Shown: positions 1 through 64,000 of the stretch, piece after piece
Layout: each line of letters begins with the position of its first letter
Numbering within the stretch: the stretch's first letter is position 1
Assembly: GCF_036057275.1 (NCBI RefSeq)
Contig: NZ_CP107945.1
Location: forward strand, 5,890,001-5,954,000
Source: Streptomyces sp. NBC_00390
Lineage (GTDB): Bacteria; Actinomycetota; Actinomycetes; Streptomycetales; Streptomycetaceae
Direction: 5' to 3'
DNA length: 64,000 nucleotides
Program-made: the position numbers and the translations under genes
The notes under the pieces: generated by a model
What the model was told of the DNA's origin: nothing
Databases searched by the model: none
The model's input: only the letters and a program-made list of their open reading frames with translations

Positions 1-950
1 GTTTCAATCTTGGAGACCCAGCTCACGGAGCGCTCAACAGCCGCCGCCAGACGAGCTTGATCCCAACCGATTCGTCGTCGTGCTCGTGCTACGCGCTGGC
101 CCGTGCTCAGCTCGGCCCCCATCATGGGCTCCTTTCGACACTACGAAGGTACCCGCGGCCAGATGAGGCACTGTCAGTAAAAGTGACAGCGGGAGAAGCG
201 AAGTCTCAACGCCAGCAGATGAGTTGGCGCCCGAGAGGTCACGCGGACAGAGTTTCCCTACGTCATCAAGGCTCGCTGCGCTCGCTGCCCGTCAGCGGTG
301 TGAGCAGGGGAATCATTGCCAGCCCAGCCGCCGCACCGCGGCTCAGCGGACCGGTCCTGTCCCACGCCGGAATGTTTCCGAGTGGCCCCCAGCAGAGGCC
401 AAAGACACCGGAGCCCATGCCACTGGGAGAGGTGGACGCTCGGGAGAACACCACATTGGACGCATCGAACGTCTGCATTCCCGGCCTCCTGAACTGCGGT
501 AGCAGTCTGATCAGAGATCAGAGGTGCCGCGCACAGCGCGGCGGCGCCGGCCGGACGCCCGCCGCCCCGCTCCCCTCAATGTCTACGCCACCGGGGGCGC
601 GACGCCGGTCGCCCGCCCGCGCCCACAAAGGGGCGAAAAGACCAGGCCGGGGGTGGGGACGGACGGCTCCACGGCTTTACCCACCTCCCCGGCCCGGGTC
701 CCGCGTCGAGCAAGACCAGGGGGCCACTCGGACACATTGCGGGCAGGGGACAAGCCCGCCCGAGTAGCCGGCAAGCGTACGGCCCCCTGATCATGCACGA
801 CCCCAAACCGGGCAGGACACCGGCCAAAGCCGCTCCGCCGAGAGTGAAGGTGCTCGCCCTGGACAGGTAGGAGAAGTACAGTTTGAATGCCATCTGGGAC
901 GGAAAGCGTCTCGACAAGCGCCGAAACTACATCTGAGTGACGAGGCGATC
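1..950. other. No supported gene; contains one inverted repeat
   Basis: I find no convincing gene here. Open frames exist on both strands but overlap one another and their translations are Arg/Pro/Ala-rich with no recognisable domain. The only structure seen is a near-match inverted repeat of about 25 bases, 366-390 against the complement of 719-744, about 330 bases apart. The start of the window may cut a gene or mobile element that lies to the left. Confidence 0.5.
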
Positions 951-2267
951 ATGCTGCTCCGCTTCAGGACGACCAACTACCGCTCGATCCGTGACGCCTG
1001 TGACCTGGTGATGACGAGGTCAAGTTTCAACGGCATTCGCCCCAATGATGGCGATTGGCCAGCAGTCACGAATCGCGTCGCGGGGATCTTCGGGCCGAAC
1101 GCCTCCGGGAAGACGACGGTCTTGGATTCAATGGCTTTCGCCCGCAATGCAATTAGGAACTCAGCCTCTTGGGCTGATCGATCCGCGTTCCCGCATCATC
1201 CGTTCCTCTTGGACGATTCATCTAGAAGCGATTCTTCTACTTTCGAGATGGATTTCGTCTACATCGGAGTTCGCCACTCCTACGGCTTCGAAAGTGATGA
1301 GAATGGCGTAATTAGTGAGTGGCTGTATACGTACCCAGAAGGACGGCGAAGGATCCTATTCGAACGCGACGCAGGGGGGAAATATAGCTTCGGCCGACAC
1401 CTCAAGGGGGATAACTCAAGGATTTCTCGATTGGCATCAGGGAAAAGCCTCTTCCTCTCCACAGCAGCCTTCGCTAATCACCCCTACCTGTACGGCCTCA
1501 GGCAATTCCTCATCAACCATTTCGACTATGCGGTTTTCTCCGAGTCAAACCAGAATGGTCGAATCGGAGCAGTTAAAAAGTGGATTGAGAAGGAACGGCT
1601 TCTTCGCAGGGCTGAAAGCCTGCTTCGCTTCGCCGACCTCGGCATCCAGAAGCTGTCGATCGAAAACGTGGAAGTTGACGAAGGGCTCAGGGAGACGTTT
1701 CGCAGGGCATTCTTCGCCTTCAATGACGGAAGCGACAACGAGAGGGCGGAGAAGGCTTTTAGGAAATTCCTCGCCGACCAGCAGGTCCAGATCGGATTTT
1801 GGCACGAAGGGAAGGGCGATGAAAGTTCGTATCAGCTGGACATTAATAGCGAGAGCAGCGGTACAGTAGCTTGGCTAGCACTGGCACTACCTGCGTTGAG
1901 AATTGTGGATATGGGTGGCGCCTTCATCGTTGACGAAATTGATGCCAGCCTGCACCCACGACTGACCACTGCTTTGATCTCACTGTTCAAATCCGAAGAT
2001 CTGAACCCAAAGGGCTCTCAACTCATTTTCACCTCTCATGATACGTCGCTGATGGGGCACCTGGCTGGCGAGAGTCTCGACACTGAAGAAATCTGGTTCG
2101 CCGAGAAATCGAATGATGGCTCAACGGAAATCTACCCATTGACAGATTTCCCCGTGAAATCTGATCATAATGTAGAACGACGCTATCTAGGAGGGCGCTA
2201 CGGCGCGGTCCCGTCCATCTCATGGGAAGAGCTGAAGTCCTCACTCCTTGAGAGGGTGGGCGCGTGA
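951..2267 (+). CDS. AAA15/OLD-like ATPase, RloA/AbiLi type (phage defence)
   Basis: Predicted ATP-binding subunit of a two-gene anti-phage system. The 438-residue protein begins with the SMC/OLD-style fold (LLRFRTTNYRSIRD), has a Walker A GPNASGKT at about residues 48-55, an SSGT signature-like segment near 305, a Walker B FIVDEID at about 325-331 and an H-loop TSHD near 361-364, so the ATPase looks complete. The ATG at 951 follows a GACGAGG ribosome site. It overlaps the next gene, an RloB-like protein, by a GTGA junction, indicating translational coupling. That pairing (AAA15 ATPase plus RloB) is the known RloAB/AbiL arrangement; the defence role is inferred from family. Base composition is visibly lower in GC than the rest of the window, suggesting recent transfer. 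Confidence 0.85.
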   Translation: MLLRFRTTNYRSIRDACDLVMTRSSFNGIRPNDGDWPAVTNRVAGIFGPNASGKTTVLDSMAFARNAIRNSASWADRSAFPHHPFLLDDSSRSDSSTFEMDFVYIGVRHSYGFESDENGVISEWLYTYPEGRRRILFERDAGGKYSFGRHLKGDNSRISRLASGKSLFLSTAAFANHPYLYGLRQFLINHFDYAVFSESNQNGRIGAVKKWIEKERLLRRAESLLRFADLGIQKLSIENVEVDEGLRETFRRAFFAFNDGSDNERAEKAFRKFLADQQVQIGFWHEGKGDESSYQLDINSESSGTVAWLALALPALRIVDMGGAFIVDEIDASLHPRLTTALISLFKSEDLNPKGSQLIFTSHDTSLMGHLAGESLDTEEIWFAEKSNDGSTEIYPLTDFPVKSDHNVERRYLGGRYGAVPSISWEELKSSLLERVGA

Positions 2268-2869
2268 ACAGAAGAAAAAACCAAGCGCCGCAAAGGATCT
2301 CTAAATCCAAGAATAGAAGGGTAGAATATCGAAAAATTCTCATCGCAACCGAAGGTACTAACACAGAGCCGCAATATTTTGAGGGGTTATCGGCGCACCT
2401 AAACGCCAAAGCAGTGCGGGTGCTTAATGTAAAGACTGTGGGGGTGGGAGCAGATCCCCTGCGAATAGTTGCGGAGGCAGAACGCCGCAGAGACCGCGAG
2501 CTGAAGAGCGGAGATGGATACGATGAGGTCTGGTGTGTGCTAGACGTTGACCGTCATGCCAACCTGCAGTCTGCGTGCACAAGAGCCCGGAAATCGGATA
2601 TTGACGTGGCGATCAGTTCGCCTTGCTTCGAAATCTGGCTACTTTGGCACTATGAGGAGTGCACTGGATGGCGTGAGGGTAAGGCGCTTTTGCAACGCCT
2701 GAAGGATAAATGTGGATTTACGGACAAGAACCTCCCTGCGATGTTCCCTTACAGCTCCTTCCCGGACGCTGTAGCAAGGGCAGAGCGGTGTGAAGTGCCA
2801 CGAGATGAGCATGCGCCTCCCAACCCATACAGTTCCGTATTCCGCCTCGTGAAAAAAATGCAAGCGTGA
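2264..2869 (+). CDS. RloB/AbiLii-like protein with Toprim-like residues
   Basis: Partner of the upstream ATPase; its GTG start at 2264 overlaps the ATPase stop codon. The 201-residue protein has a basic N-terminus, then ATEGTNTEPQYFEGL (Glu30, Glu35) and later VLDVDRH (Asp94, Asp96). A lone Glu in an EG turn followed by a DxD pair is the metal-binding layout of Toprim nucleases, so an RNA or DNA cleaving or nicking role is plausible. RloB proteins normally sit beside RloA, as here. By analogy the ATPase would sense infection and this subunit would be the effector. GC is low and the gene ends in an AAAAAAATG-rich stretch, unlike the core genes. Family assignment is firm; the effector chemistry is inference. 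Confidence 0.82.
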   Translation: MNRRKNQAPQRISKSKNRRVEYRKILIATEGTNTEPQYFEGLSAHLNAKAVRVLNVKTVGVGADPLRIVAEAERRRDRELKSGDGYDEVWCVLDVDRHANLQSACTRARKSDIDVAISSPCFEIWLLWHYEECTGWREGKALLQRLKDKCGFTDKNLPAMFPYSSFPDAVARAERCEVPRDEHAPPNPYSSVFRLVKKMQA

Positions 2870-2955
2870 TCCGAGCAGCCTGAAAATCAGGTGAGCTTGC
2901 GCGGACCCCATTGTCAAGCATTTACGAGCTGGTGGCAACGGAGGAGGTAAGGCGG

Positions 2956-3152
2956 TGGCCAGTAGTGTTGCTATACAGCAGCGGAGTACAGCAACCACAG
3001 CGGCCGCAGCCGACCGTCAACACACCTGGATTGGGCGGGGAGTCACGGGGAACTTCGGGTGTCGGCAGCGCACACAGCCTGCATCCATCGCAGCCCGCCT
3101 GCGGCACGTCAGGCCCCAACTCGCCCCACCTCGCTCCTTGGACGGTGGTCGG
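2956..3152. repeat. Composite dispersed repeat, blocks B-C-D (copy 1)
   Basis: Three short blocks recur elsewhere in the first 19 kb. Block B (about 2967-2997) has TACAGCAGCGGAGTACAGCA. Block C (about 3033-3060) has GGCGGGGAGTCACGGGGAAC. Block D (about 3118-3150) has CTCGCCCCACCTCGCTCC. The same blocks are found at 14,822-15,008 (order C-D-B) and 17,510-17,826 (D-B-C-D), with lone B at 11,703 and lone C at 18,595. The cyclic order suggests fragments of one longer ancestral sequence, perhaps the tRNA-flanking end of integrative elements. No coding function is seen. Confidence 0.6.
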
Positions 3153-3230
3153 ATCGCTCTGCTATCTACTCGCGTATGGCAGCCGCAGGGGGAACTTGCC
3201 CTCTTGAGCAGGCCCAACAGCCGCCTGCCT

Positions 3231-3865
3231 TTGCGGGCGATGCGCACGCCAATGCGCTTGCCTCGTAACCATTTCCGCAGGTGAGGGATGTCGTAGGCCT
3301 TGTCTGCATGCAGCCGCTGCGGCTTGAAGTGAAGGCCTCGATGGGGGTCGTGTCTTGTTTGGTGACCCTCGATCATCGGTTTCAGGCCTTCGCTGTCGTG
3401 GACGTTGGCGGCGGAGAGGCCGACGACCAGGGGCAGTCCGTTCGCGTCCGACAGGACGTGCATCTTGGAGCCCGGCTTACCCCGGTCCACGGGGCTCGGA
3501 CCTGTGTGTTCGCCCCTTTATTTAGCGCGTACGTGAGCGGAGTCGAGGATGACGCGGGAGACATCTATGAGGCCCGCGTCGTCGAGTTGGTGCAGGACGG
3601 CTTCGTGGAGCCGGCCCCAGACCCCTGCCCTCGACCAGATCATGAACCGGCGGTGGGCCGTCGACTTCGATATGCCGAAGCACGGCGGAAGGGCGCGCTA
3701 GGCGCAGCCGCTGACCAGCACGTAGATGATCGCCGCGAACAGCGTCTCATCAGGTGTGTTCGGTGTCCCACCGCCCTGCGGCCGCGCTCGGTCCTCCGGA
3801 ATCAACGGCCTGGCGAGCTCCCACAAGCCGTCCGGAACAATCCAACTCCACGTCCCCTGCCCCAT
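3231..3865 (-). pseudogene. IS5-family transposase remnant, two in-frame stops and truncated
   Basis: Reading the minus strand from an ATG at 3865 gives a recognisable IS5-family transposase: VPDGLWE, then TPDETLFAAIIYVLVSGCA, a TAG stop where a Trp codon is expected, LPPCFGISKSTAHRRF, ILDSAHVRAK followed by a TAA stop, then GKPGSKMHVLSDANGLPL and LHADKAYDIPHLRKWL. After RIARKG (about 3231) similarity stops, so the last third with the catalytic Glu is gone. Two Asp positions of the DDE triad remain. The copy is dead: two nonsense changes and a lost 3' end. The break lies beside the composite repeat at 2956-3152. Confidence 0.8.
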
Positions 3866-4235
3866 GAACGGCCCAACGACCGATCACCACATATGTCACC
3901 CCTAAGTTGTGTCGTTGAGACTCCAGCGACGGGCTCTGTCCGTAAGGGCATCGCCATCGGGCTACCGGCGGGCAGGCATCACGCAGCGGAAGTTGTCCCG
4001 GCAGGTCATTCCGCTATCCAGGTAGGACTTGGTCACGCCTACCTCCCGTTGGGCGAGTCCCACCGCTATGAGTGGCCCCAGGGGGCGTTTTGGAGGAGCC
4101 TGGAGTTGTGAATGGTCCGTTCGAACCGAGCGGGATCTGAGGGTGCATACCCTGCGACTACTCGGTTAACGATCTTCGATAAGCCTGCGCGAAGCGCCTT
4201 TCGATTGAGCATACCGCGAACTATTTGGAGTCCAA
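3866..4235. other. Intergenic, nothing recognised
   Basis: This 370-base stretch between the dead transposase and the beta-helix gene has no convincing frame. Its left part probably includes the outer end of the decayed IS5 copy, but I could not identify a clean terminal inverted repeat. Composition becomes lower in GC toward the next gene. Confidence 0.4.
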
Positions 4236-6458
4236 ATGGTTTACGAACGAGCCGAGCTGACAGACCCAAATATGATAGCGCTGTGGGATATGGCAATCAG
4301 CGGTAAGCGAGTGGCTTTTGATTCGACCGCCCAAGACCGCAACATCCCCGGAGACTTGATGGCCCAGATTCTCCGCGGTGAGGGGATGGATGGGTCTCCA
4401 CGCAAGGTCATTGTCAAAGGCGCACTCATTGCAGGAAAGCTCGACCTTGAAGCAGCCAATCTTCTCTGCCCACTAGAATTGACGGAGTGTGATTTTGAGT
4501 CCGCACCAGATATCTCTCAGGCAGAGGCCCCCAATATCACTCTGACGAGATGCACATTTCCTGGCTTGCGGGCTTGGGAGCTAAAGACTAGTCATGACTT
4601 CTCGCTCGAAGGATCCAGCAGCTCTGACCTGATAGACCTGAGTGGAGCAGAGATAGGCGGCCAGCTCGATTTGAAGGACGCCAAGTTTCCAACCTCCTCC
4701 CCAACTGTGTTGAAAGCTAACGGACTTAAGGTCCACAGAGATATGCGCTGGTCGGATTTGCGTACCGAGGGGCAGATAAGTATGATCGGCGCCCACATTA
4801 CCGGACAATTTATTTGTGATGGCGCACGCCTAAATAATCCTGGTCGCATCGCATTGCTGGCGCAAGGGATCGTTGTTGGGGCGCACGCCTACTTCAGGTC
4901 CGGCTTCATCGCCCAAGGGCAAGTCGATCTGTCAGGTTCGACGATCGAAGGTCGCCTAGATTGCCGTGGAGGTCAATTCCTGCGCCCCGGAATCGATAGT
5001 GGGGCTCTGCGAGCCGACAGGATCCACATAGGCGAGGACATGATCTGCGGCGACGGATTCACTGCGAATGGTGGAGTTAACCTGACGCGCGCGAGTATTC
5101 AGGGATCCCTCCGCTGCACGGCAGGGAAATTCCTCAATTCTGGCGGAAAGGCCCTCCGCCTCGAGGGCATTAAAATTAGGCAGAACCTCGAATGTAAAGC
5201 GGGTTTCAAGGCGGAGGGGCAAGTTCTGCTCGCCGGATCCACCATTGATGGGAATCTTCGATGTCAAGGTGGTCATTTCATCCACCCCACTGGCGACGCG
5301 CTCGAAGCCACAGGGATGAAGGTAGGGCAAGATGCAGTGCTCGGTAAGGACAACTCGGGGGAACAGGCGCCCGTGGAGGGTTTCGTCGCGGAGGGTGGAG
5401 TCAAGCTGACCGACGCCATCATCACGGAAAATTTGGACTGCACTGGTGGCAGCTTCTCCAAATCTCAACGCACGGCCATAAATGCTCAAGGGATTACCGC
5501 AAGGGATGTTCTACTGAGAGAGGATTTCCATGCAGATGGCATGGTTGACTTCTCTGGCGCGCAAATCAACGGAGAATTCGTTTGCACTGGCGGCCAATTC
5601 AGTGGATCCCGAATATCCTTCCTCGGTGGCGGTATGACTGTGCGGCGGGAGGCGAAATTCGACGCAGGGTTCAGAGCCGATGGAAAGGTTCATATTCGAC
5701 GAGCCTCCTTCCACACGGGCCTCTCCTTCGATGGTGCTTTTCTAGCGGCGACTGGTGGATCCAAATCCCTGGTCCTGCGAGGAACTGTCATCAAAGGCCG
5801 GCTGAACTTGGCGACCGGAGAGAAACCATTGGGACGTATGGACCTCAGGCGCGCATCAGTCACAGAACTATACGACGAGAGGGCGGTGTGGCCGAATCAA
5901 ATCATGCTGCAGGGTTTCTGCTATGAGGCGCTGCGTGAAGGTGGGCCAGGGGTGGAGGAGCGGCTTGAGTGGCTAAGGCGAAACGAAAAATATGTGCCAC
6001 AAATCTATCGTCAGCTTGCGAAGGTGTACCAAGCAACGGGCGATGAAGACCTCGCGAGACGAGTGCTAATAGTAGAGCAGGACGTTAGACGGAAATCCCG
6101 CCCTGGATTCCACGGTGCACTGGCACGCGTTGGAGGATGGTTTCTCAAGGCTACCGTAGGGTACGGATATAATCCCTTCCGAGTTTTGGCTGAGCTTGCT
6201 GTTCTCGAAGTGGTTGGCGGTACCGTCTTCTCGCTGCTCAGGCATGACATTAAACCAATATCCCCTCATTCCGATGCAGAGTTCCAGCCTTGGCTCTACA
6301 GCCTCGATCTTCTTCTTCCGGTGATAAATTTCAGATGGTCTATCTGGTTCTATCCAACTGGATCTGCCGTGTGGTGGGCTGCCGCATTCACGGCCATGGG
6401 CTGGGCTTTGGCCACCGCTCTCGTGATTGGCATTGGTGGTGCAATCAAGCGCAGATAA
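4236..6458 (+). CDS. Large beta-helix repeat protein with C-terminal membrane segments
   Basis: A 740-residue protein of unknown function. Residues about 60-540 are built from degenerate repeats such as VDLSGSTIEGRLDCRGGQF, LTRASIQGSLRCTAGKF and LAGSTIDGNLRCQGGHF, roughly 35-45 residues each, which should form a right-handed beta-helix like pentapeptide or bactofilin-type proteins. The C-terminal 150 residues contain a helical stretch (EERLEWLRRNEKYVPQIY), then two hydrophobic spans: FRVLAELAVLEVVGGTVFSL and, near the end, WWAAAFTAMGWALATALVIG. A SLDLLLPVINF segment resembles the pore-like tail seen in many bacterial membrane sensors. Similar Streptomyces proteins carry the label membrane-associated oxidoreductase, but I see no redox motif. 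GC is low, consistent with transfer. Start ATG at 4236. Confidence 0.8.
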   Translation: MVYERAELTDPNMIALWDMAISGKRVAFDSTAQDRNIPGDLMAQILRGEGMDGSPRKVIVKGALIAGKLDLEAANLLCPLELTECDFESAPDISQAEAPNITLTRCTFPGLRAWELKTSHDFSLEGSSSSDLIDLSGAEIGGQLDLKDAKFPTSSPTVLKANGLKVHRDMRWSDLRTEGQISMIGAHITGQFICDGARLNNPGRIALLAQGIVVGAHAYFRSGFIAQGQVDLSGSTIEGRLDCRGGQFLRPGIDSGALRADRIHIGEDMICGDGFTANGGVNLTRASIQGSLRCTAGKFLNSGGKALRLEGIKIRQNLECKAGFKAEGQVLLAGSTIDGNLRCQGGHFIHPTGDALEATGMKVGQDAVLGKDNSGEQAPVEGFVAEGGVKLTDAIITENLDCTGGSFSKSQRTAINAQGITARDVLLREDFHADGMVDFSGAQINGEFVCTGGQFSGSRISFLGGGMTVRREAKFDAGFRADGKVHIRRASFHTGLSFDGAFLAATGGSKSLVLRGTVIKGRLNLATGEKPLGRMDLRRASVTELYDERAVWPNQIMLQGFCYEALREGGPGVEERLEWLRRNEKYVPQIYRQLAKVYQATGDEDLARRVLIVEQDVRRKSRPGFHGALARVGGWFLKATVGYGYNPFRVLAELAVLEVVGGTVFSLLRHDIKPISPHSDAEFQPWLYSLDLLLPVINFRWSIWFYPTGSAVWWAAAFTAMGWALATALVIGIGGAIKRR

Positions 6459-7203
6459 CGCTCATAAGTTCCTGCGCCAAGGGCGCCATACCGCCTACGG
6501 CGGACATACGGTGACCAGCTCCCGATCGAGCCACTAAGGCAATGGTCAGCGGACGTGTTTACAGCACAGAAGCAAGCAACGACCACAACCGCCATTCGAC
6601 CGTTGGTACGCACAGGGCGTGGTTTGAGCTGCCCAGGAGGGACCTCAAAGACAGCCCTCACCAGGTACGCCGAGCATCTTCGTGATCTCGCACTCCAACC
6701 TTCTTGCACTGGGCGCTCGAAGTCACGGGTCTTGTAAGTGTTCAGCCGAGGTCAGCGGCATGGCGGGCCGGGAGGTTGTCATGGACAGGAGCATCGCGTC
6801 AACCGCGCTGTGAGGCTCTGACCAGCAGAGACGCTGAAGGCACACGAGGCCTCCGGATCCGTGTGCTCAGGTTCGAAGCCCGCTGGAAGGCACTCGCCCC
6901 ACAGTCGCTCATCCTTGATCGTCCCGTGCCGGAACAGGAACCGCTTCGGGGCCGGGCGCCGCGGCGGGCATCGGGCGCTTCCAGTCGTCCCTGTCGAATA
7001 CGTGTCGAAGCAGTTCAACTAGGCCCAGCGGCAACGATATTCGCTCCGGTCAGGCGGCTGCGGAGTCGTGAGCGTCACCGCGCCTTGCGGCTGTTGACGT
7101 ATCGTCACACAAATTCCACCTTTCGAGGTCTACTCGCATAGACCAACCCGGGCCAGGATGAGCGCACCCCCCGCCCTCAGCCTCAGTTCGGGAGTCGACA
7201 CCC
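6459..7203. other. Intergenic, no gene recognised
   Basis: About 745 bases with only overlapping, domain-free frames on both strands. A stretch at 6820-6895 has a TTCGAAGC tRNA T-arm-like run but no matching stems, so no tRNA is called. The last 60 bases hold the promoter and leader of the HNH nuclease. Confidence 0.45.
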
Positions 7204-7845
7204 ATGCGAACAAACCCCCGCCGCGGCTTGGTTGCCGTCCTGGTGGCCGCCGCCACCGCTGCCCTCACCTTCTTCGGCACCATCCCGGCGCAGGCCGCTC
7301 TGCCCACCCCGGTCAGCGCCGCCACCGCCCGCTCCTACCTGGCCTCCCTCACCGTCACGACCGAGCACTCCAGAACCGGCTACAGCCGCGACCTGTTCCC
7401 CCACTGGATCACCATCAGCGGCACCTGCGACACCCGCGAAACGGTCCTCAAGCGCGACGGCTCAGGCGTCGTCACCGACTCCTCCTGCGCTGCCACCAGC
7501 GGCAGCTGGTACTCCCCCTATGACGGCGCCACCTGGTACGCCGCCTCCGACGTCGACATCGACCACCTCATACCGCTCGCCGAGGCATGGGACTCCGGCG
7601 CCTACAACTGGACCACCTCCAAGCGTCAGCAGCTCGCCAACGACCTCACCCGCCCCCAGCTGCTCGCCGTCACCGACAACGTCAACCAGTCCAAGGGCGA
7701 CCAGGACCCCGGCACTTGGTGGCCCTCCCGCACCGCCTACAAGTGCACCTACGCCCGCGCCTGGGTCCAGGTGAAGTACTACTACGGACTCTCCGTCGAC
7801 TCCGCGGAGAAGAGCTCCCTGTCCTCGGTCCTCAACGGCTGCTGA
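7204..7845 (+). CDS. Secreted HNH endonuclease (island paralogue)
   Basis: A 213-residue exported nuclease of the DUF1524/GmrSD-C HNH type. Residues 1-31 are a signal peptide (basic MRTNPRRG, hydrophobic core, cleavage after AQA). The HNH core is visible: DVDIDHLIPLAEAW near residue 118 supplies the DH pair, and DLTRPQLLAVTDNVNQSKGD supplies the Asn/Asp half. Four Cys residues could form disulfides outside the cell. A second copy lies at 51,072-51,725 in the core region; the two share long identical stretches such as GTGYSRDLFPHWIT-like and SGSWYSPYDGATWYAASD. The gene stands alone and is followed 86 bases later by a TGACATC motif and a tRNA-Val fragment, so it looks like island cargo. Probable role: extracellular nucleic acid degradation. 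Confidence 0.85.
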   Translation: MRTNPRRGLVAVLVAAATAALTFFGTIPAQAALPTPVSAATARSYLASLTVTTEHSRTGYSRDLFPHWITISGTCDTRETVLKRDGSGVVTDSSCAATSGSWYSPYDGATWYAASDVDIDHLIPLAEAWDSGAYNWTTSKRQQLANDLTRPQLLAVTDNVNQSKGDQDPGTWWPSRTAYKCTYARAWVQVKYYYGLSVDSAEKSSLSSVLNGC

Positions 7846-7927
7846 CAGACCCGCCATCTTTCATCCGCAGCAGCGCTCCGTCCCGCTGGAAGCATCCGGC
7901 GGGACGGAACGGGCGCACAGCCCTCCC

Positions 7928-7962
7928 GGCTGACATCACCAGTTGACATCAACGGCGGCGAA
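7928..7962 (+). repeat. TGACATC tandem motif, copy 1
   Basis: TGACATC at 7931 and again at 7944 (13-base period), the second extended to TGACATCAACGGCG. It lies 86 bases after the HNH nuclease stop. The same layout occurs at 10,481, 15,346, 23,102 and, weaker, 11,602; a single half-copy is at 14,148. All copies are on the plus strand. Confidence 0.65.
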
Positions 7963-8045
7963 CGATGGCGCACGAAAGCGGCCACAGCCGGATCGACGAG
8001 CAACCGCTGAGCCCCGTTTCTGCACGCCGTGCCGCAGAGTGATCG

Positions 8046-8090
8046 AACTTACAAAGCAGATGTCGGCGGTTCGAAACCGTCCGCGCCCAC
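8046..8090 (+). tRNA. tRNA-Val(UAC) 3' half, probable att site
   Basis: The sequence carries an anticodon loop CTTACAA (8048-8054), a T-arm GGCGG-TTCGAAA-CCGTC and an acceptor strand GCGCCCA, which is the 3' half of a tRNA-Val. The 5' half is absent, so this is not a working tRNA but a duplicated 3' end, as left by integrases that recombine in tRNA genes. A second copy lies at 19,848-19,892. Confidence 0.65.
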
Positions 8091-8107
8091 TCGCGTGAAG
8101 CACGACG

Positions 8108-8148
8108 AAGGCCCAGGTCACCGGTAGTAAGCCGGAAGCCTGGGCCTT
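8108..8148 (+). terminator. Hairpin after tRNA-Val fragment
   Basis: AAGGCCCAGG pairs with CCTGGGCCTT around a loop containing CCGGTAGTAAGCCGG, itself able to pair. It follows the tRNA fragment and is probably the tRNA terminator carried with the att copy. The same hairpin at the second copy is split by an IS (19,908-19,925 and 22,707-22,730). Confidence 0.7.
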
Positions 8149-8192
8149 GTTCGTTCCTCGGCTGCGGGGGTGGGGGAGAGGTGTCGTGCCAG

Positions 8193-8756
8193 TTACGTGC
8201 CAGATGCCTCGTCGGACTCCGCCGGCCGGACCCTCTTGATCTGCTCGTCGACGTGAGCGGCGATGGCGTGGTCACGACCGTTGACCAGGTGCTGACGGAT
8301 CAGAGCCGCCCGCACCGACGAGTGCCCCATGCGCTGCATCAGCTCGCGCGTAGTCGCGTCGCCCGTAGCTGCCAGCCTGTTCCCCGTGTGCCGCAGGTCG
8401 TGAAAGCGCACGTCCCCGAGGCCGGTCTCGTCGAGGGCTCGCAGCCAGAGGCGACGGAAGTTGTTCCGGCGCAGCTGCCCGCCTCGTGCCCCGGTGAACA
8501 CCAGCCCCGTACGGCTCGGCTCTGCGTATGTGTCGAGGTGCGCAGCCAGGTCCGCCGACAGGGACGCCGGGAACGCGACGGTACGGACACCGGCCGCGCT
8601 CTTCGGAGCCTTGACCAAAATGCCGTCCGTCCTGGTCTCGGCGAGTGCGCGCCGCACGGCAACGATGCGCCGTTCGATGTCGATGTCATGTCGCTGGAGA
8701 GCGACCAGTTCGCCGAAGCGGAGGCCGGTGAAGGCGGCCAGGAGGATGAGCACGGT
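8193..8756 (-). pseudogene. Tyrosine integrase remnant, catalytic Tyr replaced
   Basis: C-terminal catalytic half of a phage/pSAM2-type tyrosine recombinase. Visible landmarks are TGLRFGELVAL (catalytic Arg I), FHDLRHTG (His-x-x-Arg) and MGHSSVRAALIRQH. In relatives the last segment reads IYQH with the nucleophilic tyrosine; here the codon is CGT, giving Arg. The N-terminal arm-binding and core-binding domains are missing because sequence from a different transposase begins at about 8757. Both losses predict an inactive protein. It lies about 45 bases from the hairpin and 100 bases from the tRNA-Val fragment, the expected position for the integrase of an element inserted in that tRNA. Confidence 0.8.
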
Positions 8757-9012
8757 TGGAGTACCACGCTTCGCCCGGCGCTCGGCACATCAGCGGGAAA
8801 ACGCAGATAGGAGCTATGAACTCCGGTTGACCAGGCGCCGCATCCCGGGCAGGTGGCGCCGAGCATGTGCATTGCGCGCCAACGCGCACTATCTCGATAT
8901 TCATGTCCACCGACAGCACCGCGACGTCCGCGACCGACGGGAACAACAACTCCTTCAGCCTGAGTACGAACTCTTCCACGGCCGGGACTTTCGACCCACT
9001 CGCCCCTACCAC
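8757..9012 (-). pseudogene. ISL3-family transposase N-terminal remnant
   Basis: In two minus-strand frames the translation matches the start of ISL3-family transposases: VEEFVLRLKELLFPSVADVA with VLSVDMNIEIVRVGAQ, then, after a frame change, ATCPGCGAWSTGVHSSYLR with PADVPSAGR. The CPGC zinc-finger Cys pair is visible. Only about 80 residues remain; the DDE domain is absent. The fragment abuts the integrase remnant and probably destroyed it. Confidence 0.6.
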
Positions 9013-9151
9013 GGCTCATTTTCGGGCGACTTCGGGGCCCCTGGGACACACAACCTTCACTCACAGTGTCTGCAGCACGGAAGTTGTACCAGAACCGGAG
9101 AACGGGCAGCACCCTGCATCACTGCACAGGAACGGCGTGACGTCTGGCCAG

Positions 9152-9718
9152 TCATCCACGCCTCGTGGCCTCTGCCTGTATTCCCACCGCTCTGAGCCAG
9201 GCCCTTCTGATCAGACCACCGAAAGGTCGAGCGAGTAGATACCAGTACGGCCGGAAGAGCCTGCGGGTCCTGTGGTCGAGGGCGACGACGCGGGTCTCCG
9301 TGAGCAACAGCGTGCCGTGCGCATGGCTGGTGGCACGGAATGTGACCGCCGCCTTCAAATACCCTGGCCGGTCGAACTGGTGGAAGTGCTCAGGACTGTC
9401 CAGGGACACGAAGGGGACGGTGGGTTTCCACCACTGGCCGACCGCTCCGGAGACGGTCTCCTCTCCAGCGGCTTCCGCAAGTGGCACGAACTTCTCATTC
9501 AGGGAAGTGAGCACAGGCTCATGCCGGCCGGTATCGAGGCCCGCGTTCCCGCGTAGGCGTGCGGGTAGGGACCGCAGTCCCAAGAGGAATCGTGCCACGG
9601 GAATGTCGTTTGGCGTCAGAGATCCCAGTGCCGTCCAAACGGCCTCGGGCGGCGCCGCTACAACCAAGGTATGCACCTCCCGAAAATCCCATCGCGGCAA
9701 CGCAGAATCGATCAGCAT
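9152..9718 (-). CDS. Hypothetical SRPBCC-like protein
   Basis: A 188-residue protein with a strong GAGGAGG site six bases before the ATG at 9718. The N-terminal part (REVHTLVVAAPPEAVWTALGSL) resembles the first strand and helix of START/SRPBCC ligand-binding folds, and the C-terminal part LTETRVVALDHRTRRLFRPYWYLLARPFGGLIRRAWL is typical of conserved actinobacterial members that end with an RPYW..P.SG.IRR.WL signature. No catalytic residues are known for the group. It stands alone among repeats and remnants, so whether it is island cargo or old chromosome is unclear. Function unknown. Confidence 0.7.
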   Translation of the reverse strand: MLIDSALPRWDFREVHTLVVAAPPEAVWTALGSLTPNDIPVARFLLGLRSLPARLRGNAGLDTGRHEPVLTSLNEKFVPLAEAAGEETVSGAVGQWWKPTVPFVSLDSPEHFHQFDRPGYLKAAVTFRATSHAHGTLLLTETRVVALDHRTRRLFRPYWYLLARPFGGLIRRAWLRAVGIQAEATRRG

Positions 9719-9917
9719 GGGCTCCTCCTCACCGGTGCCCCGCCGACTCTACTCAGCGCACTTGACGTGCCCGGGGCCAGGGTCAGGGCGCTCGTGCAGG
9801 TGCGCCGCCGTCCGCGCTGTCGGAACTCGGGTTCTGGCTCAACTTCTTTGGTGGGTCCACGCCGAGTGACCGCTGAGGAAGCTGCCCTGCCCGGACGGGC
9901 GTGCAGAACAGGCTCTG

Positions 9918-10226
9918 ATGAGGGACGGGTCAGCGTCACCTCTGCTGATCGACGGTCTTTGCGCGGCGTCCGGACGCAACGGCAGCATCAACTGGGACGA
10001 TGGCTTCAGGCAACTGGTGCTTTTTCTTCAGCGCACCTTGAGCGACCCGCAGGTATTCGACGCTTCAGCCGCCCAGGAGATCACCGACGACCTGACGCAG
10101 ATCAGCAACCCCGACATTCCCGCCAACGATGAGCGGTTCGACCGGCTGACTGACCGACTCGTGGAATGGTGCAGGCAGCACCCCGAGCCAGTCGCTCATC
10201 CGCACGACCCGAACCTGCACCGGTAG
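9918..10226 (+). CDS. Small hypothetical protein (possible)
   Basis: A 102-residue frame with balanced composition (ASGRNGSINWDDGFRQLVLF, ITDDLTQISNPDIPANDERF) that reads more like protein than shadow translation. No family is recognised and no clear ribosome site precedes the ATG at 9918. The following 250 bases contain an open frame ending at 10,483 whose stop codon forms part of a TGACATC motif; that second frame (10,292-10,483) is too weak to call alone. Confidence 0.35.
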   Translation: MRDGSASPLLIDGLCAASGRNGSINWDDGFRQLVLFLQRTLSDPQVFDASAAQEITDDLTQISNPDIPANDERFDRLTDRLVEWCRQHPEPVAHPHDPNLHR

Positions 10227-10477
10227 CCATCCAGAACTGAGGCCCGGTTGGCGGCCGTCTCGGTCACATTCACCAGCGTCCTGGGCCGTCTGTGGGCCGT
10301 GCGAGGCCGCTCGCTGGCGACCAACAACGACCAACCCGTTCCACTCACGCCGGGCAGCCGTACGCGGTAGTCCGTCAAGCCCTTGTCGAAGCGCTGCGAG
10401 ACGAAGACGCTCAACGAGTTGTACCGCAGGTCGTCGATGAGCTGGCACGGCAGATTTCTGAGGATCCACCGTCCTCG

Positions 10478-10512
10478 CCCTGACATCCATGCCTGACATC
10501 AACGACGCCACA
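10478..10512 (+). repeat. TGACATC tandem motif, copy 2
   Basis: TGACATC at 10,481 and 10,494, period 13, the second extended to TGACATCAACGACG. The first TGA is the stop codon of the open frame 10,292-10,483. Confidence 0.65.
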
Positions 10513-10698
10513 CAGCAGCAGCCACAGGTGGCCCGCGACGACCAAGCGTCCTGCGTCTACTCGTGTCGTGACGCCCGTCAGGTCGAACTTGTCGATTGTC
10601 GACCGCTTGCCTGTGTTAGGACGAAACGCCAGCCAATTGCCGGCAGCATCCTCTACGACGATGCATGTTGCTTCCCAATACCGGGTGCAAGACCGATC

Positions 10699-11109
10699 AT
10701 GAGGTTCATGGTGTCAAGCATCGTCGTTCAGTACACCGATCTCCTGCGGACCAGCGACTACGACCTATGGAGCCGGTTGCGGGAGCTTCTGAAAGGCCAG
10801 GGACTGGAGCCAGATCGGACGATTGTCGTCGACCTCTTGCAGGAGGGCCCCGATCACGAGGATGGCCAAGTCATCTCCGATGACGGCAAGGTCTACAGGT
10901 TCAGCCTCTTCTACGACCAAGCAGCCGAGCACGGCGCGCGCAGCGCCTACCTCCACGGCTGGACCGAGATTACTGACTCTTGGCGGACCGGATCGCTGGC
11001 TACTCGAACAGCAGACGCCTTCGCTTGGATGGCCCGGCCTCCAAGCGGAGTTGACCGTCAAGGCAAGGGCGGTGAAACGGTTGCCCTCGCTGAGGGTCCA
11101 ACTGCGTGA
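10699..11109 (+). CDS. Hypothetical protein
   Basis: About 136 residues from ATG 10,699 (an alternative ATG is at 10,708). The sequence SSIVVQYTDLLRTSDYDLWS, then DRTIVVDLLQEGPDHEDGQV and GKVYRFSLFYDQAAEHGARS, then WTEITDSW looks like a genuine small alpha/beta protein; related Streptomyces island proteins end with a similar W.EIT..W segment. The frame extends upstream to 10,489 across the TGACATC motif, but that part has no protein character. No domain of known function. It is the first gene after motif copy 2. Confidence 0.55.
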   Translation: MRFMVSSIVVQYTDLLRTSDYDLWSRLRELLKGQGLEPDRTIVVDLLQEGPDHEDGQVISDDGKVYRFSLFYDQAAEHGARSAYLHGWTEITDSWRTGSLATRTADAFAWMARPPSGVDRQGKGGETVALAEGPTA

Positions 11110-11298
11110 CAACGCCGACGCACACCCGCGAACAAGCGCGGACGCCTGCGGACCGTCCCCCGGGTGAGAGGCACACCACCCCAAGGCAGAGCCCTCACTC
11201 GAGTTGCTTCGGGACGAAGAGGTCATGGATCAGCGGGCGCCCACGGGCATGGGGTCGGCGAGACAGCTCTTGTCAGACCGCCTGATTAATCTGTCGTC

Positions 11299-11568
11299 AT
11301 GGATGAGCGATGCATACATGACTTAGTCGTCCAACAGTGCGTGGACTGCGCTCCTGTCCCCGAGGGCTTGGTCAAGTTCGTCTACATCACGGCCGGGGGC
11401 GAAGTCTTCCATCGTTCTTCGGCCTGCAAGGCCCTCGAGGAAGGGCAGGAGTACGCCCTGAGTCTGGGCATGGAAACTCACCCTCGGCGCCGTGTCACGC
11501 TGGCCGAAGCCACGGCGGAGGGGCGTGGCGCGTGTGCCTACTGCTTCTGGGACTACCAGCCCACATGA
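11299..11568 (+). CDS. Small Cys/His-containing hypothetical protein
   Basis: An 89-residue protein starting MDERCIHDLVVQQCVDC and ending GACAYCFWDY. Cys5, His7, Cys14 and Cys17 plus a C-terminal CAYC pair could bind zinc; the middle VFHRSSACKALEEGQ is conserved in Streptomyces homologues known to me only as hypothetical proteins. No Shine-Dalgarno is seen; the ATG lies close to a possible -10 (TAATCT), so a leaderless transcript is possible. A degenerate TGACATC motif follows 33 bases after the stop, the same gene-then-motif arrangement as elsewhere. Confidence 0.65.
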   Translation: MDERCIHDLVVQQCVDCAPVPEGLVKFVYITAGGEVFHRSSACKALEEGQEYALSLGMETHPRRRVTLAEATAEGRGACAYCFWDYQPT

Positions 11569-11598
11569 GGGTCGAGAGTTGAGGCTGGTATCGGTCGG

Positions 11599-11745
11599 AC
11601 CGACATCCGGCGCAGACATCAGCGATTGTGAACAGGGGCGGTCCCAGGCGTGCGACGGTAAGGGTCGGGTCTGGTGCAGGTTTGGGTCGCCAAGGCGGAG
11701 TAGCTGTACAGCAGCGCGGTACCGCAACCCCAGCAACCGCCCCGT
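11599..11745 (+). repeat. Degenerate TGACATC motif and lone block B
   Basis: CGACATC at 11,601 and AGACATCAGCG 13 bases on form a weakened copy of the TGACATC motif. At 11,703-11,740 CTGTACAGCAGCGCGGTACC and GCAACC form a lone block B of the composite repeat. Confidence 0.45.
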
Positions 11746-11785
11746 TTGGTAGCGTCCCTCCAGGTCATCGAAGCGACTGGCATGA

Positions 11786-11890
11786 AAAGCCGTTGCCATA
11801 CCGATCATGGAGTCTGTCGATAGAACGGGAGTCTCGATCGGGTGATCGCGGGCCCTGCCCAGCATGAGAGCAGGGCCTGGCGGTATGCGG
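11786..11890 (+). mobile_element. Solo left end of an IS related to the 12.4-14.0 kb element
   Basis: About 100 bases closely resemble 12,445-12,543, the start of the next IS: GTTGCC, then ATACCGATC, CTGTCGAT, GAACGGGAGTCTCGATCGGG and AGCAGGGCCT. The transposase body is absent here. The GNAT gene 11,939-12,442 thus lies between two same-oriented copies of one IS end. Confidence 0.55.
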
Positions 11891-11938
11891 GGAAAATCCA
11901 GGGGAGCGGACGGTCGCGCGCTGCTACGGTCGGGCGCC

Positions 11939-12442
11939 ATGAGCTGGCTTCCCGATGACTTCGTCCACCCCGTCCTGGTACCGCTGCCGGGCGGTGGTCA
12001 TCACCTGCGGCCGATCCGGGAGGCGGACACCCCGCTCGACTATCCGGCTGTGATGGGTTCGCGCGAGCGGCTGTGGACCATCTTCGGCCCGGCCTGGGGC
12101 TGGCCCGCGGCCACCATGACCTACGAGGCCGACCAGGCCGACCTGTTGCGGCACGAGAAGGAGATCGCCACACACCAGTCCTTCAACTACGCGCTGTTCG
12201 ACGCGGCGGAGACAGCTCTGCTCGGCTGTGTCTACATCGACCCACCGGAGAGGGCCGGCGCGGACGGCGAGATCTCCTGGTGGGTGGTGGACGAGCTGGT
12301 GGGCAGCAAGGTCGAGCAGGCCCTCGACGCGCTGGTGCCGCAGTGGATCGCCGCCGACTGGCCGTTCGAGCAGCCGCGCTTCCTCGGCCGCGAGATCTCC
12401 TGGTCGGACTGGCTCGCCCTGCCGGAGCATCCCGACACGTAA
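11939..12442 (+). CDS. GNAT-like N-acetyltransferase
   Basis: A 167-residue protein from ATG 11,939. HHLRPIREADTPLDYPAVM is the typical GNAT first strand and helix, and YALFDAAETALLGCVYIDPP with EISWWVVDELVGS form the beta4-beta5 core. The usual RxxGxG/A acetyl-CoA loop is replaced by a sequence around VGSKVEQALDALV, as in a known actinobacterial subgroup with atypical loops. Substrate unknown. The gene sits between two copies of the same IS left end, so it may have been carried by, or trapped between, these elements. Confidence 0.7.
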   Translation: MSWLPDDFVHPVLVPLPGGGHHLRPIREADTPLDYPAVMGSRERLWTIFGPAWGWPAATMTYEADQADLLRHEKEIATHQSFNYALFDAAETALLGCVYIDPPERAGADGEISWWVVDELVGSKVEQALDALVPQWIAADWPFEQPRFLGREISWSDWLALPEHPDT

Positions 12443-12521
12443 GTGGTTGTTGCCCGTACCGATCTCGAAGGCTGTCGATCGAACGGGAGTCTCGATCGGG
12501 TGACTGCGGCGGTCTCCGCGC

Positions 12522-13508
12522 GTGAAAGCAGGGCCTCCAGGTAGCTCGGGGGTGCGATCCCATTCCGAGTGGATCCCGGAGGCCCTGTTGTCTTTGTTGT
12601 ACGTTCCCGAGCCCGTTGACTTCAACTCGGCTGCTCCATCGTGTGATTGCCTCGCGCATGTGTACGGCAACGCGGCCGATCATCCGGACCGGGTGCGCCG
12701 GTATCCGTCGGACATGTCGGACGCGGAGTGGGCGGCCGTCCGGCCGTTGCTGCCGGTGCCGGCCTGGTTCCAGGGGCGGGGCGGGCAGCCCGAGGGCTAC
12801 TGCCACCGGCAGCTGTTGGACGCGGTCCGCTACCTGGTCGCGGGCGGGATCTCGTGGCGGGCGATGCCCGCGGACTTCCCCGCATGGGCCCGGGTCTACG
12901 CTTTCTTCCGCCGCTGGCGCGAGCACGGGCTGATCGGCGAGTTCCACGACCGGCTGCGCGGACGGGTGCGTGAGCGCGAGGGCCGTGAGGCCGAGCCCAC
13001 AGCGGGGATCATCGACGCGCAGTCGGTGCGGGCCGCCGCGACGGTGCCGGCCGCCTCACGCGGCTACGACGGCGGGAAGAAGGTGCCGGGCCGCAAGCGG
13101 CACATCGTGACCGACACCCTCGGCCTGCTCCTGGCCGTCGCGGTCACGGCTGCGAACATCGGCGACCGGGACGCCGCGGCGGGCCTGCTGATGCGGCTGC
13201 GCCGTCTGTACCGCGACATCACCCTCGTGTGGGCCGACGGCGGCTACACCGGCTCCCTCGTCGGCTGGTGCCGGGACAAACTCGCCCTGACCTTGGAGAT
13301 CGTCAAGCGCACCGACGACATGGCAGGGTTCGTGGTGTTGCCCAGGCGCTGGGTGGCCGAGCGCACGTTCGCGTGGCTGATGAACTCCCGCCGTCTGGCC
13401 CGGGACTACGAGACCCTGCCCGCCACCAGCGAGGCGATGATCCGGTGGTCGATGGTCACGCGGATGAGCCGGCGTCTGGGACGGCCACGGGCCGCCGGCC
13501 GGCACTGA
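12522..13508 (+). CDS. IS5-family DDE transposase
   Basis: A full-length DDE transposase of about 300-328 residues. YPSDMSDAEWAAVRPLLPV is the N-terminal DUF4096-like helix-turn-helix region; the catalytic triad is Asp in AGIIDAQSVR, Asp in LVWADGGYTG and Glu in WVAERTFAWL. An upstream CDCLAHVYG segment is also present in the 16-17 kb homologue (CDCYVHRFG), so translation begins before it. The GTG at 12,522 is inside the leader hairpin; in copy 2 the equivalent position is followed by an early stop, so a TTG after the hairpin (about 12,590) may be the true start. It looks intact and potentially active. Confidence 0.85.
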   Translation: MKAGPPGSSGVRSHSEWIPEALLSLLYVPEPVDFNSAAPSCDCLAHVYGNAADHPDRVRRYPSDMSDAEWAAVRPLLPVPAWFQGRGGQPEGYCHRQLLDAVRYLVAGGISWRAMPADFPAWARVYAFFRRWREHGLIGEFHDRLRGRVREREGREAEPTAGIIDAQSVRAAATVPAASRGYDGGKKVPGRKRHIVTDTLGLLLAVAVTAANIGDRDAAAGLLMRLRRLYRDITLVWADGGYTGSLVGWCRDKLALTLEIVKRTDDMAGFVVLPRRWVAERTFAWLMNSRRLARDYETLPATSEAMIRWSMVTRMSRRLGRPRAAGRH

Positions 13509-13983
13509 ATGCCCCCGACGCCTCCATGAGGAGCCACCCGCGCTCCGCCAGGCGCCGGGCTTTCGACCGCAGCCCCGCGACCTTCGCCGGCGTCGCGTCA
13601 AGGCCCAGCTCCACCGCGATCTCCTTGGCCCGAAGCGGTCCGTGACCCATGGATCGCTGCTGTTCCAGCACGCCCAGAATGCGCTGATAGTCCGGCGCCA
13701 GAACCGTCACCGGCAGCCCTTCCCGCCAGGGCGGCACCGTCGAGCCCGGCACCGGCGCGAGCGACAGCACCGCTTTCTCCTCGGCCTCGGTCCCGGCGGT
13801 GGTCTCGGCAGCCGAGGCTGCCAGGGCCTCGACCAGCTCTTCCCGCGCGATCACCCGCCGGTCCAGCTCGATCTCGGCGGCCTCCAACACCTCAGCCAAC
13901 CGGGCGACTTCCTCCCGTAGCCCTTCCACCCGCACACGGGCCTCTGTCTCCCGCTCCTCCAGCATTCCCAGCACCGACGCCAT
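13456..13983 (-). CDS. IS accessory protein: coiled coil plus winged helix
   Basis: A 175-residue protein from ATG 13,983, converging on the transposase with a 53-base 3' overlap. The N-terminus MASVLGMLEERETEARVRVE leads into a coiled coil up to about residue 65; after an Ala/Pro linker, YQRILGVLEQQRSMGHGPLR with AKEIAVELGL and RRLAERGWL looks like a winged helix. A homologue, starting MPSVLGLMEQRE, occupies the same place in the second IS (15,594-16,160), inside its terminal repeats. The pairing indicates a conserved passenger or transposition regulator. Such proteins are common beside Streptomyces transposases and are annotated as hypothetical. Function is not known. Confidence 0.75.
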   Translation of the reverse strand: MASVLGMLEERETEARVRVEGLREEVARLAEVLEAAEIELDRRVIAREELVEALAASAAETTAGTEAEEKAVLSLAPVPGSTVPPWREGLPVTVLAPDYQRILGVLEQQRSMGHGPLRAKEIAVELGLDATPAKVAGLRSKARRLAERGWLLMEASGAFSAGRRPVAVPDAGSSA

Positions 13984-14147
13984 CGCGCACCCCTCGCTCA
14001 CGGAGCGGAAACAAGACGCCGGATGCCTCTCTCATTCCGAGCTACACCATGCCTGACCAGCAGAAATCAACGGATCACGTTCGGTTGAAATACGGCTTCT
14101 GAACCGTTGTCGACCGATCTGGCCATAGCTACCGATCAGAACGTCTC

Positions 14148-14165
14148 TGACATCAACGACGCCGG
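14148..14165 (+). repeat. TGACATC half motif, copy 3
   Basis: Single TGACATCAACGACG at 14,148; the preceding 13-base partner is missing. It lies between the IS accessory gene and the next hypothetical gene. Confidence 0.45.
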
Positions 14166-14233
14166 ACGGGATGGGCACCCTTGTCCGGCCGTCATGACGG
14201 CCGAACCCCAGGACTTCACCAGCGTTCTTGGCC

Positions 14234-14704
14234 TCACAGGGAGGCGAGGCTCGCGCGGGCTGCGGTCATGAAGGCGGTCTTGTGTTCCTCAAGGTGCTCG
14301 TTGACCTCGGTGGCGCCGATCTCGCGCCACACCGCTTGGTTGAGCGCGCGGCCATACGCGTGGACAGGGGCATGCACGACCGGCTCGCAGAGCAGCACGA
14401 GATGCCGTTCAGCGACCCAGAGGCTGGTCATGGCGGCCGAGGCCCGGTCTCTCCAGCCTTCGTCATCGCCCCACGCCTCGGGACGGCTGTAGGCCGCCCG
14501 TTCGGCATCCTGGGCGCACGCGATGAATTCCTTGATCGTCTGCATCTGTTCTGCCCGGCGAGCCTCGGCGGTGGCCACTGCCTGTCGGCGTTCCTCCGAC
14601 CGTTCAGCTGACCGCTGCGTGGCACGCTGGGAGAGCGCCGTCAAGCCACCGCCGAGGGCGGCACCCGCGAGTGAAAAGACCGGTCCCCACACTTCCACCG
14701 CCAC
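14234..14704 (-). CDS. Small membrane-anchored coiled-coil protein
   Basis: A 156-residue protein from GTG 14,704. GPVFSLAGAALGGGLTALSQ forms a short N-terminal hydrophobic segment, followed by a charged helix (RSAERSEERRQAVATAEARR) predicted to be coiled coil. The rest is helical (ALNQAVWREIGATEVNEHLE). This outline is common in Streptomyces island proteins without known function. Orientation is opposite to the neighbouring plus-strand cassettes. Confidence 0.6.
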   Translation of the reverse strand: MAVEVWGPVFSLAGAALGGGLTALSQRATQRSAERSEERRQAVATAEARRAEQMQTIKEFIACAQDAERAAYSRPEAWGDDEGWRDRASAAMTSLWVAERHLVLLCEPVVHAPVHAYGRALNQAVWREIGATEVNEHLEEHKTAFMTAARASLASL

Positions 14705-14821
14705 CCGAGCGCCCCTTACGACAAGTTCTTGCGCATCATCGTGAACATAGTCCCGTATCGGCGCAGCGAGCCGTCCAGCACCTCCACATCTACGGCCGCC
14801 CCGCCCGTAGTTCGCATCGAG

Positions 14822-15008
14822 AGGTCAGCCCGTGCCACAGGTGTGCCAGAAGCAGCGGGGAATCACGGGGAATGGGGGTGCCTGACGGCCGCTCAGACCG
14901 TTACCAAGCCAAGTAGCGCTCTCGCAGGTCAGTAAGCAAGTCGCCCCACCACGCTCCTAAAGCGGTGGTAGCGGGCGTGTTGTACCGCACCGGAGTTCAG
15001 CAACCACG
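14822..15008. repeat. Composite dispersed repeat, order C-D-B (copy 2)
   Basis: Block C at 14,831-14,876 (GTGCCAGAAGCAGCGGGGAA, TCACGGGG), block D at 14,937-14,972 (TCGCCCCACCACGCTCCTAA) and block B at 14,976-15,008 (GTTGTACCGCACCGG, CAGCAACCAC). Compare 2956-3152 and 17,510-17,826. The C block repeats the GTGCCA word, typical of sequence next to tRNA integration sites in Streptomyces. Confidence 0.6.
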
Positions 15009-15060
15009 GCTGTGTCAATGGGGTCGCGGAGGTCCGGCAGCAAGAGAGCAGGATGCACCC

Positions 15061-15348
15061 GTGACGCCATTTACCAATGTCCGCAGAGACCGTGCCGACG
15101 GGCCGTACGCCTGCCCGTGCTGCCGCTACGTGACGTTGAGCGAACGAGGCTGGTACGAAATCTGCCCCGTGTGCTTCTGGGAGGACGACGGCCAGGATGA
15201 TCACGACGCGAACGAGGTACGAGGCGGACCTAACCACGGACTGAGCCTCACCGAGGCCCGGCAGAACTTCAAGGACACCGGGGCCAGCGACACGCGACGC
15301 ATCCCCATGGTCCGGCCTCCCCTGCCTCACGAGCACCCAGTCCTCTGA
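15061..15348 (+). CDS. CPCC family cysteine-rich protein
   Basis: A 95-residue protein from GTG 15,061. It shows the family signature YACPCCRYVTLSERGWYEIC, then PVCFWEDDGQDD, NEVRGGPNHGLSLTEARQNF and a terminal RPPLP. The two CxxC-type pairs suggest a zinc ribbon. CPCC proteins are frequent in island and polymorphic-toxin neighbourhoods, but their role is not established. The TGA stop at 15,346-15,348 is itself the start of a TGACATC motif, so gene and motif form one unit. The frame runs upstream through the composite repeat, which is not taken as coding. Confidence 0.75.
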   Translation: MTPFTNVRRDRADGPYACPCCRYVTLSERGWYEICPVCFWEDDGQDDHDANEVRGGPNHGLSLTEARQNFKDTGASDTRRIPMVRPPLPHEHPVL

Positions 15349-15378
15349 CATCACCGGCTGACATCAACGAGGACAGAC
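15344..15378 (+). repeat. TGACATC tandem motif, copy 4
   Basis: TGACATC at 15,346 and 15,359, period 13, second extended to TGACATCAACGAGG. The first TGA is the stop codon of the CPCC gene. Confidence 0.7.
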
Positions 15379-15593
15379 ACCAGCAGCTCCAACCGACCTA
15401 CTTCGAAAGTTGGAACGCCTGGCCAGCCCCGATCCAGCGGCGGCGGATCGAACTCCTGAAGCGGGTGTCACTTAGTGCGTTGTGGCAAAGGGAGTCCCTG
15501 TTCGATGAGCAGGGGCTTCGTCGTGTGCGGGGCATGATCGCGGAGGGGTAGGGGCAGGCAGCGGACGGCTTGTTGTGGATCGAGGAGGGTGCG

Positions 15594-16160
15594 ATGCCGT
15601 CGGTGCTGGGGTTGATGGAACAGCGTGAGGCGCGGGCGAGGCAGGATCTGGAGTCCTGGACGGAGGTCCTGGAGCAGGCTCAGGCGGAGGTGGATGCCGC
15701 GCGGGAGCGGGTCGAGCGGGCCCGGGTGGGGCGTGAGGAGCTCGTGTCGGTGCTGGCCGGGGAGGGCGCGGTGAATACGCCGGTTTCCGTGCTGTCCGGT
15801 GGTGGGATGGCTGCTGCCGTGGGATCGGGCGGCCCCGGCGCGGGGCATGGCGAGCGGCCGCCGGTGTGGCGGTCGGGCATGGGCGAGGAGGTGCTCAGCG
15901 GCCTGTACCGGGAGGTGTTCGCCGCGGTGGTGGCTGCTTCGGGGCCGGTGAACGGGGTGGAGCTGACGCGGGCGGTGGGCCGGGAGGCGGAGATCAAGAA
16001 CGAGGTGGAGAGGATCCGGCACCGTGCCTACGTGCTGGAGAAGCGGGGCTGGCTGGTGCGGGCGAAGGACGGACGGTTCATGCCCGTGCCCGCAGCAGTC
16101 GGGCGGGGCGTTTCTCCGGCCAGCGCGGAGCGTCTGCGGCCAGGCGCCGGGACAGCCTGA
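15594..16160 (+). CDS. IS accessory protein: coiled coil plus winged helix (copy 2)
   Basis: A 188-residue protein with a GGAGG site six bases before ATG 15,594. MPSVLGLMEQREARARQDLE opens a coiled coil to about residue 60; a Gly/Ala linker follows; LYREVFAAVVAASGPVNGVE with LTRAVG and HRAYVLEKRGWLVR form a winged-helix-like end. It is homologous to the protein at 13,456-13,983 and lies inside the terminal repeats of a complete IS, which proves it travels with the element. It overlaps the transposase 3' end by 83 bases tail to tail, so the two transcripts are antisense to one another. Role unknown; regulation or DNA bridging during transposition is possible. Confidence 0.8.
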   Translation: MPSVLGLMEQREARARQDLESWTEVLEQAQAEVDAARERVERARVGREELVSVLAGEGAVNTPVSVLSGGGMAAAVGSGGPGAGHGERPPVWRSGMGEEVLSGLYREVFAAVVAASGPVNGVELTRAVGREAEIKNEVERIRHRAYVLEKRGWLVRAKDGRFMPVPAAVGRGVSPASAERLRPGAGTA

Positions 16161-17079
16161 TCACGGCGGCCCACCACACCATCTGGGTGTGGTGGTCGGG
16201 GCGGCGTTCGTGGTCGCGGTTGAGGCGGCGTGAGCGGGCCAGCCAGCTCAGCGTGCGCTCCACGACCCACCTGCGGGCCAGGACGACGAATCCGCGTTGT
16301 CCGTCGGAGCGGCGCACGACCTCGGTCCGGACTCCGTGGCGGGCGAACGCCTTGGCCAGCGCCGGACCCTGGTAGGCACTGTCGACCCACACCAGTTTCA
16401 GCAGCCGGCCGGGCTGGTCCATGAACGTCTCCAGTAGTGCGGGGGCGGCCTTGGAGTCGTGCACATCGGCCGTGGTCACGGTGACCTCCAGGAGCAGGCC
16501 CTCGGTGTCGGTCAGGATGTGACGCTTGCGGCCGTCACGTGACTTGCCGCCGTCGTATCCGCGGCTGTCCTCGCCGACGGTCTCGGAGGCGTCCACCGAC
16601 TGACTGTCGATGATTCCCGCACTGGGCTCGGCGTTGCGGCCCGAGCGTTCCCTCGCCGAACGTCGCAGGCGTTCGTGCAGTTCACGCACGTAGCCGTAGG
16701 ACCGCCAGCGGCGGAAGAAGTCGTAGACCGCCCGCCAGTACGGGAAGTCGACCGGCATGGCCGTCCACTTCACGCCGTTGTCGACCAGGTAGCGCACCGC
16801 GTCGAGTATCTCGCGGTGGCAGTACGCCTCCGGACGCCCGCCCCGCTTCAGCAGCCAGGCCGGAACCGGCATCGCCGAGCGGACCTCGGCCCACTCCGCA
16901 TCCGTCATGTCACTGGGATAGCAGCCTGCCCGCAGCCCCGGAGCGATCGAACCGAACCGGTGCACGTAGCAGTCACACGCAGGGGTGACCGCGGTGGACG
17001 CAGGCACAGTGGTACTGCTCAACTGATCGGGCAACGGGCTTCCTTGGTCGTGCTGGTGTCGTAACCGCGTCACTACCAA
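16078..17079 (-). CDS. IS5-family DDE transposase (copy 2)
   Basis: A transposase of up to 333 residues. YPSDMTDAEWAEVRSAMPVP is the N-terminal DNA-binding region; catalytic residues are Asp in AGIIDSQSVD, Asp in LVWVDSAYQG and Glu in WVVERTLSWL. It has the same order of motifs as the 12.5-13.5 kb transposase but is clearly diverged. An N-terminal CDCYVHRFG segment is shared. Starts at 17,079 (GTG) or the TTG/ATG codons downstream are possible; an inverted repeat (AACGGGCCCCTTGGT with CCAAGGAAGCCCGTT) lies in the leader and partly overlaps the longest frame. Intact and within an element with perfect borders, so possibly active. Confidence 0.85.
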   Translation of the reverse strand: MVVTRLRHQHDQGSPLPDQLSSTTVPASTAVTPACDCYVHRFGSIAPGLRAGCYPSDMTDAEWAEVRSAMPVPAWLLKRGGRPEAYCHREILDAVRYLVDNGVKWTAMPVDFPYWRAVYDFFRRWRSYGYVRELHERLRRSARERSGRNAEPSAGIIDSQSVDASETVGEDSRGYDGGKSRDGRKRHILTDTEGLLLEVTVTTADVHDSKAAPALLETFMDQPGRLLKLVWVDSAYQGPALAKAFARHGVRTEVVRRSDGQRGFVVLARRWVVERTLSWLARSRRLNRDHERRPDHHTQMVWWAAVIRLSRRLAADAPRWPEKRPARLLRARA

Positions 17080-17204
17080 GGGGCCCGTTCTTTCATGCCC
17101 GCGACCGCACCCGTACCTCTGTCCAGATGATCACCCGCGCCGCACGCCTCGAACGAAATCCGGTTAGCCACAACGCACTTAGTCCAGTCGTGTGACTCGT
17201 TGGG

Positions 17205-17486
17205 CTACGCGAGCCGTCTGAGCAGCTGCTCGGTGGGCCAGCACAGGAGTCGTAGGACTGAGTTGGTCGCCACGAAGTATGCGGGTCTGACCCAGCCTTC
17301 CTCCTTGCACACCAAGGCTCGGGTGTCGTCTCGGTAGGCATGGCGGAGGTACTGCCGGCGGAGCGGCCCTCCGACGAGCAACAGCACCGGCGATGTAGCC
17401 AACGCCAGCGCGGTCACGCCGAGGCGAATGACGAGGGATTGGGCACTGTTCTCAACACGCATGGGAGAAGTGTGCGGCACTGCCAT
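17205..17486 (-). CDS. Small hypothetical membrane protein
   Basis: About 93 residues if started at ATG 17,486 (alternative ATG 17,462). SLVIRLGVTALALATSPVLL is one membrane span, followed by a basic tail HAYRDDTRALVCKEEGWVRP and LLCWPTEQLLRRL. The longer frame upstream crosses repeat blocks D and B and is not believed. No family known. It lies just beyond the IS at 15,475-17,178. Confidence 0.5.
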   Translation of the reverse strand: MAVPHTSPMRVENSAQSLVIRLGVTALALATSPVLLLVGGPLRRQYLRHAYRDDTRALVCKEEGWVRPAYFVATNSVLRLLCWPTEQLLRRLA

Positions 17487-17509
17487 AGCTCGCAGCGAGA
17501 GGACCAGTC

Positions 17510-17826
17510 GGCTCCACCGCACTCCTAAGGCGCGGGCGTTGGGCGTGAAGTACAGCCGCGGAATACAGCAACCGCGCCGACACCGCAGCAGACCTTCAGG
17601 GCACCTGAGGAGCTGGCCGGGCAGCCCACCAGATCTCAATGACCGCCCTGCCGATGGTTGGTGTCGTGAGGGTCGGCCCGTGCCACAACTGCGCCAGATC
17701 GGGCGGGGAATCACGGGGGACTCCGGTGGCCGGAAGGGGCAACAGCCAGGTTCCGCGGAAGTCGTCTTGCCGCAGGTCACGGCCCAGCTCGCCCCACCTC
17801 ACTCCTAGATCGGGGGTAGCAGGTTC
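17510..17826. repeat. Composite dispersed repeat, order D-B-C-D (copy 3)
   Basis: Partial D at 17,510-17,537 (CTCCACCGCACTCCTAAG), B at 17,542-17,578 (AAGTACAGCCGCGGAATACA, GCAACC), C at 17,678-17,733 (GGCGGGGAATCACGGGGGAC) and D at 17,785-17,822 (CTCGCCCCACCTCACTCCTA). Two D blocks flank B and C, the order expected if two units were joined by recombination within the repeat. Confidence 0.6.
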
Positions 17827-17911
17827 GGATTTTCCTCCCAGGCCACAGCTTTGCCATGTCTATCGCCGTGCCACTCAGGCGCCATGGTTCGGGCGGCCTT
17901 CTCGCACTCAG

Positions 17912-18472
17912 TCAGAGCGGTGCCATGGCCAGCTCGCCGATCACCCGCAAGCCGACCTGGGCGGCCAGCCACGGCGCACGTTCGGCCTCGTACTGTTTGA
18001 CGTGGACGAACACGGTGTGAACGTCAGCGGGCTCATACAGGTACAGGTCATGGGCATGTGTCGCCAGCGTGACGTACGCGCCCCGGGTTCCGCCCCGTTC
18101 GAGATTGACTTCTGGCGCTGCCGGCCATCCGTTGAAGTCCCAGCGGACCATCGCTGAAGCGGTTCCCGCGGCGGCCAGGAACACTTCCGCCATGTGGATC
18201 GGCCGACACCAGTCGGACAGGAACACGGGGAGGCAGTCAGCGGCGGTTCCGCCCTCGCGTGATGAACCTGACCTGCCGGGTCCGTACGCCCACCAGTCAG
18301 CCTCCGGTACAACTTCGGCCAGTCTCTTCAACTCCTGGGGCGTCCGGGCAACAGCCTCCAAGTCCACCTCTACGCTGCTGGTCTCAGCCAGCTCCAGGAG
18401 CAGCCGGACCACTCGGAGCGCCTCAGTCAGGTCCCCAGTCCTCAGGATCGGCTGCGCGTACGAATTCGACAT
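17912..18472 (-). CDS. Hypothetical protein
   Basis: A 186-residue soluble protein from ATG 18,472. GDLTEALRVVRLLLELAETS, then AVARTPQELKRLAEVVPEAD and an aromatic-rich second half (MVRWDFNGWPAAPEVNLERG, THAHDLYLYEPADVHTVFVH) look like a real alpha/beta protein. I do not recognise the family. It lies between two islands of dispersed repeats and reads opposite to the cassette genes. Confidence 0.65.
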   Translation of the reverse strand: MSNSYAQPILRTGDLTEALRVVRLLLELAETSSVEVDLEAVARTPQELKRLAEVVPEADWWAYGPGRSGSSREGGTAADCLPVFLSDWCRPIHMAEVFLAAAGTASAMVRWDFNGWPAAPEVNLERGGTRGAYVTLATHAHDLYLYEPADVHTVFVHVKQYEAERAPWLAAQVGLRVIGELAMAPL

Positions 18473-18589
18473 GCGCGCAGTGTGCCAGTGCGTACCGCTC
18501 CCCGCCTCTCGATTGCTTGGAGGAGCAACGCAGAGCGACGGCGTGACACACCCAGCCCGAGAGCGGCCGCTCCGCTCCGTATGTCATTG

Positions 18590-18640
18590 GCTCCGTGCCC
18601 GGTGCGTGCCCGACGAGGCGGGGAACCACGGTCAATGGCG
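18590..18640 (+). repeat. Lone block C with GTGCC words
   Basis: GTGCCCGGTGCGTGCCCGAC followed by GGCGGGGAACCACGG, a variant of composite repeat block C. A tRNA-Gly fragment follows 75 bases later, supporting a link between block C and tRNA attachment sites. Confidence 0.5.
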
Positions 18641-18714
18641 GGTGCTGGAGCACGCAGCCAGGCTTGGACCCAGCGCCCGTTGAGCCTGATCAGGAGCCAT
18701 ATCGGTTGCAGAAG

Positions 18715-18761
18715 GTGATTCCCAAGCTCGGAGCGCGGGTTCGATTCCCGTCACCGGCTCT
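18715..18761 (+). tRNA. tRNA-Gly(CCC) 3' fragment, probable att remnant
   Basis: Anticodon loop TTCCCAA (18,719-18,725), a T-arm GCGGG-TTCGATT-CCCGT and an acceptor-like CACCGGCTCT resemble the 3' half of tRNA-Gly(CCC). The 5' half does not precede it, and the acceptor end departs from the expected CACCCGC, so it is a decayed attachment-site copy rather than a working tRNA. Confidence 0.5.
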
Positions 18762-18825
18762 AACGGCTAAGGCCTAAGTCAGCGACATGACCCCCAATCC
18801 AGGCCTTTGTATTGCCCAGACCGAT

Positions 18826-19428
18826 TTAGGCACCACGCACCGCTTCCGCGCTACTTGGGCCCTCTTCCGGCCGGCCAGAGCCGTTCTTCCGCGCGGCCCG
18901 GACTGAGTGCTGGTCGATCGGTGCGGCGGCGAGCAACTCCCGCATGCGTTCCGCGCCCTGCGGCGTGCTCAAGCCGCGCTTGGGCAGTATCAGCACTCCG
19001 GCGCCCCATACGTCTGGGGTGAGCAGCACGAAGACCCGGCGCCCCTCGATGCAGCGCCCGTAGAACTCCCAACCTGTGTGGTTCGTATGGCGCTCGGACA
19101 CAGTGCCGATCCCTGATCGGTCGACCGTGACGCGATGTTCGCCCAGGTGCCTGGCGTATCCGAGCAAGCCCAGAGCCATCAGCCAGCGGAACGCGATCAT
19201 GATGACGATGACGGTCACAATGAACCGCAGTACCCCCAGGGCAGGGGAGTCGATGCCCTTGGCCGCAACGTTGATCGCGATCACCAGGCCGAGGAAGATG
19301 CCCACGACGCACAGGACGCGACAACCCCACCGGCCAACCGGACTGTGCCGCATCTGAAGTTTCAACCCGTCGGATATCTCCCGCAGTGTCACCGTGTACG
19401 TGAACTGCACGGATACGTCGGCGGTCAT
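18826..19428 (-). CDS. YcxB-like membrane protein
   Basis: A 200-residue protein with a GGGAGG site before ATG 19,428. The N-terminus is a beta strand pair (VSVQFTYTVTLREISDGLKL), followed by two membrane helices (WGCRVLCVVGIFLGLVIAIN and VLRFIVTVIVIMIAFRWLMA). The C-terminal part HRVTVDRSGIGTVSERHTNH, then WEFYGRCIEGRRVFVLLTPD and GVLILPKRGL matches the YcxB-like C-terminal domain. Function of the family is unknown. Intact and well translated, probably cargo of the island. Confidence 0.75.
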   Translation of the reverse strand: MTADVSVQFTYTVTLREISDGLKLQMRHSPVGRWGCRVLCVVGIFLGLVIAINVAAKGIDSPALGVLRFIVTVIVIMIAFRWLMALGLLGYARHLGEHRVTVDRSGIGTVSERHTNHTGWEFYGRCIEGRRVFVLLTPDVWGAGVLILPKRGLSTPQGAERMRELLAAAPIDQHSVRAARKNGSGRPEEGPSSAEAVRGA

Positions 19429-19847
19429 ACGTCCTCCCCAGGGCTGATGGACAAGGCATCGTACTGGTAGGCGATCAACGGCTACTCATCCCATCGCAGC
19501 CAGATTGCACATCTCGGTGAGACCTGCGGCCCAGACACTTCGGGAGCCACTGGCCCGACCGCCGCTCGGCCATGCTCGATGGCGTCATGGCTGCGTAGTG
19601 AGTCACCCGGTGGGCCGGCACGCGGATCACGAAGCTCCCAAGGGCAGCGCAGCAGCCCGAATCTTCGTGGCCTGTTCGTGGACCGACGACGAGGGCCGGG
19701 CGGATGTCGGCCTGCGTGCCGGATTCGTGCCAGATCGAGCAGTCAACCACGTCACTCGGAGCCTGTAGCGGCTCGAGTGCCTGCTGAGAGAGTCGGCATC
19801 GCGACCGCAGTGACGACCAGCAACGACGTATCGCGTGCGGCGCCAGG
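19429..19847. other. Non-coding stretch before the second tRNA-Val fragment
   Basis: No convincing gene. Frames on both strands overlap one another. The right part (from about 19,780) corresponds in position to sequence that precedes the tRNA-Val fragment at 8046 but is diverged from it. Confidence 0.4.
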
Positions 19848-19892
19848 CTTACAAAGCACATGCCGGTGGTTCGAAACCGTCCGCGCCCACCA
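19848..19892 (+). tRNA. tRNA-Val(UAC) 3' half, second att-like copy
   Basis: CTTACAA anticodon loop (19,848-19,854), T-arm ending in TTCGAAACCGTCC and acceptor GCGCCCACCA with encoded CCA. It matches 8046-8090 at most positions and is followed by the same AGCACGAC and AAGGCCCAGGTCACCG sequence. The two copies bracket 11.8 kb and could be left and right attachment sites. Confidence 0.65.
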
Positions 19893-19945
19893 GTAGGAAG
19901 CACGACAAGGCCCAGGTCACCGTTAGGGCCTGTTCTGAGTTGGGA

Positions 19946-20527
19946 TCACGGGAGGGCTGGCAGGCTGCGTAACCAGAGGATGGATCCGCGCAGGTGGAGC
20001 CCGGCGGCGTAGCTCTCGGGTGTCTTGTCGTAGCGGGTGGCCAGCCCCCGCCACTCCTTGAACTTGTTGATGGCTCGCTCGACAGTGTTGCGATCTTTGT
20101 AGAGCGTGGCGTCGTGGCTGACCGGGCGGCCGCCGGAGTGTCCCTTCTTCTTGCGGTTGGCGGCCTGGTCGGCCTTCTCCGGGATCACCGCCTTTATGTT
20201 GCGTCTGCGCAGGTGGGCACGGTTGGCGCGGGAGGAGTAAGCCTTGTCGCCGGCCACTGCGTCCGGCCTGGTCCTGGGACGGCCGGCCCGGCCGCGGACC
20301 TTGATCTTCTTGAGGACGGGGATGAAACGCGGGCTGTCCGCGGCCTGACCGGGGGTGAGGATGATGGACAGCGGACGGCAGCGCCGCTCAACGGCGAGGT
20401 GGACCTTGCTGGTTAGCCCGCCCCGGGAGCGGCCCAGTTCGGCGGCCCGCAGCCGGGCCCTGCGGCGTCGGCGCACGGCCCGGCGCTGGTCCCGCTCGGG
20501 ATCCTCCATGTCCGCGGACCCGTCTCC
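19946..20527 (-). CDS. IS427-type transposase, second frame (catalytic half)
   Basis: The catalytic half of the transposase: LGRSRGGLTSKVHLAVERRC, second Asp in AVAGDKAYSSRA and Glu in DRNTVERAINKFKEWRGL. A free-standing frame begins at ATG 20,509, but the normal product would be a fusion with the first frame by a -1 slip at CAAAAC: reading AAA then AAC instead of ACG carries the ribosome from the first frame past its TAG stop into this one. First and second halves together give about 330 residues, the usual length for the group. Confidence 0.8.
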   Translation of the reverse strand, partial: GDGSADMEDPERDQRRAVRRRRRARLRAAELGRSRGGLTSKVHLAVERRCRPLSIILTPGQAADSPRFIPVLKKIKVRGRAGRPRTRPDAVAGDKAYSSRANRAHLRRRNIKAVIPEKADQAANRKKKGHSGGRPVSHDATLYKDRNTVERAINKFKEWRGLATRYDKTPESYAAGLHLRGSILWLRSLPALP

Positions 20528-20943
20528 TACGGGGTCGTTTTGCCCCTTTGCTGCAGCCCCTTTTCCTCCGCCACGGCCTTCTCCAGATCCTCAAGGAGTT
20601 CCGGGTCGACCACCATGCCCGCCGCATGGTGATGCGCGCGGACAACCGTCGAGTCCACACTGGCCAGGCTGAGATCGACATCGTCGCGGGCCGCTGCCTC
20701 GGCGATCATCGCGGCCATGAGGGTCTGGAAGACCGCGTCACGCGCCCACATCCGGAACCGGTCGTAGATCGTCGACCAGGAGCCGTAGCTGTCCGGCACA
20801 TCCCGCCAGGGGCTGCCGGTACGGAACCGCCACATCACCGCGTTGAAATAGCTACGCAGGTCAGGGATCGGTCCGAACGCCCCCAGCGGCAGGTGCGGCT
20901 CGATCAACTCCCACTCGGCATCGGTCAGGTCACCACGAGTCAC
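20525..20943 (-). CDS. IS427-type transposase, first frame (DNA-binding half)
   Basis: About 138 residues: LTDAEWELIEPHLPLGAFGP is the DUF4096 helix-turn-helix segment and SLASVDSTVVRAHHHAAG supplies the first catalytic Asp. It ends at a TAG shortly after a CAAAAC slip site, consistent with programmed -1 frameshifting into the next frame. Its first 100 bases and the upstream leader (20,848-20,986) are duplicated at 22,537-22,673 on the far side of the FG-GAP cassette. Confidence 0.8.
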
Positions 20944-20986
20944 GCGACCGGTCTACCGCAGCCAGCACCCTCCTGGAGCGGGAATG
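20848..20986. repeat. 138-base direct repeat, left copy
   Basis: Covers the 5' part and leader of the transposase. The right copy is 22,537-22,673, about 137 bases with two single-base deletions and a few substitutions. The left copy lacks the terminal inverted repeat that the right copy retains, so the cassette between them was inserted into the IS and duplicated this segment. Confidence 0.75.
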
Positions 20987-21070
20987 TGCGGGGAACTGCG
21001 CGAGCGGCCACGACGCGGGCGCACTCGTACGAACAAGGCGAACCCCAGGCAGCTGGGCGGGAGGCCGGGC

Positions 21071-22417
21071 CTACTGGAGCATGCCCCAGATGAGTTCGGT
21101 GTCGGCGTCGGTCACACCGGTCGTGGTGACGCCGGACGACGTACCGGGGAAGCGCAGCGAGCCATTGATGGCGCCGACGTAGAGGTCGGCCTTGCCGTCG
21201 CGGTTGGTGTCGCGGAGGCGGACCGGCTCGCCGAAGCAGTCGTTCCATGCGACGTCGCCGGGGACGCCGGCGGTGTTGCGGGCGAGCCACTGGGAGTTGG
21301 TGCCGGTGATCCCGCTCGCGCTGCCGCGCAGAACGTGGACGCCGCCCTCGGTCGTCTCCTGGCTGATTTTCTCTCCGTAGACGCCGATCGCGAGGTCCTT
21401 GTAGCCGTCGCCGTTGATGTCGGCGGCCGAGACGGAGGAGCCGAACAGGTCGCCGGACTCTGGGGTGCCGGCGACGTTGGTGGTGGCCTGCGTGATACGG
21501 ACGGCGGTAGCGGGGCCGGTGGAGGAGCCGTGCCAGATGGACACCCGGCCCTGGTAGTTGTTGTACATCTGGCTGCCCGCCGCGAGGTCCCCGTAGCCGT
21601 CCTTGTTGAAGTCGGCGATCACCGCCTCGCTGGGGTCGCCGTAGTTCGTGACGAGGCGCAGGGTCTTGCCCGCGCTGAGCGGGGAGCCGCCCTTGATGAA
21701 CCACGCGTCCGTGCCGAAGTTGTCGGGCTCGTCGGTGATTCCGATGATCACCAGATCGGTCTTGGAGTCCCCGTTCATGTTGCCCGAGACCAGGGACGTG
21801 GGCGCGAATCTCGTCGTCTTGTCGTGGCTGGTGACCGAGCCTGCCACACCGGTGCGCGTGATGCTGCGGTAGACGTAGGCCTTGCTCCCGCTGATCGCGG
21901 CCAGGTCCTTCTTGCCGTCCCCGTTGAAATCCCCGGCGGCGAGGTCGCGGCCGAAGCGGGCGTTCGACACCTTGGCGCCGGCGTTGGGGATCGCGGTGCC
22001 ACCCGAGAGGCCGGTCGCGCTTCCCCACAGGATGACGACGCCGCCCTCGTCCGTGCGTCCGTCGACGTCCTCGCGCGACACCGACACGGCGAGGTCCCCG
22101 TATCCGTCGGCGTTGAAGTCGGCGGGCACCCGGACGTCGCCGAACTGGTCCTCCGTCTCGTCGGCGCCGGGGACACCGGGGCTGTCCTGGGTGATCAACT
22201 GGGTCTGGGTGCCGGGTCCGGAGGCGGTACCGAAGGTGATCCGGACGCCGCCGCCCTTGCTGTACTGCTCGTAGGTGTAGCTGGCGTAGTCGCGGTAGCC
22301 GTCGCCGTTGAAGTCGTCCGCGTACCTGGCCGCCGCCGCGCTGGCGGGAGGTGCCGTGAGGACGGGGGCGAGGGACGCCACGAGGAGTGCCGCGCAGGCT
22401 GCGGGGCGAATGCGCAT
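21071..22417 (-). CDS. Secreted FG-GAP/VCBS repeat protein (IS cargo)
   Basis: A 448-residue exported protein with a CAGGAG site before ATG 22,417 and a signal peptide (MRIRPAACAALLVASLAPVL, cleavage after ASA). It contains seven calcium-binding integrin-like repeats: DFNGDGYRDYA, DFNADGYGDLAV, DFNGDGKKDLAA, NMNGDSKTDLVI, DFNKDGYGDLAA, DINGDGYKDLAI and DTNRDGKADLYV, spaced about 55-65 residues, enough for a seven-bladed beta-propeller. Such Streptomyces proteins are extracellular; ligands are unknown. The gene lies entirely inside an IS427-type element between duplicated pieces of that IS, so it is passenger DNA of unknown benefit. Confidence 0.85.
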   Translation of the reverse strand: MRIRPAACAALLVASLAPVLTAPPASAAAARYADDFNGDGYRDYASYTYEQYSKGGGVRITFGTASGPGTQTQLITQDSPGVPGADETEDQFGDVRVPADFNADGYGDLAVSVSREDVDGRTDEGGVVILWGSATGLSGGTAIPNAGAKVSNARFGRDLAAGDFNGDGKKDLAAISGSKAYVYRSITRTGVAGSVTSHDKTTRFAPTSLVSGNMNGDSKTDLVIIGITDEPDNFGTDAWFIKGGSPLSAGKTLRLVTNYGDPSEAVIADFNKDGYGDLAAGSQMYNNYQGRVSIWHGSSTGPATAVRITQATTNVAGTPESGDLFGSSVSAADINGDGYKDLAIGVYGEKISQETTEGGVHVLRGSASGITGTNSQWLARNTAGVPGDVAWNDCFGEPVRLRDTNRDGKADLYVGAINGSLRFPGTSSGVTTTGVTDADTELIWGMLQ

Positions 22418-22536
22418 GAAGTGTCTCCTGATGATTCTGTGCGACCGCTCCTGTGCCGATTGATTTCTCAGGACCACAGAGACAGGAGCGGTTGATGATC
22501 AGGAGACAGTCGGACGGGGGAAAAGGTTGCAGGCGG

Positions 22537-22673
22537 ATAGCTACGCAGGTCAGGGATCGGTCCGAACGCCCCAGCGGCAGGTGCGGCTCGATCAACTCCA
22601 CTCGGCATCGGTCAGATCACCAGGAGTCACGCGACCGGTCTACCGCAGCCAGCACCCTCCTGGAGCGGGAATG
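22537..22673. repeat. 138-base direct repeat, right copy
   Basis: Right partner of 20,848-20,986, here joined to the terminal inverted repeat of the IS. Single-base deletions would break the transposase frame, so this copy is not coding. Confidence 0.75.
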
Positions 22674-22799
22674 ACCGATCCCGTGATCTCAACTCAGAAC
22701 ACTCCCTAGTAAGCCGGAAGCCTGGGCCTTGTTCGTTCCTCGGGACTGCTGCACGGTTATTCCCAAACTCGGGGCAGGTGCACGCCATACGATCAGTGG

Positions 22800-23117
22800 A
22801 TGTCTACAGAAGAACCCGAGGCCGTCTGGGCCCTGGAGGGGTACAGCAAGACGGGCGAGCTGTTGCGCACCGAGCACCCCATCAGCCGCGAGCAGGTCAT
22901 ACAGCTTCGCGAAGTAATCAAACCGGACGCTGACGACCCCTGGATGCTCCTGTGCTACCCCGTACCGGTCGAGGTGTGGCCAGCAGTAGAGGCGATCCTT
23001 CGATGCGGGCCGCCCGACCCCACGCTCGACTATCTGACGGGGGCCAGCGCCGCGACCGGTACCGGCGCTGGTGCAGAAAACGACCCGACCAGAGAGCGGT
23101 CTGACATCCACGGCTGA
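22800..23117 (+). CDS. Small acidic hypothetical protein
   Basis: A 105-residue protein from ATG 22,800: VWALEGYSKTGELLRTEHPI, then REQVIQLREVIKPDADDPWM. It resembles small Streptomyces proteins with an ALEGY-start domain and no known function. The stop TGA (23,115-23,117) lies inside the second half of a TGACATC motif, so the last residues SDIHG are encoded by the motif itself. It follows the split terminator of the second tRNA-Val copy. Confidence 0.65.
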   Translation: MSTEEPEAVWALEGYSKTGELLRTEHPISREQVIQLREVIKPDADDPWMLLCYPVPVEVWPAVEAILRCGPPDPTLDYLTGASAATGTGAGAENDPTRERSDIHG

Positions 23118-23130
23118 CATCAACGGCGCT
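23100..23130 (+). repeat. TGACATC tandem motif, copy 5
   Basis: TGACATC at 23,102 and 23,115, period 13, second extended to TGACATCAACGGCG. It contains the stop codon of the upstream gene and marks the point where the cation-efflux gene on the other strand is cut. Confidence 0.7.
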
Positions 23131-23278
23131 GGAACACACCAGCGGTGAGCGTGCCGGCGGTGAGGGCGACAACCGCTTCGATGACGTTGTAGGCGATCGT
23201 CGCGGCGACCAGCAGGCGTATGCGCTTGGCGAGGGCGTCGCGGCGGGCCGGGGACGGACCGAGGGACATCGCAGTCAT
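23120..23278 (-). pseudogene. Cation diffusion facilitator, 5' fragment
   Basis: About 50 residues (MSLGPSPARRDALAKRIRLL, then AATIAYNVIEAVVALTAGTL) match the N-terminus and first membrane span of CDF-type metal efflux proteins. Reading then runs into the TGACATC motif and stops, so the remaining five spans are lost. Start ATG 23,278 or 23,269. It lies two bases after the ArsR-like fragment, the usual operon order for a metal sensor and its exporter. Confidence 0.65.
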
Positions 23279-23279
23279 C

Positions 23280-23470
23280 TCAGCAGCAGTACTTCGTCTC
23301 CGCGTCCGGGCAGGTCCTGTCGGCCTCGACCGCCAGCACGGCGGTGCGCAGGTCGTCGAGGGCGTGGCCGAGACGTTCGTCGGCCAGCTCGTAGCGGGTG
23401 CGGCGTCCGTCGGGCACGGCGACGACGAGGCCGCAGTCACGCAGGCATGCCAGGTGATAGCACGTCTTGC
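23280..23470 (-). pseudogene. ArsR/CmtR-like metal sensor, 3' fragment
   Basis: The C-terminal 60 or so residues of an ArsR-family repressor: HLACLRDCGLVVAVPDGRRT, then YELADERLGHALDDLRTAVL and a terminal CPDAETKYCC. The paired C-terminal cysteines and the CLRDC segment are metal ligands in CmtR-type cadmium/lead sensors. The N-terminal half is replaced by unrelated sequence upstream of about 23,470. Together with the truncated exporter it is the wreck of a metal-resistance operon. Confidence 0.65.
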
Positions 23471-23506
23471 GCGTCTCGGAGCAACAGCAGGGCGCCGCAA
23501 CCCTGC

Positions 23507-23914
23507 TCAGCGGCGACCGTCGGGAGGGCCTTCTCGTTTCACATGGGCGATCACGGCGGAAACGGCGGCGGTCACAACGAGGCTCCCCACCATGACCATC
23601 CCCACCCCGACCATGAAGAGGCCGCTGGAGTCGTCCGACCAGTCGTAATAGGCGGCAACCGTCAGGCCGATCGGGATGCCGAGCACAGCGCCTGCGAGGT
23701 GGCGCCGGGATGCCGCCCAGTACAGCGGCCCCAGCAGAGTCAGCACCAGTCCGATCACTTGCCACGCCTCGTACGGGCCGGTCGTCGTGCCGTCAGGTTG
23801 CACGTCACGATGCTGGTCCCAGCCCAGCCAGGCAGCCCAGACCGCCGGCGTCACCACAGCCAGCCCGAGGATCGTCGACAGCTGGAGAACGAGTTTCATC
23901 AGTCGTTGTTGCAT
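23507..23914 (-). CDS. Small multi-span membrane protein
   Basis: A 135-residue protein from ATG 23,914 with four hydrophobic segments: KLVLQLSTILGLAVVTPAVW, YEAWQVIGLVLTLLGPLYWA, HLAGAVLGIPIGLTVAAYYD and GLFMVGVGMVMVGSLVVTAA. The basic C-terminus would face the cytoplasm. No functional family is recognised. It overlaps nothing and may be an ordinary chromosomal gene at the edge of the island. Confidence 0.65.
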   Translation of the reverse strand: MQQRLMKLVLQLSTILGLAVVTPAVWAAWLGWDQHRDVQPDGTTTGPYEAWQVIGLVLTLLGPLYWAASRRHLAGAVLGIPIGLTVAAYYDWSDDSSGLFMVGVGMVMVGSLVVTAAVSAVIAHVKREGPPDGRR

Positions 23915-24398
23915 GGCCCCACCGTTCCGGCTCAGCCCATGCCCCGACCAGAGCGCAAGTACTCAGCTCCGCCCAAGTACCTCCGCTCTGATGTTGGTCG
24001 GCTTCGGAAGCTGCGGTCCCGACGCTGTTCAGAGCGCCGCCGGACGGCAACGTACGGGTTGGGCCGAATGAACGCCGAGCAGCGTCCGTGCGACCACGTT
24101 CCGCTTGTTGGCCGGCGGTCCAACCCCGGGCCTCTCCGGGCCGTCCGATGTCGCTCGGCGGTGGCCAAGGACGACCGATGACGGCCGGTCAGGAACCACT
24201 CCGTGGCGAGGTCGGCCGAAGCGATCGTGGGTCCGGTCAGAAGCCCGCCGCATCTTCAGTGGCGGCGGTGCCGGAATGCGCAGCTCACACGGGTGGTACC
24301 GCCAACCAGGCGGGGCTTTCGGCCGGTCCGGCACGGTGTCGGGCCCAGGGCGCGGTGTGCCCGCACACTGGTGGCCTCGGAAGCAGGAGGGACAGACC
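23915..24398. other. Intergenic, no gene recognised
   Basis: About 480 bases with overlapping Arg-rich frames only. The last 20 bases hold the AGGAGG ribosome site of the next gene. No repeat or RNA was identified. Confidence 0.4.
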
Positions 24399-24986
24399 GT
24401 GGACGACCTCAGCCCTCAAGGAGGCCGGAAACACCTCGACCCGGGCGGTCGCGCCGCCCCTGCTCAGCCGGGAGTCATCGGCATCGGGCTCGCCGCCGTG
24501 CTGACAGTCGCACTGGCACAGGGTTCCTGGCAGTGGTTCGCCACATACATCGGACTGACGCTTCTTGCGCTGATCTTCTGCTTCTATCGCCTGCCGGCGT
24601 GGACGCCTGGCCTCCGCTCTGCGTACGTCGCAAACCTGGCGGCGTATTCGCTCGTTGTGGGCCTGTGCGTCGCGATCACGCTGGCTCCGATGCTGCAGCG
24701 CTGGGCGTGGTTGTTTCCGATGCCGGGCACCCGCCGCGGGTGCCATGAGCTGGGCAGGTACGAGAGCGTACGTGTGGAGGAATCACTGGCGAACCTTGCC
24801 GGTCGCGAGCGTCCCGTCCTCGCTTACGCACAGGACATCCACCGCCGTACCGCCGTCGCCGACTGCCTGGCGGCCACTACGACCCTGTGGCTGCCGGTGT
24901 ATGCGCTCGGGGTGGCCGTACTGGTCGGCCTGGGCACGTGGTTCTTCGGCCGAGCTCGGGCGCAGAGGGACGCAGGGCGCACGTGA
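24399..24986 (+). CDS. Hypothetical membrane protein
   Basis: A 195-residue protein from GTG 24,399, eight bases after AGGAGG, which decides the start over the longer frame. Three or four membrane spans: VIGIGLAAVLTVALAQGSWQ, TYIGLTLLALIFCFYRLPAW, NLAAYSLVVGLCVAITLAPM and, near the end, TTTLWLPVYALGVAVLVGLG. A middle hydrophilic loop (GRYESVRVEESLANLAGRER) lies between spans three and four. No family known. Confidence 0.65.
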   Translation: MDDLSPQGGRKHLDPGGRAAPAQPGVIGIGLAAVLTVALAQGSWQWFATYIGLTLLALIFCFYRLPAWTPGLRSAYVANLAAYSLVVGLCVAITLAPMLQRWAWLFPMPGTRRGCHELGRYESVRVEESLANLAGRERPVLAYAQDIHRRTAVADCLAATTTLWLPVYALGVAVLVGLGTWFFGRARAQRDAGRT

Positions 24987-25309
24987 CGCGGACCGCGTAG
25001 CGCCGGCTCCGTCCTCACGTTCCACGAACAGCGTTGCCCAGGCTGCCACGCAGTGCTGCCGGCCCGGTACGGCAGCTGTCCGACCGGCGGCTGCTTTCCT
25101 GGTGAGGCGGTCCGTCAGACTGCCCGGGAATTCGCTTCCTCGATGCTCGGAAGCGCCGACAGAACGCCGCTGAGCTGCGTGAAGTCCTTGCACGTCGCCT
25201 CGCGGCACCCGCTCGCAGAGGCGGGATCGGGTCCGTGACCCTACGGTGGTCTGAGAGCGCCGTCGAGTGGGGGAGGCGGTCCGGAGGAGGCCGTGATCCG
25301 GAGGAGGCC
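24987..25309. other. Intergenic, no gene recognised
   Basis: About 320 bases without a convincing frame. It ends in repeated GAGG words (CCGGAGGAGGCCGTGATCCG, GAGGAGG) that provide the ribosome site of the following gene in duplicate. Confidence 0.4.
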
Positions 25310-25612
25310 ATGATGGAGGAGCATTTCGTCTGGATGACAACGCGCCGCATCAAGCCGGGAATGCTGGAGGACTTCGAGAGGGCTTGGCGGCCGGCCTCCC
25401 ACCCTGAGGGCATGCGCCGCGCCTACGCGTACTGGTCCGAGGACGGGCAGGAGATCATCGGGGTTTCGTTCTGGGAATCCAAGGAAGCGTGCGACGCCTG
25501 GAGAGCCTCGGAGGCAGAGGCGCGGCGGCGGGAAGCCATGGCTCCGTGCATCGTCGGGGAGCAGGAAGCGTTCTACCGTGGCCGCGAACTTGTCGTCCCG
25601 GCGCGTTCCTGA
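25310..25612 (+). CDS. Antibiotic biosynthesis monooxygenase-like protein
   Basis: A 100-residue protein with GAGGAGG just upstream; ATG 25,313 gives the better spacing, ATG 25,310 the longer form. FVWMTTRRIKPGMLEDFERA, then YAYWSEDGQEIIGVSFWESK and EACDAWRASEAEARRREAMA follow the strand-helix-strand-strand-helix plan of dimeric alpha/beta-barrel (ABM/EthD-like) proteins. No catalytic residue is evident. A second ABM-like protein is at 61,724-62,050. Confidence 0.6.
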   Translation: MMEEHFVWMTTRRIKPGMLEDFERAWRPASHPEGMRRAYAYWSEDGQEIIGVSFWESKEACDAWRASEAEARRREAMAPCIVGEQEAFYRGRELVVPARS

Positions 25613-25867
25613 ACGTGAATGCGTGGGGTCGGGCCGCTGAAGGATCCAGCTGAGACCGGATGAGGGCATGCCGACCAATTGGAAAGGCTCCTCTGGTCCG
25701 CGTAACGGATCTCGGTGACTGTGACGAGGGTTCGTGACCAGGGGCTCACGCATGATGGTCGATGCGCACTTGCCGGCAGTCCGATGAACTCCGTTTACTC
25801 GTAGCGCAGTTGTCGAGGTGCTTGGCACATGTTCGCCTGCACCCCATTGCCCCGGTGACGAGAGAGT

Positions 25868-26764
25868 TCATCGAGCGCCTGCCCCTTCGTTCGCCGGCCC
25901 GCTCCGCGCTTCGTCAGCGGCGTACGCCGTCGTGCCGAAGCGCGCCACACAGTGCCACACCCGCTTGAGCGCCTGCTCGTCGTAACGGCCGGAGCGGGCG
26001 GCGTCGCCGATGGTGCGAGCGTCAAGGCGGCCGTCCACCGCGATCTCCGTGCCCAGGTCGACGTACTCCTGGCCGCGGTACTCGGGGTGGAGTTGCAGCT
26101 CGGCGACATCGAGGCGGAAGCCGGGGTGCCACTCGACCGGGCAGGGAAGGTCACGGGCTGCGGCGTCCACGGCCGTGCCGCGGTAGCAGGGATCCAGGAC
26201 GAGCGCCTCCACGTCGCGGCAGAGGACGACCGGGCCGTGAATCTGCGCCTCGATGTAGTCGTCGAGGGCGTCCTGGCTGTCGGCCTCGGCGAGTTCGACG
26301 AGGGACATACGGGCCGCGACGCCGAAGTCCGACGGTTCCAGGAAGCTGTCCGGGTAACAGAAGGACGCTCGTCCCAGGGTTTCGGCGCTCAGGCGGAAGT
26401 GCGCGGAGCCGAAGCGAGGTGCTCCGCCGAACGGTCTGTGGCGGAAGTTCAGTGCCCCGTAGACGGGCCGGGCGTGGGCGGGCGCGTCGTCGTACGCGCC
26501 TCCGAAGATACGGCTCTCCCAGCGCCAGCGGTCACCTCCGGGGTGAGCGGTCAGCCCGCCGTTGCTCGTCCTGGTCACGAACTGGGAGAGATAGACGCCG
26601 TCCTCGTCGAGCGCATGCAGGATCGGCTTGTCCCGCACCGTCCGGTCCGGGTGGAAATTGAGCGTCACGCGAAGCGCCGGGTCCATCGGGGTGCCGGACG
26701 ACCGTGACGCGACATGGCGAAGGGCCTGTTCCTGGGGAGTTCTGCGGGATGCATCGGCGCTCAT
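25868..26764 (-). CDS. DUF3626 domain protein
   Basis: About 298 residues from ATG 26,764 (the frame opens earlier at 26,830). VTLNFHPDRTVRDKPILHAL, then YLSQFVTRTSNGGLTAHPGG and RPVYGALNFRHRPFGGAPRF, FGSAHFRLSAETLGRASFCY and CPVEWHPGFRLDVAELQLHP match DUF3626, a family of conserved His/Asp-containing proteins of unknown function seen in actinobacteria and fungi. His and Arg residues in the LNFHPDR and YGALNFR segments resemble an enzyme pocket, possibly related to ADP-ribosyl transfer folds, but this is speculative. It ends 37 bases after the convergent-free gap and is followed upstream by a broken kinase gene. Confidence 0.75.
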   Translation of the reverse strand: MSADASRRTPQEQALRHVASRSSGTPMDPALRVTLNFHPDRTVRDKPILHALDEDGVYLSQFVTRTSNGGLTAHPGGDRWRWESRIFGGAYDDAPAHARPVYGALNFRHRPFGGAPRFGSAHFRLSAETLGRASFCYPDSFLEPSDFGVAARMSLVELAEADSQDALDDYIEAQIHGPVVLCRDVEALVLDPCYRGTAVDAAARDLPCPVEWHPGFRLDVAELQLHPEYRGQEYVDLGTEIAVDGRLDARTIGDAARSGRYDEQALKRVWHCVARFGTTAYAADEARSGPANEGAGAR

Positions 26765-26826
26765 CGGTGCAGTGTCTCCCGGTGGGGTCGGCGCATGCAC
26801 CGGGATTGATGGCGTGACGCGTCGCG

Positions 26827-27538
26827 TCACCGCCTGATGCCCGCCTCCACCTCGTGCACCAGCGCCACGGCGTCGCCGAGAAGACGCACTTCGGACTCGG
26901 TCAGGTTCGGGTCGGCGGCTCGTCTCGTACGGGCTCGGGCGAGGTGGCCGGACCCGGCGTCTCCCAGGTGGACTTCGGGGTCTGCGTGCCGGAGCAGCGA
27001 GGTCAGGCCGATTCGGGCGCCCTCGGCCACCGGGACGGGAGCGATGGCGACCTCGGCGAGGATCAGGGCCGACATGGCCCAGTCGAGTCCCGGGCGTCCC
27101 TCATCGGCGGTGCTCCAGTCGATCACCACCGGGCCGTCCGGCATGAGCATCACGTTCTCCGGATGCAGATCGAGGTGGAGGAGACGGTTCCGCGGGGTCG
27201 GCCGAGAGGCGGGCAGGGATGGCGTGCAGCCGGCGCAGCAGATCGGCGAGCATCGCGCCCGCTGCTTCGGGGGTGATCGCGCCCTGTTCCAGTGCCTCGA
27301 CCATGGAAGGCCCGGTCAGGCGCTGCATCTCGAGGCGGGTACGGGCAACTGCCGTGGCCCCGTGAGCCGTTGGCCGCCGGAGGCGGGGAACCGGGTAGCC
27401 GTGGTCCGCGAGGTAGGACATGACGGCGGCCTCGGGAGCAGCGTCCCCGCCGTCCCGGTACTGGCGCAGGACCCATCGGTCGTCGATCGCGAACACGTCG
27501 GCTGTGCGGCCGGAGCCGAGCAATTCCCCCGTATGCAT
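26827..27538 (-). pseudogene. Aminoglycoside phosphotransferase-like gene with frameshift
   Basis: The minus strand from ATG 27,538 encodes the N-terminal lobe (MHTGELLGSGRTADVFAIDD, then VLRQYRDGG and MSYLADHGYPVPRL) of an APH/ChoK-type kinase. Near 27,185-27,200 the frame breaks: the C-terminal lobe continues in another frame as NRLLHLDLHPENVMLMPDGP and VVIDWSTADEGRPGLDWAMS, with the Brenner motif HLDLHPEN and the metal Asp in IDW. One single-base indel would restore about 237 residues. Either a pseudogene or a sequencing error in a C/G-rich run. All catalytic residues are present across the two frames. Substrate unknown. Confidence 0.75.
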
Positions 27539-27781
27539 GCCGCGAATGGTAGTCACCGGGGGCTGCCGACGCGGCGGAATCGTGGCGTCCTGCCACAGCG
27601 GGCCGACGGGACCTGCGGTCGCGCCGGTCTTCGCCGACTTGCTTGATCGTGGGGACTTGTGGTGGCCACGTACGGCAGGTGCACCGTTACTCCCGGTAGG
27701 AGTGCTGGCCGTCGGGGGACCGGTCGTGTCATGCTTCGCGGCGTTCGGCCCGTTCGGGGCCCAGGTGCCAGGGACGGTCTG

Positions 27782-28090
27782 ATGAATCTGTATGTGGGAA
27801 TTCCGGTTGCTGTCCTGGCGGTGCTCGTGGCCGTCAGCGGAGTCGCCGCGGTCCGGACCGGCTGGATGCTGCCGAACCAGCGGAAGCACATCATCAGGCC
27901 GCGACTGTTCGGTTACGCTCAGCTCCTGCTCTCGGTCTGTCTCGGTACCCAGCTCGCCGGCGCGCTCTTCCTCTCGGGCTCCGACATGCGGTCCGCCGTG
28001 ACCTACGGCGGTACGGCGCTGATGCTCGGCGTTCCAGCACTCGTCTGGGCTTCGCAGCGGCCGGGCCGCGCCGACTCCCCGGCAGCGTGA
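27782..28090 (+). CDS. Small hypothetical membrane protein
   Basis: A 102-residue protein from ATG 27,782 with three spans: MNLYVGIPVAVLAVLVAVSG, FGYAQLLLSVCLGTQLAGAL and TYGGTALMLGVPALVWASQR. The upstream extension of the frame has no protein character. A strong hairpin follows 6 bases after the stop. Function unknown. Confidence 0.6.
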   Translation: MNLYVGIPVAVLAVLVAVSGVAAVRTGWMLPNQRKHIIRPRLFGYAQLLLSVCLGTQLAGALFLSGSDMRSAVTYGGTALMLGVPALVWASQRPGRADSPAA

Positions 28091-28095
28091 GGCGT

Positions 28096-28137
28096 GCGCG
28101 CGGACACGGCCGCGCGCTGCGTGGCCGTGTCCGCGCG
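28096..28137 (+). terminator. Strong hairpin terminator
   Basis: GCGCGCGGACACGGCC pairs with GGCCGTGTCCGCGCG around a short loop, directly after the stop of the small membrane protein. There is no U-run, as is common in Streptomyces. Confidence 0.75.
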
Positions 28138-28234
28138 AAACACTGAGTCCGTAGCTCCTGCGCACCCGCTCCAGGCCCTGTGACCGGTCGCTGACGTACG
28201 CGTACGGCGTCAGGCCGCGGTTCGGTCCTCCGGC

Positions 28235-28630
28235 TCAGGCGTGCCAGATCGAGCTGTGCCGATGGTGCGCCGGTGGGATGTCCACCGTGTCCGCCGTGTC
28301 CGGCCGGAGGGTGCCGCCGGCGGAGTTCACCAGTCGTCGCAGCAGGCCGGTCCGGGCCCGGAGCCGTTGCCGGGCCCGGCGTTCCTCCACTGCGGACTCG
28401 CGGGCGACACCACGGTCCCTGTTGTGGCGCGGGAAGACGTGGACGCTCACCGCACGGCGTACCCGCTGCGGGCGGGGCCTGGCGGCCGCGCGTGCCGCCT
28501 CGGCGAGAACGGCGGCGCTGTAGCGGAGGTCGTAGATCACCACGGAGTGCCAGGGGCTGCCGGGCGCATTGTGGTCAGTGACGGTCCCCCGGGAAGGGCG
28601 TACATGGTGAGCGGTGCGTGACATGGGCAC
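28235..28630 (-). CDS. Hypothetical basic protein (possible)
   Basis: A 131-residue Arg-rich frame: SPWHSVVIYDLRYSAAVLAE, then SVHVFPRHNRDRGVARESAV and TADTVDIPPAHHRHSSIWHA. The first part reads like protein, the rest is Arg-rich and could be shadow translation. No ribosome site is obvious and no family is known. Kept because nothing better covers this 400-base stretch. Confidence 0.35.
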   Translation of the reverse strand: MPMSRTAHHVRPSRGTVTDHNAPGSPWHSVVIYDLRYSAAVLAEAARAAARPRPQRVRRAVSVHVFPRHNRDRGVARESAVEERRARQRLRARTGLLRRLVNSAGGTLRPDTADTVDIPPAHHRHSSIWHA

Positions 28631-28705
28631 TCCGTCGGCAGCAACCGCCAGGTATCTCCTGGCGGCATGACCGGAAGCCCCTCGGCCCTCTTGAACGCGT
28701 GTTTC

Positions 28706-29608
28706 TCACGCCTCTCCCCCCACCGGCGGGAACGGGATCTCCGACAGGAGCGGCAGCAGCGACTCCTCCTCGTGGGCCAAGTGCTGCGTCAACTCCTCCG
28801 ACATGCGGGCCAGTTCGGCGCGGAAACGGTCGGGGTCCGCTGTCGTGACCTCCGACAGCAGGGCGAGCAGTTCGCCGTTGATACGCGCGACCGTGAGGTG
28901 CTCCTCGCGCAGGCGCTCGAACGTGTCCCGCAGGTGCGGGTGGTGGTCCGCGAGGCCGGGGAACAGGTGCGCGTCCTCCGCCGTGTGGTGGAACTGCAGC
29001 GATTCGCAGAACGCCAGGCAGTGCTGCCGGAGTTGGAGACCGAGACCCGGTGCGGGTGGTTCGCCGGGTCCCTCGTGTGCCGCCCGGGCCGCGAAGTGGG
29101 CCTCGGTCTCTCTGCGTACGTGGTCCAGCTGGCCGCGCAGCCATGTGTGGACCTCCATCAGCTTGTCCGCCAGGGTGCTGATCTCCTTCGGGGCGGGGGA
29201 CTCGACGCGTTCCAGGACGACGACAGGGATCGTCCGGCCGGTTCCGGCCTGGTACTCGGCGTACCCGGGTGCCGTGCGCACCGCCGCCTCGAACAGGAGG
29301 TCACGGCGGGCGCCCTCCGCCGGAACAGCGATCGCTCCGAACTCCTCGGTGCCGAGCTCGACTCGGACCAGCGGGTGAGCGAGCAGGTTGTGGTACCACG
29401 CCGGGTTCCGGTCACTTCCGCCGGCGGACGCGACGATCAGCAGCAGGCCGTCGTGGCGTACACAGCCGACCGGAGTGGTGTGCTGCGCACCCGACGTGGC
29501 GCCGGTGGTGGTCAGCAGGAGCAGGTCGCCGCCTTCGAAAGGGCCGCCGACCCTGCCTTCGTTGGCTCGGAACTCCTCGATGACGGACTGGTTGAAAGAC
29601 ATGGGCAT
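28706..29608 (-). CDS. F420-type nitroreductase (Ddn family) fused to hemerythrin
   Basis: A 300-residue two-domain protein. Residues about 1-140 (FNQSVIEEFRANEGRVGGPF, then LLLLTTTGATSGAQHTTPVG and NPAWYHNLLAHPLVRVELGT) are a deazaflavin-dependent nitroreductase, the split-barrel family of mycobacterial Ddn that uses coenzyme F420. Residues about 155-295 are a four-helix hemerythrin: MEVHTWLRGQLDHVRRETEA, LRQHCLAFCESLQFHHTAED, LREEHLTVARINGELLALLS and LTQHLAHEEESLLPLL supply the His/Glu diiron ligands. A protein joining F420 redox chemistry and an oxygen- or NO-binding diiron site suggests oxidative or nitrosative stress sensing or repair; that is inference. ATG 29,608 or 29,602. Confidence 0.85.
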   Translation of the reverse strand: MPMSFNQSVIEEFRANEGRVGGPFEGGDLLLLTTTGATSGAQHTTPVGCVRHDGLLLIVASAGGSDRNPAWYHNLLAHPLVRVELGTEEFGAIAVPAEGARRDLLFEAAVRTAPGYAEYQAGTGRTIPVVVLERVESPAPKEISTLADKLMEVHTWLRGQLDHVRRETEAHFAARAAHEGPGEPPAPGLGLQLRQHCLAFCESLQFHHTAEDAHLFPGLADHHPHLRDTFERLREEHLTVARINGELLALLSEVTTADPDRFRAELARMSEELTQHLAHEEESLLPLLSEIPFPPVGGEA

Positions 29609-29970
29609 GCGGTGTTTGAACTCCTCGGAGCGTAGGGATGCGGTGAAGGCAGCGCAGGGGCGCGCGTGGTCCCTCGGCGCGCAGCACCCAGCGGTACGGC
29701 CCAGCGGTACGAACAGCGGTACGGCCCAGCGGTGTCACACCGCAGAAGAGGGCAGCCGCAAACAGGGCAGTCGCGGGAGCGGGCAAGGGAGGACGCGCGC
29801 AGCGCGCGTGGATCAGGCGTCCGGCGCGGAGTGTGAACTCATGGCTGGGTCCCTTGGTCAGGGTGCCGCCCGATCACCGGCCTGCCCACAGCTCTCCGGC
29901 CGGAGTCACGCGACACGCGCCCCATTACAGGCAGGTGCTCCGCCGCCTGTCAACGCGTTTGGAATACGAC
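29609..29970. other. Intergenic with short tandem repeat
   Basis: No gene seen. At 29,690-29,735 CAGCGGTACGGCC recurs four times with small changes. GGACGCGCGCAGCGCGCGTGG at about 29,790 is a palindrome that could be a hairpin. Promoter elements of the upstream-facing fusion gene should lie in the left part. Confidence 0.45.
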
Positions 29971-30013
29971 GAAGGCACCCGCCGCCGCCGGACTCGCAGC
30001 AGGGGGTGCCTTC
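29971..30013 (-). terminator. Terminator hairpin after cobN
   Basis: GAAGGCACCC (29,971) pairs with GGGTGCCTTC (30,004-30,013), loop about 23 bases. It is 26 bases past the cobN stop codon. Confidence 0.75.
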
Positions 30014-30038
30014 GCACGTCACTCACGGGACGGGGACG

Positions 30039-33000
30039 TCAGGCGTCGTCGTCCTCCAAGTCGCCCTCCGTCTCCAGGAACACCTGCCGCAGCGCCTCCA
30101 GCACCGCCGGGTCCGGCTTCTCCCACATCCCTCGCGACTGAGCCTCCAGCAGGCGCTCCGCGATGCCGTGCAGCGCCCAGGGGTTGGCCTCCTGGAGGAA
30201 GGCGCGGTTCACCGGGTCCAGGACGTACGCCTCGGTGAGCTTGTCGTACATCCAGTCCGCGACCACGCCCGTCGTCGCGTCGTAGCCGAACAGATAGTCC
30301 ACGGTCGCGGCGAGTTCGAAGGCGCCCTTGTAGCCGTGGCGTCGCATCGCCTCGATCCAGCGCGGGTTGACCACGCGGGCGCGGAAGACGCGGGACGTCT
30401 CCTCGACCAGCGTGCGCGTGCGGACCGTCTCAGGGCGGGTCGAGTCGCCGATGTACGCCTCGGGGGCCGTGCCGCGCAGCGCGCGGACCGTGGCCACCAT
30501 GCCGCCGTGGTACTGGAAGTAGTCGTCCGAGTCAGCGATGTCGTGCTCGCGCGTGTCCGTGTTCTTCGCGGCGACCGCGATGCGCTTGTACGCCGTCTCC
30601 ATCTCCTCGCGGGCCGGCCTGCCGTCCAGTTCGCGGCCGTAGGCGTAGCCGCCCCAGACCGTGTAGACCTCCGCCAGGTCCGCGTCCGTGCGCCAGTCGC
30701 GGCTGTCGATCAGCTGCAGGATGCCCGCGCCGTACGTACCGGGGCGGGAGCCGAAGATACGGGTCGTCGCCCGGCGTTCGTCGCCGTGCGCGGCCAGGTC
30801 GGCCTGGGTGTGGGCGCGGACGTAGTTGGCGTCGGAGGGCTCGTCGAGCGAGGCCGCCAGGCGCACCGCGTCGTCCAGCAGCCCGATCGTGTGCGGGAAC
30901 GCGTCCCGGAAGAAGCCCGAGATACGCAGTGTCACATCCACCCGCGGGCGGCCCAGCTCGTCGAGCGGGACCGGCTCCAGGCCGGTCACCCGGCGCGAGG
31001 CGTCGTCCCAGACCGGGCGGATGCCAAGCAGCGCCAGCGCCTCGGCGACGTCGTCGCCCGCCGTGCGCATCGCGCTCGTGCCCCACAGGGACAGGCCCAC
31101 CGACGTCGGCCACTCGCCGTTGTCCGTGCGGTAGCGCGCGAGGAGCGAGTCCGCGAGGGCCTGGCCGGTCTCCCAGGCAAGCCGTGACGGGACGGCCTTC
31201 GGGTCGACCGAGTAGAAGTTGCGGCCGGTCGGCAGCACATTGACCAGGCCGCGCAGCGGGGACCCGGACGGGCCGGCCGGGACGAAACCGCCGTTCAGCG
31301 CGTGCACCGCGTGGGTGATCTCGTCGGTGGTACGGGACAGGCGGGGGACCACCTCGAGGGCCGCGAAGCGCAGGATCGCGGCGACCTGGTCGCCGTCCTC
31401 CGCCGGGACCGCCGCCGGGTCCCAGTCCGCGGCCTCCATGGCCTCGACCAGGGCACGGGCCTGTTCCTCGACCGTGTCCGCCGCGACCCGCGTCGCCGCC
31501 GACTCGTCCAGGCCCAGCGCCTCGCGCAGCCCGAGCAGGGACTGCGTACCGCCCCAGATCTGGCGGGCGCGCAGGATGGACAGGACCAGGTTGACCCGCT
31601 CGGGCCCGGTCGGGGCGCCGCCCAGCACATGCAGGCCGTCGCGGATCTGCGCGTCCTTGACCTCGCACAGCCAGCCGTCGACATGCAGCAGGAAGTCGTC
31701 GAAGCCGTCGTCGTCCGGGCGGTCGTCGAGCCCCAGGTCGTGGTCGAGCTTCGCCGCCTGGATCAGGGTCCAGATCTGTGCGCGGATCGCGGGCAGTTTC
31801 GCCGGGTCCATGGACGAGATCTGCGCGTACTCGTCCAGCAGTTGCTCCAGCCGGGCGATGTCGCCGTACGACTCGGCACGCGCCATCGGCGGCACGAGGT
31901 GGTCGACGAGCGTCGCGTGCACCCGGCGCTTGGCCTGGGTTCCCTCGCCCGGGTCGTTGACCAGGAAGGGGTAGATCAGCGGCAGGTCGCCGAGCGCGGC
32001 GTCGGGGGCGCAGGCCGCGGACAGGCCCGCGTTCTTGCCCGGCAGCCACTCCAGGTTGCCGTGCTTGCCCAGGTGGATCATGGCGTCCGCGCCGAAACCG
32101 CCGTCCGTCGCGGCCGCCGCGATCCACCGATAGGCGGCCAAGTAGTGGTGCGAGGGCGGCAGATCGGGATCGTGGTAGATCGCGATCGGGTTCTCGCCGA
32201 AGCCGCGCGGCGGCTGGATGAGGATCAGCAGATTGCCGCGGCGCAGCGCCGCGAGGACGATGTCGCCCTCCGGGTTGCGGCTGCGGTCCAGGAACATCTC
32301 GCCCGGCGCCGGACCCCAGTGCTCCTCGACCGCCTCCCGCAGCTCGGCGGGCAGATCGGCGTACCAGCGCTTGTAGTCGGCCGCCGGGATGCGGACCGGA
32401 TTGCGCGCCAACTGCTCGTCGGTGAGCCAGTCCTGGTCGTGGCCGCCCGCCTCGATCAGCGCGTGGATCAGCTCGTCGCCGTCACCGGACGCGAGGCCGG
32501 GCACCTCATCGGTGCCGAAGTCGTAGCCTTCCTCGCGCAGCCGGCGCAGCAGGGCCACGGCGGAGGCGGGGGTGTCCAGACCGACCGCGTTGCCGATACG
32601 GGAGTGCTTGGTCGGGTACGCCGACAGCACGAGCGCGAGACGCTTCTCGCGGTTCGGGATGTGGCGGAGCCGGGCGTGGCGTACGGCGATTCCGGCGACC
32701 CGGGCGGCCCGCTCGGGGTCGGCCACGTAGGCGGGCAGCCCGTCCTCGTCGATCTCCTTGAAGGAGAACGGCACCGTGATCAGACGGCCGTCGAACTCGG
32801 GGACGGCGACCTGGCTCGCGGCGTCCAGCGGGGAGAGGCCCTCGTCGTTCTCGGCCCACACCGAACGCGAGCCGGTCAGACACAGCGCCTGCAGGATCGG
32901 TACGTCGAGGGAGGCCAGCGCGCCCGCGTCCCACGACTCGTCGTCGCCGCCCGCGGAGGCGTCGGCAGGACGGGTGCCGCCCGCCGCGAGCACGGTGGTC

Positions 33001-33632
33001 ACCAGGGCGTCGGCGGACCGCAGTTGCTCCAGCAGCTCGGGCTCGGGGGCGCGCAGGGAAGCCACGTACAGCGGCAGGGCGCGACCGCCGGCGTCCTCGA
33101 CGGCGCCGCACAGGGCGTCCACGAAGGCGGTGTTGCCGCTCATGTGGTGGGCCCGGTAGTAGAGCACCGCGATCAGCGGGCCGGTGTTCTCGCTGCGCGG
33201 GGTGCGCTGCAGCCGGCCCCAGGTGGGCGCGGCGGCCGGCGGTTCGAAGCCGTGGCCGGTGAGCAGCACGGTGTCGGACAGGAAGCGGGCCAGCTGCTCC
33301 AGGTTCGCGGGGCCGCCGTGGGCGAGATAGGCGTGGGCCTCGGCCGCGATGCCGATGGGGACCGTGGAGGCCTCCATCAGCTGGGCGTCGGGGGCCTGTT
33401 CACCGGTGAGGACGACCACCGGGCGGTCCTGGGCGAGCAGCACGTCGATGCGGTCCTGCCAGGCGCGCAGTCCGCCGAGGAGGCGGACGACGACGAGGTC
33501 GGCGCCCTCCAGCAGGGCGGGCAGTTCTTCGGTCGTGAGGCGCGCCGGGTTCGCGAACCGGTAGGGGACCGGGCCGCCCGCGGCACGTGCGCTGAGCAGG
33601 TCGGTGTCGGACGTCGACAGAAGCAGAATCAT
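30039..33632 (-). CDS. cobN: Cobaltochelatase subunit CobN
   Basis: Large subunit of aerobic cobaltochelatase, which inserts Co2+ into hydrogenobyrinic acid a,c-diamide with an AAA partner pair (CobS/CobT or ChlID-like) not found in this window. The 1,197-residue length fits the family. Typical segments include PLIAVLYYRAHHMSGNTAFV near the N-terminus, HLGKHGNLEWLPGKNAGLSA, NVLPTGRNFYSVDPKAVPSR and LRISGFFRDAFPHTIGLLDD. The true start is ATG 33,632 (MILLLSTSDTDLL), eleven bases after GAGGAAGG; the frame extending to 33,701 would start inside the riboswitch, where its GTGAGCCAGGAACTC is the B12 box. Expression should fall when cobalamin is plentiful. Confidence 0.95.
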   Translation of the reverse strand: MILLLSTSDTDLLSARAAGGPVPYRFANPARLTTEELPALLEGADLVVVRLLGGLRAWQDRIDVLLAQDRPVVVLTGEQAPDAQLMEASTVPIGIAAEAHAYLAHGGPANLEQLARFLSDTVLLTGHGFEPPAAAPTWGRLQRTPRSENTGPLIAVLYYRAHHMSGNTAFVDALCGAVEDAGGRALPLYVASLRAPEPELLEQLRSADALVTTVLAAGGTRPADASAGGDDESWDAGALASLDVPILQALCLTGSRSVWAENDEGLSPLDAASQVAVPEFDGRLITVPFSFKEIDEDGLPAYVADPERAARVAGIAVRHARLRHIPNREKRLALVLSAYPTKHSRIGNAVGLDTPASAVALLRRLREEGYDFGTDEVPGLASGDGDELIHALIEAGGHDQDWLTDEQLARNPVRIPAADYKRWYADLPAELREAVEEHWGPAPGEMFLDRSRNPEGDIVLAALRRGNLLILIQPPRGFGENPIAIYHDPDLPPSHHYLAAYRWIAAAATDGGFGADAMIHLGKHGNLEWLPGKNAGLSAACAPDAALGDLPLIYPFLVNDPGEGTQAKRRVHATLVDHLVPPMARAESYGDIARLEQLLDEYAQISSMDPAKLPAIRAQIWTLIQAAKLDHDLGLDDRPDDDGFDDFLLHVDGWLCEVKDAQIRDGLHVLGGAPTGPERVNLVLSILRARQIWGGTQSLLGLREALGLDESAATRVAADTVEEQARALVEAMEAADWDPAAVPAEDGDQVAAILRFAALEVVPRLSRTTDEITHAVHALNGGFVPAGPSGSPLRGLVNVLPTGRNFYSVDPKAVPSRLAWETGQALADSLLARYRTDNGEWPTSVGLSLWGTSAMRTAGDDVAEALALLGIRPVWDDASRRVTGLEPVPLDELGRPRVDVTLRISGFFRDAFPHTIGLLDDAVRLAASLDEPSDANYVRAHTQADLAAHGDERRATTRIFGSRPGTYGAGILQLIDSRDWRTDADLAEVYTVWGGYAYGRELDGRPAREEMETAYKRIAVAAKNTDTREHDIADSDDYFQYHGGMVATVRALRGTAPEAYIGDSTRPETVRTRTLVEETSRVFRARVVNPRWIEAMRRHGYKGAFELAATVDYLFGYDATTGVVADWMYDKLTEAYVLDPVNRAFLQEANPWALHGIAERLLEAQSRGMWEKPDPAVLEALRQVFLETEGDLEDDDA

Positions 33633-33674
33633 GCGGCGTCTTGCCTTCCTCGGGGTTTCCGCGCCCCGGGCGGT

Positions 33675-33815
33675 GGAGGACGGCGGGAGTTCCTGGCTCA
33701 CCCGGCTGCTGCCGGGTTCACAGTGGCGGGACCGCGCCGGAATCTCACCGGGCTTCCTCCCCTGACGCCGTCTTCGGCGGTGACGGGCCTCATGGCCCGC
33801 CGAAGAGCATAGTAA
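33675..33815 (-). ncRNA. Cobalamin (B12) riboswitch of cobN
   Basis: On the minus strand the leader has GGGGAGGAAGCCCGGTGAGA, TTCCGGCGCGGTCCCGCCAC, TGTGAACCCGG and the B12 box AGCCAGGAACT (33,689-33,699), all hallmarks of AdoCbl riboswitches, ending 45 bases before the cobN ATG. It controls cobN; the divergent cobG is not downstream of it. Confidence 0.9.
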
Positions 33816-33851
33816 GGGCCGTCACGCCGCCGGGAGCAGGAAGGTTGTGTG

Positions 33852-35642
33852 ATGGTCGGTATGCTCGCCGCCATGCCATCGGCCCCCTCGAACCGCCCGG
33901 ACCTGGGTGAAACCCCCATACGGGACCGCGGTGATGCCTGCCCCGGCGCCCTGCGTCTGCACACCGCTGACGACGGTGCGCTGGCGCGGGTACGTATTCC
34001 CGCGGGCGTGCTGAGCGCGGCGCAGGCGTACACGCTGGCGGACGCGGCCGAGCGGCTCGGTGACGGCGGGCTGGACATCACCTCCCGGGGCAACCTCCAG
34101 CTGCGGGGCCTGAACGCCTCCTGCGGGGGCGAGTTGGCGGCGCTGCTGGACGGGGCGGGCCTGCTGCCGGCGCCCCGCCACGAGCGCATCCGCAATGTGG
34201 TCGCGTCCCCGCTGTCCGGGCTGGACGAAGCAGGGCATCTCGATGTGCAGCCGCTGGTACGGCAGCTGGACCTGCTGCTGTGCGCGAGCGAGCGGGCGGC
34301 ACAGCTGTCGGGCCGTTTCCTGTTCGCGCTCGACGACGGCCGCGGGGACCTCACGGGGCTCGGTGCGGATGTGATGTTGCTCGCAGAGCCGGACGGGTCA
34401 CACGTCCGTGTGACGGCCGGGGAGGCAGGCCTGCGGGTACGGGCGGAGGACGGCGCCCGCGCGCTGCTGCTCGCCGCCGAGGCATTCCTCGACGCCGTGG
34501 ACGCGAGCGGCACGCGCGCCTGGCGGGTACGGGAACTGCCGCCGGAGCACGTGGTGGAGGCCGCTGACCTGGCCCGGCGGGCGGCGGCAGCGGGGATCGC
34601 GGCCCGGCCCGTGACGGGTGGGGGAGCGGACCCGGCCCGCGGCGGTGGAAGCGGTACGACGGCGGGGGCGGGGGCGCAGCACGGCGGCACGACGGACGCC
34701 GCGTGCGCGGACGGCGGTGACCGGTCCGAGGCGGTTGCGGACGGCGACAGCCGGTCCGGAGCGTGCGCGGACGGGGACAACCGGTCCGAGACGGGCGCGG
34801 GCCGCGGGAACAGGTCCCAAGCGGTTGTGGACGGTGGTGACCCGTCCGGAGCGTGCGCGGTTGGGGACGGGGACAACCGGTCCGAGGCGGGCGCGGACGG
34901 CGGTGACCCGTCCCGAGCGGGTGATGTCCCGGTCGCCGCCGGCACGGCGCTCCCGGCCGCGAGGGGCGCAGATCCCGGCGTCGCGGCACCGGTCACCGTC
35001 CCTGAAGACAGCGCCGGCCCGAGGGCGCCCCACGTCACCGGCGTCGGCGGAAGGGCCTCCGCCACCGGTCCCGGCGCCCCGGCCGTGCCCGTGCCCGGCC
35101 TCGTGCGCCGCGGCCGCGACACCGTCGCGCTCTCCGTCCTCGCCCCCCTCGGGCGGCTCACCGTCGCACAGTGGCGGATGCTCGCCGACACCGCCGACCG
35201 GTACGGCACGGGCGAGTTGCGTGTGACACCGTGGCGCGGCGTCGTCGTCCCCGGACTCGTATCCCCGGACGCCGACCGCGAACTACGGGCCCTCGCCGGC
35301 GCCGGGCTCGTCACCGGTGCCGACTCCCCGTGGCTCGGCACCGGCGCCTGCACGGGACGGCCGGGCTGTGCCAAGTCCCTCGCCGACGTACGCTCCGACG
35401 CCGCCGCCTTCGCCGCCGCCGGGGCGGGCGGGCTGCCCGTGTACTGGTCCGGCTGCGAACGGCGCTGCGGCCACCCCCACGGCGTCTGGGTGGACGCGGT
35501 GGCCACCGGCGACGGCTACGACATCTCCGTACGAGGAACCCGGTTGCCCGAGCGGCACACGGTCCCCGTCTCCCGACTCGCCGACGCCCTCGAGGCGGCG
35601 CGGCGCATCCCACCCGACGACTCCCACCGACCCACCAAGTGA
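33852..35642 (+). CDS. cobG: Precorrin-3B synthase CobG with repeat insertion
   Basis: Oxygen-dependent monooxygenase that converts precorrin-3A to precorrin-3B, related to nitrite/sulfite reductases. N-terminal half: [20 protein letters not shown] and [16 protein letters not shown]-terminal half: [36 protein letters not shown], and the Fe-S cysteines in [13 protein letters not shown] and [14 protein letters not shown]. At 597 residues it is about 150 longer than usual because residues about 255-410 are a low-complexity linker that includes seven tandem 10-residue units (34,707-34,922). Starts at 33,849 (GTG), 33,852 or 33,873 are possible; GGAGCAGGAAGG favours 33,852. Stop overlaps cobH start (GTGA). 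Confidence 0.9.
34707..34922 (+). repeat. In-frame 30-base tandem repeat in cobG
   Basis: Seven units, six of 30 bases and one of 36, encode [10 protein letters not shown]-like decapeptides: [52 protein letters not shown] and [10 protein letters not shown]. Units stay in frame and vary mainly at third bases, so the repeat is translated and old enough to have diverged. Confidence 0.85.
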
Positions 35643-36280
35643 GCGAGAGCACAGTGTTCGAGTACGAGAAGGACGGCGCGGAGATCTACCGCCGGTCCTT
35701 TGCCACCATCCGCGCCGAGGCGGACCTCGCCGGCCTGCCCGCCGAGGTCTCCCAGGTCGCGGTCCGCATGATCCACGCCTGCGGGATGGTCGATCTCGTA
35801 CGCGACCTCGCCCATTCCCCGGATGTCGTGATCCGGGCCCGCCAGGCGCTGCGGGCCGGTGCGCCGATCCTGTGCGACGCGCAGATGGTCGCCAGCGGCG
35901 TCACCCGCAAGCGGCTGCCCGCGGACAACGACGTGATCTGCACCCTTTCCGACCCGTCGGTCCCCGCACTCGCCGCACAGATGGGCACCACCCGCAGCGC
36001 CGCCGCCCTCGAACTGTGGCGCGACCGCCTCGAAGGCTCCGTCGTCGCCGTCGGCAATGCGCCCACCGCCCTCTTCCGCCTCCTGGAGATGATCGAGGAG
36101 GGCGCACCCCGCCCCGCCGCCGTGATCGGCGTGCCGGTCGGCTTCATCGGCGCCGCCGAATCCAAGGACGCGCTCGCCGCCCACCCCCTGGGGCTCGAGC
36201 ACCTGGTGGTGCGCGGCCGGCGCGGCGGCAGCGCCATGGCCGCCGCCGCCGTCAACGCGATCGCGAGCGAGGCGGAATAG
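35639..36280 (+). CDS. cobH: Precorrin-8X methylmutase CobH
   Basis: Moves the C11 methyl group of precorrin-8X to C12, giving hydrogenobyrinic acid. The 213-residue protein has the catalytic His in [13 protein letters not shown] (His46) and family segments [20 protein letters not shown] and [43 protein letters not shown] 35,639 overlaps the cobG stop; its own TAG overlaps the next GTG at 36,280, so cobG-cobH-cobIJ form one translationally coupled operon. Confidence 0.95.
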
Positions 36281-37779
36281 TGAGCGAGAACCAGACGACC
36301 GGCCGGCTGTACGGAGTCGGGCTCGGCCCCGGCGACCCGTCCCTGATGACCCTGCGCGCCGCGCAGATCATCGCCGAGGCCGATGTGATCGCGTACCACT
36401 GTGCCCGCCACGGCCGTTCCATCGCCCGCTCCATCGCCGCCCCGCATCTGCGCCCCGACCACATCGAGGAGCGCCTGATGTACCCGATCACGGTGGAGAC
36501 GACCGACCATCCCGGCGGCTACCGGGGCGCGCTCGACGACTTCTACGAACAGGCCGCGGCCCGTCTCGCCGAACACCTCGACGCCGGGCGCACGGTCGCG
36601 GTGCTCGCCGAGGGTGACCCGTTCTTCTACGGCTCCTACCAGCACATGCACAAGCGGCTCGCGCACCGCTATCCGACCGAGGTCGTCCCCGGCGTCACCT
36701 CCATCAGCGCCGCGGCCGCCCGGCTCGGTACGCCGCTGTGCGAGGCCGAGGAAGTGCTCACCGTCATTCCGGGCACGCTGCCCGAGGAGGAGCTGACCGC
36801 ACGGCTCGCCGCGACCGACTCGGCGGTCGTCATGAAACTCGGCCGTACGTTCCCGGCCGTGCGCCGGGCGATGGATGCCTCCGGGCGCCTGGAGGAGGCC
36901 CGGTACGTCGAGCGCGCCACGATGAGCGGTGAGCGCACCGGTGAACTCGCCGGCATCGACCCGGAGTCGGTGCCGTACTTCTCCGTCGCCGTGGTGCCCA
37001 GCAGGATCGCCAACCCGCGTCCCGTCCCGGACACGGGCGAGGTCGTGGTCGTCGGCACCGGCCCCGCTGGTCCCCTGTGGCTCACGCCCGAGACCCGCCG
37101 CGCGCTCGCGGACGCCGACGAACTCGTCGGCTACACGACGTATCTCGACCGTGTCCCGGTCCGGCCCGGCCAGATCCGGCACGGCTCCGACAACAAGGTC
37201 GAGTCCGAGCGCGCCGAGTTCGCCCTCGATCTCGCCCGGCGGGGGCGGCGCGTCGCGGTCGTCTCGGGCGGCGACCCGGGCGTCTTCGCGATGGCGACCG
37301 CCGTCCTGGAGGTCGCCTCGCAGGAGGAGTACCAAGGCGTGCCGGTACGGGTGCTTCCGGGTGTCACCGCCGCCAACGCCGCGGCCGCCAAGGCAGGTGC
37401 GCCGCTCGGCCACGACTACGCGGTGCTCTCGCTCTCCGACCGGCTCAAGCCCTGGGACGTGATCGCCGAACGCCTGCGCGCGGCCGCCTCGGCGGACCTG
37501 GTCCTCGCGCTGTACAACCCGGGCTCGCGCAGCCGCACCTGGCAGGTGGGCAAGGCCCGTGAACTGCTCCTCGAGCACCGGGCTCCGGACACGCCGGTGG
37601 TGCTGGGGCGCGATGTGGGCGGGCCGGAGGAGAGCGTACGGATCGTGCGGCTCGGCGATCTCGACCCGGCACAGGTCGACATGCGCACGATCCTGCTGAT
37701 CGGGTCGTCGCAGACCCAGGTGGTCCGGCGCGGCGACGGCGAGGAGATCGTCTGGACCCCGCGCCGCTACCCCGAGTAG
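36280..37779 (+). CDS. cobIJ: CobI-CobJ fusion: precorrin-2 C20- and precorrin-3B C17-methyltransferase
   Basis: Bifunctional SAM methyltransferase of 499 residues. CobI part (about 1-245): LYGVGLGPGDPSLMTLRAAQ and VAVLAEGDPFFYGSYQHMHK, PTEVVPGVTSISAAAARLG. CobJ part (about 255-490): EVVVVGTGPAGPLWLTPETR, VAVVSGGDPGVFAMATAVLE and VRVLPGVTAANAAAAKAGAP, ADLVLALYNPGSRSRTWQVG. The fusion is the usual state in actinobacteria and joins the two steps on either side of CobG. GTG 36,280 overlaps the cobH stop. It converges with cobK, overlapping 13 bases tail to tail. Confidence 0.95.
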   Translation: MSENQTTGRLYGVGLGPGDPSLMTLRAAQIIAEADVIAYHCARHGRSIARSIAAPHLRPDHIEERLMYPITVETTDHPGGYRGALDDFYEQAAARLAEHLDAGRTVAVLAEGDPFFYGSYQHMHKRLAHRYPTEVVPGVTSISAAAARLGTPLCEAEEVLTVIPGTLPEEELTARLAATDSAVVMKLGRTFPAVRRAMDASGRLEEARYVERATMSGERTGELAGIDPESVPYFSVAVVPSRIANPRPVPDTGEVVVVGTGPAGPLWLTPETRRALADADELVGYTTYLDRVPVRPGQIRHGSDNKVESERAEFALDLARRGRRVAVVSGGDPGVFAMATAVLEVASQEEYQGVPVRVLPGVTAANAAAAKAGAPLGHDYAVLSLSDRLKPWDVIAERLRAAASADLVLALYNPGSRSRTWQVGKARELLLEHRAPDTPVVLGRDVGGPEESVRIVRLGDLDPAQVDMRTILLIGSSQTQVVRRGDGEEIVWTPRRYPE

Positions 37780-38504
37780 CTCTCCAGCCAGGCGGCCGCC
37801 TCTTCCGGGGTGGCCACCTGTGGGACCCCGGCCGGTACCGGCGGGCGGCGGACCACGATCACGGGGATGCGGGCCTCGCGCGCGGCCTTCAGCTTCGGAG
37901 CGGTCGCGGACCCGCCGCTGTCCTTGGTCACGAGGACGTCGATGCGGTGGCGGCGCAGCAGCTCCCGTTCTCCGTCGAGGGTGAAAGGACCGCGGTCCAG
38001 CAGCACCTCCATCCGGGGCGGGCACGGAGCCTCGGGCGCGTCCACCGACCGCAGAAGGAACCACGGTCCGTCGAGGTGGGCGAAGGCCGCGAGGCCCATC
38101 CGGCCCGTGGTCAGGAACACCCGGCCGCCCAGCGCCGGGACGGTCCTTGCGGCCTCGGCCAGGGAGGCGACCGGGTGCCAGTCGTCTCCCCGCACCGGAG
38201 CCCAGGACGGCCGGCGCAGCGCGAGCAGGGGAACATGGGCTTCGGCGGCGGCTCCGGCCGCGTTGAAACTGATCGTTCCGGCGAAAGGATGGGTGGCGTC
38301 GATGACCGCGTCCACCTGGTGCTCCCGCAGCCAGCGGGCCAGGCCCTCGGCACCGCCGAAGCCGCCGACGCGGACCTCGCCCTGGGGCATCCGGGGACTG
38401 GCCACCCGGCCTGCGAGCGAACTCGTGACGCGTGTACCGGCGGTGTACAGGATCTCCGCGAGCCGACGTCCCTCGGTCGTCCCGCCAAGAATCAGTACGT
38501 GCAT
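37767..38504 (-). CDS. cobK: Precorrin-6A reductase CobK
   Basis: NADPH-dependent reduction of precorrin-6A to dihydro-precorrin-6. The 245-residue protein starts MHVLILGGTTEGRRLAEILY with the Rossmann Gly loop and has VDAVIDATHPFAGTISFNAA, VFLTTGRMGLAAFAHLDGPW and VLVTKDSGGSATAPKLKAAR, all family hallmarks. ATG 38,504 is only 12 bases from the divergent cbiD ATG, so the two genes must have overlapping promoters or leaderless transcripts. Confidence 0.95.
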   Translation of the reverse strand: MHVLILGGTTEGRRLAEILYTAGTRVTSSLAGRVASPRMPQGEVRVGGFGGAEGLARWLREHQVDAVIDATHPFAGTISFNAAGAAAEAHVPLLALRRPSWAPVRGDDWHPVASLAEAARTVPALGGRVFLTTGRMGLAAFAHLDGPWFLLRSVDAPEAPCPPRMEVLLDRGPFTLDGERELLRRHRIDVLVTKDSGGSATAPKLKAAREARIPVIVVRRPPVPAGVPQVATPEEAAAWLESYSG

Positions 38505-38516
38505 CGAGGTCCATCC

Positions 38517-39677
38517 ATGAGTTCGTCCATGAGTCCGGAAACGGGCGGCGGTCGCGACGCCCAACTCAAGCACACGGGGTTGCGGCACGGATGGACGACC
38601 GGGGCGTGCGCGACCGCTGCGACCACCGCCGCGTACACCGCGCTGCTCACCGGGGAGTTCCCCGACCCGGTAACCGTCACGCTGCCGAAGGGGCAGACGC
38701 CGGCCTTCGCCCTGGCATGCGAGTCCTTGTCCGAGTCCCTGTCCGGCGGCGAGGCCATGGCGGGCATCGTCAAGGATGCGGGCGACGACCCGGACGTCAC
38801 GCACGGTGCCCTGGTCCGGGCCACGGTCCGGCTGCTCCCGCCGGGCTCGGGCGTCGTCTTCCGGGCCGGACCGGGTGTGGGCACGGTCACCCGGCCCGGG
38901 CTGCCGCTGGACGTCGGTGAGCCCGCCATCAATCCCGTTCCGCGCCAGATGATGCGCGATCATGTCGCCCTGGTCGCGGGGCGGCACGGGGGCAGCGGCG
39001 ACGTCGAGATCACCGTCTCCGTCGACCACGGCGAGGAGATCGCCCGCTCCACATGGAACCCCCGGCTGGGCATCCTGGGCGGGCTCTCCATCCTCGGTAC
39101 GACGGGGATCGTCGTCCCCTACTCCTGCTCGGCGTGGATCGACTCGATCCGGCGGGGCGTGGACGTGGCCCGCGCGGCCGGGCGCACGCATGTCGCGGGG
39201 TGTACGGGGTCGACCTCGGAGCGGACCGTCATGTCCGTGTACGGCCTGCCGGAGGACGCGCTGCTGGACATGGGCGACTTCGCGGGAGCGGTCCTGAAGT
39301 ACGTGCGGCGCCATCCTGTCGACCGGCTCACGATCTGCGGCGGTTTCGCCAAGCTGTCCAAGCTGGCGGCCGGGCACCTGGACCTGCACTCGGCGCGCTC
39401 CCAGGTCGACAAGGCGTTCCTCGCGGATCTGGCGAGGGCGGGCGGCGCGGACGAGGCGCTCGCGGCGGAGGTGTCGACCGCCAATACGGGCCTCGCCGCA
39501 CTCCAGTTGTGCCGCGCGGCGGGCGTCCCCCTGGGCGACCTGGTGGCGGCCGAGGCCCGCGACCAGGCGCTGGGGGTGCTGCGGGGCGCGCCGGTGACGG
39601 TGGACGTGATCTGCATCGACCGGGCCGGCACGGTGGTGGGCCGCTCGTCCCCTCGGCCGGGCGGCGCACTGGAGTGA
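38517..39677 (+). CDS. cbiD: Cobalt-precorrin-5B C1-methyltransferase CbiD
   Basis: Methylates C1 of the ring after acetyl loss. The 386-residue protein has the CbiD start LKHTGLRHGWTTGACATAAT, DVEITVSVDHGEEIARSTWN, PRLGILGGLSILGTTGIVVP and GRTHVAGCTGSTSERTVMSV. In the classical aerobic route CobF does this step; no CobF is seen, and CbiD next to CobK/CobG is the known actinobacterial replacement. ATG 38,517 (second ATG 38,529). Confidence 0.93.
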   Translation: MSSSMSPETGGGRDAQLKHTGLRHGWTTGACATAATTAAYTALLTGEFPDPVTVTLPKGQTPAFALACESLSESLSGGEAMAGIVKDAGDDPDVTHGALVRATVRLLPPGSGVVFRAGPGVGTVTRPGLPLDVGEPAINPVPRQMMRDHVALVAGRHGGSGDVEITVSVDHGEEIARSTWNPRLGILGGLSILGTTGIVVPYSCSAWIDSIRRGVDVARAAGRTHVAGCTGSTSERTVMSVYGLPEDALLDMGDFAGAVLKYVRRHPVDRLTICGGFAKLSKLAAGHLDLHSARSQVDKAFLADLARAGGADEALAAEVSTANTGLAALQLCRAAGVPLGDLVAAEARDQALGVLRGAPVTVDVICIDRAGTVVGRSSPRPGGALE

Positions 39678-40177
39678 GGCTTCCCTTGGGCGGGCGGCGG
39701 ACCGGGCCATGGTCTCGGGCTCGTCCGGGCCGTGAGCGCTGCGCTCTCGGGGTGGCTTCCCCGGGCTTGTCCGGGCCGTGAGCGCTGCGCCCTCGGGGCG
39801 GGCCTTGGCGCCCGGGTGCGGACGGGTCCGTGTGTGTGGTGTCGGGCCGCTCCGGGGCTCGTGTCCGGGACTGCTTTCCCGGGACTTGCGTCGCTCAGGA
39901 CTTACGACGCCTTACGTCCCGGACACGACCCCTGCGCGTCCCCTCCCGGGCCAGGCGCCGGTGGCTGAGGCAACGCCACCCCGAAGGGACACCGCAATTT
40001 CCGGGAAACGCCACGCCCCAGAGCGCCGCGCATTCGGCCGCGGTTGGCTGGCGCTCCGTGTCGGGCCGCGGTGGTGTTGATGCGGATGCGTGGCGACGTC
40101 CAGGGCATCGGCGGCCTCGGGGGTTCAGCCGCGAAGCCGCCATCGGGCACTCAGCCACGAATGAGGAAGGACGGAGT
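39678..40177. other. Intergenic with a duplicated 37-base segment
   Basis: No gene seen in these 500 bases. GTCCGGGCCGTGAGCGCTGC with flanking sequence occurs at about 39,716-39,752 and again at 39,762-39,799. The right end holds the AGGAAGGACGGAG ribosome site of the hydrolase. The long plus-strand frame across it is Arg/Gly-rich and not believed. Confidence 0.5.
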
Positions 40178-41809
40178 ATGCACATACCCCCCATACCCGG
40201 ATCCCCGGCGGGCCGCCGGCGTCAGACAGCGGCCCTCGCCGCGGCGGTGATCTGCTCGACGGTGTTCACCGGGCCGGACCTCGCCGTGGCCGGCGGGCCG
40301 TCACCTTCGGTGCCCGCCCCGAAGCTGGACTGGAAACCCTGCATCCAGGGCAGTCCGTTCGACTGCGCGACCGCGAAGGTGCCGCTGGACCACCTCAACC
40401 CCGGCGGTCGCACCATCGAGCTGGCAGTCATCAAGCGGAAGGCGACCGGCCCCGGACGGCGTATCGGCACCCTGTTCTTCAACCCCGGCGGCCCCGGCGG
40501 CCCCGGAACGGTGCAGATGCCACAGAACTACGAGTTCTTCCCGCGCGAGGTGCGGGAGCGGTTCGACATCGTCAGCTGGGACCCCCGCGGGATCGGCAGC
40601 AGCACCGCCATGAACTGCTTCGCGAATCGCGAAGAAGCCGACGCCTGGGCCGCGAGCAAGCCGGCAGGCTTCCCGGTGGGCGAACGGGAGCGGACGGCCT
40701 ATGCCGCCGCGTACAAGGATCTGGCCCGGCGCTGTGAGCAGCGTGACCCCGAACTGCTGCGCCATGTGTCGACCGCCGACACCGCGCGCGACCTCGAGCA
40801 GCTCCGCCAGGCGGTGGGCGACGAACAACTCTCGTACTTCGGGATCTCCTACGGCACGTTCCTGGGCGCCACCTACGCCAACCTCTTCCCCGACAAGGTC
40901 CGCGCCATGGTTTTCGACAGCAATGTCGACCCGCAGGTCTGGACCCATGCCTCCGGCGACGACTCCCGGCTCCCGACCTTCCTGCGCATGGGCGCGGACC
41001 GCGGCGCGGCAGCGGTCCTGGACAAGTTCCTCGCCCACTGCGGGTCCATCACCACCGCCCGATGCGCCTTTTCCGCAGGCAGCCCCAAAGCAACCCGGGA
41101 GAAGTTCGACCAGCTGATGCAGCGGCTCCGGAAGCAGCCCGCGGGCGCGTGGACCTACGGCCGTACGGTCGGTGACGTCGTGAACAGCCTCTACCAGGTC
41201 CAGGGATGGACGGGCCTCGCCGGCAGGCTTCAGACCCTGTGGCAGGGCCGCGTTCCGGAGCCGGCCGTTTTTCCGCCCGGACCACCGGTCCCGAACCCGA
41301 ATCCGTACCTGGGCGATGAACAGGCCGGTGCGGTGTTCTGCAGCGACAGCCCCAATCCGCGTGACCCCGCTGCCTACCACGCAGCGGAGGAGGCGAGCGC
41401 GCCCCGTGCGGGCGACGCCGGACGCTTCTGGGCCTGGGCCGCCGAGGGATGTGCCGCCTGGCCGGCCGCCGCGATGGCCAACAGGTATCGCGGCCCGTGG
41501 AACAAGCCGACGGCGCACCCCATTCTGCTGGTCGGCACCACCTACGACCCCGCCACCCCCTACTCGGGCGCCCAGGCCATGGCCAGAGAACTGGCCAACG
41601 CCCGCCTGCTCACCAACAGCGGCTACGGGCACACCGCGCTGGTCAACCCCAGCAGCTGCGTCAACGAGCACGAGAGCCGATACCTCATCGACGGCACCCT
41701 CCCCCCGGCCGGAACCACGTGCCAGCAGGACACGCCCCCGTTCTCCGCAACCAAGCCGCGCGGCGGGGTAGGCACCGGCGGCGGCGGAATGGCCGACAGA
41801 GTCTCCTGA
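40178..41809 (+). CDS. Secreted alpha/beta hydrolase, tripeptidyl-aminopeptidase-like
   Basis: A 543-residue exported serine hydrolase of the SlpD/SlpE/TAP-like family. Signal peptide at 1-39 (RRRQTAALAAAVICSTVFTG). Oxyanion region LFFNPGGPGGPGTVQMPQNY; nucleophile Ser in YFGISYGTFLGATYANLFPD; charge relay Asp in VGTTYDPATPYSGAQAMARE; His in SGYGHTALVNPSSC. The C-terminal TAP-like domain with Cys pair follows. Streptomyces members remove N-terminal tripeptides from extracellular proteins. ATG 40,178 follows GGAG. It stands alone between cob gene groups. Confidence 0.88.
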   Translation: MHIPPIPGSPAGRRRQTAALAAAVICSTVFTGPDLAVAGGPSPSVPAPKLDWKPCIQGSPFDCATAKVPLDHLNPGGRTIELAVIKRKATGPGRRIGTLFFNPGGPGGPGTVQMPQNYEFFPREVRERFDIVSWDPRGIGSSTAMNCFANREEADAWAASKPAGFPVGERERTAYAAAYKDLARRCEQRDPELLRHVSTADTARDLEQLRQAVGDEQLSYFGISYGTFLGATYANLFPDKVRAMVFDSNVDPQVWTHASGDDSRLPTFLRMGADRGAAAVLDKFLAHCGSITTARCAFSAGSPKATREKFDQLMQRLRKQPAGAWTYGRTVGDVVNSLYQVQGWTGLAGRLQTLWQGRVPEPAVFPPGPPVPNPNPYLGDEQAGAVFCSDSPNPRDPAAYHAAEEASAPRAGDAGRFWAWAAEGCAAWPAAAMANRYRGPWNKPTAHPILLVGTTYDPATPYSGAQAMARELANARLLTNSGYGHTALVNPSSCVNEHESRYLIDGTLPPAGTTCQQDTPPFSATKPRGGVGTGGGGMADRVS

Positions 41810-41982
41810 GTCCGGCTTCCGAGGAAGGCCACACGTCCCGGGCTCGCCACGCCTGAGAGGCGCCCGCCTGCCCCGGGGCGTTGCCGGCACGGTCCGGGCC
41901 GCGCCCGGGAAACGCCGGTCCGCCCCGGGGCATCGCCGGCCCTGGCCGGGCCACGCTCAGGAGCGCACCCCGCCCCGAGCTT

Positions 41983-42732
41983 TCAGCACACGTGGCGGTC
42001 GCGCTCCGCCGAGTACAGGTGGCTGTCCCTGAACTGGGACGCCGACAGGGTGCGGCCCACCAGGATCACCGCCGTGCGGACCACTCCCGCCGACTTTACC
42101 TGGGACGCGATGTCCTCCAGTGTGCCCCGCAGGATCAGCTCGTCGGGGCGGCTGGCCATCGCCACGACCGCGGCCGGGCAGTCGGCCCCGTAGTGCGGGA
42201 GCAGCTCGTCGACCACCCGGTCCACGTACCGTGCCGCCAGGTGCAGTACCAGCAGTGCCCCGCTGCGGCCCAGCGTCGCCAGGTCCTCGCCCTCCGGCAT
42301 GGGGGTCGCCTGCTGGGCGATGCGGGTCAGGATGACGGTCTGGCCCACGGTCGGGACCGTGAGCTCCCGCTTCAGCGCCGCCGCCGCGGCGGCGAACGCC
42401 GGTACGCCGGGGACGACTTCGTACGGAACCCCGGCCGCGTCCAGCCGCCGCATCTGCTCGGCGACCGCGCTGAAGACCGACGGGTCGCCCGAGTGCAGCC
42501 GGGCCACGTCGTGGCCCTCCTCGTGCGCGCGGACCAACTCCGCGGTGATCGCGTCGAGATCGAGCTGCGCGGTGTCCACGAGGCGTGCGTCCGGCGGGCA
42601 TTCGGCCAGCAGCTCGGTCGGCACCAGTGACCCCGCGTACAGGCACACCCCGCACGATGCCAGCGTCCGCGCCCCGCGCACGGTGATCAGGTCGGCGGCG
42701 CCGGGGCCCGCCCCGATGAAGTACACGGTCAT
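41983..42732 (-). CDS. cobM: Precorrin-4 C11-methyltransferase CobM
   Basis: SAM-dependent methylation of C11 of precorrin-4. The 249-residue protein has VYFIGAGPGAADLITVRGAR, DVARLHSGDPSVFSAVAEQM and YEVVPGVPAFAAAAAALKRE, TVGQTVILTRIAQQATPMPE, matching CobM/CbiF. Its ATG 42,732 overlaps the cobL stop by four bases (ATGA), indicating a coupled cobL-cobM operon. Confidence 0.95.
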   Translation of the reverse strand: MTVYFIGAGPGAADLITVRGARTLASCGVCLYAGSLVPTELLAECPPDARLVDTAQLDLDAITAELVRAHEEGHDVARLHSGDPSVFSAVAEQMRRLDAAGVPYEVVPGVPAFAAAAAALKRELTVPTVGQTVILTRIAQQATPMPEGEDLATLGRSGALLVLHLAARYVDRVVDELLPHYGADCPAAVVAMASRPDELILRGTLEDIASQVKSAGVVRTAVILVGRTLSASQFRDSHLYSAERDRHVC

Positions 42733-43967
42733 GGCATCTCTCCAGTCTTGGTGACGGACCATTGGGTGACGGGCATGGCCTGGCGCCAGCCGGTGAACCC
42801 GCCCACGGGTACGGCGTGCGCGACGGAGAGCCGCACCAGCTCGCCGCCCGAGGACCGGCGGCGTTCGGCCAGCAGCGCCTCGGACTCCAGCGTCACCGTG
42901 TTGGCGACCAGACGCCCGCCCTCGGGCAGCGCGTCCCAGCAGGCGTCCAGCAGGCCGGGCACGGTCAGCCCACCGCCGATGAACACCGCGTCGGGCACGG
43001 GCAGTCCGGCCAGCGCCGCGGGTGCGGCGCCGCCGACGACGCGCAGGGCGGGGACGCCGAGCGCTTCGGCGTTGCGGGCGATGCGCCCGGCGCGCACGGC
43101 GTCGCGTTCGACCGTGATCGCGCGGCAGGAGCGGTGCGTGCGCATCCATTCGATGGCGATGGAGCCGGAGCCGCCGCCGATGTCCCACAGCAGTTCGCCG
43201 GGGGCGGGGGCGAGCGCGGCGAGGGTCGCGGCGCGGACATGGCGCTTGGTGAGCTGGCCGTCGTGCTCGTACGCCTCGTCGGGAAGTCCAGGAGCGGCGG
43301 AGAGCCGCAGCGCGCCCTCGGCCAGGCGGCAGTCCACGGCGATGACGTTCAGGGCGTCGCCCGCCGGCTCGTCCCATGTCCCGGCGACGCCCTCGACATG
43401 GCGCTCACCTTCCGCGCCGAGCTGTTCGAGCACCCGCATACGGCTGGGCCCGAACCCGCGGTCGCGCAGCAGCGCCGCGACCTCTGCGGGGGTGGCCGCC
43501 CCGGCGCTCAGCACCAGGACCCGGCGGCGGTGGTGCAGCGCGGCCGTGAGCTGTGCGGTGGGGCGCCCGACGAGTGTGACGACCTCGGTGTCCTCGACGG
43601 GCCAGCCGAGGCGGGCGCAGGCGTACGAGACGGAGGACGGGTGCGGCAGCACCCGCAGCGCGTCCCGGCCCAGCTCCTCGGTGAGCGTGCGGCCGATGCC
43701 GTAGAACATCGGGTCCCCGCTGGCCAGTACGGCGATCCGCCGCCCCGCACGGGCGGCGAGCAGACCGGCTACGGCGGGCCGCAGCGGGCTGGGCCAGGCC
43801 ACCCGCTCACCCGCGCAGTCGGCGGGCAGCAGCTCCAACTGCCGTGTGCCGCCCACGATCACCTCGGCGTCGAGCAGTGCCTCACGCGCGCTCCCCGGGA
43901 GACCGGGCCAGCCGTCGGCGCCGATCCCGACGACGATGACGGCTGGTGAGGGCGGTGCGGGGATCAC
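42729..43967 (-). CDS. cobL: Precorrin-6B C5,15-methyltransferase (decarboxylating) CobL
   Basis: Bifunctional 412-residue protein. CbiE-like N-terminal half: VIVVGIGADGWPGLPGSARE, IAVLASGDPMFYGIGRTLTE and VLPHPSSVSYACARLGWPVE. CbiT-like C-terminal half: the SAM loop ELLWDIGGGSGSIAIEWMRT and DAVFIGGGLTVPGLLDACWD. It methylates C5 and C15 and decarboxylates the C12 acetate. It heads the short cobL-cobM operon; no riboswitch was found in the 250 bases upstream. Confidence 0.95.
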   Translation of the reverse strand: MIPAPPSPAVIVVGIGADGWPGLPGSAREALLDAEVIVGGTRQLELLPADCAGERVAWPSPLRPAVAGLLAARAGRRIAVLASGDPMFYGIGRTLTEELGRDALRVLPHPSSVSYACARLGWPVEDTEVVTLVGRPTAQLTAALHHRRRVLVLSAGAATPAEVAALLRDRGFGPSRMRVLEQLGAEGERHVEGVAGTWDEPAGDALNVIAVDCRLAEGALRLSAAPGLPDEAYEHDGQLTKRHVRAATLAALAPAPGELLWDIGGGSGSIAIEWMRTHRSCRAITVERDAVRAGRIARNAEALGVPALRVVGGAAPAALAGLPVPDAVFIGGGLTVPGLLDACWDALPEGGRLVANTVTLESEALLAERRRSSGGELVRLSVAHAVPVGGFTGWRQAMPVTQWSVTKTGEMP

Positions 43968-44218
43968 TGACGAAGTACCTCGGGCATCGGGAGAAGATCG
44001 AGCCGCACTCTACTGGCCCCATGGCCCGGCGGAGCCCGCGGCCGGGGTGGGGACGCTCACACCGCTCCCGCGGGCCGTGGCCCGTACGCGGGTCCGTGCG
44101 TCGCCGCCGCTCGGGCACGGCCGTCCACGACTCTCGCCGACCTCGCACACCGGAAGGGCACGACATGAGATCTTCGACCGGGGGAGCATCACCAACAGGG
44201 GTGTGAAGGGGGAGAGTT

Positions 44219-45421
44219 GTGACGACGGGCAGGGACCGGTCCCGGATGATCGCCACCGACGACAGTCATCGGGTGACTCCGGCCGAGCTGTTCTTCGACC
44301 TGGTCTTCGTGTACGCGATCACCCAGGTCACCGCGCTGATGGCGGCCGGCCCGTCGATCCTGAGGCTGGTCGGCGGAATGGTGGTGCTGGCCCTGCTGTG
44401 GTGGTGCTGGTGCTGCTTCGCCTGGCTGGGCAATGTGGTCAGGGCCGACACGGGCTCACTGTTCGGTGTCCTGGTCGCCGTGATGGCCGTGGTGCTGATC
44501 GTCTCGCTGACGGTGCCGGGGGTGTTCGCGGATGCCGAAGGCGGCCTTCCCGCACCTTTGCTGTTCGTCCTCTGTTACGGCGCGGTCCGGATGCTGCACC
44601 TGGTCACCTACTGGCTGGCGAGCCCGGGCGACCGGGCGCTGCACGCGACGCTGCGGCGCACCGCGCTGCTGTCCGTGGCCCCGCCGTTCGTGCTGTTGCT
44701 GGTCGGCAGCGCCTTCACGGGCCTCACCCAGGTGCTCATCTGGCTCGGCGCGGTCGCCATCGACTACGGCGGGATCTACATCACCGGTTCCTCGGGCTGG
44801 CGGGTCGTCTCGCCGGGGCACTTCGCCGAGCGGCACGGACTCATCGTGATCATTGCGCTGGGTGAGTCGATCGTCGCCATCGGGGTGGGCGTCTCGGGCC
44901 TGCCCGTCGACGTACCCGTGATCGTCGCTGCCGCCGCCGGCCTGCTGGTCGTCGCCGGACTGTGGCGGCTGTACTTCCGTCAGGTCGGCGAAGCGGCCGA
45001 GCACCGGCTGTCCGCTCTCACCGGCGACGACCGCACCCGGCTGGCTCGCGACGTGTACACGTTCCTGCACCTGCCGCTCGTCGCCGGCGTCGTGCTCTGC
45101 GCACTGGGCATGAAAAAGGTCCTGACCCAGGTCGCCGACTCCGGGCACTACAGCCTGTCCGAGCCGCTCCACGGAGTCGTGGCCTGGGCGCTCACCGGAG
45201 GGGTGGGCATCTTCCTCCTCGGCTCCGCAGCCATCATCTTGCGCACCACCGGGCGAGTCCCCACTGTCCTGATCGCCGGCGGGCTGGTCTGCCTGGCCGC
45301 GGGCGCGGTCGTGGTCCTGATGCCCGCGCTGGTCGCCCTGGTGCTCCTGGGCGCAGCGGTGGCGACCATGCTGATCGTGCACGGCCGGACCACCCGGGCC
45401 GTGGAGGCCGGCCCCGCCTGA
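44219..45421 (+). CDS. Low temperature requirement A (LtrA) family membrane protein
   Basis: A 400-residue polytopic protein. The family start VTPAELFFDLVFVYAITQVT is clear, followed by about ten membrane spans such as GGMVVLALLWWCWCCFAWLG, VAVMAVVLIVSLTVPGVFAD and LIVIIALGESIVAIGVGVSG, the last with the conserved ALGESI motif. LtrA was named from cold growth of Listeria; its chemistry is unknown. GTG 44,219 lies behind GGGGGAG. A terminator hairpin starts one base after the stop. Confidence 0.88.
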   Translation: MTTGRDRSRMIATDDSHRVTPAELFFDLVFVYAITQVTALMAAGPSILRLVGGMVVLALLWWCWCCFAWLGNVVRADTGSLFGVLVAVMAVVLIVSLTVPGVFADAEGGLPAPLLFVLCYGAVRMLHLVTYWLASPGDRALHATLRRTALLSVAPPFVLLLVGSAFTGLTQVLIWLGAVAIDYGGIYITGSSGWRVVSPGHFAERHGLIVIIALGESIVAIGVGVSGLPVDVPVIVAAAAGLLVVAGLWRLYFRQVGEAAEHRLSALTGDDRTRLARDVYTFLHLPLVAGVVLCALGMKKVLTQVADSGHYSLSEPLHGVVAWALTGGVGIFLLGSAAIILRTTGRVPTVLIAGGLVCLAAGAVVVLMPALVALVLLGAAVATMLIVHGRTTRAVEAGPA

Positions 45422-45463
45422 GGGCACGCGGACCGGGCGCGGACCGGGAACCCGGGCGTGCCC
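45422..45463 (+). terminator. Terminator hairpin after ltrA
   Basis: GGGCACGC (45,422-45,429) pairs with GCGTGCCC (45,456-45,463); internal CGGACCGGG repeats add an alternative stem. Directly follows the LtrA stop codon. Confidence 0.6.
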
Positions 45464-45549
45464 CGAAGGCGTCGGACCCGGGGGACCGGGCTCAGCCCGA
45501 GGACGCGGACCGGCCCGCCGCCCGCCCGAGGGCAGGGCACACTGAAGTC

Positions 45550-45807
45550 ATGTGCCGCAGCATCAAGACCCTCCGTCCGCCCGTGCTCCCCGAAGAGGCC
45601 ACCGAGCAGGACATCAGAGCCGCAGCCCTGCAGTTCGTCCGCAAGGTGTCCGGATTCCGTGCCCCCGCGGCGCACAACCGCGAGGTGTTCGACGAGGCCG
45701 TCGACGAGATCGCCGAGGCGACCCGCAAGCTGCTCGAAGGCCTGGAAGTGCGCGGGTCCGGGCCCGCTAAGCGGCCGGATCGGCAGCCTGAGCCGGACGC
45801 CGCATGA
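45550..45807 (+). CDS. DUF2277 family protein
   Basis: An 85-residue protein: MCRSIKTLRPPVLPEEATEQ, then IRAAALQFVRKVSGFRAPAA and FDEAVDEIAEATRKLLEGLE. This matches DUF2277, small helical proteins with a conserved MCRSIKTL start and unknown role. Its 3' end overlaps the convergent DedA-like gene by 41 bases. Confidence 0.85.
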   Translation: MCRSIKTLRPPVLPEEATEQDIRAAALQFVRKVSGFRAPAAHNREVFDEAVDEIAEATRKLLEGLEVRGSGPAKRPDRQPEPDAA

Positions 45808-46429
45808 CATACGCCGCCACCGAGCCCGCCCCGAACAGCGCCAGGACCGAGACGGCCACGCCGATCCACGTCGCGCCCAGCCACTGGCCGCCGAAGTAGC
45901 CGAGCCCCACGCTGTAGCCCGCCCAGGCCACCCCGGCCAGGGCCGACCACGGCAGGAACTCCTTCACCTTGCGGTGCGAGGCGCCCGCGCCGAGCGAGAC
46001 GACCGAGCGGCCCGCCGGTGCGAAGCGCGCGATCACCACCAGCGCGCCGCCGCCGCGGCTCAGTGCCACGCCGATTCGTTCCTGCGCCCGGGTCAGCCGT
46101 CGTGAGCGTGCGATGGCCCGGTCCAGGCGGTCACCGCCCCGCCAGGCGAGCCGGTAGGCGACGAGATCGCCGAGTACGGACGCGGTCGCCGCGCACAGGA
46201 CGAGGGCGAGCAGCGAGGGGACCTCTTGCGGTACCTGCTTGGCCGTTCCCGCCACGGCCGCGGCGGCGGCCGCGGTGCCGGCCGTCGACCCGGCGGCTGC
46301 CGCGGTGGCGGCAGTGATCACCAGAACTCCGCTGGGCAGCACGGGAACGAAGACGTCGAGAAGGACGGACAGCCCGATCACGGCATAGATCCATGGACTG
46401 CCGAGCAGCGACCCCACACTCTCGAACAC
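45767..46429 (-). CDS. DedA/VTT-family membrane protein
   Basis: A 220-residue protein from GTG 46,429, six bases after GGGGAG. FESVGSLLGSPWIYAVIGLS, then a DVFVPVLPSGVLVITAATAA re-entrant-like segment, VLGDLVAYRLAWRGGDRLDR and VVIARFAPAGRSVVSLGAGA (the conserved F/R-P-x-R loop) and a C-terminal pair of spans match DedA. An Ala/Gly-rich insertion follows the first motif. Family members act as lipid flippases or proton-dependent transporters. Overlaps DUF2277 tail to tail. Confidence 0.8.
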   Translation of the reverse strand: MFESVGSLLGSPWIYAVIGLSVLLDVFVPVLPSGVLVITAATAAAAGSTAGTAAAAAAVAGTAKQVPQEVPSLLALVLCAATASVLGDLVAYRLAWRGGDRLDRAIARSRRLTRAQERIGVALSRGGGALVVIARFAPAGRSVVSLGAGASHRKVKEFLPWSALAGVAWAGYSVGLGYFGGQWLGATWIGVAVSVLALFGAGSVAAYVMRRPAQAADPAA

Positions 46430-46593
46430 CTTGACTCCCCGTTTCAGCGACAGTTGCACAGCGTACGCCGGGGGGACACGGTGAGATCGGCAGGGGCGGA
46501 CGACGTCGCACGTATCGGCCATGTTCGAACGGACGGACGACACGCCCGGCCCCTCCTGGACAGGGGGCCGGGCGTACTGCATGCGGACGCGGA

Positions 46594-47052
46594 TCAGGCA
46601 GTGGCCGCGGGCGCCTGGTCCCTGCCGTCCTGCCGCGCCGAGCCCTCGCCGCGCGAGGCGAACAGCTTGTCCAGTGCGAGGGCGCCCGGACCGGTGAACA
46701 CCAGCAGCAGGAACGCCCAGCAGAACATGACGGGCAGTTCGCCGTCGTTCTGCAGCGGGAACAGCGCCTTCGACTGGTGCTCCGTGAAGTACGCGTACGC
46801 CATGGCGCCCGAGGCGAGGAACGCGGCGCTGCGGGTGCCGATTCCGGCCAGTATCAGCACGCCGGCGACGAGCTCGATCACCGCGGCGTACCAGAAGGGC
46901 CAGGTGCCGGACGGCACGGAGTCGCGGCCGAGGACGCCGAAGAGCGAGGCGGCGCCCTGGCAGGCGAAGAGCAGCCCGACGACGATCCGGAACAGGCCGA
47001 GCACATAAGGCTGGGCCTGGTTGAGACGGGAGGGCAGCGAGGGCGCGGCCAT
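46594..47052 (-). CDS. DoxX family membrane protein
   Basis: A 152-residue protein with four spans: YVLGLFRIVVGLLFACQGAA, PFWYAAVIELVAGVLILAGI, SAAFLASGAMAYAYFTEHQS and LPVMFCWAFLLLVFTGPGAL. The GLLFACQGAASLFG and YFTEH segments fit DoxX. Mycobacterial homologues help resist oxidative stress. GAAGGAG precedes ATG 47,052. An iron-box-like sequence lies 37-55 bases upstream, so iron-dependent control is possible. Confidence 0.82.
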   Translation of the reverse strand: MAAPSLPSRLNQAQPYVLGLFRIVVGLLFACQGAASLFGVLGRDSVPSGTWPFWYAAVIELVAGVLILAGIGTRSAAFLASGAMAYAYFTEHQSKALFPLQNDGELPVMFCWAFLLLVFTGPGALALDKLFASRGEGSARQDGRDQAPAATA

Positions 47053-47088
47053 GGGGACTCCTTCGGTTGGGGACGTGCACCGAGGGCG

Positions 47089-47107
47089 CCAGGTTAGGCA
47101 GCCCTAA
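47089..47107. promoter_or_regulatory. Candidate iron box (DmdR/IdeR type) upstream of doxX
   Basis: CCAGGTTAGGCAGCCCTAA matches the palindromic DmdR/IdeR consensus TTAGGTTAGGCTAACCTAA at 14 of 19 positions by my alignment. It lies between the stop of the FAD protein gene and the doxX start, both read leftward, so it would act on doxX. Confidence 0.4.
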
Positions 47108-49161
47108 TAGATACTTGCAAGTTCAACATTCGGGTTTTCGCGGATTGCCGTCCGGTCTTCACCGTTCGTGACCGTGCCGAGCACGGCCCGCGCCACCGCG
47201 TCGGCGTCCGACAGAGTCACCGAGTCGACACCCGGCCGGGCGCCGGCCGCGGTGACCCAGTGCACCCCCTCGGTCGGCACCCCGAACGCGAACCGCCGTG
47301 CGTGCGCCCGCCCCTGCCGGTTGATCAGGCGGTACGGACGGGGGGTGACATCCAGCCCTCCCGTCTCGTAGCCGTCGATGGTGTGCGGCCGGCACTGGCC
47401 GGTCTTCAGCAGCCGCCCGAGCAGTTCGTCGGTGGTCCTGCGCAGGCGGGGCTCCGGCAGCCGGGCCTCGATGAGGGTGGTCGCCCTCACCGCCGAGCCC
47501 GGCACATCGGGCGACTCGGCGGTGAACACGCCGTCCGCCGTCCCGATCTGCGTACGCGGCCCGACCACTTCCAGCACCCCGGCCTCGATCAGCGCCGTCA
47601 TCTCCTCGATGCGGCGGCGCGGTGGGCCGATGGAGAGAAAGGCGTTCAACGGCGTGTACCAGCGGTCCAGATGGTCACGGCGCGAGATGCCGGAGAGCCC
47701 GCCGTGGTCCACGATCTGCCGCAGCTCGTTGCGCAGATCGCGCAGCACGTCCAGCGCGGCCTTGAGCGGTCCGGCGACATTGCCCAGCGCGGCCTGCGCC
47801 ACGTCCCGGCGTAGCCTGCCGACCAGCCAGGCCCGGTGGTCGGCGCGGGAGGCGAAGACCTTGTGCGCGGCCGGGCGCGAGATCGCCTCCCACGACCACC
47901 GGTCGGTACCGGGGATCCCGTACGCGTCCAGTACGGCGGCCTCCTCCGCGCTGCCGTGCCGCGCGCCGAGGAACCGGGACCGGAAGCCGCGCGCCGCGCC
48001 GCCCCTGCCTGCGGCGAGCAGGGCCTCGTAGTGGACCGTCTCCACCTCCTTGGCGACCAGGGGCCAGATCTCCGCCAGGAAGTCCGGCGGATCGCCCGCC
48101 TCGGTCCGCCTGCGGAAGGCCGAGATCGCCTCGGGGGTCAGCAGCAGCGGTTCATGACGTCCGGACGCGCCCTTGGCGTTGTCGCCGCGCGCCTGGTAGG
48201 GAACACCGCGCCGGGACCCCGCGTACAGCCGCGGCTCGCGCCCCGACGGCCGGTAGACCAGCGTGCCACCGCCGGGCGGCCGGGTGAAGGAGCCGCCCCG
48301 GCCGGTCGTCAACAGGGCCATGTGATCGAAGAAGTTGAGCCCGAGGCCGCACAGCAGCACCGCTTCACCGGGCGCGACGGCCGAGAGGTCGAGGTCCGCG
48401 GGGTTGGCGGGCGGGAAGTGGCGCAGGCGCGGACGGCGGGCGGCGTAGTCGGCCAGATGGGCGGTGGACTGACCGCATACCACCGGGAGATGCCCCTGGG
48501 CGAGGACCACCGCGGCCAGTCCGCCGAGCACCGCCCCGTCGTCCAGGACGAGGGTCTGGCGCGGTGCGGGCTCACCGTGCGGTGCGTCCCGGTCGTCCTC
48601 CAGGCGTACGGCGCGGGCCCGGTGGACCAGGACCGCCACGGTGGCGGGGGCGTTGTCCACGGCCGTGCGGAACGCCCACCGCAGATAGCGCCCGTAGCAG
48701 GCACGCGTCGGATAGTCGTCGGGCCCGAGCCGCTCGTCGGCGTGGGCCGCGGCCCACTCGTACAGGCTCGGCCCCGGGCGTATCGGTCCCTCGCAGCCGA
48801 CGCTGTCGTCGGTGAACACGGTGACCTGTGAGGCGACCGTGTTCATCAGCAGTTCGGTGGACTGGTCGGTGCGCCACACCCGGCCGGGACCGGCGGGTGC
48901 GGGGTCGACGACATGCACCGTCAGCACAGTGTCGGGGGCCAGTTCGGGAATCGAGGCGCAGAGGCGTTCGAGCACCGAAGTGCCGCGGGGACCCGCACCG
49001 ACCAGAGCGATGGCTGCGGAGGAATGCGCGCGGGGAGATATGGGAGGAGCTGCGGGGGAAACTGCGGACAAAACACTGACTCCCGGGGCATGTGGGGTGC
49101 GTGTGGAGCGTGGAGCACATGGCGTGGGGCGCATGAGGAAGCGGATCGTCCGCCTCATCAT
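47104..49161 (-). CDS. FAD/NAD(P)-binding protein
   Basis: A 685-residue protein of the NAD_binding_9 (FAD-NAD(P)-binding) type. The dinucleotide loop is AIALVGAGPRGTSVLERLCA at about residue 50; then WRTDQSTELLMNTVASQVTV, YGRYLRWAF, VVLAQGHLPVV and VLLCGLGLNFFDHMALLTTG. Residues before 48 look unlike the fold, so the start could be later than ATG 49,161 (for example ATG 49,134 or a GTG near 49,080). The C-terminus ends ENPNVELASIY, beyond the last fold element. Family members are found near siderophore and secondary-metabolite genes, but no substrate is known. It may be cotranscribed with doxX. Confidence 0.78.
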   Translation of the reverse strand: MMRRTIRFLMRPTPCAPRSTRTPHAPGVSVLSAVSPAAPPISPRAHSSAAIALVGAGPRGTSVLERLCASIPELAPDTVLTVHVVDPAPAGPGRVWRTDQSTELLMNTVASQVTVFTDDSVGCEGPIRPGPSLYEWAAAHADERLGPDDYPTRACYGRYLRWAFRTAVDNAPATVAVLVHRARAVRLEDDRDAPHGEPAPRQTLVLDDGAVLGGLAAVVLAQGHLPVVCGQSTAHLADYAARRPRLRHFPPANPADLDLSAVAPGEAVLLCGLGLNFFDHMALLTTGRGGSFTRPPGGGTLVYRPSGREPRLYAGSRRGVPYQARGDNAKGASGRHEPLLLTPEAISAFRRRTEAGDPPDFLAEIWPLVAKEVETVHYEALLAAGRGGAARGFRSRFLGARHGSAEEAAVLDAYGIPGTDRWSWEAISRPAAHKVFASRADHRAWLVGRLRRDVAQAALGNVAGPLKAALDVLRDLRNELRQIVDHGGLSGISRRDHLDRWYTPLNAFLSIGPPRRRIEEMTALIEAGVLEVVGPRTQIGTADGVFTAESPDVPGSAVRATTLIEARLPEPRLRRTTDELLGRLLKTGQCRPHTIDGYETGGLDVTPRPYRLINRQGRAHARRFAFGVPTEGVHWVTAAGARPGVDSVTLSDADAVARAVLGTVTNGEDRTAIRENPNVELASIY

Positions 49162-49200
49162 GCCCCCGTCGCCCCGGGAGTCGAAGGGTCTGGCCGGAAT

Positions 49201-50964
49201 TCAGCCGCCGCTGCGGGCGCCGTCGCGGTCCGCTGCCGCCGGCCCCCGCCCCTGGTTCGGCGTCAGATCCCGTTCGTCCACGGTCACCAGTCGCGCACCC
49301 GCGCCGCGTACGTCCCGATTCGCCTGCTTCTGTGCCTGGTCAAGACGCAGTGACGCCGAACGTCCGCGCAGGGTCAGCGTCATGAGCTGATTCCCGAACC
49401 ACGGCCCGCCCGTTCTGCGCCAGCTGACAAGGGGCCTGGTCACGCGGCCGTGCCGTCTCAGCGCACGCCCCACCCACCGTCCGGCCCGGCTCCAGCCGAA
49501 CCGGAAACCGAGCCGTATCACGAGCGGGATCGAGTTGTGCACGGGCGAGCAGGTCAGTTGCAACACCCGGGCATGCGGCGGCGCGACACCGGACTGCCCG
49601 TCCGCCTCCGCGTCCGGGTGCCGCCACTTCGCCCGCCACCTCGGCTCCGCGATGTACGCGTGATGCACATCGCCCGACAGCACGCACACCGTCGCGGGCG
49701 CGTCCGGCCCGCTGCCCACCTCCGCGATCAGCCGCGTCAGTTTCTGGAACGAGGACGGAAAGGCCGCCCAGTGCTCCAGGTCGGAGCGGCGGCGCAGATC
49801 CTCGCCGAATCCCGCCCAGCGCGCCCCGCGCTCTCCGCGGCACAGCGCCGCGACCCACCCCTCCGCGGAATGGATCAGCTGGGGAAGCAGCCACGGCAGC
49901 GAGGAGCCGACGAGGAGGTGGTCGTACGAGCCCGGCGCCTGGAACGCCTGGTCGCGCAGCCACCGGGCCTCCTCCTCGTCGAGCATCGCGCGGTTCTGCT
50001 CGTCGAGGACCCGGGCGGCGCGGTTGTCGACCATCAGCAGCCGGGTCCGGCCGAAGTCGCGGCGGTAGCTCCAGCGGGCGGCGGCCGGTTCGGCGGCGGC
50101 CTGGGCCGCGAAGTGCCGCAGCGCGTCGGTCCCGTCGGGTGTGGCGCGCACCGCGGCGTACAGCGGGTCCTCGGCCAGCTCGGCCGGGGAGAGGTTGCCC
50201 AGATGCTGGTAGACCCAGTAGGACATCAGCCCGCTGAGAATCCGTTCCCGCCACCAGGGAGTCGCCCGCATGTCCGCCAGCCACGCGGCGCTGGTGTTCC
50301 AGTCGTCGATCACGTCGTGGTCGTCGAAGATCATGCAGCTGGGGACGGTGGAGAGCAGCCAGCGGACCTCGGGGTCCTGCCAGGACTCGTCGTACAGCCA
50401 GGTGTACTCCTCGTAGTCCGCGACCTCGAAGCCGGGGGCTTCCTGCGGATTGCGGCGTGCGTCGATCCTGCGTCGGGTCGCCTTCGACGTCTCGTCCGCG
50501 TACACCTGGTCGCCGAGCAGCAGCAGGACGTCCGGCCGTTCGGCCCCGGGGTCGGCGGCCAGCCGCGTGGCGAGGGTGTCCAGCGCGTCGGGGCCGATCG
50601 GGTCGCGCTCGTCGGCGGGCGACGTCGCCCAGCGGCAGGACCCGAACGTGATCTGTGCGGCGTCGGCGGCCGGCGCGGGGGTACGGATCGTGCTCGCCGG
50701 GAACGGGGAGTCGGCCTGCGGCCAGACCCGGCGGCTGTCGAGCAGCACCTCGTACTCGGTCGTCGAGCCGGGGGTCAGCCCCCGCACGGGGATCAGCGCG
50801 TAGTGATGCCCGGCGACCTGGAACGTGTGCGCCGAGCCATGCGCTCCGGACGCGCAGCGGACCTCGGCCGTGCACGGCCGGTCCGCCTCGATCCAGACGG
50901 TCGCGTGGTCGCCGGACTCCCAGTCCACGTACCGCAGCAGCGGTCCCAGGCGAAGCCCGGTCAT
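49201..50964 (-). CDS. PhoD-type alkaline phosphatase family protein
   Basis: A 587-residue calcineurin-like metallophosphatase of the PhoD family. N-terminal Ig-like domain: LLRYVDWESGDHATVWIEAD. Metal ligands: VLLLLGDQVYADETSKATRR, CMIFDDHDVIDDWNTS, and VCVLSGDVHHAYIAEPRW. No signal peptide or Tat motif is seen, so it is probably cytoplasmic, unlike secreted PhoD; such Streptomyces paralogues are common. The last 40 residues are Arg/Ala-rich and disordered. ATG 50,964 follows GGAGAGGGG. Confidence 0.87.
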   Translation of the reverse strand: MTGLRLGPLLRYVDWESGDHATVWIEADRPCTAEVRCASGAHGSAHTFQVAGHHYALIPVRGLTPGSTTEYEVLLDSRRVWPQADSPFPASTIRTPAPAADAAQITFGSCRWATSPADERDPIGPDALDTLATRLAADPGAERPDVLLLLGDQVYADETSKATRRRIDARRNPQEAPGFEVADYEEYTWLYDESWQDPEVRWLLSTVPSCMIFDDHDVIDDWNTSAAWLADMRATPWWRERILSGLMSYWVYQHLGNLSPAELAEDPLYAAVRATPDGTDALRHFAAQAAAEPAAARWSYRRDFGRTRLLMVDNRAARVLDEQNRAMLDEEEARWLRDQAFQAPGSYDHLLVGSSLPWLLPQLIHSAEGWVAALCRGERGARWAGFGEDLRRRSDLEHWAAFPSSFQKLTRLIAEVGSGPDAPATVCVLSGDVHHAYIAEPRWRAKWRHPDAEADGQSGVAPPHARVLQLTCSPVHNSIPLVIRLGFRFGWSRAGRWVGRALRRHGRVTRPLVSWRRTGGPWFGNQLMTLTLRGRSASLRLDQAQKQANRDVRGAGARLVTVDERDLTPNQGRGPAAADRDGARSGG

Positions 50965-51071
50965 GTGTGCCCCTCTCCGTCGCTCCGTACGGTACGGAAC
51001 GACGGAGAGAGGCGGGCCGGTTCCACGCGAATTCTGCGTGTCCGCAGCTGGTCAGGACCGGATCGGGGGAG

Positions 51072-51725
51072 TCAGCAGCCGTTCAGGATCGACTGGAGCG
51101 TGCTCTTCTCGGCGGAGTCGACCTTCAGGCCCCAGTAGTACTTCGTGTGCACCCACATCCGGGCGTAGGTGCAGCGGTACGAGGTGACCGACGGCAGCCA
51201 CTCGGACGGGTCCTTGTCGCCCTTGGCCTGGTTGACGTTGTCGGTGACGGCGATCAGCTGCGGCCGGGTGAGGTCGTTGGCGAACTGCTGCCGCTTCGAG
51301 GTGGTCCAGCTGTTGGCGCCCGAGCGCCAGGCCTCGGCCAGCGGGACGATGTGGTCGATGTCGACGTCGGAGGCGGCGTACCAGGTGGCGCCGTCGTACG
51401 GCGAGTACCAACTGCCGCTGGTCGCGGCACAGCTGGAGTCCTGGACGACGCCCGAGCCGTCGCGCTTGAGGACGACCTCGCGCGTGTTGCAGGCGCCCGA
51501 CTGGGTGATCCAGTGCGGGAAGAGGTCCCGGCTGTAGCCGGTGGTGGAGCCCTCGGCAGCCACGGTCAGCTGGCTGAGGTACGTACGGGCGGTGGCGGCG
51601 CTGACGGGGGTGGGCGGCGCGGCCTGGGCGGCGGGAGCGGTGGCGAGCAGACCGGTGGTGGCCAGGGCGGATGCAGCGGCGAGCACGGCTATTCGGCGGA
51701 TTCGACGCGCGTAGACGCGGGACAT
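51072..51725 (-). CDS. Secreted HNH endonuclease (core paralogue)
   Basis: A 217-residue exported nuclease closely related to the island copy at 7204-7845. ATG 51,725 follows GAGGAG by six bases, which decides the start; the longer frame to 51,908 is rejected. Signal peptide: basic RVYARRIRR, hydrophobic core, cleavage after AQA. HNH residues: SDVDIDHIVPLAEAWRSG and DLTRPQLIAVTDNVNQAKGD. Cys pairs are conserved between the copies. It lies among stable chromosome genes, suggesting it is the ancestral locus. Confidence 0.88.
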   Translation of the reverse strand: MSRVYARRIRRIAVLAAASALATTGLLATAPAAQAAPPTPVSAATARTYLSQLTVAAEGSTTGYSRDLFPHWITQSGACNTREVVLKRDGSGVVQDSSCAATSGSWYSPYDGATWYAASDVDIDHIVPLAEAWRSGANSWTTSKRQQFANDLTRPQLIAVTDNVNQAKGDKDPSEWLPSVTSYRCTYARMWVHTKYYWGLKVDSAEKSTLQSILNGC

Positions 51726-51944
51726 GTGAACTCCTCTGCGGTGGGGGTGCTTGGCCTCCCCCTCGCCCTTGTGGCGTGGGAGGTGCCCCGATGGGCGTGG
51801 CCATGCTGGCGGCGCCAGGTTTCTCGGGGATGGGCGCCAGGTAACAGGGTGGCGACATGGGCACGTCACATCAAGACGTGCGCGTGTGTTCCCCGCACGT
51901 TCTGACACACCGGCACGAATGTTTCACCGTCGTAGGGTTGCCGG

Positions 51945-52706
51945 GTGCTGCTGCCGGTGAACCTCACCCTCGGGGCGGTCCTGGCCGCCCTCCTGACCCT
52001 TGCGGCGACCGTCGCCGCGCTCGCCCGCCTGGGCCGCTCCCGCGAGATCGCTGTCGCCGGTGTGCGGGCCGCCGTGCAACTCGCCGCCGTCTCCCTGGCT
52101 ATCGGGTGGGTGGTCAAGGCGGTGCCGCTGCTGCTCGCCTTCCTGCTGCTGATGTACGCGGTCGCCGTGCGCACTGCCGGCCGGCGCATCACCCGTAACG
52201 GCACCTGGTGGTGGGCCGGTGTGCCGATCGCCGTGGGTGTGCTGCCGGTCGTCGCCACCCTGCTGCTCACCGGTCTGGTCCCGGTGAAGGGCATCGCGCT
52301 GATCCCGGTCACGGGGATCCTCATCGGCGGCGCGCTCACCGCGACCGTGCTGAGCGGGCGCCGTGCCCTGGACGAGCTGGAGTTGCGCCGGGGCGAGGTG
52401 GAGGCGGGCATGGCGCTCGGCCTCGCCGACCGTGACGCGCGGATGGAGGTGGCGCGCGAGCCCGCGTCCGACGCACTTCTGCCGGGTCTCGACCAGACCC
52501 GGACGGTGGGCCTGGTCACCCTCCCCGGCGCGTTCGTCGGGATGCTGCTGGGCGGGGCGTCACCGCTGGAGGCGGGCGCGGTGCAGCTGTTCGTGCTCGT
52601 CGCGCTGATGGCGGTGCAGGCCGTGGCGGTCGCACTGGTGCTGGAGCTGGTGACCCGGGGACGGCTGCACCGGGACGGCGGCGAGGAGAAGGGCCTGACG
52701 TCCTGA
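51945..52706 (+). CDS. FetB/UPF0014-type ABC transporter permease
   Basis: A 253-residue membrane protein with seven spans: TLGAVLAALLTLAATVAALA, AVQLAAVSLAIGWVVKAVPL, LLLAFLLLMYAVAVRTAGRR and others. KGIALIPVTGILIGGALTAT and LPGLDQTRTVGLVTLPGAFV are the conserved family blocks. In E. coli FetA-FetB exports iron; no FetA-like ATPase is adjacent here. GTG 51,945 lies 12 bases after TAGGGT, so it may be leaderless. Confidence 0.82.
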   Translation: MLLPVNLTLGAVLAALLTLAATVAALARLGRSREIAVAGVRAAVQLAAVSLAIGWVVKAVPLLLAFLLLMYAVAVRTAGRRITRNGTWWWAGVPIAVGVLPVVATLLLTGLVPVKGIALIPVTGILIGGALTATVLSGRRALDELELRRGEVEAGMALGLADRDARMEVAREPASDALLPGLDQTRTVGLVTLPGAFVGMLLGGASPLEAGAVQLFVLVALMAVQAVAVALVLELVTRGRLHRDGGEEKGLTS

Positions 52707-52837
52707 CGTCCGGGCGCCCGCGCGGGCAGGGCTGCCCGGACCCTGGCCGGGTGGACGCCGCCCAGGCCGTCCGGGAGGTGTGCTCGCCCACACCCGTGCC
52801 ACCCCCGGCGGGATGCTCACGTACGCTGTACGGAGTC

Positions 52838-52995
52838 AGAAGGGGAGTAGCTCTTCGCCGGACCGTCGACATACTGCTGGGCCTCGCGCCCGGCCGGCGC
52901 CCGGAGGCGGCCTTGTGAGGCTGCCGGCGAGACCTTCGGCCGCAGTGTCCATGCATGTATTCATGGCGCTGCCGTGCCGAAGCGACCCCTGAAAC
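52838..52995 (+). ncRNA. Manganese (yybP-ykoY) riboswitch
   Basis: AAGGGGAGTAGC (52,840) with CCGTCGACATACTGC (52,863) and GGCGAGACCTTCGGCC (52,926) are the conserved pieces of the yybP-ykoY aptamer; a possible expression-platform stem follows. It lies directly upstream of a GDT1-family transporter, the expected target. Confidence 0.8.
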
Positions 52996-53045
52996 GCTCA
53001 GGACTCTCGGCAGGGCGGTGCCCGACCGATTGAGGACCCCCATCC

Positions 53046-53630
53046 ATGATCAGCTTCACCGTCATGGCGATCACGTTCGGCGTCGTCTTCCTCGCCGAAC
53101 TGCCCGACAAGACCGCGCTCGCCGGTCTGATGCTGGGCACCCGCTACCGCGCCTCCTACGTCTTCGCCGGAGTCGCCGCCGCCTTCGCCGTCCATGTCGC
53201 CCTGGCCATCGCGGCGGGCAGTGTGCTGACCCTGCTGCCGCACCGGCTCGTCCAGGCGGTGGTCGGCCTGCTCTTCCTCGCGGGCGCGCTGATGCTGTTG
53301 CTGAAGAAGAGCGACGGCGAGGAGGAGCACATCAAGGCCCCGGCGGACCAGTCCTTCTGGAAGGTCTCCGGGGCGGGCTTCATGCTCATCCTGGTCGCCG
53401 AGTTCGGCGATCTGACCCAGATCATGACGGCCAATCTGGCGGCCCGCTACGACAGCCCCGTCTCCGTCGGGCTCGGCGCGGTGCTGGCCCTGTGGGCGGT
53501 CGCCGGCATGGGCATCCTCGGTGGCCGGACGCTGATGCAGTACGTCCCGCTGCGGCTGATCACCAGGGTCGCGGCCTGCCTGATGCTGGCGCTGGCCGGA
53601 TTCAGCCTCTACGAGGCGCTCGCCGGCTGA
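53046..53630 (+). CDS. GDT1/TMEM165-family Mn2+ (Ca2+) exporter
   Basis: A 194-residue protein with two copies of the family motif: VVFLAELPDKTALAGLMLGT near the start and ILVAEFGDLTQIMTANLAAR at about residue 120, each with the acidic E-x-G/P-D-K/R pattern that binds metal. Six spans. Bacterial members export manganese (MneA-like). The upstream Mn riboswitch supports that role: high Mn would turn on export. ATG 53,046. Confidence 0.88.
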   Translation: MISFTVMAITFGVVFLAELPDKTALAGLMLGTRYRASYVFAGVAAAFAVHVALAIAAGSVLTLLPHRLVQAVVGLLFLAGALMLLLKKSDGEEEHIKAPADQSFWKVSGAGFMLILVAEFGDLTQIMTANLAARYDSPVSVGLGAVLALWAVAGMGILGGRTLMQYVPLRLITRVAACLMLALAGFSLYEALAG

Positions 53631-53786
53631 GCCTCGCGGCCCTGGCCCGCATCTGCACGCGTGAACCTGACTGCGGAGGCCGACGGTGCGACGGCACCTG
53701 CTGCCGCTCGGCCCGAGCCGGGGGCGGGCCTGACGGACGGCGCTGGCCGGAGGGGGCGTGGTCGCACGCCCCCTCCGGGCACCGGC

Positions 53787-54464
53787 TCAGGCGGCCGGGT
53801 CGGCGACGCGCAGTTCGATCGTGCCGTCCGCGTGTGCGGTCACTGCGAGGCGGGTCAGGTCCGGTACGTGCACGTCCGGCGCGAAGGCCGCGGCCCGCGG
53901 GCCCACGCCGACCACAGGCATCCCAGCCGCATGGGCCGCGGTGATGCCCGCCTCGGAGTCCTCGAAGGCCACGCAGTCGCCCGGGGCGAAGCCCAGCTCG
54001 GCCGCACCCTTCAGGAAGCCCTCCGGGTCCGGTTTGCTCGCCCCGACGCGCTCCGCGGTCACCCGCACCCGCGGCATCGGCAGTCCGGCGGCGGTCATCC
54101 GGACCTGGGCCAGCGCCTCGTCGGCCGAGGTCACCAGGGCGTGCGGCAGGGCGGCGACGGAGGCCATGAAGGCAGCGGCGCCGGCGACCGGGACCACACC
54201 GTCGGTGTCGGCGGTCTCCTGGGCGAGCAGCGTCCGGTTCTCGGCCAGGTTCTGCTCCATGGGGCGGTCCGGCAGGAGTGCCGCCATGGTGGCGTGTCCC
54301 TGCCGGCCGTGGACGACCTTGAGGGCCTCGTCCGGGTCCAGCCCGTGCTCCACCGCCCAGGCGCGCCAGCAGCGCTCCACCACGGCGTCCGAGTTGACGA
54401 TGGTGCCGTCCATGTCCAGCAGGAGGGCGCGGGCGGTCAGTACGAGCGGGGTGGTGGCCGACAT
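53787..54464 (-). CDS. HAD-family sugar-phosphatase-like hydrolase
   Basis: A 225-residue HAD hydrolase. Motif I LLLDMDGTIVNSDAVVERCW (nucleophile Asp and acid Asp), motif II ALVTSADEALA, motif III GASKPDPEGFLKGAAELGFA, motif IV CVAFEDSEAGITAAHAAGMP. The cap domain after motif I is helical as in beta-phosphoglucomutase/glycerol-3-phosphatase types. Sugar or polyol phosphate is the likely substrate. Confidence 0.87.
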   Translation of the reverse strand: MSATTPLVLTARALLLDMDGTIVNSDAVVERCWRAWAVEHGLDPDEALKVVHGRQGHATMAALLPDRPMEQNLAENRTLLAQETADTDGVVPVAGAAAFMASVAALPHALVTSADEALAQVRMTAAGLPMPRVRVTAERVGASKPDPEGFLKGAAELGFAPGDCVAFEDSEAGITAAHAAGMPVVGVGPRAAAFAPDVHVPDLTRLAVTAHADGTIELRVADPAA

Positions 54465-54626
54465 CGGCTGCTCCAGGGCGCGGGAATGGCGAACAAGAGC
54501 GGCTCCGCCCGCCGGTCAGGGAACACGGGCGGAACCACTTTGTTCCTCCACGATACAAAAACCAGAGCGGAAGGGCCACCCCGCCCCCACGGACCCGCCC
54601 CAGCGCCGCCCCTGCCGGGCCGTGCG

Positions 54627-55613
54627 TCAGGGCTCGTACGTCTCCGACTCCAGCGCCCGGCGCGTGTCCCTCCCGTACACGCCCTCAGGGTCGCGGTCGA
54701 TGCCGCGGGCCCACTGGTAGCGCCGTACCGCCTCCTCGACGTCCGCGTCGTACTCCCCGTCGAACGGGCCTTCGTACAGCCGCAGCTGGTCCAGCCGCCG
54801 CTGCAGCTCCTCGACGGAGGGCCCGCTGTCCCCCGGCCGCAGCGTGCGCCGCCCCGACCTCCCGTCCTCGGAGTCGGTGGCCTGCACGGTCGAGGGAGAC
54901 GGGGAGACCGAGGGGCGGCCCGGGGTCGAGCCGCCCGGAGCCGTACCCACCGACGGACCGGTCGGCGACGGCTTGCCGGACGCCGAGGCCGAGGCCGATG
55001 TCGATGCCGAGGGGGAAGCGGACGTGGAAACCGAGGCGGATGGTGAGGCGGACCCGGTGGGGGACGCCGACGCCGACGGCGCGTCCGGCCCGATGCTGAC
55101 GCTCGTCGCGTTCCTGGTGGAGTCCGGCAACGCGCGCTCGCCTTCCCCGTCACCTGAGAACAGCCCGGCGGCGAACGCCACGGTCCCGGCCACCGCCACC
55201 GCCGCCGCGCCTGCCATCAGCCCGGTGAGTGCCCGGCTGCGCGCGGGCTCGGCCCGGTGCCCCGCACCCCCGACGGTGACCAGCTCCAGTTCCTGCGTGT
55301 CCGTGTCGTCCACGCCCGCGAGGTCGGGCAGCGGCCCGGGAGGGGCCGCATAGGGCGGCACCTGCACCGGGGCGGGGTGCGGCGCCATCGGCGCGGGCGG
55401 CGGTCCGGCCGAACCGCTGCCGCCCGTGCCCGTGACCTCCCAGGTCACATACGGCCGGATCCGTAGCGGATCGAAGCCTTCCGTCGCTCCGGCCTGCTCC
55501 TGCCACTCCGCCCCGAGCGCATCCCCCATGCGCCCGCCGCAGCCGCAGCCGGACGCCGCCGGGCCGTCCGCTCTCCCGGGCGTGCCGCACCGCGGGCATG
55601 CCTGTCCGGTCAT
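54627..55613 (-). CDS. Membrane-anchored peptidoglycan-binding protein
   Basis: A 328-residue protein from ATG 55,613 after GGGGAGGGG. The N-terminus has a zinc-ribbon-like QACPRCGTPGRADG and CGCGGRMGDALG; a Pro-rich stretch; one membrane span ALTGLMAGAAAVAVAGTVAF; a long Ser/Ala/Pro linker outside; and a C-terminal PG_binding_1 domain LRPGDSGPSVEELQRRLDQL with VRRYQWARGI. Topology would place the zinc ribbon inside and the wall-binding domain outside. Confidence 0.85.
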   Translation of the reverse strand: MTGQACPRCGTPGRADGPAASGCGCGGRMGDALGAEWQEQAGATEGFDPLRIRPYVTWEVTGTGGSGSAGPPPAPMAPHPAPVQVPPYAAPPGPLPDLAGVDDTDTQELELVTVGGAGHRAEPARSRALTGLMAGAAAVAVAGTVAFAAGLFSGDGEGERALPDSTRNATSVSIGPDAPSASASPTGSASPSASVSTSASPSASTSASASASGKPSPTGPSVGTAPGGSTPGRPSVSPSPSTVQATDSEDGRSGRRTLRPGDSGPSVEELQRRLDQLRLYEGPFDGEYDADVEEAVRRYQWARGIDRDPEGVYGRDTRRALESETYEP

Positions 55614-55764
55614 CGCCGGTCCCCTCCCCTTGGAATGCCAGCGATTATGCAGCGCCCCGTCCGGGCCCTGCGGCCCCACCCCCCACTCGGCAGGCCATAA
55701 CAGAGCAGAACGACCACGATGGGAGAACGGGTAACAACCGCGCGAGCAGCCCGAGGAGGCCTGC

Positions 55765-57843
55765 ATGGCTCAGGAAGCGCGCACTCCGGAGGTGAGTCCG
55801 GCCCCCGGCGAGGGCCAGGACCGGCGCACCGTCCTCGTCGCCATCGGGGCCCTGCTGCTCGGCATGCTGCTCGCCGCGCTCGACCAGACCATCGTCGCCA
55901 CCGCGCTGCCGACCATCGTCAGCGAACTCGGCGGTCTGAACCACCTGTCCTGGGTGGTCACCGCGTACATGCTGGCCGCGACGGCCGCCACCCCGCTGTG
56001 GGGCAAGCTCGGCGACCAGTACGGCCGCAAGAAGCTCTTCCAGGCCGCCATCGTCATCTTCCTCATCGGCTCCGCCCTGTGCGGCATGGCCCAGAACATG
56101 CCGCAACTCATCGGCTACCGCGCCCTCCAGGGCCTCGGCGGCGGCGGGCTCATGGTGCTGTCCATGGCGATCGTCGGCGACATCGTGCCACCGCGCGAAC
56201 GCGGCAGGTACCAGGGCCTGTTCGGTGCGGTGTTCGGTGCGACCAGCGTCCTCGGCCCGCTGCTCGGCGGCCTGTTCACCGAACACCTCAGCTGGCGCTG
56301 GGTCTTCTACATCAACCTGCCCATCGGCGTCGTCGCGCTGCTCGTCGTCGCCGCCGTCCTGCACATCCCGAAACGGCGGACCCGGCACACCATCGACTAC
56401 CTCGGCACCTTCCTCCTCGCGTCGGTCGCCACCTGCCTGGTCCTCGTCGCCTCGCTCGGCGGAACCACCTGGGCCTGGGGCTCGGCGCAGATCATCGTGC
56501 TCGCCGTGCTCGGGGTCGTCCTGCTCGTCGCCTTCGTGGCCGTCGAACGGCGGGCCGCCGAACCGGTGCTGCCGCTGAAGCTGTTCCGTGTCCGGACCTT
56601 CAGCCTCGTCGCCGTCATCAGCTTCATCGTCGGCTTCGCGATGTTCGGCGCGATGACCTTCCTGCCGACGTTCCTGCAGGTCGTCCAAGGGGTCTCGCCG
56701 ACCCTGTCGGGTGTGCACCTGCTGCCGATGGTGCTCGGCCTGCTGGTCACCTCCACCGCCTCCGGCCAGATCGTCAGCCGCACCGGCCGCTGGAAGGTCT
56801 TCCCCATCGCGGGGACCGCCGTCACCGCGCTCGGCCTGTTCCTGCTGCACCAGCTCGAGGAGACCAGCACCACCTGGGAGATGAGCATCTACTTCTTCGT
56901 CTTCGGCGCGGGACTCGGACTCGTCATGCAGGTGCTGGTGCTCGTCGTGCAGAACGCCGTCAGCTACGAGGACCTGGGCGTCGCCACCTCGGGCGCGACG
57001 TTCTTCCGCTCCATCGGCGCCTCGTTCGGCGTCGCTGTTTTCGGCACCGTCTTCACCAGCAGCCTCGAGAACAGGCTCACCGACGCGCTCGCCGGACAGC
57101 GGGTGCCGCCCGGCGCCGACGCCGCGGAGCTGGCCGCCGACCCGCGTGCCATCGCCGAACTGCCGCCGTCGCTGCGGTCGTCGGTACTGCACGCCTACTC
57201 GACATCCATCACGGACGTCTTCCTCTACGCCGTCCCTGTCGTCCTGATCGCCTTCGTCTTCACCTGGTTCCTCAAGGAGGACAAGCTCCGCGGCTCGGTC
57301 ACCGCACCCGACACCACCCAGACCCTGGCCTCCAACCCCGTCGAACGCTCCTCGCACGACGAGGTCGCCCGGGCCCTGTCGGTGCTCGGCTCGCGCGAGG
57401 GACGGCAGCACATCTACGAGAAGATCACCGAGAAGGCGGGCTACGACCTGCTGCCCGCGTCCAGCTGGCTGCTGCTGCGCATCAAGCGCCACGGCATGGT
57501 GGAACCGTCCCGCCTCGCCGAGGCCACGCCCGTACCGCTGCGCGCCATCATGGAGGCTGCCCGCCAGGTCGAGGGCAGGGGATACGCCCGCCGCGTGGGC
57601 CTCGACCTGCTCCTCACCGACCGCGGCGACGAGGCGGCCACGCGGCTGTCGCAGGCCCGCGAGGAGTCGCTGGCACAACTGCTGGGCGACTGGTGGGGCC
57701 CGGAGCGCCCGACCGACCTGGTTCAGCTGGTGCACGAACTCAACAGAGAGCTGTGCGGCTCGGACGGCGAACGGCCCCACGGTCCGCCGCCCGAGCGGGA
57801 TCACGCCGCTCCTCACCACCACCGCCACGAGCACCGCGACTGA
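55765..57843 (+). CDS. DHA2-family MFS efflux pump with MarR-like C-terminal domain
   Basis: A 692-residue transporter. Residues about 20-510 have 14 spans and DHA2 motifs: LAALDQTIVATALPTIVSEL, LWGKLGDQYGRKKLFQ, RALQGLGGGGLMVLSMAIVG and LGPLLGGLFTEHLSWRWVFY. Residues about 535-660 are a cytoplasmic domain (DLLPASSWLLLRIKRHGMVE, LLLTDRGDEAATRLSQAREE) with winged-helix features of MarR-type proteins. The His-rich tail DHAAPHHHRHEHRD could bind metal. Drug export is likely; the tail may regulate activity. ATG 55,765 follows GAGGAGG. Confidence 0.88.
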   Translation: MAQEARTPEVSPAPGEGQDRRTVLVAIGALLLGMLLAALDQTIVATALPTIVSELGGLNHLSWVVTAYMLAATAATPLWGKLGDQYGRKKLFQAAIVIFLIGSALCGMAQNMPQLIGYRALQGLGGGGLMVLSMAIVGDIVPPRERGRYQGLFGAVFGATSVLGPLLGGLFTEHLSWRWVFYINLPIGVVALLVVAAVLHIPKRRTRHTIDYLGTFLLASVATCLVLVASLGGTTWAWGSAQIIVLAVLGVVLLVAFVAVERRAAEPVLPLKLFRVRTFSLVAVISFIVGFAMFGAMTFLPTFLQVVQGVSPTLSGVHLLPMVLGLLVTSTASGQIVSRTGRWKVFPIAGTAVTALGLFLLHQLEETSTTWEMSIYFFVFGAGLGLVMQVLVLVVQNAVSYEDLGVATSGATFFRSIGASFGVAVFGTVFTSSLENRLTDALAGQRVPPGADAAELAADPRAIAELPPSLRSSVLHAYSTSITDVFLYAVPVVLIAFVFTWFLKEDKLRGSVTAPDTTQTLASNPVERSSHDEVARALSVLGSREGRQHIYEKITEKAGYDLLPASSWLLLRIKRHGMVEPSRLAEATPVPLRAIMEAARQVEGRGYARRVGLDLLLTDRGDEAATRLSQAREESLAQLLGDWWGPERPTDLVQLVHELNRELCGSDGERPHGPPPERDHAAPHHHRHEHRD

Positions 57844-58005
57844 CGGCTCAGCGCCGGTTCACCTGATTTCTCCCAGGATGCCCTGGCCTTCAGGCCGGGG
57901 AGGAATGGCTCCTTGGAACGGAGCCGCGAAGCGGTTGAGTTCTCTGCATATCTGCCGTGACCTGTGCTTTCGGGTGTTGTCAGTGGTCGGGGCTAGGTTG
58001 GAGGG

Positions 58006-59167
58006 GTGAAGATCGTGGTGCAGGTGAAGCTGCTGCCGTCGCTCGAGGCGGCGACGGTTTTGGCTGCGACCCCTGCCCGCGTGCAACCGGGCGGCCGATG
58101 CCGCATCGGTGGTGGCGTACGAGACGGGCACCACGTCCCGCAATGAGTTGCAGAAGCTGGTCTACGCCCGTCTCAAGGCCGAGTTCGGGCTCGCTGCCCA
58201 ACCGGCGGTCCGCACGGTGAGGAAGGTCGTGGACGCCTACACGACGTTGCGTGCGAACATCCGGGCCGGGAACCTCGGCCCCGAGGGATCGAAGCGGCGC
58301 AGGCGTGCGGAGTCGAAACCGATTGCCTTCCGTCCGGATGCGGCCCAGCCGTATGACGACCGGATCCTGTCGTGGCAGCACGACGCGCAGACTGTCAGCA
58401 TCTGGGCCGTGGCCGGGCGGATCAAGGGCATCAGGTACACCGGGCACTCCGGCCGGTTGGCGATGCTGGCGAAGTACCGGCGAGGCGAGTCGGATCTTGT
58501 CCACCGGGACGGTATGTGGTTCCTGATCGCCACGTGCGAGGTCCCCGAAGCGCCGCTCAGCACCAACCCGGTGGACTGGATCGGCGTGGACCGGGGCATT
58601 GCAAACCTCGCCACTACTTCCGATGGGGACAACTACCAGGGCCGCCGTCTTGGCCGTTTCCGGCGGTGGCACGCCCGTAAGCGCGCCGAACTCCAGGCGA
58701 AGCAGACCCGCTCCGCCGCCCGGCGCGCCAAGCGGCGGGGCAAGCGCGAGGCCCGGCACGCAGCGCACGTCAACCACAAGATCAGTAAGGAGATCGTGGC
58801 CGTCGCACAACGCACCGGACGCGGGATTGCCCTCGAAGAACTGAGCGGCATCCGTGACCGGGTACGGCCTTCCCGCGACCAGCGGGCCACGTTCTCCTCC
58901 TGGCCGTTCCACCAGCTCGAACAACACCTCCGGTACAAGGCCCAGCGGGCCGGAGTGCCGGTGATCGCGGTGGACGCCCGCTACACCTCGCAGATGTGCC
59001 CGCGTTGCGGGCACACGGTGAGGCACAACCGTCCCACCCGGGACACCTTCTCCTGTCGTCGGTGCGGGCTCGCTGGTCCCGCCGATCACGTCGCCGGGGT
59101 CAACGTGCGCAACCGCGCCCGCTCGGCGTGGGTTCTCGTCAACGGACCCGTACCACAAAGGGTTTAA
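58006..59167 (+). pseudogene. TnpB-type RNA-guided nuclease with N-terminal frameshift
   Basis: GTG 58,006 begins VKIVVQVKLLPSLEAATVLA, the usual TnpB start, but an extra base near 58,065-58,080 shifts the frame before VAYETGTTSRNELQKLVYAR (from 58,109). The rest is complete: RuvC Asp in WIGVDRGIANLATT, Glu in GIALEELSGIR, a zinc finger MCPRCGH and CRRCG, and the final Asp in GPADHVAGVNV. Translation could restart at GTG 58,109, giving 352 residues without the first 30. No TnpA transposase is near, so it is a solitary IS605/IS607-type relic; the 100 bases after the stop may hold the element's right end and guide RNA. Confidence 0.8.
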
Positions 59168-59267
59168 CCTCTCCCTGGCTGGTAGATGCGACCCGTGACC
59201 GCCCTGTCGTAGGGGGCAGTCCGGAGCGCAACAAGGTATAGACGACTGAGCCAACAAGCTCGGTCGT

Positions 59268-59762
59268 TTACGGCCGAGAAGTTGACAGATCCTTGCCGTA
59301 CCAGATGTCCATGTACGGCCCCGTGCAGTACGCCGGTATCTCGGCGTAGCCGTGCCGCGCATACAGCGCGCGGGCCGCGAGCAGGTCCAGGCGCGTGTTC
59401 AGCACCATGCGCCGCGCACCGAAGGCCCTGGCCTCCTCCTCCAGCAGATCCATCAGCAGACCGGCGCCCTTGTGCCCGCGGAACTCGGGCCGTACGAACA
59501 CCCGGGTGAGCTCGGCGCGCTCGGCATCCAGCATCAGGAACCCGCCGCAGGCGGCCGCCTCGCCGCCGTACCGGCCGACGACGAACCGGCCCGTGGGCGG
59601 GGTGAGCTGCTCGGCACCGTCGCCGGCCAGTCCCTCGTCGACCTCCGCGTCGGTCGCGGGCCGCTTCCAGTAGCTGCTCGCGACATCGGCGTAGTACGCG
59701 CGGCGCAGGGTGCTCGCGTCGGGGGAGTCGTAGGCCTCGGGTGCAAGAGTCCAGGTGGTCAT
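59268..59762 (-). CDS. GNAT N-acetyltransferase
   Basis: A 164-residue GNAT. FVVGRYGGEAAACGGFLMLD and ELTRVFVRPEFRGHKGAGLL, with the acetyl-CoA loop FRGHKGAG, then RRMVLNTRLDLLAARALYAR and HGYAEIPAY are classic. ATG 59,762 follows GAGAGAG. Substrate unknown. Confidence 0.87.
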   Translation of the reverse strand: MTTWTLAPEAYDSPDASTLRRAYYADVASSYWKRPATDAEVDEGLAGDGAEQLTPPTGRFVVGRYGGEAAACGGFLMLDAERAELTRVFVRPEFRGHKGAGLLMDLLEEEARAFGARRMVLNTRLDLLAARALYARHGYAEIPAYCTGPYMDIWYGKDLSTSRP

Positions 59763-59892
59763 GGGGACTCTCTCTAGCCGAGGCCGAGCGGGTTCGGCCA
59801 GTGATTTGTTCCGCCGGGTGGTCGGGGGCGGACAAGGGCCATCGGCCGGTCGAGGTACTCGCGCCCGTCGGCGGCGGGCAGCAGGAAGCAGA

Positions 59893-59924
59893 GGAGCCCC
59901 TCCAACAAGTGCTGGAGGGGCTCC
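59893..59924 (-). terminator. Terminator hairpin after the YVTN protein gene
   Basis: GGAGCCCCTCCA pairs perfectly with TGGAGGGGCTCC around eight bases. It lies about 60 bases past the stop of the minus-strand propeller gene. Confidence 0.75.
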
Positions 59925-59982
59925 TTCACGTCAAGCGGCGCCCGGACGTCGAAGCGCTCTCGGCGGACGAATACCGGCCGTC

Positions 59983-61449
59983 TCAGTCCGGCAAGCCCGC
60001 CGAGGCCATGGCCGACTGCACCAGGTCATGGACGTCGCTCGGGTCGAGCTGTGCCGACCAGGGGCCGGGCTTGCCGTGGTCGTCCTTCTTGCAGACGGTG
60101 GCGGTGGAGGGCTCGTAGGTGCCGTCACCGGCGAAGGCGGCGGTGTAGCAGGTGTCCTTGGCCTGCTTGCCGGGGACCTTGCAGGTGGCCTTGCCGCGTT
60201 CGTCGGTGGTGTCGGTGCACAGCAGGACGGCGTTGGTGAAGGTGATGTCCTTGCCTTCCAGCGGCTGGCCCTCGGCGGTCAGCTTGGCCTTGAGGGTGAG
60301 ACCGTGGTTGCCTCCCAGGGCGTCCAGGGTGTCCTTCCCTTTCTTCTTCTCCAGCTTCAGTGTCAGTTTGGTCGGGGTGCGCTCCGTGGTGACGGTCCCG
60401 ATGGCCACGCCGATGGGGCCGTCGCCGACGGGGACGGTGGTGGTGACGGTGTTGGTGGCGGTGTCGATGACCGAGACGTTGTCCGAGTCGAGGTTGGTGA
60501 CGTAGGCGCGGGTGCCGTCCGGGGTGATCGCCACCTGTTGGGAGAGGTCGCCGACGGGGATGGTGGTGGTGACGGTGTTGGTGGCGGTGTCGATCACCGA
60601 CACCAGGTTGTTGAGCCTGGCGACGTAGACGAAGTTGCCGTCCGGGGTGATCGCCACGCCCTTGGGGGTGATGCCGATGGGGATGGTGGTGGTGACGGTG
60701 TTGGTGGCGGTGTCGATCACGGACACGGTGCCGGGGAAGCCCGAGTTGCTGACGTAGACGAAGTTGCCGTCCGGGGTGATCGCCACGCCCTGGGGGGCGT
60801 CGCCGACGGGGATGGTGGTGGTGACGGTGTTGGTGGCGGTGTCGATGACCGAGACGTCGTTCGAGAAGAGGTTGATGACGTAGGCGCGGGTGCCGTCCGG
60901 GGTGATCGCCACGCCGAACGGGTTGTTGCCGACGGGGATGGGGTCCCCGATGACGGTGTTGGTGGCGGTGTCGATCACTGACACGGTGTCTGCTTGGCTG
61001 TTGGTGACGTAGACGCGGGTGCCGTCCGGGGTGACTGCCACGCCAAAGGGGCCGTCGCCGACGGGGATGGGGTCCCCGATGACGGTGTTGGTGGCGGTGT
61101 CGATCACTGACACGGTGTCTGCTTGGCTGTTGGTGACGTAGACGCGGGTGCCGTCCGGGGTGACTGCCACGCCAAAGGGGCCGTCGCCGACGGGGATGGG
61201 GTCCCCGACGACGGTGTTGGTGGCGGTGTCGATCACTGACACGGTGTCCGCGACGTTGTTGGCGACGTAGGCGAAGGTGCCGGTCTGCGCGGCGGCCGGC
61301 GTGGCCACGGCGATCGGGACGGCCAGGCCGGCCAGGACCGCCAACCCCGCCACCCAGGCCCGCACCATGACCCACCACGTACCCCCGCCCCCGCGACTTC
61401 GCCCCGTACTTTCCTGCGGCGACGCCCCCCGAACTGCGATACCCGACAT
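59983..61449 (-). CDS. Secreted YVTN/YNCE beta-propeller repeat protein
   Basis: A 488-residue exported protein. ATG 61,449 has AGGAGG five bases upstream; an internal ATG at 61,368 gives a tidier signal peptide (MVRAWVAGLAVLAGLAVPIA). Seven to eight repeats of about 42 residues, each VSVIDTATNTV..PVG with GVAVTPDGTRVYVTN, form a propeller like lactonase/YNCE proteins. After residue about 365 an Ig-like domain (LTLKAKLTAEGQPLEGKDIT, ATCKVPGKQAKDTCYTAAFA) follows. Units at 60,931-61,059 and 61,060-61,188 are almost identical DNA, showing recent duplication. Role: probable cell-surface binding protein. Confidence 0.87.
   Translation of the reverse strand: MSGIAVRGASPQESTGRSRGGGGTWWVMVRAWVAGLAVLAGLAVPIAVATPAAAQTGTFAYVANNVADTVSVIDTATNTVVGDPIPVGDGPFGVAVTPDGTRVYVTNSQADTVSVIDTATNTVIGDPIPVGDGPFGVAVTPDGTRVYVTNSQADTVSVIDTATNTVIGDPIPVGNNPFGVAITPDGTRAYVINLFSNDVSVIDTATNTVTTTIPVGDAPQGVAITPDGNFVYVSNSGFPGTVSVIDTATNTVTTTIPIGITPKGVAITPDGNFVYVARLNNLVSVIDTATNTVTTTIPVGDLSQQVAITPDGTRAYVTNLDSDNVSVIDTATNTVTTTVPVGDGPIGVAIGTVTTERTPTKLTLKLEKKKGKDTLDALGGNHGLTLKAKLTAEGQPLEGKDITFTNAVLLCTDTTDERGKATCKVPGKQAKDTCYTAAFAGDGTYEPSTATVCKKDDHGKPGPWSAQLDPSDVHDLVQSAMASAGLPD
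60931..61188 (-). repeat. 129-base tandem duplication inside the propeller gene
   Basis: Two adjacent 129-base (43-residue) units appear identical by eye, both carrying GACACGGTGTCTGCTTGGCT and CGCCAAAGGGGCCGTCGCCG; neighbouring units differ at many positions. This indicates unequal crossing-over or gene conversion. Confidence 0.75.
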
Positions 61450-61723
61450 CAAGACCTCCTGCAGTGCACGGCACCGAAGTGCTTCCCGTGCTCCGGATGA
61501 AGGCGGCGATCGATGCCCTCTCAGGGCCGGGAATCGCCGCGGCGCTGATGATCGCCGCAGGGCACGCTAAGTGCCGTGATCAGCTTGCGTCTGCTCGACT
61601 CCCGCGAATGAGGCCGTACGGACGAGTCGAGTCCCCCCTGCGGTCCCCGCCGTCGCCCGCCCGCGGGTGGACAGCAGCGCGCCCCCGGCGCTGATGGCCG
61701 GAGGCGCGTGATGACCGGGAACG

Positions 61724-62050
61724 TCAGGCCTGCTTGGGGGCCGCCTGCTGCACCACCTCGAACGACCAGAGCGTGGACCCGCTCGCGGCGGGCTTGGGCC
61801 GCTCACCCTCGCCGCCACCCTGGTGCGCGGCCTTCATCGGCCCCTCCATCCAGGCCTGGAAGGACTCCTCGTCGCGCCACCGGGTGTACACGAGGTACTG
61901 GTCGGTGCCCTCGACGGGCCGCAGCAGCTCGAACCACTCGAAGCCGTCGGAACTCTCCACGGCCCCGGCACGCGAGGCGAATCGCTTCTCGAGGACCTCA
62001 CGCTGCTCCTCGGGCACGGACAGGACGTTGATCTTTACCACGCTGGGCAC
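61724..62050 (-). CDS. Antibiotic biosynthesis monooxygenase/heme-degrading-like protein
   Basis: A 108-residue protein from GTG 62,050 after GAGAGG. VVKINVLSVPEEQREVLEKR, then AVESSDGFEWFELLRPVEGT and DQYLVYTRWRDEESFQAWME with KAAHQ fit the ABM dimeric barrel; the FELLRP and YTRWRDEESFQAW segments are like HmoB/IsdG-type or MhuD-like proteins. Haem binding is not shown by the sequence. A frame extension upstream to 62,086 exists. Confidence 0.82.
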   Translation of the reverse strand: MPSVVKINVLSVPEEQREVLEKRFASRAGAVESSDGFEWFELLRPVEGTDQYLVYTRWRDEESFQAWMEGPMKAAHQGGGEGERPKPAASGSTLWSFEVVQQAAPKQA

Positions 62051-62206
62051 GTGACACCTCTCAGGGAACATCAGCTCAGGAAACATCGGGCCCGGCTCTG
62101 CGCCCGGCCTTCGACGACTTACCTGCAGTCTCCTACATCCCTCGCATCAAACGCCGCAGGACGATTCCCAGTTGACGCCCCATGGTGTGCGCGGTTTCCT
62201 GCTGCG

Positions 62207-62647
62207 ATGACCGACCTCCGTATCGAACAGGCCGCCGGCGACGCGATGCTCAAGGACTGGCAGCACGTCCACAACGTGATCATCCCCACCGATCCCCTGT
62301 CCCTCGACGACGTGCGTGAGCGTGTCGGGCGCAACCACCTGGAGGTCGCGTATCTCGGCGACGTTCCCGTGGGCTGCACGACGGTGCGTCCGCCCACGGG
62401 CGACACGTCCACCGCCACCGTGATCGCCCGGGTGCTCCCCGGCCACCGCGGCCAGGGCTTCGGCAAGGAGCTCTACGCACGAGGGCTGGCCCACGCGCGA
62501 ACGCTCGGCGCGAAGGTGATCGAAACGATCGTCCTGGCATCCAACCCCGACGGGCTGCGGTTCGCGCAGGCGCAGGGATTCGAGGAGGTCGAGAGGTACG
62601 TGCTTCCGGGTGACACCATCCCCTTCATCACGCTGAGGCTGCCCTGA
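62207..62647 (+). CDS. GNAT N-acetyltransferase
   Basis: A 146-residue GNAT from ATG 62,207. LSLDDVRERVGRNHLEVAYL, then VPVGCTTVRPPTGDTSTATV, the acetyl-CoA loop RVLPGHRGQGFGKELYARGL and VLASNPDGLRFAQAQGFEEV are typical. Divergent from the ABM-like gene by about 155 bases. Substrate unknown. Confidence 0.87.
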   Translation: MTDLRIEQAAGDAMLKDWQHVHNVIIPTDPLSLDDVRERVGRNHLEVAYLGDVPVGCTTVRPPTGDTSTATVIARVLPGHRGQGFGKELYARGLAHARTLGAKVIETIVLASNPDGLRFAQAQGFEEVERYVLPGDTIPFITLRLP

Positions 62648-62731
62648 ATCCCCATCGCGAGCCGCACGGCGATACCGGCGCGGGCCACGCCCGGAAGGCC
62701 GCCGCCCTCAGGGACGGTCGGCGCCGGGCGG

Positions 62732-63628
62732 CTACGAGGCTCGCTCGCCCACCTCGCTGATCGCTTCCAGCAGCGCGGTGACGGTGTCGTTGTGCGGGGT
62801 GGGAACGCCGACCCGTGCCCCCGCGCGCACGACGGCGCCGTTACGGGCGTCGAATTCGAGCGGCCGGCCTGCGAGGCGGTCCCAGAGCATGCTGCTGCCC
62901 GACTCGGCCGGCATGGCGAGAAGCCGCTCGATGACCTGGTCGGCGAGGTCGTCAGGCAGTCGCGCGCCCAGCGAACTGCCGACCAGACGCGCCTCCTCGA
63001 CCAGCGCGCGGCCCAGCCGGGCGACACGCGGATTCGTGAAGACGGGCATCCGGCGCGTGGTCACCGCGGTGATGGCGCCGTTGGCGACGTTGAGGCACAG
63101 CTTGGTCCAGGCCGCGGTCAGGAAGTCGTCCGTCTGCTCGACGATGATGCCGGTGTCCTTGCACAGAGCCGCGAAGGCATTGCCGTCCTCGCTCTCGGGC
63201 ACCACGATCCGCGGGGGACCGAACAGCCGTATGTGCCCGCGTCCGAGCGGCTCGGCCGAGATCTCCACGACGGCCGGCAGGATTCGGGCCTCACCCACCA
63301 GCGGCGACACCCGCTCCACGTGCTCGACGCCGTTCTGCAGGACCGCGACCCGTGTGCCGGGACCGCAGAGGCGCTCGAGCCACCGCGCGGCACCGGCCGT
63401 CTGGTGGGCCTTGGTCGCCAGCACCACCCAGTCGGCCGTCGACGCCTGCCCGGGGTCCGATGCCTCGTCGACCGGCAGGCTCTCCGCGGTGCCGTCGGGC
63501 CGGTCGACACGGATACCGCCGAGTGGTGAGCGCACGCAAGCTGTCACGCGGACATGTCCCGCCGCGGCCAGTCGGGCAGCCACCACGCCGCCCACCGCTC
63601 CGGCACCCACCACAGCAACGGTCGTCAT
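62732..63628 (-). CDS. 2-Dehydropantoate 2-reductase (ketopantoate reductase family)
   Basis: A 298-residue NADP-dependent reductase of the ApbA/PanE family. Rossmann loop VAVVGAGAVGGVVAARLAAA; LATKAHQTAGAARWLERLCG; AVLQNGVEH; the catalytic Lys region TAAWTKLCLNVANGAITAVT; and SSMLWDRLAGRPLEFDARNG with Asp/Glu ligands. It reduces ketopantoate to pantoate for coenzyme A if orthologous to PanE; actinobacteria often have several paralogues, so the substrate is not certain. Confidence 0.87.
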   Translation of the reverse strand: MTTVAVVGAGAVGGVVAARLAAAGHVRVTACVRSPLGGIRVDRPDGTAESLPVDEASDPGQASTADWVVLATKAHQTAGAARWLERLCGPGTRVAVLQNGVEHVERVSPLVGEARILPAVVEISAEPLGRGHIRLFGPPRIVVPESEDGNAFAALCKDTGIIVEQTDDFLTAAWTKLCLNVANGAITAVTTRRMPVFTNPRVARLGRALVEEARLVGSSLGARLPDDLADQVIERLLAMPAESGSSMLWDRLAGRPLEFDARNGAVVRAGARVGVPTPHNDTVTALLEAISEVGERAS

Positions 63629-63779
63629 GGGCCGAGTCTATGGGGGCAGTTCACGCCGTCCATGGTCCTCGTACCGCCCCGCCACCCACCTCGTCGCGGA
63701 GCCGGGTGACGTCCGCGTCGGCCGACAGGTCGTACTCCTCGCACCGCATGCCCGGTCCCGCGCCCGGGGTGAACCCGTG

Positions 63780-64000
63780 TCAGGACACCACGCGCGCCAG
63801 CAGGAAGCCGTCGTAGCCCTTCGGACCCACCGTCTGGACGGCCGTCGCCTCCAGCCGGGGCTCGGCGGCGATCAGGTCGAACATCTCCCGGGTGCCCATG
63901 ATCGCCGGATCCTTCGACACCGCGTCCGCCACCTTGCCGTCACGCACCACGTTGTCGACGATGACCAGGCTGCCGGGGCGCGACAGGCGCAGCGCCCACT
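63780..64000 (-). CDS. O-methyltransferase, C-terminal part (cut by window end)
   Basis: The minus strand reads WALRLSRPGSLVIVDNVVRD, then GKVADAVSKDPAIMGTREMF, DLIAAEPRLEATAVQTVGPK and GYDGFLLARVVS before the stop at 63,780. This matches the last third of family 3 (caffeoyl-CoA-like) O-methyltransferases, with the metal Asp-Asn in VDNV. The start lies outside the window. Between its stop and the reductase is a 32-codon minus-strand frame (63,651-63,749, MRCEEYDLSADADV) that may be a small gene or a remnant. Confidence 0.8.
   Translation of the reverse strand, partial: WALRLSRPGSLVIVDNVVRDGKVADAVSKDPAIMGTREMFDLIAAEPRLEATAVQTVGPKGYDGFLLARVVS

Follow-up and report, generated by a model that had tools for sequence, protein, structure and literature searches.

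Several arrangements are described in which an insertion sequence (IS) is associated with DNA other than its own. Transporter IS (tIS) are IS derivatives with passenger genes (PMC9330008). In a composite transposon, two IS copies surround a DNA segment, and in a transposable module (TMo), one IS copy mobilizes adjacent DNA (PMC3281130; PMC9330008). The definitions used here are those in excerpted sections of the two articles. In the table of PMC3281130, likewise as excerpted, entries of the IS427 group are 832–865 bp long and mostly show a 2-bp target duplication.

The locus studied here lies in a window of 64,000 nucleotides from Streptomyces sp. NBC_00390 (NZ_CP107945.1, positions 5,890,001 to 5,954,000), and coordinates refer to this window unless stated otherwise. 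According to the original prediction, terminal repeats and a TA duplication bound a 2.78-kb unit. Sequence reading and a repeat search bore this out: the unit spans 19926–22706 (2,781 bp), is bounded by inverted ends and TA, and is single-copy in its own genome. We read it, with a probability of roughly 0.7, as an asymmetric compound transposon of the transporter-IS kind, in which one IS5-family transposase would act on a full IS end and on the end of a sister stub. The unit is composed as follows.

19924–19925: left TA of the target duplication (repeat search; unoccupied paralogous site).
19926–19953, plus strand: outer left inverted end of the unit (repeat search).
19926–20986: left IS copy, whole except for its last 33 nt, with the right end absent (alignment to IS copies of other genomes).
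20848–20986: left copy of a direct repeat, consisting of transposase start and leader (repeat search, alignment).
20987–22536: captured cassette of 1,550 bp (the match of IS-free relatives ends at 20988 and 22536).
22537–22673: right copy of the direct repeat (repeat search, alignment).
22537–22706: 170-nt stub of a second IS copy, source of the right end (alignment).
22679–22706, minus strand: outer right inverted end of the unit (repeat search).
22707–22708: right TA of the target duplication (sequence, repeat search, unoccupied paralogous site).

The repeat search gave inverted arms at 19924–19953 and 22679–22708 that are 90% complementary over 30 nt. The stub contains the first transposase codons, the leader, and the opposite inverted end, and it lies in the same (direct) orientation as the left IS copy. 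The 138-base IS piece that had been expected at both cassette ends was found in the alignment as a repeat of 139 and 137 nt with 97.1% identity and two one-base gaps. As also expected, only the right copy keeps the terminal repeat. It continues into the IS end, and in the left copy both the repeat and the identity to the IS end at 20986.

Such a repeat could also be the scar of a Campbell-type event, in which a cassette circle with one 138-nt IS segment entered a complete IS by a single homologous crossover. The lengths agree with this, as the left IS and the last 33 nt of the right piece sum to exactly one IS of 1,094 bp and the repeat alone is in excess. The repeats themselves point the other way: the left copy is 97.1% identical to the right one and equally 97.1% identical to the IS elsewhere (G261, G225), and shared sites set most right copies apart from most left copies. 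This divergence is not decisive, since no coding constraint acts on the right copy. We consider the crossover unlikely; it would be compatible with later movement by the transposase. A recent duplication of one IS as the source of both repeats is not favoured either. In the compound transposon reading, the most likely origin would be two IS copies around a resident gene, followed by deletions of most of one copy and of the inner end of the other.

Compared with the described systems, the unit resembles a tIS, as characterized in the excerpt of PMC9330008, in that its transposase and an unrelated passenger gene lie within one pair of outer ends, both in the window and in a second copy in the MAG RH52_bin.044. 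It differs from a tIS in that the second end is the visible direct stub of another copy, with the 139/137-nt repeat, and in that the layout also occurs mirrored with other cargo. Judged from its sequence and from this excerpt, the window unit would work like a tIS. As in the composite transposons of the excerpted sections, two pieces of the same IS group flank the captured DNA and give the outer ends. A composite transposon has a complete IS on each side, whereas here the right piece is a 170-nt stub and the left piece lacks its last 33 nt. Furthermore, the transposase is on one piece only, and with the inner end lost, the parts should be unable to move separately. With the TMo of the same excerpts, the unit shares one IS with a transposase and a neighbouring segment. 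A TMo has no second IS copy, whereas here a stub beyond the cargo provides a genuine second inverted end. In the literature search, no title or abstract start was found that describes the window unit, and no paper was found for FG-GAP, Streptomyces, and transposon.

The transposase is encoded in two frames.

20527–20943, minus strand: transposase frame A, DUF4096 (PF13340; NF033580 just below the cut-off).
19946–20509, minus strand: transposase frame B, DDE domain (DDE_Tnp_1; PF01609, NF033580).

The NCBIfam IS5 model NF033580, with a cut-off of 110 bits, gave 107.6 bits for frame A and 136.5 bits for frame B, and the matches to PF13340 and PF01609 both exceed their own cut-offs. Both frames are open in the window. 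Frame B follows frame A in the −1 frame, the frames overlap, and the overlap site is similar in relatives. The transposase is predicted to be made by a −1 frameshift. Frameshifted two-frame transposases are common in the IS427 group. By its domain matches, the window transposase is assigned to the IS5 family, and the unit has the family trait of terminal inverted ends with a short target duplication. The 2-bp duplication of the IS427 group is represented by TA/TA in the window and at four sites of a second unit; on its left, the MAG copy shows CA in place of TA. The provisional label IS427-like fits this duplication, as given in the excerpted table of PMC3281130. Like the IS427 entries there, the window IS combines an IS5-family transposase, short inverted ends, and a 2-bp duplication. 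Unlike them (832–865 bp), the simple IS is inferred to be 1,094 bp long.

Cassette-free copies have a span close to this reconstructed length. A search for the IS without the FG-GAP cassette had been suggested, and same-group copies do exist in other genomes: the match covers positions 1–1089 of 1,094 at 90% in G278 and 1–1094 at 73% in G329. Inspection of the close group covered chosen genomes, less than a full census, and gave few simple complete copies (G278, and G092, which is complete and split by a nested IS). The remaining copies are compound, truncated, or internally deleted. The insert in G092 was considered as a third cargo and rejected, as its translation reads, by eye, like an IS3-type transposase.

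The insertion site can be compared with an unoccupied counterpart in the same window.

19848–19893, plus strand: 46-nt, att-like 3' piece of tRNA-Val(tac), 93% identical to the real tRNA-Val, no tRNA gene.
19905–19916, plus strand: left arm of a terminator-like hairpin split by the unit (sequence; unsplit paralogous copy).
22721–22732, plus strand: right arm of this hairpin (sequence; unsplit paralogous copy).
8048–8161, plus strand: unoccupied paralogous target with a tRNA-Val piece and an unbroken hairpin.

The region 8048–8161 shares 91% identity over 114 nt with the two flanks of the unit joined with one TA, and the tip of its unbroken hairpin is CACCGGTAGTAAG. From this match it follows that the insertion interrupted a hairpin of this kind and duplicated the TA. 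The insertion had been predicted to split the terminator hairpin of a tRNA-Val. The split hairpin is real, and an unsplit paralogous copy exists within 8048–8161; the tRNA-Val is a 3' fragment. A tRNA-Val gene at 19848–19893 was rejected since ARAGORN found no tRNA in the window and only the 46-nt 3' fragment is present. An Rfam scan of 15,000–27,000 gave nothing at gathering scores. The real tRNA-Val(tac) is located at about G000:C1:5879895 in the host genome, ~30 kb upstream of the piece at 19848–19893, and has its own terminator-like hairpin and an adjoining integrase gene. An integrase fragment (8193–8753, PF00589) comes after the piece at 8048. From their sequences, the tRNA-Val 3' pieces and the integrase gene or fragment (8048–8753 in the window and the G000:C1:5879895 region) are probably remnants of tandem integrative elements.

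The cassette carries the cargo gene and its leader.

21071–22417, minus strand: gene for an FG-GAP repeat protein of 448 aa, predicted to be secreted (PF01839, PF13517, translation).
22422–22508, minus strand: possible leader hairpin, the 3' arm of which contains the likely ribosome-binding site (inverted-repeat pair; folding).

The open reading frame is complete (PF01839, E 1.7e-38), and the protein start looks, by eye, like a signal peptide, which is consistent with the predicted secretion. The gene had been described as encoding a complete, secreted surface protein. Completeness and predicted secretion stand; surface attachment was not retained, as no anchor is visible by eye at the protein end. 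The gene is open in all nine records that carry the cassette, with a pooled pN/pS of 0.37. The outer stem of the leader hairpin is nearly invariant. Two-sided changes occur at 3 of the 30 predicted pairs in at least one of 11 sequences, and the covariation term over these sequences is slightly unfavourable (+0.47); with such weak covariation, the hairpin is suggestive only. The hairpin is also kept in the 82% and 77% relatives. A tblastn search of 50,697 phage records gave no match to the FG-GAP gene at E 1e-5. FG-GAP relatives on the host chromosome are clustered at G000:C1:3985681-3992064, with 66–74% identity over pieces of at least 85 bases.

The cassette was found at about 98% identity in 6 of 392 Streptomyces genomes (own genome counted) by a DNA search. 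A protein search of genome contigs gave 227 relatives, and 7 of the best 80 were at 97% or more. In 72,556 plasmid records, one contained the cassette. These searches overlap and together yield nine records, the window counted: the window, MAG RH52_bin.044, Streptomyces sp. NRRL S-455, S. viridochromogenes, S. cyaneochromogenes, S. djakartensis, a 232-kb linear plasmid of S. coeruleorubidus, S. resistomycificus, and S. tricolor. Gene and leader are 96.96–99.18% identical in pairwise DNA comparisons of the nine records, and the next FG-GAP relatives are those of S. inhibens (about 83%) and S. chryseus (about 77%). Flanks were compared pairwise with a minimum identity of 80%, over as much as ~10 kb per side and less at contig ends. 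Among the seven other genomes, one common piece of at least 200 nt was found (297 nt, 81%, S. resistomycificus and S. cyaneochromogenes), and for the window and the plasmid, compared with a limit of 100 nt, a single piece of 100 nt at 80%.

The same junctions were to be sought in other genomes, and they are present at unrelated loci. Both cassette/IS junctions occur in 4/9 records (window, MAG, S-455, S. viridochromogenes) and the right one alone in 3/9 (S. cyaneochromogenes, S. djakartensis, plasmid), so that the right junction is present in 7/9. As the junctions recur in other species, the structure is not due to chance. The 138-base repeat is present in independent assemblies. An assembly artefact or a chance repeat has a negligible probability and is already refuted, because four independent assemblies contain both junctions and seven contain the right one. 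Since seven of the nine records share the right capture junction, it would have been made once. In the gene tree, which is star-like, monophyly of the captured gene copies is unsupported: a clade of the seven has a bootstrap value of 22%.

The right inverted end or its tip survives in 5/9 records, and the tip reads ACACTCCC in all five surviving right ends. Among the other IS copies aligned, six of nine have the tip ACAGGCCC. The whole unit with both outer ends is present in two records, the window and the MAG, at different sites. These two copies, from two species, are 98.3% identical, lie at unrelated sites, and their likeness ends at the unit's ends. In the MAG copy, the reading frame is broken close to where frame A starts. 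Among the matches listed for its site (35 of 120 genomes matched), the right flank is conserved and none spans the joint of an empty site.

The FG-GAP gene of S. resistomycificus and S. tricolor (2/9) has neither junction and no piece of the window-type IS. The match to the window ends at the cassette junctions, and ~113 nt more upstream are common to both. As expected from their sequences, these IS-free copies would represent the form before capture. They lie at different loci, and as the window-type IS is absent from both, something else appears to have moved the gene as well. By eye, the copies in S. tricolor (L046) and S. resistomycificus (L044) adjoin apparent other transposases, and other elements may also move the gene in these species. 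The FG-GAP gene without the IS was not seen at the window locus in relatives.

These copies raise the question whether the IS is a passenger and the FG-GAP gene was spread by plasmids, chromosome-arm recombination, or other elements. Two of the nine copies without the IS, five without one or both outer ends, and one on a linear plasmid would fit. A passenger IS does not readily account for a complete TA-bounded unit with a known unoccupied site, for a likeness between window and MAG that ends at the unit's own ends, or for a second unit with the same behaviour at four sites. We regard it as improbable, somewhat more so than the crossover discussed above. The S. coeruleorubidus plasmid and plasmid NZ_CP108236.1, which carries the second unit, are both typed as non-mobilizable (PLSDB), though units may travel from one species to another on plasmids. 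We also considered a palindromic target in the S. coeruleorubidus plasmid and discarded it, as the cassette can account for part of the left arm.

A search for other cargo with the same IS, also suggested earlier, yielded this second unit with different genes at four sites.

Unit 2: L177 3236–6937, L178, L124 399–4099, and L264, each TA-bounded.

It consists of a left-end stub (~122 nt of the IS), cargo, and a complete IS, with the stub ~2.6 kb outside the IS and in the same orientation. Three long copies (G261, G225, plasmid NZ_CP108236.1) have 3,702 bp and are 97.5–99.7% identical, and their likeness starts and stops at their own inverted ends. A fourth copy in G375 keeps both outer ends but has lost the greater part of the transposase, and its flanks do not match those of the three long copies. 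TA is found on both sides at all four sites, one of them on a plasmid. Three proteins are encoded in the cargo: a TetR regulator, an SDR oxidoreductase, and one that matches deazaflavin-type nitroreductases weakly, below the cut-off. In the long copies, the inner left end is GGGCCAAGTTC compared with GG(G/A)CCTGTTC at the outer end. Because the stub is on the left, not the right, and the inner end is altered, not lost, unit 2 mirrors the window unit; we read it, too, as an asymmetric compound transposon. Given the opposite position of its stub, two IS copies reduced by deletions explain unit 2 more readily than a Campbell-type entry does.

Cargo 2 occurs at 95% or more in six further genomes, each inspected at one locus; G193 has a second copy. 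Short IS left-end pieces precede it in G369, G193, and G140 and look like one older junction (about IS position 195, 66 nt, cargo). No IS piece was seen beside cargo 2 at the one locus inspected in each of G091, G376, and G184. For the unit in G225, no empty site spanning the joint was among the matches listed (15 of 120 genomes matched). NZ_CP108307.1 matches NZ_CP108236.1 from the right end of the unit outward, with GCACTAACCGG at the edge, and its left side is unrelated; it gives partial support only for an insertion there.

The original prediction of a possible transporter unit that moves a gene with one transposase gains support from this recurrence at unrelated loci. The sequences show fixed unit ends, the TA duplication in the window, recurrence at unrelated loci, open frames, and shared junctions. 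From these, we infer movement of the whole unit by the transposase. The enzyme would pair the two outer ends and insert the 2,781-bp unit at Y-TA-R sites, with the TA doubled. Lacking the inner right end, the simple IS should be unable to leave alone, and the cargo would be locked in; more generally, a missing or altered inner end would keep IS and cargo together. The package would then have spread between species, possibly on plasmids, and would now be degenerating in the majority of the hosts observed. Recombination between the 139/137-nt repeats is predicted to drop the cargo and to leave a clean 1,094-bp IS.

We tentatively propose, giving it somewhat less than an even chance, that this IS group repeatedly builds self-stabilising carriers. 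A full or near-full IS and a direct sister stub of ~120–170 nt would bracket a gene, and the transposase would be forced to move the whole package once the inner end is lost or changed. At least two unrelated cargos in mirrored layouts fit this idea. The repeat would make the cargo removable, and carriers could thus be loaded and unloaded. The locus offers a natural case of a simple IS turning into a gene-carrying transposon, with the IS-free gene, the gene-free IS, and intact and decayed units in relatives. It also suggests a concrete route by which genes for secreted proteins and small metabolic genes could move between Streptomyces species. A testable rule for carriers would be that the inner end is lost or altered and the outer stub is kept, where annotation shows only an IS beside an ordinary gene.

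In S. cyaneochromogenes (G049), L258 659–1628 is a transposase-deleted IS derivative with ~0.55 kb of other DNA before the right end. This insert is possibly a third, small cargo.
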